Source: a virus
Length of the DNA: 28,297 nt
Direction: 5' to 3' (one strand)
IMG/VR virus record: IMGVR_UViG_3300017748_000092
Span: 1-28,297 of that record
Each line of letters starts with the position of its first letter. Positions within the stretch are counted from its first letter, which is position 1. Positions 1 through 28,297 of the stretch are shown here, piece after piece. Under the pieces are notes generated by a model. The model ran no database searches and was not told where the DNA came from. It saw nothing but the letters and a program-made list of their open reading frames with translations. A program made the translations under genes and the position numbers.

Positions 1-213
1 CACAATACAGAGCCTGTCGGTGCGATGACTGAAGAAGAGGCAATCGAATACCTAATTCAGAAGGATGTGCCACAGCACGTCTGGAAAACATGGAATGAAG
101 GCAACAAACCTAAGATGGTTATTTGCCGCAAAGAACAGCTACCAAGCACTCGTGAGTGGCGCAACGCTTGGAAGATAGCTGAAGATATTAATGCCACTGA
201 TATAGCAGCATAA
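1..213 (+). CDS. Small tail-region protein, 5' end outside window
   Basis: The reading frame is open to the first base of the window. The first internal ATG (base 25) has no Shine-Dalgarno, so the gene probably starts upstream and is 5'-truncated here. It ends with TAA at 211-213, which overlaps the AAGGAG ribosome site of the next gene. The visible part is charged and lacks membrane segments. Near residue 50 it has PSTREWRNAW, which resembles PSDRAFRGAW in the next gene. A P-[ST]-[DT]-R-x-[FW]-R-x-AW motif is common in small proteins beside tail-fibre genes of marine phages. Function unknown; a tail-associated role is inferred from position and motif. Confidence 0.75.
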   Translation, partial: HNTEPVGAMTEEEAIEYLIQKDVPQHVWKTWNEGNKPKMVICRKEQLPSTREWRNAWKIAEDINATDIAA

Positions 214-223
214 GGAGAAAACA

Positions 224-598
224 ATGACTGCAACAACATACATCGTAGATAAGGACGGGAATCAGATTGATGCTTCTGCGGCTACCGTTCCTTCTGACCG
301 TGCCTTTCGTGGTGCATGGTCATTGTCAGGCTCTGTTATTTCAGAGGACTTGGACACTGCAAAAGACATCTTCCGTGATAAGGTTCGTGAGGTTCGTGGC
401 CCACTGCTTGACGCTGAAGATGTTGTGTACATGAAGGCAATGGAAGCTGATGACGCAGATGCAAAGGCTGCTTCAGTAACCAAGAAGACTAACCTTCGTA
501 ACGCACCCGCTGCATCAGCAATTACAAATGCAGCAAACATTGCAGCACTCAAGGCAGCTTGGGATGCAGACTTGCTTGGTGATAGCCCTTACGCATAA
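224..598 (+). CDS. Conserved small phage protein with PSDRxFRxAW motif, tail region
   Basis: A 124-aa protein with AAGGAG at 212-217, seven bases before the ATG. Residues 1-25 carry the VPSDRAFRGAW motif. The middle (IFRDKVREVRGPLLDAEDVVYMKAMEAD, given in parts: DKVREVRGPLLDAED then VYMKAMEA) looks helical, and the C-terminal third is an Ala-rich helix-like segment. Proteins of this layout are frequent next to tail-fibre genes in phages of marine alphaproteobacteria, but I know no assigned function. It shares its signature motif with the upstream gene, so the two may be distant paralogues. The stop codon lies in the loop of a strong predicted hairpin. Confidence 0.8.
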   Translation: MTATTYIVDKDGNQIDASAATVPSDRAFRGAWSLSGSVISEDLDTAKDIFRDKVREVRGPLLDAEDVVYMKAMEADDADAKAASVTKKTNLRNAPAASAITNAANIAALKAAWDADLLGDSPYA

Positions 599-619
599 GC
601 GTAGGGGTCATCCCTTTTT
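586..619 (+). terminator. Candidate terminator or processing hairpin before tail-fibre genes
   Basis: CCCTTACGC (586-594) pairs with GCGTAGGGG (599-607): nine pairs with one G-U, and the loop ATAA contains the TAA stop of the upstream gene. The U-run (615-619) is seven bases after the stem rather than adjacent, so this may be a partial terminator, attenuator or mRNA-stabilising hairpin. It separates the small tail genes from the tail-fibre run. Confidence 0.45.
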
Positions 620-629
620 GGAGAAGTAG

Positions 630-1190
630 ATGGCACTTTCTAAGATTACAAATGGTGGTGTAGCGACAAGCGGATTGCCAACAGGTAGTGTTATGCAAAT
701 TGTAAGTCACATTGAAACTGATTTCACCTATTTTGCATATGCTTCTGATACAGATGAACTTTTAATTGCGTCAAACGCAAATGATAGCACAAGTCATGTG
801 TCTGTTAGTATTACACCATCATCAACATCATCAAAAATATTGTTACAAGCATCTTTATTTTATGAAAGTGATAATCTTAATAACCACGAATTGTTGTGGA
901 CATTTCATCGTGATAGCACAAGATTAGGTGCGGCAACTACAGATAGCAGACGAGGCGGTATAGCCATCAATGCCGCTGGTTATCCGGGATTCGATGCAAG
1001 CAGTACACCTGACTCTGCAAATATCCTTTTTGTAGACACTCCATCTTCCACATCTGCAATAACTTATGCTGTAGGTTTTAGCGCAAGTCATGCGGCAAAT
1101 TTGTACTTAAACAGAACAGTAGTTGGTTCTGATTCTGTGGCACATGAACTTGGAAACTCAATAATTATAGCCACAGAGATTGCGGGGTAA
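630..1190 (+). CDS. Putative tail fibre / virion adhesin protein
   Basis: A 186-aa protein preceded by GGAG at good spacing (TTTGGAGAAGTAG then ATG). The N-terminus MALSKITNGGVATSGLPTGS is a recurrent opening of tail-fibre or receptor-binding proteins in marine phages. The rest is rich in Ser, Thr, Ala, Asn and alternating hydrophobic residues, as expected of a beta-sandwich or beta-fibre domain. No signal peptide, catalytic motif or membrane segment is seen. It is followed three bases later by another fibre-type gene. Which phage part it belongs to is inferred from the N-terminal pattern and from the neighbouring run of similar genes. Confidence 0.7.
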   Translation: MALSKITNGGVATSGLPTGSVMQIVSHIETDFTYFAYASDTDELLIASNANDSTSHVSVSITPSSTSSKILLQASLFYESDNLNNHELLWTFHRDSTRLGAATTDSRRGGIAINAAGYPGFDASSTPDSANILFVDTPSSTSAITYAVGFSASHAANLYLNRTVVGSDSVAHELGNSIIIATEIAG

Positions 1191-1193
1191 CAC

Positions 1194-1652
1194 ATGGCAT
1201 ATATAGGCAAATCCCCATCCTTCGGTGTTCGCAACCGATACCTGTACCAAGCCACTGCTGGTCAGACTAGCTTCACAGGCAGTGATGCAGACAGCAAGAC
1301 GCTGACCTATACAGATGGCCTGTACGTTGATGTGTATCAGAACGGTGTATTGTTAAAGCCTGTGACAGACTACTCCAGCACTAGCGGCACAAGCGTTGTC
1401 TTGGTTACTGGGGCATCCTTGAATGACGTAGTTGAGATTGTAGTGTACGATGCCTTTAGCATTGCGAACAGCTACACCAAGAGTGAAAGTGACACACGCT
1501 ATCCCTTCAAGGGTAACAACAGCATCATCCGTTTGAATGGGCAAACCATCAGCGCAGATATTACGATTGATGCTGACGAGAATGGCGCAAGTGCAGGGCC
1601 GATTACACAGAACGCCACAGTCACTGTTAATGGGTATTGGAGTATCGTATGA
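1194..1652 (+). CDS. Putative tail fibre / adaptor protein
   Basis: A 152-aa protein starting MAYIGKSPSFGVRNRYLYQA and continuing with a Thr/Ser-rich segment, then YVDVYQNGVLLKPVTDY and a VEIVVYDAFSIANSYTKSES stretch. This order is a familiar marine-phage tail-fibre N-terminal module, in which the conserved domain joins a variable fibre or adhesin tip. Here the variable part is very short, ending in VTVNGYWSIV, so the protein may act as an adaptor for the small paralogous proteins that follow. The stop overlaps the next start (ATGA). Tail-fibre assignment is by pattern recognition; host specificity cannot be read from the sequence. Confidence 0.72.
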   Translation: MAYIGKSPSFGVRNRYLYQATAGQTSFTGSDADSKTLTYTDGLYVDVYQNGVLLKPVTDYSSTSGTSVVLVTGASLNDVVEIVVYDAFSIANSYTKSESDTRYPFKGNNSIIRLNGQTISADITIDADENGASAGPITQNATVTVNGYWSIV

Positions 1653-2029
1653 CCAGTGTATTGAATGTAGATACTATTGCTGACAAGGCGGGTACTGGGC
1701 CAGTTGGGTTGACTAAGCAAGAAGCGGCAAAGGCTTGGATGAAATTTAATGCGAGTAGCGGTACTCCTTCAATAAATGACTCACTCAACTTTAGCAGTTT
1801 TACAGATGAGGCTACAGGAAATCATACTATTTCATTCTCTTCATCCTTTGGTAATGCAAATTATGCCTTTCTAACAGGAGCCAGTGTAGTAGGTACGGAT
1901 GGTCGAGTTGCATATAATTCAAATGACGCACCTGCAACTGGGTCATTTAGAATTGTTACTGCAAACAGTTCTTTTTCAGCCACAGACTGTACACATTGCA
2001 GTGTGGCATTTTTAGGAGACCTCGCATAA
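1649..2029 (+). CDS. Tail-fibre-like protein, tandem paralogue 1 of 3
   Basis: A 126-aa protein; I place the start at the ATG overlapping the previous stop (ATGA) rather than a TTG twelve bases upstream. It shares a scheme with the next two genes: an N-terminal M-[TA]-S-x-L-x-V-[DN] segment, then AKAW followed by an aromatic or Gln-rich patch, then INDSLNFSS-type and T-D-E/N-x-G/A patches, a FGNAxY-like core and a C-terminal GDLA. N-termini of this type occur in tail fibres and virion adhesins of marine phages. The codons for LGDLA also hold the AGGAG ribosome site for the next gene. Confidence 0.68.
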   Translation: MTSVLNVDTIADKAGTGPVGLTKQEAAKAWMKFNASSGTPSINDSLNFSSFTDEATGNHTISFSSSFGNANYAFLTGASVVGTDGRVAYNSNDAPATGSFRIVTANSSFSATDCTHCSVAFLGDLA

Positions 2030-2451
2030 TGGCTAGTATCCTAAAAGTAGATGCGCTACAAGGCATCACAGCGGCTGGTGACATTACTGTTACATCTGAG
2101 GGTGGGGCAGCAACGCAGTCACTTCAGCAGGGGTTGGCGAAGGCGTGGGGTCAATTTAATGGCAGAGATGCAACAATAACTTATTCGGACAGTTTTAATT
2201 GTGCTTCGTTAACAGATAACGGAACTTCTGACTACACTACTGCAAGAACAAACAATATGGGAAATGCAGATTATTCTGCTTTTGGAACCTCTGGTAGGCT
2301 TTCTACTTCAGAAAGAAATTTTAATATAAATGATGAGGGGCTTCCCAACACTACTTCAGCAGTGCGTATTCAAATAACTACTTCAGATGGGACTTTAGCA
2401 AGTGACCAAGCTGGTTATATAGCTTTTGGTATTTTAGGAGACCTAGCATAA
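2029..2451 (+). CDS. Tail-fibre-like protein, tandem paralogue 2 of 3
   Basis: A 140-aa protein starting MASILKVDALQG at an ATG that overlaps the upstream TAA (TAATG). The TTAGGAGAC at the end of the preceding gene is its Shine-Dalgarno. It aligns by eye with its neighbours (AKAWGQFN, SDSFNCASLTDNG, MGNADY, GTSGR, C-terminal LGDLA) but has a longer N-terminal linker and a different middle. The conserved ends with diverged centre suggest a duplicated adhesin whose exposed surface has changed. A receptor-binding role is inferred. Confidence 0.68.
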   Translation: MASILKVDALQGITAAGDITVTSEGGAATQSLQQGLAKAWGQFNGRDATITYSDSFNCASLTDNGTSDYTTARTNNMGNADYSAFGTSGRLSTSERNFNINDEGLPNTTSAVRIQITTSDGTLASDQAGYIAFGILGDLA

Positions 2452-2843
2452 TGGCAAGCGAACTTAGAGTTAACACCCTAAAGGATGCCAGCGGTAATAA
2501 CAGCATTGCTACTAGCTTTGTGGCGGGTGGTAGTGCGAAGGCTTGGTCACAATCTCAAATGTATTCCAGCAATACTATAAATGACAGCCTAAACACCTCA
2601 TCCTTAGCAGATAATGGGGCTGGTGATTTCACGCTAACAACGGTTAGTGCTTTTGGTAATACAGCATTTTGTATGTGCGGTACTTCATCTCGTTCAAATG
2701 CATTACAAGATAAAGGCACCAGAGATAATGCATATAATCTTTACAGAACAACAACTACACAACGTGCTGTTTCAAGGAATGATTCTGGTTCAGATGTAGA
2801 TTCAAATCATAACTGCGTTTCATTTCACGGAGACTTAGCATGA
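2451..2843 (+). CDS. Tail-fibre-like protein, tandem paralogue 3 of 3
   Basis: A 130-aa protein starting MASELRVNTLKDASGNNS, an opening typical of marine-phage tail fibres, again at a TAATG overlap with AGGAGAC in the upstream coding end. Shared blocks are AKAWSQSQ, INDSLNTSSLADNG, a FGNTAF core, GTSSR and the C-terminal GDLA. It differs from copies 1 and 2 mainly in the last third, which is rich in Arg, Asn and Asp. Its stop overlaps the ATG of the larger fibre gene (2840). It most likely belongs to the same virion substructure as the two preceding proteins. Confidence 0.68.
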   Translation: MASELRVNTLKDASGNNSIATSFVAGGSAKAWSQSQMYSSNTINDSLNTSSLADNGAGDFTLTTVSAFGNTAFCMCGTSSRSNALQDKGTRDNAYNLYRTTTTQRAVSRNDSGSDVDSNHNCVSFHGDLA

Positions 2844-3901
2844 GTAAAGCAGCAGAACTAGCGGCACTTATCGGGTCGCAGACAGCCCTGTCAAACAGGA
2901 ACATGATTATCAACGGTGCGATGCAGGTGGCACAGCGTTCAACAAGTGCTACTGGTGTATCAGGTTATATAGCCGTTGATAGGTTTCGTTGTACTGGTGG
3001 TGCTGATGCTGTTGACCAATTATCATTAACTCACGCACAGGTTACAGATGCACCAACTGGTTTTGCCGATTCCTATAAAATAACTGTTTCAACGCCAGAA
3101 ACAACTTTAGCTGCTGATGAGATGATACGAATAGAACATCGTATGGAAGGCCAAAACCTACAGCATCTAAAAAAGGGTACATCAAGTGCAGAGGCGGTAA
3201 CTTTATCTTTTTGGATTAAAGGTTCGGAAACTGGAACATATGTTGTAAACCTGCACGATACTGATAACACCCGCACTATCGCCGCAAGCTACACAATAAA
3301 CGCCGCAAATACTTGGGAGTACAAAACTATTACCTTTGCTGGCGATACAACTGGTGCATTAGATAACGACAACGCACAAAGCCTAAGTGTATATTGGTAT
3401 CTTGGGGCTGGAACAAACTGGACTAGCGGTACACTGGGTACATCGTGGTCTGCATTTACTAAGGCAAACGCCGCTGTAGGGCATACAGAAATTCTCACAA
3501 CTAGTGGTGCAACTTGGCAAATCACAGGCGTCCAGCTAGAAATAGGCGAGACAGCCACGCCGTTTGAACACCGTAGCTATGGCGATGAGTTGGCTAGGTG
3601 TCAGCGGTATTATCATCAAACTGATTTGAGTGGCTATCAAAGATACGACTCATCTGCTTATGCAGACACCACAAGCAGGGTTTACACAACACCTTCACTG
3701 CCACAAACAATGAGGGCTACACCTACGATTTCGCAAAGTGGGCTGACTGTTGATGGTGCCGCTGTAACTTCTGTTGCTGGTGCCGCTGGTAATCAAAAGA
3801 TGTCTTTTGTGCTAAATCATGACTCTAGTCGAACAGCAAATGAATCATATCAAGTTTATCCTACTGGCACTGCTTCTGTTAAATTTGATGCGGAGTTGTA
3901 A
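2840..3901 (+). CDS. Phage tail fibre protein with beta-sandwich-type domain
   Basis: A 353-aa protein whose start overlaps the previous stop (ATGA), with CGGAGA upstream. Residues 18-35 read LSNRNMIINGAMQVAQRS, a well-known start of phage tail-fibre and appendage domains. A jelly-roll-like beta-rich region follows (about 45-235: VTLSFWIKGSETGTY, ANTWEYKTITFAGDT and similar strands) and ends in WQITGVQLEIGETATPFEHR and YGDELARCQRYYHQ. That block closes the same domain in many marine-phage fibres. The last 100 residues form a variable tip. The domain resembles carbohydrate-binding folds, so surface glycan recognition is plausible but not shown. Confidence 0.8.
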   Translation: MSKAAELAALIGSQTALSNRNMIINGAMQVAQRSTSATGVSGYIAVDRFRCTGGADAVDQLSLTHAQVTDAPTGFADSYKITVSTPETTLAADEMIRIEHRMEGQNLQHLKKGTSSAEAVTLSFWIKGSETGTYVVNLHDTDNTRTIAASYTINAANTWEYKTITFAGDTTGALDNDNAQSLSVYWYLGAGTNWTSGTLGTSWSAFTKANAAVGHTEILTTSGATWQITGVQLEIGETATPFEHRSYGDELARCQRYYHQTDLSGYQRYDSSAYADTTSRVYTTPSLPQTMRATPTISQSGLTVDGAAVTSVAGAAGNQKMSFVLNHDSSRTANESYQVYPTGTASVKFDAEL

Positions 3902-3903
3902 AC

Positions 3904-4092
3904 ATGAATGAATTAAATATTACATCAGCACAATATCATCAAGAAAACGACACAAATGTAAGTATTTCTATGCAACTTGATGGTAATGTTAATGTTACTT
4001 ACTGTGTTCCCCTTGACCCAACCAACCGCCACTACGCAGAAATCTTGCGTCAGGTAGAAGCTGGCGAACTAACCATAGCGGATGCTGACTGA
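3904..4092 (+). CDS. Small conserved phage protein of unknown function
   Basis: A 62-aa acidic protein with GGAG eight bases before the ATG. The N-terminal half looks like a beta-hairpin (VSISMQLDGNVNVTYCVPLD). The C-terminal half is helical and ends RHYAEILRQVEAGELTIADAD, a stretch I associate with small proteins beside tail-fibre genes in marine phages. The stop overlaps the next start (TGATG), which points to coupled translation. A chaperone-like role for fibre assembly is possible from position only. Confidence 0.65.
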   Translation: MNELNITSAQYHQENDTNVSISMQLDGNVNVTYCVPLDPTNRHYAEILRQVEAGELTIADAD

Positions 4093-4322
4093 TGGAACTG
4101 TCAAGCATGATGTTTTGGAATGTTATCCTGACACTGGTGATTGCGCCAGCGTTCTGGATGTTCAGGTCAATGATGGCTGAAGTAAAGCGTATAGATATAT
4201 TACTTAATAGAACACGTGAAGAGTATGCTACTAAGGGTGAACTAAGAGAAGACATGACACGTGTCATGGAAGCACTACACCGTGTTGAAGATAAACTCGA
4301 CAGAGCATTACAAAGGGACTAA
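4092..4322 (+). CDS. Single-TM, coiled-coil protein; candidate holin or spanin-like
   Basis: A 76-aa protein. Residues 6-25 are a hydrophobic helix (MFWNVILTLVIAPAFWMF), followed from residue 28 by a highly charged heptad-like helix (VKRIDILLNRTREEYATKGE onward to the end). This N-in membrane anchor with a coiled-coil tail resembles class III holins, haemolysin XhlA-type proteins and small virion anchors. No other lysis gene is recognisable in the window. It overlaps the upstream gene by one base and lies between the fibre genes and the large virion proteins. Membrane location is well supported; holin function is a guess. Confidence 0.7.
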   Translation: MELSSMMFWNVILTLVIAPAFWMFRSMMAEVKRIDILLNRTREEYATKGELREDMTRVMEALHRVEDKLDRALQRD

Positions 4323-4325
4323 TTT

Positions 4326-6527
4326 ATGGCAATGTTTAAAGCATTTAAGCCTAGTGGCATGGAGAAGATAGCACGTTCTATGGGCTATCAGGGTGGCATG
4401 GATAAGTTCCAAGACTTTCTGGCTACTGACCCTGCTAGGCAGCAGCAGATGGATATGTACACCAACAAGGCTGCTCAAATGGCTAAAGGTGGTATGGTTA
4501 AGATGCAGACGGGTGGTACACTACCTGCTAACCTGCAGCCATCTACTGCGCCTATGAATGCACCTGCTGGTCAGTATTCTGCTACAGGACAGCAAGGAAT
4601 ACCTATTGCTACACCCCCAACTCCATCAGGAAAAGGGCCGGGTGTAACTGATTTTACTGTACAGCAAATGTATAGCCCCGGTGTACCTGTTGGTGGTGAA
4701 ACTGTAGCACAAACAATGGGTCAGACATTTGACCCAACACAATATGTTGCTCCGGGTACAGGCACACTGTATGGTCAGGTTGCTACACCTACAGCAATGG
4801 CACTGACTGCACAGGCAGGACAGCCAACAACTACACAAGCAAATACAATGCAAGCAGCAACTGCAGCACCTGCTGTAGACAGTGCAATGAATGCTACGCA
4901 AGCGGCTCAAGCTAACCCACAAGACCCACGCTCACAAGTAACTGCTGCACAGCAGACTGCTTCATCTGTAGGCAATCTACAGGCTGCGCAGGGTAATGCT
5001 ATCCTTATTAACAATCCCGTACAGCGTCAAATACAACAAGGTGAATTGGTTAGTGGCACAGGTGTTGATGCTACTAAAGCTGCACAGGTAACTGCACAGA
5101 CACAGGCTGCTGCAGCTACAGCTAACCCTAGTCAGCAAACTATGGTAGCTAATCAGCTTGATGGCTTGATGCAGCAGTTTCAAGGTGGTCAACCACCAGC
5201 ATGGGCTGCAGGGGCTATGCGCAGTGCTACAGCGGCTATGGCTGCTCGTGGTATGGGTGCGTCATCTCTTGCTGGACAGGCTATTGTACAGGCTGCTATG
5301 GAATCAGCGATGCCTATTGCAATGGCAGATGCACAAACAGTAGCCAAGTTTGAATCACAGAACTTGTCAAATAGACAGCAATCAGCAATGTTGGCTGCAG
5401 AGCAACGTGCTAGGTTTATGGGTCAGGAGTTTGACCAGACATTCCAAATGAAGGTAATGAACGCTAGTAAGATTAGTGACATTGCCAACCAGAACTTTAC
5501 AGCAGAGCAACAAGTACAGTTAGAGAACTCCCGTGCTGCTAATACAATGAACCTGCAGAACTTGTCTAACTCACAGGCTCTTGTGATGGCAGAAGCCTCT
5601 GCACTAGCACAGTTAGATACAGCTAATCTAAGTAATCGTCAGCAAGCAGCAGTACAGAATGCACAGAACTTCCTGCAAGTTGACATGGCTAACTTGTCTA
5701 ATCGCCAGCAGACTGAACTGTTCAAAGCACAGCAGCGTACACAAGCACTGTTTACAGACACTGCCGCTAGAAATGCTGCGGCACAGTTTAATGCATCTAG
5801 CCAGAATCAGGTTGACCAGTTCTTTGCTAACCTGTCTAGCCAAGTGTCTCAGTTCAATGCTACACAGCAGAACGCACAGTCACAGTTTAACGCAGGTCAG
5901 ACAAATACAATTGCACGTTTTAATGCTGAGTTGAATAATCAACGTGACCAGTTCAATGCACAGAACCAGCTTGTGATTGCACAGGCAAATGCACAGTGGC
6001 GTAGACAGATTGCTACTGCAGATACTGCTGCAGTTAATCGTGCTAATGAATTAAATGCTTCAGCTATTCTGGATATTAGTAAGACAGCTTATGATAATCT
6101 GTGGAACTACTACGCTGACACAATGGAGTGGGCATACTTGTCTGCTAACAATGAACTAGACAGATTAAATAACATTGCCGTTGCAGAATTAAGTGCTTCA
6201 GCACAATCTGATGCAGCAAAAGCTGCTAAAAGTTCTTCTGCAGGTAGCGCACTTGGTGGGTTAATCGGCACTCTTGGTGCGGCAGCTATTACAAAATGGT
6301 GCTGGGTTGCTCGTGAAGTATATGGACCACAAGATTACTCATGGATTGTATTTCGTAATTGGATGTTTAATAAAGCACCTAAATGGCTATATAATCTATA
6401 TGGTAAACACGGTGAATCATTTGCTAAATTTATTAGTAATAAACCCTTGCTTAAAAAGGCAATTAAGTGTATAATGGATAAAGTGGTACAGAACCACAAA
6501 ATGGAGTATAAACGTGCCTCTAACTAA
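4326..6527 (+). CDS. Large Gln/Ala/Asn-rich virion protein with hendecad repeats
   Basis: A 733-aa protein. Residues 1-60 are a compact start (FKPSGMEKIARSMGYQGGMD) ending in AKGGMVKMQTGG. Residues about 65-290 are low-complexity Ala/Gln/Thr/Pro-rich. Residues 346-477 are built of six 22-residue units led by NLSNRQQ or variants. Residues 487-556 hold seven 11-residue units led by QFNA or variants. After a short helical region and a Gly/Ala-rich hydrophobic stretch (about 640-657) there is a C-terminal module beginning CWVAREVYG, with conserved aromatic residues and APKWLYNLYGKHGE. The codon bias and position fit a structural protein. A fibrous, ejection or tape-measure-like role is inferred. 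Confidence 0.78.
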   Translation: MAMFKAFKPSGMEKIARSMGYQGGMDKFQDFLATDPARQQQMDMYTNKAAQMAKGGMVKMQTGGTLPANLQPSTAPMNAPAGQYSATGQQGIPIATPPTPSGKGPGVTDFTVQQMYSPGVPVGGETVAQTMGQTFDPTQYVAPGTGTLYGQVATPTAMALTAQAGQPTTTQANTMQAATAAPAVDSAMNATQAAQANPQDPRSQVTAAQQTASSVGNLQAAQGNAILINNPVQRQIQQGELVSGTGVDATKAAQVTAQTQAAAATANPSQQTMVANQLDGLMQQFQGGQPPAWAAGAMRSATAAMAARGMGASSLAGQAIVQAAMESAMPIAMADAQTVAKFESQNLSNRQQSAMLAAEQRARFMGQEFDQTFQMKVMNASKISDIANQNFTAEQQVQLENSRAANTMNLQNLSNSQALVMAEASALAQLDTANLSNRQQAAVQNAQNFLQVDMANLSNRQQTELFKAQQRTQALFTDTAARNAAAQFNASSQNQVDQFFANLSSQVSQFNATQQNAQSQFNAGQTNTIARFNAELNNQRDQFNAQNQLVIAQANAQWRRQIATADTAAVNRANELNASAILDISKTAYDNLWNYYADTMEWAYLSANNELDRLNNIAVAELSASAQSDAAKAAKSSSAGSALGGLIGTLGAAAITKWCWVAREVYGPQDYSWIVFRNWMFNKAPKWLYNLYGKHGESFAKFISNKPLLKKAIKCIMDKVVQNHKMEYKRASN
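5361..5993 (+). repeat. 66-bp then 33-bp periodic repeats coding for 22/11-residue units
   Basis: Within the 733-aa protein, units begin at residues 346, 368, 390, 412, 434 and 456 (exactly 22 apart; leading residues NLSN, EFDQ, NFTA, NLSN, NLSN, NLSN). Then [QR]-[FA]-[NF]-A recurs at 487, 498, 509, 520, 531, 542 and 553 (exactly 11 apart). Eleven residues is the hendecad, three helical turns, typical of right-handed or straight helical bundles. The DNA copies have diverged, so this is an old protein repeat rather than a recent DNA expansion. Confidence 0.85.
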
Positions 6528-6738
6528 TCCAGCAGCAATCATACATCAAAATTTAATTAGGTCTATGGAACAAGTAAAACCTTCTTCTACACAGCCAAAG
6601 AAGAATGGATTATTAACTCCTACAAGACCTGCCTCAACCGCTAAAGAAACAGATGCAAATAATCCAATTAATCGTGTAGCTACATACGTAGATACTATAC
6701 GTAAAAAACGTGAGGAACTTAAAGAAAATGGCAGTTAG
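6514..6738 (+). CDS. Small basic Pro/Thr-rich protein, GTG start
   Basis: A 74-aa protein beginning at GTG 6514, with GGAG at 6503-6506 inside the end of the upstream gene; it overlaps that gene by 14 bases. The N-terminal third is helical, the middle (KPSSTQPKKNGLLTPTRPAS) is probably disordered, and the end (NPINRVATYVDTIRKKREELK) is an amphipathic, highly charged helix. No family recognised. It is tightly packed between virion-protein genes and is likely a small virion or assembly protein. No ATG gives this frame, so the GTG start is needed. Confidence 0.65.
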   Translation: MPLTNPAAIIHQNLIRSMEQVKPSSTQPKKNGLLTPTRPASTAKETDANNPINRVATYVDTIRKKREELKENGS

Positions 6739-7246
6739 AGAACAGCCTTCTTTTGATATGCCTATTTCGGGTCAACACATGACTGTCGAACTAGGTGGTA
6801 GACCGTGGCAGCAACCACCACAATACGCTACTGTGGAAGAAGCATTAGATTATTATATTCCAAGCCTTGAATCAGAAGAAGTGTCAACACAGCTTCTTGA
6901 TGTGCTTGAAATGGGTATTCCTGTTACTAGCGTAGCTAATGCTATGCAAACTGCTAGTGTTATGGATGGCAAACACAGCGTTGACGTTGGTGTACTTGTA
7001 CTACCTGTACTTATTGAAATTATTATGCTTATTGCTGACACAGCAGATATTGAGTATGTATCTGGTCTTGAGCCTGATAAGAGTGTGATGGATAAAACTT
7101 TGATTAATAAAGCAATCCGTAAGTACGAACAGGAAAAAGAAAAAGAAGATGAGCCGTTGGAAGATACAGGCGTAATGACAGCTATTGAAGGTCTGCAAGA
7201 AGAGCCAGAAGAAAAAGCTGGTGGTCTTATGTCACGGAGTAAATAA
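6728..7246 (+). CDS. Putative virion protein with C-terminal GGLMSR
   Basis: A 172-aa protein; I prefer ATG 6728, preceded by AGGAACTTAAAG, over a GTG 18 bases upstream. It contains GGRPWQQPPQYATVEEALDY, then a region with two hydrophobic helices (TSVANAMQTASVMDG and GVLVLPVLIEIIMLIADTAD) that could sit in a membrane, then an acidic KEKEDEPLEDTG linker and a final GGLMSRSK. Proteins of this size and pattern recur among structural genes of marine podoviruses and myoviruses. It overlaps both neighbours (10 bases upstream; TAATG downstream). Membrane contact during genome delivery is possible but unproven. Confidence 0.72.
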   Translation: MAVREQPSFDMPISGQHMTVELGGRPWQQPPQYATVEEALDYYIPSLESEEVSTQLLDVLEMGIPVTSVANAMQTASVMDGKHSVDVGVLVLPVLIEIIMLIADTADIEYVSGLEPDKSVMDKTLINKAIRKYEQEKEKEDEPLEDTGVMTAIEGLQEEPEEKAGGLMSRSK

Positions 7247-9342
7247 TGGCAATATTTGGTTTAGGCAATTTTGGTGAAGGTTTTGTTGAAGGTCTTGCTA
7301 CGTCTGCTAACAAGGCTTTGCAAGATGATATTAGACGTATTAATCTTCGTGCTGAGAAGGTTGCTGACTTCCAAGTGAAACGTACTGTAGAGGCACAAGA
7401 GAAACGTAAGAAAGACCTAGAAGAAATTGAAGATGCTTTGCGTGAAGCTGAAGGGATGTTTGATAAAGATGACCCACGTGCTGCTGCATACGCTGCCAGC
7501 TTACTTGAAGAGCAAGGTTCTGCATCTGCACTGAAAGCGTTTACTAAACAAATAAAAGACAGCGATGTGTATAAAAGTGGTCAGAGCCTAGCCAACTTTA
7601 TGGAGATGGCTGAGAAGGATATGCCTACTGGTACACGCAGTGATTATGCAAATGCATTTCTTGGTGCGCCTTCATTGCCTACAGATTATCGCTTACCAGA
7701 AAGTGCGGCATCTGCTGGTGCTGGTAACTTGCTGGATGCTATTGGTCTTAAACCTGATGTGTCTGCAATGGTATCTGAACAGGTATCGGAGCAGATGTCA
7801 GCTATGGGTGTCGCTGAACAAGCAGAGATTACTGTGTCACTGCCTAGTGGTACATTTATGAAAGAGAAGTTTACGATGGGTAATATGACACCATCTAAAC
7901 GGCTAGAGTATTTGAACCAGCAGCTTGCCAATCCTAACAATACCCCAGAACGCATTACCGAACTTCAAGGTATTCTTACCACAGCACAGGATGCGGTTTA
8001 TGCAACGGGCAAAGAAGAGGATAAACTTACAGTTGTTGAAAGCAAAATTTCTCGTGCAGAAGGTGCTGAACGTGAAAGTTTGATTAAAGAGGCTGGTAAT
8101 CTTAGACGGGCAATTAAACTTAAAGAAGCCGAAATGAAGAAAAAAACTGAGCCACTTGCCTTTTTAGATGCTCAAATTGATATAGCATTAGCAGATGCTT
8201 ATGAAACTAAAAACTTTGACACATATAATAAGTTGAAAAAAGAACGTGACAGCATTGGTAAGCCAGTAGACCCTAAAGCTGAAATAAAAGAAGCAAAGCG
8301 TGAATTAGCAGTTAAGGTTCAGAATGGATTAGACCCAAATAGTAAAGAATATAAAACTGCTCTTGCCGCTATTCGTCAAGACGAAATTATGATAGACCGA
8401 ATATATGGAGAAGGTGGTGAATTAGACCTTACTGCAGCAAAAAGTATTGCTGGATTTATGCAAACTTCTATTGATAATGACATTTCAGAAAAACTTACAG
8501 GTGAACAAAGAGATTTGTTTAATAAAGCTAGTGATGCGTTAAGCCAGTATGGTGGCAGTCAGGAAATGTTTAAAAAGACAGACCCTGTTTTATATAAACA
8601 GTATATGGATATTGTTGCAGCAAATAGAGATATACAAAATGCTGCTATAGAAAGGTTCTTATCTAATATAGATGAATCAGATAAGAAAAATAGAACTAAT
8701 GCGCTGTTTGCTGCTCAGTCGGCATTTAACTACGGTGGTGAGGCACAAGCCGCTGCTGCACAAGCTGTGTCTGAAGGACAGGGTGATGGTGCTTTTGTTA
8801 CTGGCGGTGAAGCACCTGTGGTTGGTGCTGAAGGTGAAGTCGTTGATGCAGTATCTGCAGCCAGCTTAAAGAAAAGGTTTTCTGATGATGAAGCTGGTGC
8901 AAATAAAATGGTAAATGCTATTCTTCGTAGCGGCATAAACATGGAAGATGCAATAGCGGATGCTACAGAAAAAGGATATAGCCCTGCTTTCATATCAGTA
9001 CTTGAAAAATACAGAGGTGCTGATTCCATCGTGGATAAAATGGCTATTGAAGATGCTGGTATGGAAACAGACAAAGATGAAACAACACAAGTTATGGACA
9101 TTGTAGGCCGTTTTCATAGTAGTGCTTTAGCACCTAACATTGTAGCGCAACCAAGCAAAGTTAACAGGCTTGTTAGAGAAGCACTAGGTCTTGGTAATAC
9201 AGACAGAGATAAAGAACGTGCTAATGAAATTATTGAACAAGCAAGAGTAAAGTTGGTTGAAAGAGATAGAAAGCCAAAAGATACTAATAGAAGAGCATCA
9301 AGAACAGGACGGGCTAATGGCGGCTTAATGTCAAGGGGTTAA
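7246..9342 (+). CDS. Putative internal virion protein, coiled-coil rich
   Basis: A 698-aa protein starting at a TAATG overlap with the upstream gene. It opens with a Gly-rich amphipathic segment (AIFGLGNFGEGFVEGLATSA), then a long charged coiled-coil-like region (residues 30-75 and again about 260-390). The middle is mixed helical, an acidic Ala/Gly-rich linker lies at about 500-540, and the protein ends in RANGGLMSRG. No enzymatic motif found. Size, helicity and position between other large virion genes resemble the internal or ejection proteins of T7-like podoviruses, but no homology to T7 gp14-16 can be claimed by eye. Confidence 0.75.
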   Translation: MAIFGLGNFGEGFVEGLATSANKALQDDIRRINLRAEKVADFQVKRTVEAQEKRKKDLEEIEDALREAEGMFDKDDPRAAAYAASLLEEQGSASALKAFTKQIKDSDVYKSGQSLANFMEMAEKDMPTGTRSDYANAFLGAPSLPTDYRLPESAASAGAGNLLDAIGLKPDVSAMVSEQVSEQMSAMGVAEQAEITVSLPSGTFMKEKFTMGNMTPSKRLEYLNQQLANPNNTPERITELQGILTTAQDAVYATGKEEDKLTVVESKISRAEGAERESLIKEAGNLRRAIKLKEAEMKKKTEPLAFLDAQIDIALADAYETKNFDTYNKLKKERDSIGKPVDPKAEIKEAKRELAVKVQNGLDPNSKEYKTALAAIRQDEIMIDRIYGEGGELDLTAAKSIAGFMQTSIDNDISEKLTGEQRDLFNKASDALSQYGGSQEMFKKTDPVLYKQYMDIVAANRDIQNAAIERFLSNIDESDKKNRTNALFAAQSAFNYGGEAQAAAAQAVSEGQGDGAFVTGGEAPVVGAEGEVVDAVSAASLKKRFSDDEAGANKMVNAILRSGINMEDAIADATEKGYSPAFISVLEKYRGADSIVDKMAIEDAGMETDKDETTQVMDIVGRFHSSALAPNIVAQPSKVNRLVREALGLGNTDRDKERANEIIEQARVKLVERDRKPKDTNRRASRTGRANGGLMSRG

Positions 9343-9344
9343 TT

Positions 9345-12300
9345 ATGGGCGTATTAGACCAACTTCTGGACGAAGAAGACCAGCAGCCTGTAGTTAAACC
9401 AACTCCTGCGCTGGAAACACAGCAAGCTATTCCAACTGAAGCACCTAAGAAGGTGGGTGTTCTTGACCAGTTGTTGGAAGAAGAAAACGAAGACGTAGCT
9501 GCTGCTAAAACAAACAAGAACATTGTAACAAACTCTGCTGTACAAGAAGCTGCTATGCGTTTTGCAAAAGAACGTCTTGGCATGACAGAAATTAGTTCTG
9601 CAGATGCAATGGATGAGTTTGTTGAACACTTCCGTGAGTTTAATGTAAATGAATTAACTGCTGCAGGTGACTATCGTTATGTGTCTGCAGCCGCTGCTGA
9701 TGCCACTAAACGTGGTGATGAAAAGGCAGCACAGCGTTTATCTGACTACAGATTACTGTATCAAACATTCAGTGAGATGCCTAGCTTCTCAGATGGATTC
9801 TGGAAGGCTACAGGTGATTACGCTGAAGGTATTCTAAAAGCCCCATCAACGTATGTTGGTCTAGCACTTCCCGGTGCTGGTAAGGCTAGTGGCATAGCTG
9901 CTACCCAAGCAGCAAAGCAAGCTGTAAACAGAACACTTGCTCAAGCACTCAAAACTCCCGTAACAACACTCGCATCAAAAGCTGCAGCTAACCCAATCAA
10001 GACAGCAGTTTTGGTTGAAGGTACTGCTGGTACATTGCAAAACATTGCAGCGCAAAAGACAGAGATTGAAGCTGACTTGCGTAAAGAATATAACCCGACT
10101 GAAACAGCACTTGCCTTTGGCCTAAGTGGTGCGCCTGTTGGTGTGCTTGGTGTACTTGCTAAAGGTAAAGCAGAGAAAGCAATAGAAGCTGGCACGGATG
10201 ACATTGTTGCACAGGCTACTGAAGCTGTGGCTAAAGCAGACGAAGCTGCACTAGAAAAAGCTACAGAAACAATAGCAAATAATAGAGTGCTTGCTAGAAC
10301 CGTAGCTGGCGCACTTAACCCACTTGACCCAGAACTGGTTGCGAAAGGTAAAGGTGCTATCAAAGATGTAGCGGATGAGAAAGATTTAACACCTGACTTT
10401 ACCATATCACTAGATGAAACCAGAACAAAGCGCATCTTTGCAGCAGCAACTGACATCTTATCAAAGCAAGAAGGTGGATTACTTGATGGTGAACGTGTCA
10501 CTGAGGGTGTTGCTCGTATAATCAGGGGAATGGACGAAAAGAAAGCTGACTCAGGATTAGATTTCTTAAAAGAAACACTTGAAAAGTACAACATAACGCA
10601 TGATGACTTAGCTAATATGTTTATGGCTGATGTGTCAGATGCTGCTCGTAAGCTACAACAAGCAGGTGCATCATCTCGTGTGTTCAAGCGGCTAAACTCT
10701 GTTGCTTCAGACAATCTTTTTGCACTTGATGATGTAGCTAAAGAAAATGTTAAGAAAGTTGCTACAGCATTAGATGAAGCTGACCCACGTAAGGCACTTG
10801 AAGCTACTAAAAAACTAGAAGGTAAAGAAGCTGGTGTAGGTGCATTTGTTCGTGCGCTTGATACTGCACGTCTAGCCTCTATGACATCACAGACAGCTAC
10901 AACAATTCGTAATACTGTATCTGGCTACACTCGTGTTGGTATTGATACGGTTGTTACAGCTATGGACAGAGGCATTGCCTCATCATTGAAGGTAGCGGGT
11001 AAAGGTAAAGACAAGGTTGGTCTTGGTAGTATTACACCTAACGAAGACATCTTTGCTCTTACCTACGGTCTAATAAATAAGAAGGAAGCAAAAGCTGTAA
11101 CTGAAATATTTGATATGGGCTTTCATACCAAAGCCACAGGTCTATTCAGAGAACTGCAGGACATTGATCCTAAAGGTGCATCTGGTTCAGCTAAGATTGA
11201 AAAGCTACGTGCTTATGGCAAGGAACTAAACAGACTTAATACATTGTCAGATAATATGTTTAAACGTGCAGCATTTGTTGGTTCATTGAAAAGACAATTG
11301 AACGAACTGTACAATGTAAAAGGTGGTAATGTAGAAGACTTTAACCTTGTTAATATCATCAAAGAAGGTAAATTTAATTCAGTATTTGATACAAAAGAAG
11401 GTACAAAGGCTCTTGATAAAGCAGTAGAAGATGCATTGTATTTTACGTATCAAAAGTCACCTGACAGACCAGTCTTCCGTGCTATCATTCAAGGTATTCA
11501 CAGCGCACCATTCCTGACAACATCTCTAGTACCATTCCCCCGGTTTATAGCAAACGCTATGCGCTTTACCTATGAATACTCACCTCTGTATCTGCTGCAA
11601 GGTGGCGCACGTTCATTTGCTAAAGATGCAAATAACTACGAAGAAGTATCAAAGGCTCTTGTAGGTACAGGATTGCTTGCTGGTGCATACGCATTTAGAA
11701 GCAGTGAAAATGCAGGTGAGAACTGGTACGAATACAAGATGGACAATGGCAAGACATTTGATATGCGTCCTTTCTTCCCTGCTGCACCTTATCTGTTTGT
11801 AGCTGATATGATGAAACGCTATCGTGAAAACGACCCATTGTTTGGCGATAGAAGTTTCTTGACAGATTCAATTCAGGCACTGACAGGTACACAGTTCCGT
11901 GCTGGCTTCGGTATCTACGCCATCGACAGTGCGCTAGAAGATTTAGCTAAAGATGATATTGATGCAAGCGAAAAGGCAGCTAAACTTGCAGCTAACTTTG
12001 GTGCAAACGTAGTAAGCACATTTACAATACCACTTACAGCAGGACAGGATTTGTATAACACATTCCTTGCACCTGACGATGAATTGATTGTACGTCAGAC
12101 TGAAACATCTAACATCTTTGATTTGATTGTAAACAAGTCACTTGCTCGTGTACCAATGAACTATGCACTAGAAAAGTATTTGGCTGAACACATTGGCTAT
12201 AACGCACCAGAGATATATGAAGTTCCATCTAAGGCAGAGCCTATGCGTAGGCAGCTTCCTCTTACACGTCAGCTTACAGGTGCTTTGCTAAGAGAACGTC

Positions 12301-12749
12301 GTAACTTCTTAGAGGATGAATTAGCAAGGCTGAAGATTACAAGACGTGTGCTATCAGCTAAGACAGGTGTGCCTGAAGCTGACCAGTTAATCAACACGCT
12401 GATTGGTGAGTACGCTACTGATTATATTGTGCCGACATTACAGAAGAGTGATAAGTACAAGAATATGCCAGCAGATGAACAAGCCTTATATATTAAAAAT
12501 GTAATTAGTGATTACAAGGGTGACATTATGGACTTGGTTAAAATAATGGCTAAGTCTTCTGGTAAAGATAGATACGGCTTTGACCCAATGGAACGTGTAG
12601 CATTTAAGAAACTAAATGATGTTGCAAAGCGTAAAGCCTATGAAGAGTACCACGAAAGGTTTGGTGAACCAAAAGAGGGTGAGTTCTACGATTATGAAGT
12701 ACTCACCCAATTTGGAAAATTCTTTGATAAGGTTTTAGATTTACGTTAA
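9345..12749 (+). CDS. Large putative internal virion / DNA-ejection protein
   Basis: A 1134-aa protein, the largest and last of the plus-strand module. GVLDQLL[DE]E occurs twice at the N-terminus (residues 2-8 and 38-44) within an acidic Pro-rich tail. Residues about 160-300 are Ala/Gly/Val-rich helices with a hydrophobic stretch (LAFGLSGAPVGVLGVLAKGK), as in membrane-active ejection proteins. The rest is alpha-helical and charged, with a Pro- and aromatic-rich region around 780-830 (FDMRPFFPAAPYLFVADMMK). No lysozyme or transglycosylase motif is evident. It ends with TAA sharing bases with the stop of the opposing MazG gene. Ejection function is inferred from size, composition and gene order. 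Confidence 0.72.
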   Translation: MGVLDQLLDEEDQQPVVKPTPALETQQAIPTEAPKKVGVLDQLLEEENEDVAAAKTNKNIVTNSAVQEAAMRFAKERLGMTEISSADAMDEFVEHFREFNVNELTAAGDYRYVSAAAADATKRGDEKAAQRLSDYRLLYQTFSEMPSFSDGFWKATGDYAEGILKAPSTYVGLALPGAGKASGIAATQAAKQAVNRTLAQALKTPVTTLASKAAANPIKTAVLVEGTAGTLQNIAAQKTEIEADLRKEYNPTETALAFGLSGAPVGVLGVLAKGKAEKAIEAGTDDIVAQATEAVAKADEAALEKATETIANNRVLARTVAGALNPLDPELVAKGKGAIKDVADEKDLTPDFTISLDETRTKRIFAAATDILSKQEGGLLDGERVTEGVARIIRGMDEKKADSGLDFLKETLEKYNITHDDLANMFMADVSDAARKLQQAGASSRVFKRLNSVASDNLFALDDVAKENVKKVATALDEADPRKALEATKKLEGKEAGVGAFVRALDTARLASMTSQTATTIRNTVSGYTRVGIDTVVTAMDRGIASSLKVAGKGKDKVGLGSITPNEDIFALTYGLINKKEAKAVTEIFDMGFHTKATGLFRELQDIDPKGASGSAKIEKLRAYGKELNRLNTLSDNMFKRAAFVGSLKRQLNELYNVKGGNVEDFNLVNIIKEGKFNSVFDTKEGTKALDKAVEDALYFTYQKSPDRPVFRAIIQGIHSAPFLTTSLVPFPRFIANAMRFTYEYSPLYLLQGGARSFAKDANNYEEVSKALVGTGLLAGAYAFRSSENAGENWYEYKMDNGKTFDMRPFFPAAPYLFVADMMKRYRENDPLFGDRSFLTDSIQALTGTQFRAGFGIYAIDSALEDLAKDDIDASEKAAKLAANFGANVVSTFTIPLTAGQDLYNTFLAPDDELIVRQTETSNIFDLIVNKSLARVPMNYALEKYLAEHIGYNAPEIYEVPSKAEPMRRQLPLTRQLTGALLRERRNFLEDELARLKITRRVLSAKTGVPEADQLINTLIGEYATDYIVPTLQKSDKYKNMPADEQALYIKNVISDYKGDIMDLVKIMAKSSGKDRYGFDPMERVAFKKLNDVAKRKAYEEYHERFGEPKEGEFYDYEVLTQFGKFFDKVLDLR

Positions 12750-13084
12750 CGATTATCTCCATCACCCTGCAAGCGATTCCTAGCTTTCCTGTCAGCCAGT
12801 TTGTCCAAGTTGTCATCCATGATTCTACCAAGATTCATGTCCACTTCTTTAGCAAGCATTGCGCAGTACCATAATACATCACCTAACTCATGTCCTATAG
12901 CATTTAATTTAGCATGATAATCTTCTCTATCTGCACCATCACGTATTAGCTTCTTTGCTTTATTAGCAATCTCGCCAGCCTCACCAGCAAGCCCAAGAGT
13001 TAGATACTCAAGGGCTTTTTCTTTTGGAAAAATGGCAGTCTCCGCTGCTTTACGCTGGTATTCTGTTGCTGTAATGTCACTCAT
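12746..13084 (-). CDS. mazG: MazG-like nucleotide pyrophosphohydrolase
   Basis: A 112-aa protein; I start it at ATG 13084 (MSDITATEYQ), which has AAGGAG seven bases upstream, rather than an ATG 45 bases further up without a ribosome site. The all-alpha NTP-PPase metal site is visible: E35-x-x-E38 in GLAGEAGEIANKAKK and E66-x-x-D69 in GHELGDVLWYCAMLA. Such enzymes hydrolyse (d)NTPs to monophosphates. Phage MazG has been proposed to recycle nucleotides or affect ppGpp. It is the last gene of the minus-strand module, in the nucleotide-metabolism group with RNR and DUF3310. Confidence 0.9.
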   Translation of the reverse strand: MSDITATEYQRKAAETAIFPKEKALEYLTLGLAGEAGEIANKAKKLIRDGADREDYHAKLNAIGHELGDVLWYCAMLAKEVDMNLGRIMDDNLDKLADRKARNRLQGDGDNR

Positions 13085-13106
13085 ATATCGCTCCTTCATC
13101 CACTGT

Positions 13107-13340
13107 TTAGCTTCTTGCTCTAGCTTCATTTGTTTGTACCTTATCTAGCTGCTCATAGTAGGCATCATTCCAACCACGCTGCCACTCACGTGCTTGCATA
13201 GTATGTGTGTCCATATTAGGACGATGCTCTAGGTAAACACCCTTCTTATTGAACCTGCCCCCATTTTTAAAGGCTTCGTACCCCCACTGGTATTGAATAC
13301 GCAGTGGAGCATCATATTTGCTTAATCCGTTACGCCGCAT
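13107..13340 (-). CDS. Small protein resembling ribosome modulation factor
   Basis: A 77-aa basic protein with GGAAG upstream of an ATG that overlaps the previous gene. Two blocks recall bacterial RMF: QYQWGYEAFKNGGR (compare the RMF pattern R-G-Y-x-A-G-x-x-G) and QAREWQRGWNDAYYEQ (compare R-x-x-W-L-x-G-W-R-E-A), in the same order and with similar spacing. RMF dimerises 70S ribosomes in hibernation. A phage copy could alter host translation, though many short phage proteins share such Trp/Gly helical patterns. RMF kinship is a suggestion from motif spacing, not shown. Confidence 0.6.
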   Translation of the reverse strand: MRRNGLSKYDAPLRIQYQWGYEAFKNGGRFNKKGVYLEHRPNMDTHTMQAREWQRGWNDAYYEQLDKVQTNEARARS

Positions 13341-13560
13341 CTTTATCTTCCATTTCTTCTTTAGGGAAATACTTCACAAGCATTTCTAGTTTGTCGTGGT
13401 AATTAGCAATCTCTTCAAGTTCATCTTCTATTGCAGTTTGAATATCCTGATGCTCACCAATACCAACAGGATGAGTGAGCAGGATTTCAATGTTGGCCTT
13501 ATGTTTATTGATATGGCCTACTAGATGCGAAGTCTGTGCATCAATCAACATATTTCTCAT
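13330..13560 (-). CDS. Conserved small helical phage protein, unknown function
   Basis: A 76-aa protein preceded by AAGGAG (AAGGAGAAAGATA then ATG). It starts MRNMLIDAQTSHLVGHINKH and looks like two helices forming a hairpin: residues 5-27, and 38-66 with the acidic IEDELEEIANYHDKLEMLVK. A short GIGEHQDI turn lies between them. I recognise the pattern from small proteins in marine phages but no function is known. Its 3' end overlaps the RMF-like gene by 11 bases and its 5' end overlaps a 41-codon ORF by 20 bases. Confidence 0.72.
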   Translation of the reverse strand: MRNMLIDAQTSHLVGHINKHKANIEILLTHPVGIGEHQDIQTAIEDELEEIANYHDKLEMLVKYFPKEEMEDKDAA

Positions 13561-13666
13561 TATCTTTCTCCTTCTCTTTTTGTTTCAACCATTCTTCTCT
13601 GCAGGGGTGATGAGCAGGTGGGTTATGTTGCACCCACCCGTCACCTGTTTTCCATACTACACTCAT
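13541..13666 (-). CDS. 41-aa small protein coupled to nrdJ
   Basis: The ATG at 13666 overlaps the TGA of the RNR gene (ATGA), and the frame stays open across the otherwise empty gap to a TGA inside the next gene. The product begins MSVVWKTGDGWVQHNPPAHH, continues PCREEWLKQ and ends in a Lys/Glu-rich tail. The Trp/His/Cys-containing core looks like protein rather than a random frame, and the coupling is typical of this phage. Alternatively the stretch is a non-coding leader for 13560, since a candidate promoter and a strong hairpin lie in it. Confidence 0.5.
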   Translation of the reverse strand: MSVVWKTGDGWVQHNPPAHHPCREEWLKQKEKEKDNEKYVD

Positions 13667-13682
13667 GCTGCGTTCAAGTCAA
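13654..13682 (-). promoter_or_regulatory. Candidate sigma70 promoter at the end of nrdJ
   Basis: On the minus strand TTGACT (13682-13677), a 17-nt spacer, then TAGTAT (13659-13654). The -35 lies in the last codons of nrdJ. It would serve the genes at 13560, 13340 and 13084. The -10 matches TATAAT at four of six positions, so this is weaker than the candidates at 18643, 23111 and 24882. Confidence 0.35.
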
Positions 13683-15591
13683 CTACTTCACAGACGCCAG
13701 CAGTACAAGCTAACTCACGTCCACCTGATGTAGTATCTTCCTTCTCAAACTCCTGCAGCATAGACCAGTCTACATTCTTGGGCATCTTAGCTGACCATTC
13801 TTTATATGTGTTAGCATCAATGTCCTGATAAGGTGCTTGTTGATATGTATGCTCACTGAATGGCAGGAAGCTGATACCACTGACCTCATCAAAGTGTTCG
13901 TAGACCCACGCACCTACAGCCATCCACTCATTCTCTTTTACTGAGATGGTGACTGATGGTTTGTGTTCACACCAGTGACGCTGGTAAGTCAGCCACAGTT
14001 CAAGCTGTTCGATGGCTGTCATACCTGTACGTGTCACTGCGTTCTTAGGTGACTTCATAGGGAAGCTAAACACTGTCGTTGAGTCGGGCTTCATTACGTC
14101 AGGTTCAGCAGGTATGTCCTGTGAAATCAAGAACTGTGTCAATGGGTCTTTGTTATCCCCACGAACAGTGCGAATGTAGTATGGGTTGTGTCTAGCATGA
14201 ATGCCACTAGCACTATCTACAAGCTGTGATACCGTACCACTAGGCTTGACACAGGTGATAGCAGCAGACTGCTCAATGCCAAGTTCAAATGCCATAGCTG
14301 CATTAGCTTCAATAGCAGTAACACGTAGCATCTCAAGTGTATCGGCTACTTCCTTACCCTTATGCAGTGCAGCACAATCCATGATGCCTGTCAGGGATAC
14401 GCCAAGCAAGCGTTCCTGCTCTGTATTCTGCTGCCAAATCTTACGTAGGTAACGAAAGTTTGTCAGTGTAGACTGGAATGTACCTAGAATAGTGGCAAGG
14501 CGTACCTTCTCTTTCAGTGACACAAGCGTGTCAGTTTCACGTGCAACAACCTCTGACAAGTTACAAAACTGGTATGGACGTAGTATGATTTCACTACAAG
14601 GATTACACCCGAAGTCATGGTCAGTCTCACGCCTACCATTCTTAGCTGCTTGCTTGATAGCTGACTGCCTGTTAAAGATACCACGTTCACCTGACTTACT
14701 GTCGTACAGAGACAACCACTCACGCATGAATGTACCCATCTCAGGCTTAGTCTTGTATGCGACAGAGTTATTAGCCAGCGCACGTTGTCCTTCATTCTCC
14801 CACCACTGACCTGACTTGGCATGAGCCATCTGGTCATCATTAAGATTAGACAATGAAATCAATGCACTACGACGTACACCACCTACGACTACCACTTCAC
14901 CAATCTTACACATTATATCGTGACACTCAATTGGATAGAGTCTGCGACCTGCTGCACCCTTAAACTTCTGTATGACAAACTCAAACAGTTCAACCAAAGG
15001 TTGTGGACCTGACGCACGACCACCAAATGTCTTGAGCCTTGCACCTGCAGGACGTACCTCTGATACATCAAACTTAGGAACCTGCCCGGTGTACAGCATG
15101 GCAATCAGTTCTTTCAGTGACTTTGCCCAACCGGGTCTGCTATCACCTACCTTGATTACTGTGTCTGTCTCGTGGAACTCTTCATTCACAATAGGCAGCT
15201 TCTCAATGTTATGACGCTCTACACTGAAGCCTACACCTGTGCCACACATAAGAATGTACATAGTCTCATCAAACGCACGTGGGCTATCCACTGGTACATA
15301 TGAACAGTTGTATCCACCTACGTGGCAACGGTCTAGTGCTGGGCCAGCAGTCATCAATGCCCTCATACTAGGCATGATTGACTGGTTGAGTACAGCTTCT
15401 TCTAGTTCTGCCCTCAGTGTATCTGGTAGCTTGTAACCGCAATAGCTATCCAAGTGATTAGCCATATAATCAAAATATCGTGTAACTGTTTCACCCCATG
15501 TTTCCCTTCGTTGCTCGTCTTCTTTCCATCTTGCATAGCGTGACAGTGCTATGAAGTTCTGATAGTCTGTTGGTAATGTATTGCTAATCAT
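13663..15591 (-). CDS. nrdJ: Class II (B12-dependent) ribonucleotide reductase
   Basis: A 642-aa monomeric adenosylcobalamin-dependent reductase of the RTPR type, making deoxynucleotides from ribonucleotides. Visible active-site residues: C96 (GGYNCSY); the finger loop N330-P-C332-S-E334 with thiyl-radical cysteine C332; and C343 eleven residues on (FCNL). PSGT is at 450-453 in CVKPSGTVSQ, and the C-terminal redox pair C629/C634 is in ACTAGVCE. No intein or insertion. GGAG lies before the ATG, inside the end of the 48-aa gene upstream. It follows nuclease and DUF3310 genes, fitting a nucleotide-supply block. The host must provide or take up cobalamin. Confidence 0.95.
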   Translation of the reverse strand: MISNTLPTDYQNFIALSRYARWKEDEQRRETWGETVTRYFDYMANHLDSYCGYKLPDTLRAELEEAVLNQSIMPSMRALMTAGPALDRCHVGGYNCSYVPVDSPRAFDETMYILMCGTGVGFSVERHNIEKLPIVNEEFHETDTVIKVGDSRPGWAKSLKELIAMLYTGQVPKFDVSEVRPAGARLKTFGGRASGPQPLVELFEFVIQKFKGAAGRRLYPIECHDIMCKIGEVVVVGGVRRSALISLSNLNDDQMAHAKSGQWWENEGQRALANNSVAYKTKPEMGTFMREWLSLYDSKSGERGIFNRQSAIKQAAKNGRRETDHDFGCNPCSEIILRPYQFCNLSEVVARETDTLVSLKEKVRLATILGTFQSTLTNFRYLRKIWQQNTEQERLLGVSLTGIMDCAALHKGKEVADTLEMLRVTAIEANAAMAFELGIEQSAAITCVKPSGTVSQLVDSASGIHARHNPYYIRTVRGDNKDPLTQFLISQDIPAEPDVMKPDSTTVFSFPMKSPKNAVTRTGMTAIEQLELWLTYQRHWCEHKPSVTISVKENEWMAVGAWVYEHFDEVSGISFLPFSEHTYQQAPYQDIDANTYKEWSAKMPKNVDWSMLQEFEKEDTTSGGRELACTAGVCEVVDLNAA

Positions 15592-15594
15592 CTC

Positions 15595-15741
15595 TTACTC
15601 CGTTATCGTTCTAATGTTTCTAATACTAGCACCTTCAATATCATAAAAGTATTCTTGGATGCTTTCCTCTAATTCCTCGCCCACCTGCCCATCAGCAGGG
15701 ACGGGGTATTCTTCATCGTCAATATCAATGGTAATAAACAT
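15595..15741 (-). CDS. 48-aa acidic small protein between DUF3310 and nrdJ
   Basis: This short gene fills the gap between DUF3310 and RNR. Its ATG (15741) lies one base after the upstream stop, and its last codons contain the GGAG site for nrdJ. The product starts MFITIDIDDEEYPVPADGQV, continues with an acidic helix (GEELEESIQEYFYDIEG) and ends SIRNIRTITE. The alternating hydrophobic start followed by a helix suggests a small beta-alpha fold. I know no function. The coupled spacing on both sides supports a real gene. Confidence 0.7.
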   Translation of the reverse strand: MFITIDIDDEEYPVPADGQVGEELEESIQEYFYDIEGASIRNIRTITE

Positions 15742-15742
15742 C

Positions 15743-16033
15743 TTAACTCGCATCTGCCACTACCTCTTCAATCAACCTATCCAGATACCATCTGGCTTTC
15801 TGCAAATCTTCAATGGGTTTATCCTTGTAGTCAAAACGCCATAGATATTTCATAATGTTACCCTGCAGGTAATACTTAAACCCATCACCAGTAGCAGCAG
15901 AGATAGCATGAATGCATTCAATGCCTGTCTGATTGTAGTGCGGTGGACTGTTGACCATATCAACATTGCCCCATGCTTCTTTACCTGCTTTTTCTGCTTC
16001 TTCCATCTTCTTCATAAATGAATCATGTCTCAT
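15743..16033 (-). CDS. DUF3310 protein, related to T7 gp1.7 nucleotide kinase domain
   Basis: A 96-aa protein with AGGGG upstream of an ATG overlapping the previous stop. It has the DUF3310 layout: NSPPHYNQTGIECIHAI (28-44), then GFKYYLQGNIMKYLWRFDYK (51-70), where the x-G-N-I-x-K-Y-x-x-R core is conserved, then a helix LQKARWYLDRLIEE. Phage T7 gp1.7, reported as an unusual dTMP/dGMP kinase, contains the same domain. T7 gp1.7 also has an N-terminal part that is absent here, so kinase activity cannot be assumed. Its place between endonuclease I and RNR suits nucleotide metabolism. Confidence 0.85.
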   Translation of the reverse strand: MRHDSFMKKMEEAEKAGKEAWGNVDMVNSPPHYNQTGIECIHAISAATGDGFKYYLQGNIMKYLWRFDYKDKPIEDLQKARWYLDRLIEEVVADAS

Positions 16034-16401
16034 GCTGACCCCTTTGTTCTACTGTTAAAGTTAAGGTGTATCACGTTACCATCGTAAGTTTTTTCCACAC
16101 CCATCTCTTCCTCTAGTTCTACATCAATATCCATCTCGTTGTCAATAACTTTTGTGACGTACTCGTGAACAATATTGCGTAGTTCTTCTACCTCTTCCAT
16201 GACAGGCACAGCAGCACACATCATCTTAGCAAAGTGCATTATCTGATAATAGTCATCATCGTCTAATGGGTTATCCGGCATAGCCATTATAGATATGTCA
16301 ACTTCGCCCGACCACTTACCATCGTTATCAGCGAATGGTCTGACACGTATAAGTAAATCTTCATTCTGTATTTCTTTAGATAGTTTAGTCATCATGTCCA
16401 T
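16030..16401 (-). CDS. Conserved acidic phage protein, unknown function
   Basis: A 123-aa protein with AAAGGAGATAG before the ATG. It begins MDMMTKLSKEIQNEDLLIRV, followed by a beta-rich WSGEVDISIMAMPDNPLDDDDYYQIMHF region (shown as WSGEVDISIMA and DDDDYYQIMHF). A long acidic helix (EEVEELRNIVHEYVTKVID) and an acidic stretch follow. I recognise the LLIRxRP...W-G-E-V-D pattern from marine-phage genes near nucleases, without a known function. It sits between endonuclease I (3-base gap) and DUF3310 (ATGA overlap). A DNA-mimic or regulatory role is possible because of the acidity, but this is speculation. Confidence 0.72.
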   Translation of the reverse strand: MDMMTKLSKEIQNEDLLIRVRPFADNDGKWSGEVDISIMAMPDNPLDDDDYYQIMHFAKMMCAAVPVMEEVEELRNIVHEYVTKVIDNEMDIDVELEEEMGVEKTYDGNVIHLNFNSRTKGSA

Positions 16402-16404
16402 ACT

Positions 16405-16869
16405 CTATCTCCTTTTCACTTTTGTGCCGCCAAACTTAATAAACTTTGGATGCTTGTTCTTGCCCTTCTCCTTCAACCAATCTTCAGGAATAATCCTGTC
16501 ATAGTATCTAAAGCCGTACTTGATACACCATTCACCGTAGGTAGACTTAGCACCCTTACGTAGTTTGCGTCTGCTGCTTTCAAACACAAAGCGTATATCC
16601 AACTTGGGATGCTGCTTTTTAATAGCCAGATGCTTGCGTCTATCTGCTGCGGTGAACATACCTTTTGTTTCAATTATGATGCCATTGGACAGCACGAAGT
16701 CCGGTGTGTAGGTTCTGTATGCAAGGTCTTCCCACTCAATCTTAACTTGTTCATACAAGAACTCTACGTTAAGTTCTGTGAGATAGTCTGATACCTTGAG
16801 TTCCAGACCGCTACGATAGCCATACTTTCGTGCTGCTCTAAATTGTTTTGCGTTAGGCAATGACTTCAC
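16405..16869 (-). CDS. T7 gp3-like endonuclease I (Holliday junction resolvase)
   Basis: A 154-aa PD-(D/E)XK nuclease of the T7 endonuclease I family, which cuts branched DNA and helps degrade host DNA. The expected catalytic set is present in order: E23 in YRSGLELKV, D57 in TYTPDFVL, and E67-T-K69 in IIIETKGMFTAADRRKH. A basic RRKLRKGAKSTYGEW segment and a C-terminal WLKEKGKNKHPK follow, as in the family. The length matches T7 gp3 (about 150 aa). It overlaps the exonuclease gene by 17 bases, so the nuclease pair is likely co-translated. Confidence 0.93.
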   Translation of the reverse strand: MKSLPNAKQFRAARKYGYRSGLELKVSDYLTELNVEFLYEQVKIEWEDLAYRTYTPDFVLSNGIIIETKGMFTAADRRKHLAIKKQHPKLDIRFVFESSRRKLRKGAKSTYGEWCIKYGFRYYDRIIPEDWLKEKGKNKHPKFIKFGGTKVKRR

Positions 16870-17704
16870 CTATGTAACTTACTATAGGTGGGTTCTTTGC
16901 CTGTGACTTTACAGATGGACGCTCAGTAAGACTATCCCAACAATCGTGACGGTAGTTACAAAATCTGCATCCGTCATTAAGGACTTTATTACCTGTGGGC
17001 TTGCCACGAAAAGTCTCAGGCACTGGTTCAAAACATCTTTCAAACTTGTTCTCCTTTACTTTATCTACGGTAGCTTTAATCTTAGACACCTCAGTATCTA
17101 TGTCCAGTCCTGTAGCTGGTACATACTTGAACTGACCATTGGCTTTGTTCACTACCCACCAGCCACCTGCCTTCTTGTCTGCAGCTTTAGCATAGCCAGC
17201 TAACTGAGCCACATACCCGAAGCCATCACCGCTGGCAAGAGTGTCATAGGATTCAAACTTGTTTCTATATGACCAGTCTGAAGCTGATTTAATATCATCA
17301 ACTGCACCATCAAGGATGAGGTCATAAGAACCAGAAACGCTATCGTCACCAAGGTCAAGAGAAACTTTATCCGTGTCTTCATATTTAACTCCTGCTTCTT
17401 TAAGGATGCCTTTGAACACTGCTTCCACAATGTCTCCCAGCATCATGTTCATTACAAAGGTTGTCGGAAAGGGTAACGCTACCTCTGGCTTGTTCTTGTC
17501 ATACCAGAGTTGGCAAGTTGGCCTACCTACGTTTGACATACGTAGACCAAACTTGTCACGCTTGTTACCCCCACCGAACTGACGTGCTGCAGCAGCCATC
17601 ACATCAAGACCAATCTGTTTGATTGTCCTTTGTGACATACTTACCTTACCTTTCACAGCGTTATCAAGATACTGATGCAGTGCCAGTTCAGCAGGATGGT
17701 TCAT
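16853..17704 (-). CDS. PD-(D/E)XK exonuclease with Cas4/AddB-like Fe-S cysteines
   Basis: A 283-aa phage exonuclease-type protein. Nuclease core: E94 in GDIVEAVF, D128 in GSYDLIL, D137-I-K139 in VDDIKSAS and Q167/Y171 in QLAGY, matching the RecB/Cas4 motif series. Four cysteines bracket the core: C64 in GRPTCQLWY and C246-x2-C249-x5-C255 in CRFCNYRHDCW, the arrangement that holds a [4Fe-4S] cluster in Cas4 and AddB. No helicase domain is attached. The start overlaps the previous stop. It probably resects DNA for recombination or degrades host DNA together with endonuclease I. Confidence 0.85.
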   Translation of the reverse strand: MNHPAELALHQYLDNAVKGKVSMSQRTIKQIGLDVMAAAARQFGGGNKRDKFGLRMSNVGRPTCQLWYDKNKPEVALPFPTTFVMNMMLGDIVEAVFKGILKEAGVKYEDTDKVSLDLGDDSVSGSYDLILDGAVDDIKSASDWSYRNKFESYDTLASGDGFGYVAQLAGYAKAADKKAGGWWVVNKANGQFKYVPATGLDIDTEVSKIKATVDKVKENKFERCFEPVPETFRGKPTGNKVLNDGCRFCNYRHDCWDSLTERPSVKSQAKNPPIVSYIGEVIA

Positions 17705-18606
17705 TATGCTACCTCATCTTCTATTTCAATGTCCACAATGTCATCTAACACTTCAGCATCGCCATCTTCCAACTTTGAGTTTACTTTTTCTGCCCACGAA
17801 TTGATAACATAGCTATTGTAGTTGTCAATCCATGACATGAAGTCAGCAAACAAAACGTGGTCATCATTTGTAACCTCAAGTGTTTTAGTTACATCAAGAG
17901 ATACAACAGGAATGAAGAAGCTATTACCATTAGGCATCTTACGCTCATTTGTGTTGGCAGTAAACAAATGCATAGGTGGAAGTCTTCCCATCTTAGCAAA
18001 CTTTACAAATACATCGCCAACTAGCTTAAATGCGTCACGGTTGTCAATCTCCCAGATAAATGGAGTAGATTCCAATTCTACTGGCTCACCTTTTTCATTT
18101 ACGGGATTCACCAGTTCAACTGTACCAAAAACAGCACGAACACGTTTAATCTGCTTGATTAACTCCTGCGTTTTTTCTGGTAATGCTTTGAAGTCTTGGA
18201 TATAACCTGCAGGTTTACCACAGTTAAATCCACCGTCATTATCTTTCAAGTCAGATTCCATTTTTGCGTCTTCTGTCATAAGAGACTTGATAAAACGGTT
18301 AGGTGAATTAGCACCACCCATCACAAACCGCTTATACATAAAACGCTGAACAAAAGCACGGATGTTCACAGAAGAGGCGTAGTATGTGGGGCCATCTGGA
18401 ATTTCCAGCTTATATGCACCACCCTCAATTATTTCCATGTTTACATTTTTTCCATTTACTTCTGCTGTACCCATTACTGGTGAATGGTTAATGCGAAGAC
18501 GTGCAAGCGAACTGCTTTTAGATTTGCTTCCACCTTCCTTTGCAATACCCATTGCTTTCGCCATAGCTGCGAAATTATTTTGGTCTATTGTTGTAAGTTC
18601 TGTCAT
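17704..18606 (-). CDS. Putative single-stranded DNA-binding protein
   Basis: A 300-aa protein with AAAGGAG before the ATG. The N-terminal 35 residues are low-complexity (GGSKSKSSSLARLRI). A beta-rich core follows, with aromatic and basic patches (FVQRFMYKRFVMGG, then QIKRVRAVFGTVELV). The C-terminus is an acidic tail of about 25 residues ending DDIVDIEIEDEVA, the hallmark of SSB-type proteins that recruit replication partners. It is the first gene after its own promoter, between polymerase and exonuclease, where T7-like phages keep gp2.5-like SSB. No OB-fold signature can be proven by eye, so the SSB call rests on tail, size and gene order. Confidence 0.55.
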   Translation of the reverse strand: MTELTTIDQNNFAAMAKAMGIAKEGGSKSKSSSLARLRINHSPVMGTAEVNGKNVNMEIIEGGAYKLEIPDGPTYYASSVNIRAFVQRFMYKRFVMGGANSPNRFIKSLMTEDAKMESDLKDNDGGFNCGKPAGYIQDFKALPEKTQELIKQIKRVRAVFGTVELVNPVNEKGEPVELESTPFIWEIDNRDAFKLVGDVFVKFAKMGRLPPMHLFTANTNERKMPNGNSFFIPVVSLDVTKTLEVTNDDHVLFADFMSWIDNYNSYVINSWAEKVNSKLEDGDAEVLDDIVDIEIEDEVA

Positions 18607-18642
18607 GTATGTTACTCCTTTCGTTAGAGTGAATGAGGCATA

Positions 18643-18671
18643 GTTATATCACGCTACGTCCTTCGTGTCAA
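18643..18671 (-). promoter_or_regulatory. Sigma70-type promoter for the SSB-exonuclease-RNR operon
   Basis: On the minus strand TTGACA (18671-18666), exactly 17 nt, TATAAC (18648-18643). The -35 lies in the last codons of the polymerase gene and the -10 begins just past its stop. The -10 is 37 bases from the ATG at 18606. This is a perfect -35 with a five-of-six -10. Confidence 0.75.
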
Positions 18672-20691
18672 GCCAATTTGGTCCAATTTTTGCTTCTAAA
18701 AGTAGCGGCACATTGAAATCAACACCCCAACGTGCAGCTATAAGTTGTGGTAGTACATTATTAGTATGGTCTATCGCATTGATTACCTGTTGTTCTTCTT
18801 CAGGATGAACGTCAATGACGATGCTATCATGCACTGTATTCACTATACACGATTTTTTATCCTTTAGCAATTCATCAATGTGTAGTAAAGCTATTGGCAC
18901 AATGTCTGCTGTAGCAAACGATTGCACAGGATAATTTTTTATTTGTGTAAAGTGACTTACCCGCCCGGTAGACTTTCGTTTCACATCGGGAAATGAAAAC
19001 TCCCGACCACTAGGCGTAGTAATTTTTTGTGTTTCTAAAGCCTCTTTAGCCAGTCTGGAATGCCAAGCTGCGACACCTTTGTATTTATTGGTGAAGTGTT
19101 CGTAGTAGGCTGCTTCTGCTTTGCTTCTACCAAAGCCTGTTGCACCGTAGAGTGGCGCAAATGTATGTGCTTTCGCATCCTGTCTACTCGTAGGTTGACC
19201 AGCATCACTAATAACTTTAGCGGTGTATGCGTGTACATCAAATCCAGTAGATACTTCTTCAATAGCAACCTCATCTTGTGATAGGTAGGCTGCAGCACGG
19301 AACTCTAACTGTGCAAAGTCAGCTTCCATTACCTTGCCACCTTCAAATCGTGACACAAATACTTTCTTAACAGGGAACGTGCCGCCACGTGGCATATTCT
19401 GCATATTCGGGTCAGCACCAGACAGACGACCAGTAGCTGTACGATGTTGTAGAAGGCGTACATGAAGTAGCCCGTCGTGCTTGGTGTGTGTCTTGATGCC
19501 TTCCACGAATGATGACAGATAAGTATCAACAGCACTTAGCCTACGCACTTTATATAGGAAGTCTGCCGCATCTGTCATACCTTTACTACGTGCAGCACCT
19601 TCAAGTATTTCAAGGTTAATCTTACTTGTAGTAAAGCCATTTGCACTTGCCCACTTTGGTGATGGTGGCTTGAACTTAAAGCCAGCAAGTGTATCTGTTG
19701 GTTTAAACAAAAAGCCTTCGGTATTACAAGTCTGGCATCGACTTGGTTTGGCAAAAGGCTCACCATTTTTCTTTTTCTTTCGTACATAGCCAGAGCCACC
19801 ACAATCTGTACATTGCTCTGCTACAGTTCTGTAAAGACGTTTAGTGCCGGATGACATCATGTTATTGAACTCCGTATTGGACATATAGGGGTCAATCTTG
19901 CCTGACCATTCTGTTTTATCCAGAACTTTACGTCCATAAATAACCCAAGACAACTGTTCTGGGCTGTTTAGATTAATAGGGGTATCACCCATAACCTTAC
20001 GTACATGAGACTGTAAATCTTCTTCTAGCTGTTTCTTTTCTGCTTCAAACTCATCACGCACGTCGTCAAGTACAGATAAATCAACTTTAAATCCACGCTG
20101 ATATATACGTGCTAAACACACAGCCACCTGATTAGTCAAGGTAACTGTATCCATAAGACGTGCATCAGGCACAGTGTTCAAGCGATACATCAGCTTATCT
20201 GATAACTGCTGCGTAGCATGAAGGTCAGCAGACAAATACTCGCATAACTCATCGTGTGGTATGTCACGTGTGCTGTACCCTTTCTTAAAGTATTCTTTCA
20301 GTGTGTCTTGTTTCTTGGTATCTAACTCATAGCGTTCTGCACAAGCCTCAAGAGACAGTGGTTCTTTGTTACCACGCTGCAGTACATACTCTGCAAGCAT
20401 TGTGTCAAACACAGGGCCATCATACTTGAAGCCCGACTCCCACAGCCACATCAAGTCGTATGGAGCATTGTGTGCGATGATGATAGTAGATTGGTCAAGA
20501 TACATTTGAAGCAGCTTATGTCCATGATATGTATGCTCACGTTCACTGTGGTCAAACGTAATCAACTCTTCCTGTCCTTTGTCAGTCAACACACCAACCA
20601 AAGTTAGTGAGTTTTCTGGCTCAAAGGGGTCAAGGTGCATTTTACCATCACGTTGTGTTACTGTGTTTTCTACATCAAGTGTCAGTTTCAT
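18649..20691 (-). CDS. polA: Family A DNA polymerase with inserted DnaJ-type zinc finger
   Basis: A 680-aa replicative polymerase. The 3'-5' exonuclease is intact: D6-x-E8 (Exo I), N75 and D79 in HNAPYDLMW (Exo II), Y152-x3-D156 (Exo III). Residues 294-322 hold C294-x2-C297-G-G-S-G and C319-x2-C322, half of a DnaJ CxxCxGxG zinc finger, as described for HMO-2011-type phages. Polymerase motifs: A, D458 in EADFAQLEFR; B, R503, K507, F511 and Y515 in the O helix (AKAHTFAPLYG); C, H621-D622-S623. F511 aligns with E. coli Pol I Phe762. No 5'-3' nuclease domain. It overlaps the endonuclease VII-like gene by 17 bases. Confidence 0.97.
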   Translation of the reverse strand: MKLTLDVENTVTQRDGKMHLDPFEPENSLTLVGVLTDKGQEELITFDHSEREHTYHGHKLLQMYLDQSTIIIAHNAPYDLMWLWESGFKYDGPVFDTMLAEYVLQRGNKEPLSLEACAERYELDTKKQDTLKEYFKKGYSTRDIPHDELCEYLSADLHATQQLSDKLMYRLNTVPDARLMDTVTLTNQVAVCLARIYQRGFKVDLSVLDDVRDEFEAEKKQLEEDLQSHVRKVMGDTPINLNSPEQLSWVIYGRKVLDKTEWSGKIDPYMSNTEFNNMMSSGTKRLYRTVAEQCTDCGGSGYVRKKKKNGEPFAKPSRCQTCNTEGFLFKPTDTLAGFKFKPPSPKWASANGFTTSKINLEILEGAARSKGMTDAADFLYKVRRLSAVDTYLSSFVEGIKTHTKHDGLLHVRLLQHRTATGRLSGADPNMQNMPRGGTFPVKKVFVSRFEGGKVMEADFAQLEFRAAAYLSQDEVAIEEVSTGFDVHAYTAKVISDAGQPTSRQDAKAHTFAPLYGATGFGRSKAEAAYYEHFTNKYKGVAAWHSRLAKEALETQKITTPSGREFSFPDVKRKSTGRVSHFTQIKNYPVQSFATADIVPIALLHIDELLKDKKSCIVNTVHDSIVIDVHPEEEQQVINAIDHTNNVLPQLIAARWGVDFNVPLLLEAKIGPNWLDTKDVA

Positions 20692-21106
20692 TGCTAGTTC
20701 CTTTCAAATATTGTATTGCTCTTTTAAGTATTGCAATGTCATCATTAAAATTGCCTAACGCCCTATTACATTTATGACACAGCCAACCTCTAAAAGTATT
20801 ATTCTTATGGCAATGGTCTAAGACCCAAGCAGTTCGTTTCTGTAAATCTCCTACCTCTTCTGCATTACCTAAACATATAGGACATCTATATTCATTTTCA
20901 TCAGGCATACCATACTTTTTTCGTATAAGTTCTCTTGAATTTGCCATATCACGCATACATTTTTTACATTCAGGACGTTTGTATGTTCCACCATGACAAT
21001 CAGAAAAAGCATTTAGAGGTAATACTTTTTTGCATTTACTGCATTTCTTTGTGTCTCCTTCAGGATCAAAGAAAACAGTATCACCAAACAATTCATGCTG
21101 CATCAT
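20675..21106 (-). CDS. Endonuclease VII / HNH-type zinc nuclease
   Basis: A 143-aa protein. C22-x2-C25 and C47-x2-C50 form an N-terminal zinc ribbon (KKCSKCKKVLPLNAF), often found in front of phage HNH nucleases. The endonuclease VII fold follows, with C75-x2-C78, the catalytic D97-H98-x-H100 (WVLDHCHKNNTFRGWLC) and C110-x2-C113-N114. T4 gp49 of this family resolves branched DNA. Small freestanding versions may instead be homing endonucleases. The gene is visibly richer in A+T than its neighbours and overlaps both (ATGA with the helicase, 17 bases with polA), so it may have been acquired. Confidence 0.88.
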   Translation of the reverse strand: MMQHELFGDTVFFDPEGDTKKCSKCKKVLPLNAFSDCHGGTYKRPECKKCMRDMANSRELIRKKYGMPDENEYRCPICLGNAEEVGDLQKRTAWVLDHCHKNNTFRGWLCHKCNRALGNFNDDIAILKRAIQYLKGTSNETDT

Positions 21107-22326
21107 ACTGTATACCTAGCTGTCTGATATTCAAGTTCGCAGTGTACCACACCATGCCATCCTGTCAACTTGTTTTTTACAACATTCAGGTGACGCTGTG
21201 TGTCTTCCTCTTCTTGCCCATCAACAACAGGGTTCTTAGCAATCAGCACCATCAAGTCAGCTTCAGCAGCTTTACCTGTACGTGAGCCTTCCATCATAGA
21301 TTGATTGAGTAAAACCTTGCCTTCAGCATCAGCAGATAGCTGTGACATATAAAACATTGCACATTCATGCTGCTTGGCAATCATACGTGCGTGAACAGCG
21401 TTTGCCTTGAGTGCTTCATCTGTACGAGCAAAGCCACCCGTCTTGGCAAACTTATCACCCATGTCAAGAAGTACAATGTCTGGTTTATATGACTTGCAGA
21501 TAGACTCTACCCAATTCATGTCACGACCTGTAGCATCTTTAATCTTGATACGTTCTTTAACAGGTGCGTACAACTCACGTGCTTTAGCCGGATTGTCTTT
21601 TATTTCACGCATTGTCATTCCTGTGGCAGCAGTCAAATACCTTGCACCAACACGGTGGTAGCCTTCTTCATTACACAACACAATACAGTTAGCGCCTTGA
21701 TGTGCAAAGCCACCCGGCGCAGCAATCAAGCTGGCGTGAAAAGATGTCTTGCCAGTGTTAGGCCGTGCGCCTATCTCAATCAAGTGACCTGCGTTAACAC
21801 CTTCTACCTTACGTGTCAGACTAGGAATGTTGAATGTCCAACGAGCCTCAAGGTCATTGCGAGCAAGCAAGGTTTCAATCTCAATGTCGTCCCACTCTAC
21901 GTTTAGATTAGGCGTGAAGTCATCGCCATACTGCTCAAGTAACATACGCAATGGCTCAAGGCTAGACTTGTCACCATTCACATAATCGAAACCAAGATTG
22001 GCAATGTCCTCGCCAACAACCTGTTGAAACAGTTTGGACAGTACCTCTTGTGCCACGTCACTGCCCATAGGTGTCTCACGCTTTATCTGACCAAAGAGAC
22101 TGCTGTACGATGCTTTTTGTGCTGTCGTCATTGTAGGATTGTTTGATATAAACAATGCCTCAATTTCATCAGGTGTCACAGTACGTTCATACCTATCCAT
22201 AGCTGTATCAATAGCCTGTTTTATTTTACGCACATCTTTGCTGAACAGTCTGTCAGGACAACGTGCGCCACGATGGTCATCGTAAAATGACCTATCCATT
22301 AAACTTCTAATCAGTGATAATTCCAT
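21103..22326 (-). CDS. DnaB/T7-gp4-like replicative DNA helicase
   Basis: A 407-aa RecA-fold hexameric helicase. An N-terminal helical region (1-160) precedes the core. Walker A is G186-A-R-P-N-T-G192-K193-T194, Walker B is IVLLD (284-288) after KSYKPD, and MFYMSQL (325-330) is the motif with the sensor glutamine. EGSRTGKAAEADLMV (346-360) resembles the arginine-finger and strand region of DnaB-like proteins. No primase or zinc domain is attached. The primase is a separate gene just upstream with a 20-base overlap, so the two likely work as a split version of T7 gp4 at the fork. Confidence 0.92.
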   Translation of the reverse strand: MELSLIRSLMDRSFYDDHRGARCPDRLFSKDVRKIKQAIDTAMDRYERTVTPDEIEALFISNNPTMTTAQKASYSSLFGQIKRETPMGSDVAQEVLSKLFQQVVGEDIANLGFDYVNGDKSSLEPLRMLLEQYGDDFTPNLNVEWDDIEIETLLARNDLEARWTFNIPSLTRKVEGVNAGHLIEIGARPNTGKTSFHASLIAAPGGFAHQGANCIVLCNEEGYHRVGARYLTAATGMTMREIKDNPAKARELYAPVKERIKIKDATGRDMNWVESICKSYKPDIVLLDMGDKFAKTGGFARTDEALKANAVHARMIAKQHECAMFYMSQLSADAEGKVLLNQSMMEGSRTGKAAEADLMVLIAKNPVVDGQEEEDTQRHLNVVKNKLTGWHGVVHCELEYQTARYTV

Positions 22327-23077
22327 ATAAATTCTCCATATCTGTCGGGTTACGATATTTCAAGTCATCATTCAAACGTAGTACACGAACATCGTTCACA
22401 TGACCACGTAGTTCCTTTGCCATCTGCAAAGTCTTCGGTAGTGCATCGGGGTCTAATGCAATTACGGCTGTTGAGAACTGTGCGAGATACCCTTTATGCG
22501 ACTCTTGCAGAGATGTACCAAGTATCGCAACCCCGACAAAGGATTTGCCACCAACCACGGCTGCACTCACACAGTCCTCAACAACAACTGCGACTTTACC
22601 ACAACCATGTGTGTATGGCAAGCCACTTTTTCCATATCGTTTCCATTTAGGTAATCGCTTACCAATGGCACGACCAGTACCATCAACAATTTTACCTTCG
22701 TGCATGATAGGAAAAACAATTCTGTCTTCCTTTACATCATACATGACACCTAAATCATCTGGGTCAAGTTTGTATCCGTAACAAAATGACAACACAGTAC
22801 GTTTCTTTCTGTGAGGTATAATGTATTGAGGCAATTCAAAACTATCTTCGACAAACTCTTTTGCCCCACTAAACCCAGCACGTATGTCATCAATAGACAG
22901 ATGTACACGTGTACCGCCCTTAGAACCACAAGATACTTTGTAACAATTCCATACAAGTGACCCCATGTTATTGGTCACTGTAAATGTATTATACCCACCA
23001 CAGTTAGGACAATTCATCCTTTTTGTAGTTCCATTAGGTATATCTATATCACTTATAGTGTTATATATATTATTCAT
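22307..23077 (-). CDS. DNA primase (zinc ribbon plus TOPRIM), T7 gp4-like
   Basis: A 256-aa primase that makes RNA primers for lagging-strand synthesis. Zinc ribbon: C23-x2-C26 (MNCPNCGGYN), C45 and C50 (WNCYKVSCG). The RNA polymerase basin includes DRIVFPIMHEGKIVDGTGRA and the basic KRLPKWKRYGKSG. The TOPRIM metal residues are E167 in VVVEDCVSA and D209-x-D211 in IALDPDA. The start overlaps the integrase stop (ATGA). A strong promoter lies in the end of the integrase gene, so primase to polymerase can be expressed apart from the integrase. Confidence 0.92.
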   Translation of the reverse strand: MNNIYNTISDIDIPNGTTKRMNCPNCGGYNTFTVTNNMGSLVWNCYKVSCGSKGGTRVHLSIDDIRAGFSGAKEFVEDSFELPQYIIPHRKKRTVLSFCYGYKLDPDDLGVMYDVKEDRIVFPIMHEGKIVDGTGRAIGKRLPKWKRYGKSGLPYTHGCGKVAVVVEDCVSAAVVGGKSFVGVAILGTSLQESHKGYLAQFSTAVIALDPDALPKTLQMAKELRGHVNDVRVLRLNDDLKYRNPTDMENLYGIITD

Positions 23078-24000
23078 GTAATATCACTTTCCTTTGCGGC
23101 ACTTGCTATGCTTATACCATGAGATTTTCTAGCTGTCAATGCACTATCTGCACTTGACAACGTATTTTTTAAGTATGGTTTTACCGAAGATGGATTAGCG
23201 TGTCCTGTAACCGACATAATTTGTGCCATACCGACACCTGCCTCAACCATTTCAGTTGTACCAGTCCTACGTAAATCCGACAGACGTAAATCTTTTGATA
23301 GACCAACATCATCCATCAATTTACGACCATGCAAAGGTAACTTATACATACTGTAAGGTATATACTGACCATTTACAGGATTGGGTCTTGGTGCAACATA
23401 TTTTTGAAAACCGAAGTCTTGTTCTTGTTGTTTAAGCATCTCAAACAAATCCTCTTCAATAGGTAAGTGTACCTCTGCTTTACGCTTAGACTGCTCTATA
23501 TAAACAGTACGTGCTTCAAAGTCTATTGCATCCCATGTAAGCAGACGCATATCGCCAAGACGCTGACACCATTCGTATGCCATGTGAGCAATCAAACCTA
23601 TGTTACGGGTGCTAAAATCGCTGTAGGCGGCGTTTAATAGCTTCTGTACATCTTCCCTACACCAAATTACCTTACGCCTGTCAGCGGCTCTTTTACGCAC
23701 GTTAGCGAAGGGATTAATCATACACATTTCCATACGCAAACCATGATTAAAAATAATACGGGTGACAGATAGCAGATGATTTGCGGTTGCAATACCCCTT
23801 TCACACCAGTCATTGTATGCAACTTTTGCTACACGTGTAGGTAATGTCTTGTAGTTGTATTGGCAGAGGGGCTTGCCCTCTACCTTTGTGTTTAGCATGA
23901 CATTCAAAAGATACTTATAATGAGATTTAGTTTCATCACGTATGTTCTTGAAATCATAGGAAGAATAGTAATCTTCCACCAGTTTAGATAACTGTGACAT
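23074..24000 (-). CDS. int: Tyrosine recombinase / phage integrase
   Basis: A 308-aa protein with a SAM-like N-terminal DNA-binding region (1-105) and a catalytic domain. R147 is in CQRLGDMRLLTWDAID, K172/K174 in QSKRKAEVHLP, R244 in LSDLRRTGTTEM, H267 in SVTGHANP and the nucleophile Y276 nine residues later (KPYLK). The usual first histidine of H-x-x-R is Ser241. It could integrate the genome or resolve multimers. No attP or excisionase was recognised. The gene sits inside the replication operon, between DUF932 and primase (one-base and four-base overlaps), unlike the isolated int-att unit of many temperate phages. Confidence 0.92.
   Translation of the reverse strand: MSQLSKLVEDYYSSYDFKNIRDETKSHYKYLLNVMLNTKVEGKPLCQYNYKTLPTRVAKVAYNDWCERGIATANHLLSVTRIIFNHGLRMEMCMINPFANVRKRAADRRKVIWCREDVQKLLNAAYSDFSTRNIGLIAHMAYEWCQRLGDMRLLTWDAIDFEARTVYIEQSKRKAEVHLPIEEDLFEMLKQQEQDFGFQKYVAPRPNPVNGQYIPYSMYKLPLHGRKLMDDVGLSKDLRLSDLRRTGTTEMVEAGVGMAQIMSVTGHANPSSVKPYLKNTLSSADSALTARKSHGISIASAAKESDIT
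23111..23139 (-). promoter_or_regulatory. Sigma70-type promoter for primase-helicase-polymerase
   Basis: On the minus strand TTGACA (23139-23134), 17 nt, TATAAG (23116-23111), within the C-terminal codons of the integrase. The -10 is 34 bases from the primase ATG (23077), which matches the distance seen at the other candidate promoters. Confidence 0.65.
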
Positions 24001-24845
24001 TATGCCGCAATTGACTGAAATTGTGGTGAATCAATCCACTTGGCAACTTCCTGTTCTCTTGCCCACATAGACTGCGCCTCAGTATCATTACCAGTGTTAC
24101 GAAGATTGAACCCATTACGCTCATCAGCATAACTGGCGTAGTTTGTAAAGGCAGAGTACAATGACCAGACATTACGTCCACGTGTACTAACCTCTTGATT
24201 ATAAAGGCTAAACATCTTATCTGACTTTCGGTCAGACTTTATTACTGATTCAAGCAGAGCCTTTACATCCACAGTCATAAGACTTGTTTCTGCCCAACGC
24301 TGGAACTTGTCAGCCGTTGCATAAAAATCTGTAACAGATGACTGCAACTCTTGGATGAATTTGTCCAAGCTAAAATTGCTGGTGTTCTTACGCTTAATCT
24401 TGTCGTAGTCACCAGTGACCATTCCGTTTGTGCAGAAGAAGTCAATAGCACCAAAGAACACCATGTTACTGCATGAACCATCAATGCCATGTAAGGCAAT
24501 CAGCCGGGGTGCAATAGTTGTGGTATGCTTTTCTGTCTTAATCTTACGAAGCACGTTAGGCATAGTCATGTCCATCATAACCCACGCATTGTTACGTGCA
24601 GTGTTGTATTTGATGTTCATCTGATTGCAGAACTCTTCGCCAAGATGCTCAGAGATTGTGTTGTGTGCTTTAGTAAAGAAGTCACCGTGTGAAGCACAGC
24701 TAAAGCCGTTGCCTACGATGCCTAGATATTCACCTGTGTTGCCGTTGATGACATACTTCGACTTGTCATACTTGGTTGGTTCAAACTCCACAGAGAAGTT
24801 AATGTGGTCTGGAACGATTTGGTCTGCTGTAAAATCTAATGGCAT
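24000..24845 (-). CDS. DUF932-type phage protein
   Basis: A 281-aa protein; I use ATG 24845 (MPLDFTADQI), which has AAAGGAG eight bases upstream, not the ATG 18 bases earlier that lies in that ribosome site. It resembles DUF932 phage/plasmid proteins: YVINGNTGEYLGIVGNGF near residue 35, then GSCSNMVFFGAIDFFCTNGM near 125, KNTSNFSLDKF, and a helical C-terminal half. The family is common on phages and plasmids, often near replication genes. Its function is not established. It is the first gene after a strong promoter, followed with one-base overlap by the integrase, so it is probably expressed early. Confidence 0.8.
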   Translation of the reverse strand: MPLDFTADQIVPDHINFSVEFEPTKYDKSKYVINGNTGEYLGIVGNGFSCASHGDFFTKAHNTISEHLGEEFCNQMNIKYNTARNNAWVMMDMTMPNVLRKIKTEKHTTTIAPRLIALHGIDGSCSNMVFFGAIDFFCTNGMVTGDYDKIKRKNTSNFSLDKFIQELQSSVTDFYATADKFQRWAETSLMTVDVKALLESVIKSDRKSDKMFSLYNQEVSTRGRNVWSLYSAFTNYASYADERNGFNLRNTGNDTEAQSMWAREQEVAKWIDSPQFQSIAA

Positions 24846-24881
24846 GGTTATATCTCCTTTCATACCGTTAAGTGATGTTCT

Positions 24882-24910
24882 GTTATACCAGCAATATTTT
24901 ACAAAGTCAA
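24882..24910 (-). promoter_or_regulatory. Strong sigma70-type promoter for DUF932-integrase operon
   Basis: On the minus strand TTGACT (24910-24905), 17 nt, TATAAC (24887-24882). The -10 is 37 bases from ATG 24845, in an A+T-rich gap with no other strong gene. The -10 matches at five of six positions and the -35 at five of six. Confidence 0.75.
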
Positions 24911-24958
24911 CACTGCTAGTACAAAAAATATTATAACACCTATTATAATGTCCATCAT
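24899..24958 (-). CDS. Possible 19-aa hydrophobic micro-peptide
   Basis: An ATG overlapping the upstream stop (ATGA), with GAGGGAG before it, opens 19 codons rich in Ile, Val, Leu and Phe after MMD: a single short membrane helix. Translational coupling is ideal. Against it, the frame is A+T-rich, so hydrophobic codons arise easily, and the same bases form a terminator-like hairpin and the -35 of the next promoter. Tentative. Confidence 0.3.
   Translation of the reverse strand: MMDIIIGVIIFFVLAVLTL
24923..24949 (-). terminator. Candidate A+T-rich intrinsic terminator
   Basis: Read on the minus strand, ATTATAA (24949-24943) and TTATAAT (24936-24930) can pair with a six-base loop, followed after one base by six Ts (24928-24923). 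The stem has no G-C pair, so it is weak. Its position, after the last gene of the small-gene cassette and before the promoter at 24882-24910, is where a terminator would be expected. Confidence 0.4.
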
Positions 24959-25233
24959 GTCTCCCTCAAGTTAAATTGATGTCTTAAAGTGTCCCATGCG
25001 TCACTCAACTCTTGTAAGTCAAACGCTGACACAGCACGTATGCCACCCATGTCAGGGTAAAGTGCAGTCTCAAGAAAGCTGTCTAACTTACTGTCTATAC
25101 TATACAAAGCCGCCTGTTGCATAGGTTGTAATCCATTCACAGAACTTTGCCGCTTTTGTTTATCTTTTTCACGCACCTTTTCCCAATGGGCGATACGTTC
25201 ATCTTGTGTCATATTCTCTAGCTTTTTTGTCAT
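24955..25233 (-). CDS. Small charged helical phage protein, unknown
   Basis: A 92-aa protein with AAAGGAG before the ATG. The N-terminal half is very charged (TQDERIAHWEKVREKDKQKR); the C-terminal half reads as two helices (QQAALYSIDSKLDSFLETAL, then FDLQELSDAWDTLRHQFNL) joined by a Gly-containing turn. No membrane segment or known motif. It lies one base after the preceding gene and has its own candidate promoter at 25274-25302. Function unknown. Confidence 0.7.
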   Translation of the reverse strand: MTKKLENMTQDERIAHWEKVREKDKQKRQSSVNGLQPMQQAALYSIDSKLDSFLETALYPDMGGIRAVSAFDLQELSDAWDTLRHQFNLRET

Positions 25234-25234
25234 G

Positions 25235-25732
25235 TCATTCTCCTTTCATCCAACTTGGCATTTCACGTCCTTTGTTGTAACGAGCAAACTTTGATTTGTC
25301 AACAACGTAAAACGCACGGTAGGCCATGATAGGCCAATGCTCACTTGTTTTTAAGTTATCGTGTCCACTGAAACACTGTGGGTGTGCAGTAAGCATACCA
25401 CGTGGTATCTTACAGACACCAAACTCTAAAGCACGGTAGTGTTTACCTGCACCATGTTCTTTGCCGTATCGGTGTGTGTATTCACGCAACATTGCGTCAT
25501 ACAACTTAAACGCAAACTGGTAGTTAGCTTGTGTCTCCATTGCCCACAGTGTGCAGGGATGTTTCTGATGCACAGGCTTGTACAGTTGTTTGATTTCAGC
25601 GTACTCAGGTGCGTGATGCCACAGGCTTGTACACAACATCTGCGCCTCTTCCAACGGCATCTTTACAATGTGCTGATCGCATAACTGCTTGGCTATGGCA
25701 TCAGGGTGATGGTCTATCAGAAATCTGTTCAT
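25235..25732 (-). CDS. Conserved phage/bacterial protein, possible DNA-repair type
   Basis: A 165-aa protein; the start at 25732 (MNRFLIDHHPD) has AGGAG seven bases upstream, while the ATG two codons earlier is too close to it. Conserved-looking blocks: AKQLCDQHIVKMPLEEAQML, YKPVHQKHPCTLWAMET, and EYTHRYGKEH with a helical C-terminus. I recognise the order C-D-x-H-[IV]-V-K-M...H-P-C-x-L-W...Y-R-Y-G-K from a phage and bacterial family sometimes annotated as pyrimidine-dimer glycosylase-like, but I cannot confirm that activity. His, Cys and Lys residues could form an active site. It overlaps the upstream GIY-YIG gene by 32 bases. Confidence 0.7.
   Translation of the reverse strand: MNRFLIDHHPDAIAKQLCDQHIVKMPLEEAQMLCTSLWHHAPEYAEIKQLYKPVHQKHPCTLWAMETQANYQFAFKLYDAMLREYTHRYGKEHGAGKHYRALEFGVCKIPRGMLTAHPQCFSGHDNLKTSEHWPIMAYRAFYVVDKSKFARYNKGREMPSWMKGE
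25274..25302 (-). promoter_or_regulatory. Candidate sigma70 promoter before the 92-aa gene
   Basis: On the minus strand TTGACA (25302-25297), 17 nt, TACAAC (25279-25274). The -10 is 41 bases from ATG 25233, similar to the other promoters. It lies in the 3' end of the upstream coding region and its -10 matches only four of six bases. Confidence 0.4.
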
Positions 25733-26240
25733 TGTCATTCTCCTGTATCTGGTAGTTAAACAACTTGATTGCTGTTACTCTGTCTATCTTAAACCATTCG
25801 TTGTGCCTGTCAAGCGCAAAGTGTTCAAACACCTTGTGCATCTCAGCTTCTTTCTCACGTCTATGGTCAGATTCAAGACGGGCAATGACTTTGTAGTCAC
25901 GATGTGGTGAGTAGGTCTGGTAGTCATTCAACCTGTCATCCGCATCTTTGGCACATCCAATCTTTACCCAATCAGGCCATGCGTCATTGACAATGACATA
26001 CACAAAGCCTTCTTTGATCTGCTCTAGCTTCTCAAGTGTGGTGACGTGCGCCCATGACTTCCAACGTCCTGCTTTCCAGTTAGGGTCTGACCGTGGTACG
26101 TACTTGCCATTGACCCACATACGCCGTGCGTTCTTGGTGTTGTACTGATCCCATCGTTCACGTTTACCTTCACTTGGTATGTACCACCATTCACCATTCT
26201 CAAATACCTTTTGAGCATTTTTAACTACGCTTCTGTTCAT
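25701..26240 (-). CDS. GIY-YIG (T5orf172/MUG113-like) nuclease-family protein
   Basis: A 179-aa protein; the start at 26240 (MNRSVVKNAQ) overlaps the stop of a 47-aa membrane gene and has AAGGAT upstream, which I prefer over an ATG 69 bases earlier. Residues 1-70 are basic and Trp-rich (GEWWYIPSEGKRERW, GRWKSWAHV). From residue 79 a GIY-YIG-like core appears: FVYVIVN (YVI at 81-83), WVKIG (92-95), R103 in DDRLNDYQ, and E131/E133 in the following helix, ending NEWFKI. Members include phage T5 orf172-type proteins; roles range from homing to unknown. Nuclease activity is plausible, not certain. Confidence 0.8.
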   Translation of the reverse strand: MNRSVVKNAQKVFENGEWWYIPSEGKRERWDQYNTKNARRMWVNGKYVPRSDPNWKAGRWKSWAHVTTLEKLEQIKEGFVYVIVNDAWPDWVKIGCAKDADDRLNDYQTYSPHRDYKVIARLESDHRREKEAEMHKVFEHFALDRHNEWFKIDRVTAIKLFNYQIQENDNEQISDRPSP

Positions 26241-26380
26241 GTCATTATCCTTCCTATGATACCTGCTACTGCATGATAAGCCATCCAGCCTAAGAAGGCG
26301 AAGATGCAAAAGAACAAGAACATTTCAATGCCATCATGCGTGAGGTAATAATATTTCACTTTGTGCCATAGCTTACTCAT
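26237..26380 (-). CDS. 47-aa single-pass membrane protein
   Basis: A short gene whose ATG (26380) lies inside the end of the preceding gene and whose TGA overlaps the GIY-YIG start (ATGA). The product starts MSKLWHKVKYYYLTHDGIEM, then has a hydrophobic helix (residues about 19-36, FLFFCIFAFLGWMAYHAV) and a short basic tail (GRIMT). The basic N-terminus suggests it stays in the cytoplasm. Coupled overlaps on both sides support a real gene. Small membrane proteins expressed early in infection often alter host membranes or block superinfection; that is inference. Confidence 0.62.
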   Translation of the reverse strand: MSKLWHKVKYYYLTHDGIEMFLFFCIFAFLGWMAYHAVAGIIGRIMT

Positions 26381-26654
26381 GCTCACCCCCATTGCCTCTA
26401 CCTAGCCCACCGAAATAGTTAGGCTTGCGCTTGGCTGTTTCAAATACACCTGCCGTGATGAACACACCAGCTATTAGCAAAGCGTGTGCCACTGCACTGA
26501 TACCAAACACAGTGATAGACCCGACAGACATACCGAAGATAATACACCACATCCACGCTAGTATCTGCATGACAAGATGCCGTGTGTTTGTGTCAGGTAT
26601 GTGTGACAGTGGGTTGTGTTTACTGTCCATGATTAGGTTGTATAGTTTAATCAT
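26373..26654 (-). CDS. Two-helix membrane protein, unknown
   Basis: A 93-aa protein starting at the ATG that overlaps the upstream TGA (ATGA), with GAGGA upstream; a TTG two codons earlier is possible. Residues 26-51 and 54-72 are hydrophobic (HLVMQILAWMWCIIFGMSVG, then VAHALLIAGVFITAGVF), giving two membrane spans with a short Ser/Gly loop. The tail KRKPNYFGGLGRGNGGEHE is basic then Gly-rich. It resembles small inner-membrane phage proteins such as holins or superinfection-exclusion proteins. No motif decides between these. Confidence 0.68.
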   Translation of the reverse strand: MIKLYNLIMDSKHNPLSHIPDTNTRHLVMQILAWMWCIIFGMSVGSITVFGISAVAHALLIAGVFITAGVFETAKRKPNYFGGLGRGNGGEHE

Positions 26655-26833
26655 CTGCAATCATCCTCATCAAATTTACAACGTGTTGTGTAGTATGCCA
26701 TCAGCATGGCAGCTAACTCTGGGAAGGTTTCCCAATCAGGTCTGCCATGTGTATCAAATAGATAGTCAATCTCTGTGTCAAGTGCTACCAGTATGGCGTT
26801 CACTTGTTTCTTTGGTAGGTTAAGCGTTATCAT
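26651..26833 (-). CDS. 60-aa conserved phage protein, unknown
   Basis: I start it at ATG 26833 (MITLNLPKKQVNAILVALDT), with AAAGGAG at seven-base spacing; a TTG two codons upstream is too close to that site. The product has a long helix, an acidic middle (EIDYLFDTHGRPDWETF) and a second helix (ELAAMLMAYYTTRCKF) with an acidic end. Short proteins of the type LxxxQVNxILxALD occur in marine phages. Function unknown. Just upstream, the end of the preceding gene can form two competing hairpins. Confidence 0.65.
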   Translation of the reverse strand: MITLNLPKKQVNAILVALDTEIDYLFDTHGRPDWETFPELAAMLMAYYTTRCKFDEDDCR

Positions 26834-26845
26834 TATCAATCTCCT

Positions 26846-27004
26846 TTACCATTCTACAGGGTAGAATACTTCTACCATGCTATCACACTTAGGGCAAGTC
26901 AGTATCGTGACCATGCTAAACTCATCACCAGGATGGTCATCAGGGTTGATGTCATGGTCATTGCCCCAGATTAATTCTGTGTCTTTACAGTGCCAACAGT
27001 TCAT
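26846..27004 (-). CDS. 52-aa zinc-ribbon protein
   Basis: A short gene not longer than 53 codons, starting at an ATG that overlaps the upstream stop (ATGA), after AAGGGGGT. It begins MNCWHCKDTELIWGNDHDIN and ends LTCPKCDSMVEVFYPVEW: C3-x2-C6 and C37-x2-C40 form a classical small zinc ribbon, with an acidic His/Asp-rich loop between. I recognise this C-W-H-C...L-I-W-G type from other marine phages. Small zinc ribbons often bind nucleic acid or RNA polymerase. It ends 13 bases before the next gene. Confidence 0.75.
   Translation of the reverse strand: MNCWHCKDTELIWGNDHDINPDDHPGDEFSMVTILTCPKCDSMVEVFYPVEW
26851..26876 (-). promoter_or_regulatory. Competing hairpins upstream of the 26833 gene
   Basis: On the minus strand GGTAGAA (26876-26870) can pair with TTCTACC (26866-26860), loop GTA; or ATTCTAC (26867-26861) can pair with GTAGAAT (26857-26851), loop CCT. 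The shared middle arm makes the two exclusive. The second hairpin lies directly before the AAAGGAG of the next gene, so it may tune coupling. The bases also code for VEVFYPVEW, so chance is possible. Confidence 0.3.
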
Positions 27005-27204
27005 GTGTAGCTACCCCCTTCATCACGTTCATGTAGGTCATCTACATCTATGCCATCACAGATATATGAGTAGTCATAGTTGGGTAAGCTGAACAGTTTG
27101 ATGCTACCATCTTCATTACGAATGTAATCATCTGCATCATCATCCCATACAGATACAGGCATATCCCATACCAGTACGGTATATGATTTATCTGGGTCAA
27201 ACAT
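27001..27204 (-). CDS. 67-aa acidic protein, unknown
   Basis: The start at 27204 (MFDPDKSYTVLVWDMPVSVW) has AAGGAG at eight-base spacing; an upstream GTG/ATG region in the same frame has none. The product is strongly acidic, with Asp clusters (WDDDADDYIRNEDG, CDGIDVDDLHERDEG) and several Trp and Tyr residues. The acidity recalls DNA-mimic or anti-restriction proteins in general terms only. It overlaps the upstream gene by eight bases and the zinc-ribbon gene downstream by four. No family recognised. Confidence 0.65.
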   Translation of the reverse strand: MFDPDKSYTVLVWDMPVSVWDDDADDYIRNEDGSIKLFSLPNYDYSYICDGIDVDDLHERDEGGSYT

Positions 27205-27379
27205 CGTCAATCTCCTTATTTTTTCCAGACAGATACTTAGGTATCTCTGCCTCTGTTTCCTCAATGCTCTTGCCACATATGTAGCAATACATCTTGCTAA
27301 TCAGGTTACGCAATCGTGTTGGTATGTACTGCACACTTTTGCAGTATACGCAAATATGTTTGACTAGGTTAGCCATCAT
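27197..27379 (-). CDS. 60-aa zinc-ribbon-like protein
   Basis: C10-x2-C13 (HICVYCKSVQYI) and C32-x2-C35 (MYCYICGKSIEE) suggest one zinc site, followed by an acidic and then basic tail (TEAEIPKYLSGKNKEIDDV). The start is taken at ATG 27379, five bases after AAGGA; ATG 27376 is equally possible. It overlaps a 33-aa membrane gene upstream and the 67-aa gene downstream. It probably binds nucleic acid or a host protein; the partner is unknown. Confidence 0.62.
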   Translation of the reverse strand: MMANLVKHICVYCKSVQYIPTRLRNLISKMYCYICGKSIEETEAEIPKYLSGKNKEIDDV

Positions 27380-27470
27380 CTTCATCCTTAAACAGTTTAT
27401 ATATTATATAACATATTCCAACTACAGATACAACCAGATAGCCGCCAATGAACACACTGTCCCACGGCAT
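27369..27470 (-). CDS. 33-aa single-pass membrane protein
   Basis: A very short frame starting MPWDSVFIGGYLVVSVVGIC, with a hydrophobic span (about 7-26) followed by YKLFKDEDDG, a basic then acidic cytoplasmic-like end. Its 3' codons carry the AAGGA site of the next gene and its stop overlaps that gene. No strong Shine-Dalgarno precedes its ATG. The amphipathic layout and the fit into the otherwise empty gap support it. I have seen similar M-P-W-D-S-x-F-I-G-G openings in marine phages, from memory only. Confidence 0.55.
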   Translation of the reverse strand: MPWDSVFIGGYLVVSVVGICYIIYKLFKDEDDG

Positions 27471-27503
27471 CTGATTGTATACGCATAGTAGAGTAGTACA
27501 TTT

Positions 27504-27526
27504 CGTGTTAAATAACACGTTTTTTT
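27504..27526 (+). terminator. Hairpin with U-run, plus-strand orientation
   Basis: CGTGTTA (27504-27510) and TAACACG (27513-27519) pair, followed at once by seven Ts (27520-27526). It is an intrinsic-terminator shape, but for plus-strand transcripts, whereas every gene around is on the minus strand. It would stop antisense transcription. On the minus strand it is a hairpin right after the stop of the 81-aa gene. Confidence 0.5.
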
Positions 27527-27770
27527 ACTTAGCTTCGTGAATGACATAATCGTTGCCATTCTTTGAGACTACACGGTACAGGTTCCAGAATGGATTGCCA
27601 TAGTACCGAATGTGCTTACCGTCATTGACCTGTAGGAACTTGCCACTAGCTGACTGACCTACATAGTATTTGCCCATGTGATTGAATGAGCGAACATTCT
27701 TGCGGTCAATGGTTGGCTTTGCACCTGTCACGGCGTTGAGGATATTGATAGCTTTTACTTTTACAAACAT
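27525..27770 (-). CDS. 81-aa basic protein, unknown
   Basis: An 81-aa protein with AAAAGGAG before the ATG and a candidate promoter 40 bases upstream. It is basic and beta-rich: MFVKVKAINILNAVTGAKPT, then YYVGQSASGKFLQVNDGKHI and NLYRVVSKNGNDYVIHEAK. The even spread of Gly, Tyr and Lys suggests a small beta-barrel that might bind nucleic acid. No family recognised. A palindrome with a T-run on the opposite strand begins at its stop codon. Confidence 0.68.
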   Translation of the reverse strand: MFVKVKAINILNAVTGAKPTIDRKNVRSFNHMGKYYVGQSASGKFLQVNDGKHIRYYGNPFWNLYRVVSKNGNDYVIHEAK

Positions 27771-27809
27771 GATTACATCTCCTTTTTACTAGTTGGTTGG
27801 TTGAGTAGT

Positions 27810-27838
27810 TTTATGACATACTCAGGTCAGCAAGTCAA
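27810..27838 (-). promoter_or_regulatory. Candidate sigma70 promoter before the 81-aa gene
   Basis: On the minus strand TTGACT (27838-27833), 17 nt, CATAAA (27815-27810). The -35 overlaps the stop of the upstream gene and the -10 is 40 bases from ATG 27770, the same arrangement as the stronger promoters downstream. The -10 matches four of six. Confidence 0.5.
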
Positions 27839-27978
27839 GAGGCTTGGGCAAACTGCTTGGTAAACCGTGCCGCCTTACGCCGCACAGTCTTTGACTTGTT
27901 GTGCTTACGCCAGTGGTCACGCTTACCGTCAGGCTTTTCAACCTTCAGATTTTTCATTGCTTCTACCTTTATTTGCAT
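27835..27978 (-). CDS. 47-aa highly basic protein
   Basis: A short gene with AAGGAG seven bases before its ATG. The product starts MQIKVEAMKNLKVEKPDGKR, continues DHWRKHNKSKTVRRKAARFT and ends KQFAQAS: about a third of residues are Lys, Arg or His. It is likely a nucleic-acid- or ribosome-binding protein. It overlaps the gene upstream by 41 bases, and its stop lies in the -35 of the next promoter. No family recognised. Confidence 0.7.
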   Translation of the reverse strand: MQIKVEAMKNLKVEKPDGKRDHWRKHNKSKTVRRKAARFTKQFAQAS

Positions 27979-28096
27979 TGTCGTTCTCCTTCTTACGATT
28001 GTACTTGGTTTTGTCAGGCACTACCTGTGGCCTACGCCTGTTTGTTTGAAGTAATGCCTTTGCTATAGGATTAACTTTACCACTACGATATATCAT
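27938..28096 (-). CDS. 52-aa basic protein, unknown
   Basis: I start it at ATG 28096, twelve bases after the stop of the upstream gene, giving MIYRSGKVNPIAKALLQTNR then a Lys/Arg/Asn-rich tail (KTKYNRKKENDNANKGR). An ATG at 28129 in the same frame would add eleven residues and overlap the upstream gene. Neither has a clear ribosome site. The R-S-G-K-V-N-P-I-A-K-A-L-L block looks like a conserved short motif of phage proteins. Function unknown. Confidence 0.6.
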   Translation of the reverse strand: MIYRSGKVNPIAKALLQTNRRRPQVVPDKTKYNRKKENDNANKGRSNEKSEG

Positions 28097-28107
28097 TGTC
28101 AAGTGGC

Positions 28108-28297
28108 CTACGCAAATGTCGTTGTCCATACTGCTTGGTACTCAGCTTGCCGCATAGCCTCATCACGAGTGTTGTGTGATGATACATGAGCCTTGCCACT
28201 GTCAAAGCGTATCTCTAGCATCCAGCACCCCATGTGCTTGATAACTTCCGCACGACCATTGGCACAGTTTACACTAGCCCATGTGTTTTGCGTGTCG
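28108..28297 (-). CDS. Small phage protein, 5' end outside window
   Basis: The frame is open from the window end to TAG at 28110-28108, 62 full codons. The visible part reads NTWASVNCANGRAEVIKHMG, then CWMLEIRFDSGKAHVSSHNT and RDEAMRQAEYQAVW: an alternating beta pattern followed by a helix, with coding-like composition. The start codon is beyond the window. No family recognised. Confidence 0.6.
   Translation of the reverse strand, partial: DTQNTWASVNCANGRAEVIKHMGCWMLEIRFDSGKAHVSSHNTRDEAMRQAEYQAVWTTTFA

Follow-up and report, generated by a model that had tools for sequence, protein, structure and literature searches.

Among phage DNA-delivery proteins, hendecads and length steps of eleven residues are not new: they have been described in the phiX174 pilot protein and in the tape-measure proteins of siphophages. 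The H protein of phiX174 forms a decameric alpha-helical tube with hendecads and with a lumen in which Asn, Gln and Arg predominate, and its hendecads are only three in number and are followed by heptads (PMC7354561). The injection protein gp12 of Sf6 assembles into decamers that have a coiled-coil stem (PMC4755594), siphophage tape-measure proteins gain and lose 11-residue units whole (PMC3271669), and in the tape-measure protein of TP901-1 phase counts for more than side chains (PMC5099701). Given the hendecads of the H tube and of siphophage tape-measure proteins, the opinion of the first-pass annotation that hendecads are unusual for a phage structural protein is not supported. The ejection genes of podoviruses cluster with the largest gene last (reviewed in PMC8954989), and LPD38 is a domain of proteins thought to be injected together with the DNA (PMC5512222). 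HMO-2011-type phages reportedly rank with the most abundant virus groups known from the ocean (PMC6918029), and yet their entire ejection-like cassette is annotated as hypothetical. We found no earlier account of ejection-like cassettes of podoviruses that encode a long hendecad array with an Asn ladder.

The window, by which we mean the whole stretch of 28,297 nucleotides analysed here, is a fragment of an HMO-2011-type podovirus, as judged by its PolA (76% identity to that of Puniceispirillum phage HMO-2011), the shared gene order and the related structural genes. It encodes a 733-residue repeat protein (Table 1) that aligns with gp25 of HMO-2011, annotated as hypothetical, at 63.5% identity over 99%. 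The family is present in 27 of 50,697 phage records, which include HMO-2011, Roseobacter CRP phages, Pelagibacter HTVC phages, Rhizobium and Sinorhizobium phages, Vibrio CHOED, Aeromonas and Pseudoalteromonas phages and one uncultured podovirus, and many more relatives are found in uncultured phages beyond these records. Searches of PHROGs, Pfam and NCBIfam with the 733-residue protein gave no match, a tape-measure family included, and neither did a profile search of the PDB. A homologue at 58% identity is encoded on a contig binned as Rhodobiaceae bacterium MED766 (L251, PAHC01000002.1), which is possibly a phage contig in the MAG or a prophage. In the window itself, an integrase-like reading frame seen by eye beside the replication genes (23074-24000, minus strand) suggests possible lysogeny.

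What can safely be said of the protein is that it contains a long hendecad helix under phase selection, with two hydrophobic faces and an Asn ladder, and that its gene is part of an ejection-ordered cassette. We propose that it is a DNA-ejection (pilot-type) protein of an HMO-2011-type podovirus whose hendecad helix forms an extensible tube. We hold this best single reading with about even confidence, and it is the ejection part that carries most of that weight: a role in ejection is probable, and the tube specifically, suggested by analogy, is a tentative possibility.

Table 1. Positions in the window of the hendecad protein, its parts and the genes of the cassette that follow it.
Feature	Position	Strand	Basis
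733-aa hendecad protein, homologue of HMO-2011 gp25	4326..6527	+	open frame; 63.5% identity to gp25
N-terminal head, residues 1-60, helical, ending AKGGMVKMQTGG	4326..4505	+	pLDDT 70-75 (residues 11-50); conserved in close homologues
Low-complexity Pro/Gly/Gln/Ala/Thr linker, residues 61-287, length very variable in homologues	4506..5186	+	pLDDT mostly 30-50
Pre-array segment, residues 288-335 (PAWAAGA...AARGMGASS...PIA)	5187..5330	+	nearly invariant columns
Hendecad array, residues 336-588, ~23 units in one register, Asn = column 11	5331..6089	+	repeat analysis
Longest predicted unbroken helix, residues 459-634	5700..6227	+	AlphaFold2 model m5dac6ee2a8e2, pLDDT ~44-78 per ten-residue block
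Gly/Ala-rich hydrophobic segment, residues 639-655, AGSALGGLIGTLGAAAI	6240..6290	+	highest hydropathy of the protein, 1.52 over 17 residues
Optional C-terminal CWVAREVYG module, residues 659-733, four-helix mini-domain	6300..6524	+	pLDDT 87.7 when modelled alone
178-aa partner, strong hydrophobic segment VGVLVLPVLIEIIMLIA at residues 93-109	6710..7246	+	homologue downstream in 137/137 eligible loci
698-aa protein, gp15-like position, fast evolving	7246..9342	+	homologue downstream in 79/121 eligible loci
1134-aa protein, gp16-like (last) position	9345..12749	+	homologue in 89/101 eligible loci

The first-pass annotation had described the repeats as two exact series without insertions, NLSNRQQ-type units of 22 residues and then QFNA-type units of 11 residues, with a two-residue shift of the leading position, taken as a possible joint, where the former give way to the latter. 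The motifs are present at the residues assigned to them (NLSN at 346, 412, 434 and 456, NFTA at 390, and QFNA-type units at 487, 509, 520, 531, 542 and 553) and insertions are absent; the units at 368 (EFDQTFQ) and 498 (QFFA) match the motifs poorly. Compared with shuffles, identity between residues 336 and 575 is raised at lags of 11 (z=6.3), 22 (z=8.3), 33 (5.9), 44 (6.0) and 55 (3.3). The Asn of column 11 is found at residues 346, 379, 390, 401, 412, 434, 445, 456, 489, 511, 522, 533, 544, 555 and 577, that is, in 15 of 23 rows, always at 346+11k and never out of step. The NLSN and QFNA halves are in phase with each other, as 489 - 346 = 143 = 13 x 11, and a single 11-residue register runs from N346 to N577, the period of 22 being an alternation within it in the first half of the array. 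The two-residue joint was rejected as an artefact of naming, the NLSN half having been read with N as its leading residue and the QFNA half with Q. The array is also longer than the 346-556 claimed for it, since the repeats begin at residue 336 and end at 588. In the homologue of Podoviridae isolate ctYwJ313 (L084:5345-7936), which carries the annotation 'huntingtin', a label presumably owed to glutamine-rich repeats, lag-11 periodicity extends across most of the 863 residues.

A column profile over 46 non-redundant family members shows Ala/Leu/Phe in column 1 (~81%), Ile/Val/Met/Ala in column 7 (~75%), often Phe in column 10, and Asn in column 11 of 70% of hendecads family-wide. According to our reading of the helical wheel, the large-hydrophobic columns (7 and 10) and the alanine columns (1 and 8) form two faces about 140 degrees apart, and the Asn ladder runs between them. 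The second harmonic of hydrophobicity exceeds the first family-wide (1.11 and 0.27, respectively); in the window protein alone the p values are <5e-5 for the second and 0.16 for the first, and most members are alike. The hydrophobic residues form two faces and not one stripe, a pattern that is also seen in alpha-barrels, the phiX174 H tube being an example. Two-faced helices suit side-by-side packing into a barrel or a sheet, while a single stripe would be expected in ropes of two to four strands and in helices on lipid surfaces.

The hendecad periodicity and the long helical element proposed at the outset are both borne out, as residues 331-667 are devoid of proline, only two glycines lie between 331 and 639, and AlphaFold2 (45 homologues) predicts helices throughout the array, one of them unbroken (Table 1), at modest confidence and with no globular core. 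Of the two findings that the first-pass annotation had named as grounds for refutation, homologues without the periodicity at this position and a globular predicted fold over residues 346-556, neither was obtained. The model is a low-confidence monomer (pTM 0.25) and bears on no oligomer. Searching the PDB with the full model by Foldseek returned nothing useful, and the same search of BFVD returned relatives and a weak 'DNA transfer protein' (E 0.038) that was set aside, the rmsd being very large.

The surroundings of the gene point to DNA delivery. In the mapped cultured relatives the hendecad gene is followed by at least one, mostly small, gene and then by proteins of ~164-192, ~365-930 and ~800-1670 residues, the cassette closing the late operon or lying close to its end. 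The 178-aa family occurs in the same 27 cultured-phage records as the hendecad protein. The order of a small, a medium and the largest ORF follows the ejection-operon rule (PMC8954989), and in both cassette order and gene sizes the locus resembles Sf6 gp12 and the gp7-gp20-gp16 and gp14-gp15-gp16 sets of P22 and T7. Likeness to P22 extends to the P22-type coat of HMO-2011 and, as in gp7, to the C-terminal Gly/Ala hydrophobic tail of the hendecad protein, a tail that is weaker in some homologues. Unlike the P22 and T7 sets, the hendecad protein precedes the 178-aa protein, so that large or mid-sized genes number four and not three. Comparisons by hhalign and profiles with P22 gp7, gp20 and gp16 and with T7 gp14, gp15 and gp16 gave no match (for the P22 gp7 family, phrog_598, none in 13 records at E<=10 and an hhalign probability of 0.5%), nor did comparison of the 1134-aa family with T7 and P22 proteins, and lag-11 periodicity in the ejection proteins of P22 and T7 is never above z=2. 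An AxGxxxS-like segment in proteins at the gp7 position of P22 resembles, by eye only, the pre-array segment. The 1134-aa protein starts with MGVLDQLLDEE and a near-repeat, VGVLDQLLEEE, follows slightly downstream (window 9345-9500).

Two further links lead to ejection. The last gene of HTVC033P (gp52) carries LPD38, and its N-terminal part matches the 1134-aa family of the window. In addition, a DNA-pattern scan found the CWVAREVYG module to be widespread at the extreme C-terminus of many unrelated uncultured-phage proteins, most of them without these hendecads (loci L248-L370), and in the carriers that were mapped its gene opens a cassette that continues with at least one medium gene and a large one. 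The cassette of L266 ends in a gene that matches phrog_770 (E 9e-15), to which the DNA-transfer protein gp16 of P22 belongs, and that of L312 ends in a gene that contains LPD38. It is gene order, the module links and LPD38, and not homology, from which we derive a role in DNA delivery. Among the uses that had been envisaged for the array, a fibre, a needle or a channel, a channel for DNA delivery seems the most plausible given the gene order and the links through module and neighbours. We found no published virion proteome of HMO-2011 relatives in the literature, and the hendecad protein is a putative virion component.

We propose that the array would form one continuous hendecad alpha-helix of ~250 residues, ~38 nm long if straight, presenting large residues (columns 7 and 10) on one face and alanine (1 and 8) on the other, with the Asn ladder on the narrow side. 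Helices of this kind would be expected to assemble laterally into an oligomeric barrel, with a putative lumen, rather than to wind into a two- or three-stranded rope. The protein would exit through the portal as an extended chain and assemble into an envelope-spanning tube, the wall of which would be rich in amides, the Gly/Ala hydrophobic segment may help to engage the membrane, and the genome would then travel through the tube. The tube is suggested by analogy with phiX174 H (PMC7354561) and Sf6 gp12 (PMC4755594). Like H, the window protein has hendecads, is rich in Asn and Gln, carries a Gly/Ala hydrophobic segment at one end and belongs to a DNA-delivery context. Unlike H, a protein of a tailless ssDNA phage, it has hendecads throughout the array (~23), and it shows no sequence homology to H (hhalign 0.3%). 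In a comparison of its register with that of the H tube, which has low power, two registers were tied, and the assignment of the Asn ladder to the lumen is a weak one.

The first-pass annotation had named a fibre first among the possible uses, and one rival to the tube is a trimeric helical tail fibre or appendage, with the hendecads as its three-stranded shaft and the C-terminal module as its trimerisation or tip domain. The hendecad gene does come after the tail-fibre genes, and the homologues of CRP-3 and CRP-738 (L082, L087) end in Peptidase_S74 (PF13884) with scores above the cut-off. Peptidase_S74 is a trimeric fibre chaperone that is usually found on tail fibres. However, both homologues are in ejection-gene position, and S74 ends are also carried by annotated or positional ejection proteins, those of Salmonella 7-11 (gp20), Pseudoalteromonas H6/1 (gp17) and Pseudomonas AH02_11 (a search for relatives of the H6/1 protein in viral contigs confirmed none). 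Moreover, a lysis cassette intervenes between the fibre genes and the hendecad gene in Rhizobium phages, the pairing with the 178-aa hydrophobic protein is constant, and the helix has two hydrophobic faces instead of one. We therefore consider a fibre unlikely. The C-terminus is the CWVAREVYG module in 19 of 67 scored homologues, an S74-like signature in 2 and a hydrophobic tail only in 46, and the fixed role that had been ascribed to the module is at odds with its absence from about two thirds of homologues and its replacement by S74 in some; it is an optional, swappable end.

Returning to the extensible tube, the way in which the array varies in length is informative. Length was measured between two conserved anchors, the proline of SxPIA (P330) and the tryptophan of WR (W558), which lie 228 residues apart in 127 HMO-2011-type homologues. 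The shorter classes are 151 (phiM6, RHph), 162 (HTVC033P, CRP-738), 173 (CHOED), 184 (Slicky01, MQM1) and 217 (L058, L059), which lack seven, six, five, four and one hendecads, respectively, and the longer class is 316 (HTVC103P, HTVC115P), which has eight more. All six differ from 228 by a multiple of 11, with no exception among the scored homologues, for which the chance by our own arithmetic is ~(1/11)^6 if the classes are independent. CRP-3 was missed by the search pattern and anchored by hand (162), and two other complete sequences that lack one anchor were left unscored. In an anchor-free check on 13 distant members, 91 of 235 alignment gaps were multiples of 11 where ~21 are expected. 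The periodicity stands at the same place in homologues, and its phase is kept down to ~31% identity. In 110 complete sequences the array is invariant in length, and in the HMO-2011 clade as a whole it hardly ever changes, whereas the stretch N-terminal to P330 ranges from 278 to 765 residues with 70 distinct lengths. Among cultured relatives, the largest genomes are not those that carry the longest arrays. Based on the steps of exactly 11 and on the constancy of the array as compared with the variable part that precedes it, we conclude that the phase of the helix is under selection. The steps also make a sharp prediction, as deletions of 11 residues should be tolerated and those of 5 residues should not.

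Three module carriers of uncultured phages (L270:4489-7701, L301:4774-7104 and L290:1339-3315) have hendecad arrays of their own (lag 11 z ~9). They share with the window protein the hendecads, the same C-terminal module and the first place in an ejection-like cassette, and L270 and L301 also share the Asn ladder, with Asn in 36 of 38 and 19 of 20 consecutive units, respectively; they show no clear similarity to the window family outside the repeats and the module. The arrays of L270 and L301 differ by 198 = 18x11 residues, which agrees poorly with a tube whose length is matched to the envelope. It is conceivable, though doubtful, that in several marine podovirus groups an extensible Asn-laddered alpha-helical barrel is the main wall of the injection tube, its length set in whole hendecads (~13 to 45 units) and its ends swappable (CWVAREVYG, S74 or a hydrophobic tail). 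If true, the barrel would be the equivalent, in a short-tailed phage, of both the phiX174 H tube and the tape-measure protein, and one building principle would link the ejection proteins of podoviruses with the pilot tube of phiX174 and the tape-measure proteins of siphophages.

Length in whole hendecads could also befit an internal capsid core, spacer or ruler that acts by its length, in the manner of a tape-measure protein, and is itself no conduit. The window family resembles the tape-measure proteins in gaining and losing exact 11-residue units (PMC3271669), phase outweighs side chains in TP901-1 (PMC5099701), and exact multiples of 11 are seen both in the window family and in L270 and L301. 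Against a ruler, array length does not vary within the HMO-2011 clade, the protein matches no tape-measure family, and the marker residue of the window family is Asn, unlike the Trp/Phe of tape-measure proteins. Furthermore, podoviruses have neither a long tail nor a tail tube to measure. Taken together, we regard a ruler as rather improbable.

Repeats of 11 and 22 residues are classical for lipid-binding helices and a Gly/Ala hydrophobic segment follows the array, as might be expected if amphipathic 11-mer helices lay on membranes as they do in apolipoproteins and synucleins. Such an arrangement is very unlikely, since the array lacks a single hydrophobic stripe, as judged by its first harmonic, and is poor in charged residues (of 253 residues, 18 are Asp/Glu and 18 Lys/Arg).

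At the level of DNA, the identical NLSNRQQ copies at 434 and 456 differ in 5 of 7 codons and Tandem Repeats Finder detected no array, which indicates that the repeats exist at the protein level and are old; a DNA-level tandem repeat was rejected on the same two grounds. A low-complexity or replication-slippage repeat with no structural meaning, as the Gln/Ala/Asn-rich composition of the array might imply, is hardly credible in view of these diverged silent sites, the phase kept among distant homologues and the steps of 11.

The C-terminal module of the window protein, when modelled alone, folds confidently into four short helices, for which the PDB holds no convincing match (best Z 3.6). The CFI-box C-terminal domain (NF041770) aligns with it over the full profile at 16.3 bits, the curated cut-off being 40, and weak CFI-box matches occur in 45 of 59 module members; judged by sequence, the module seems to be a remote phage counterpart of the CFI-box domain of bacteria. 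Peptidase_S74 (PF13884) was not detected in the window protein, and the possibility that the module is part of an S74 domain was rejected, as no S74 signature precedes it in 153 carriers. Short motifs recur in the co-encoded proteins: the 178-aa protein has a C-terminal GLMSRSK (GLM(A/S)R in most homologues), the 698-aa protein a C-terminal GGLMSRG, and the 733-aa protein contains KGGMVKMQTGG. The short motif common to the three is possibly a sorting signal.
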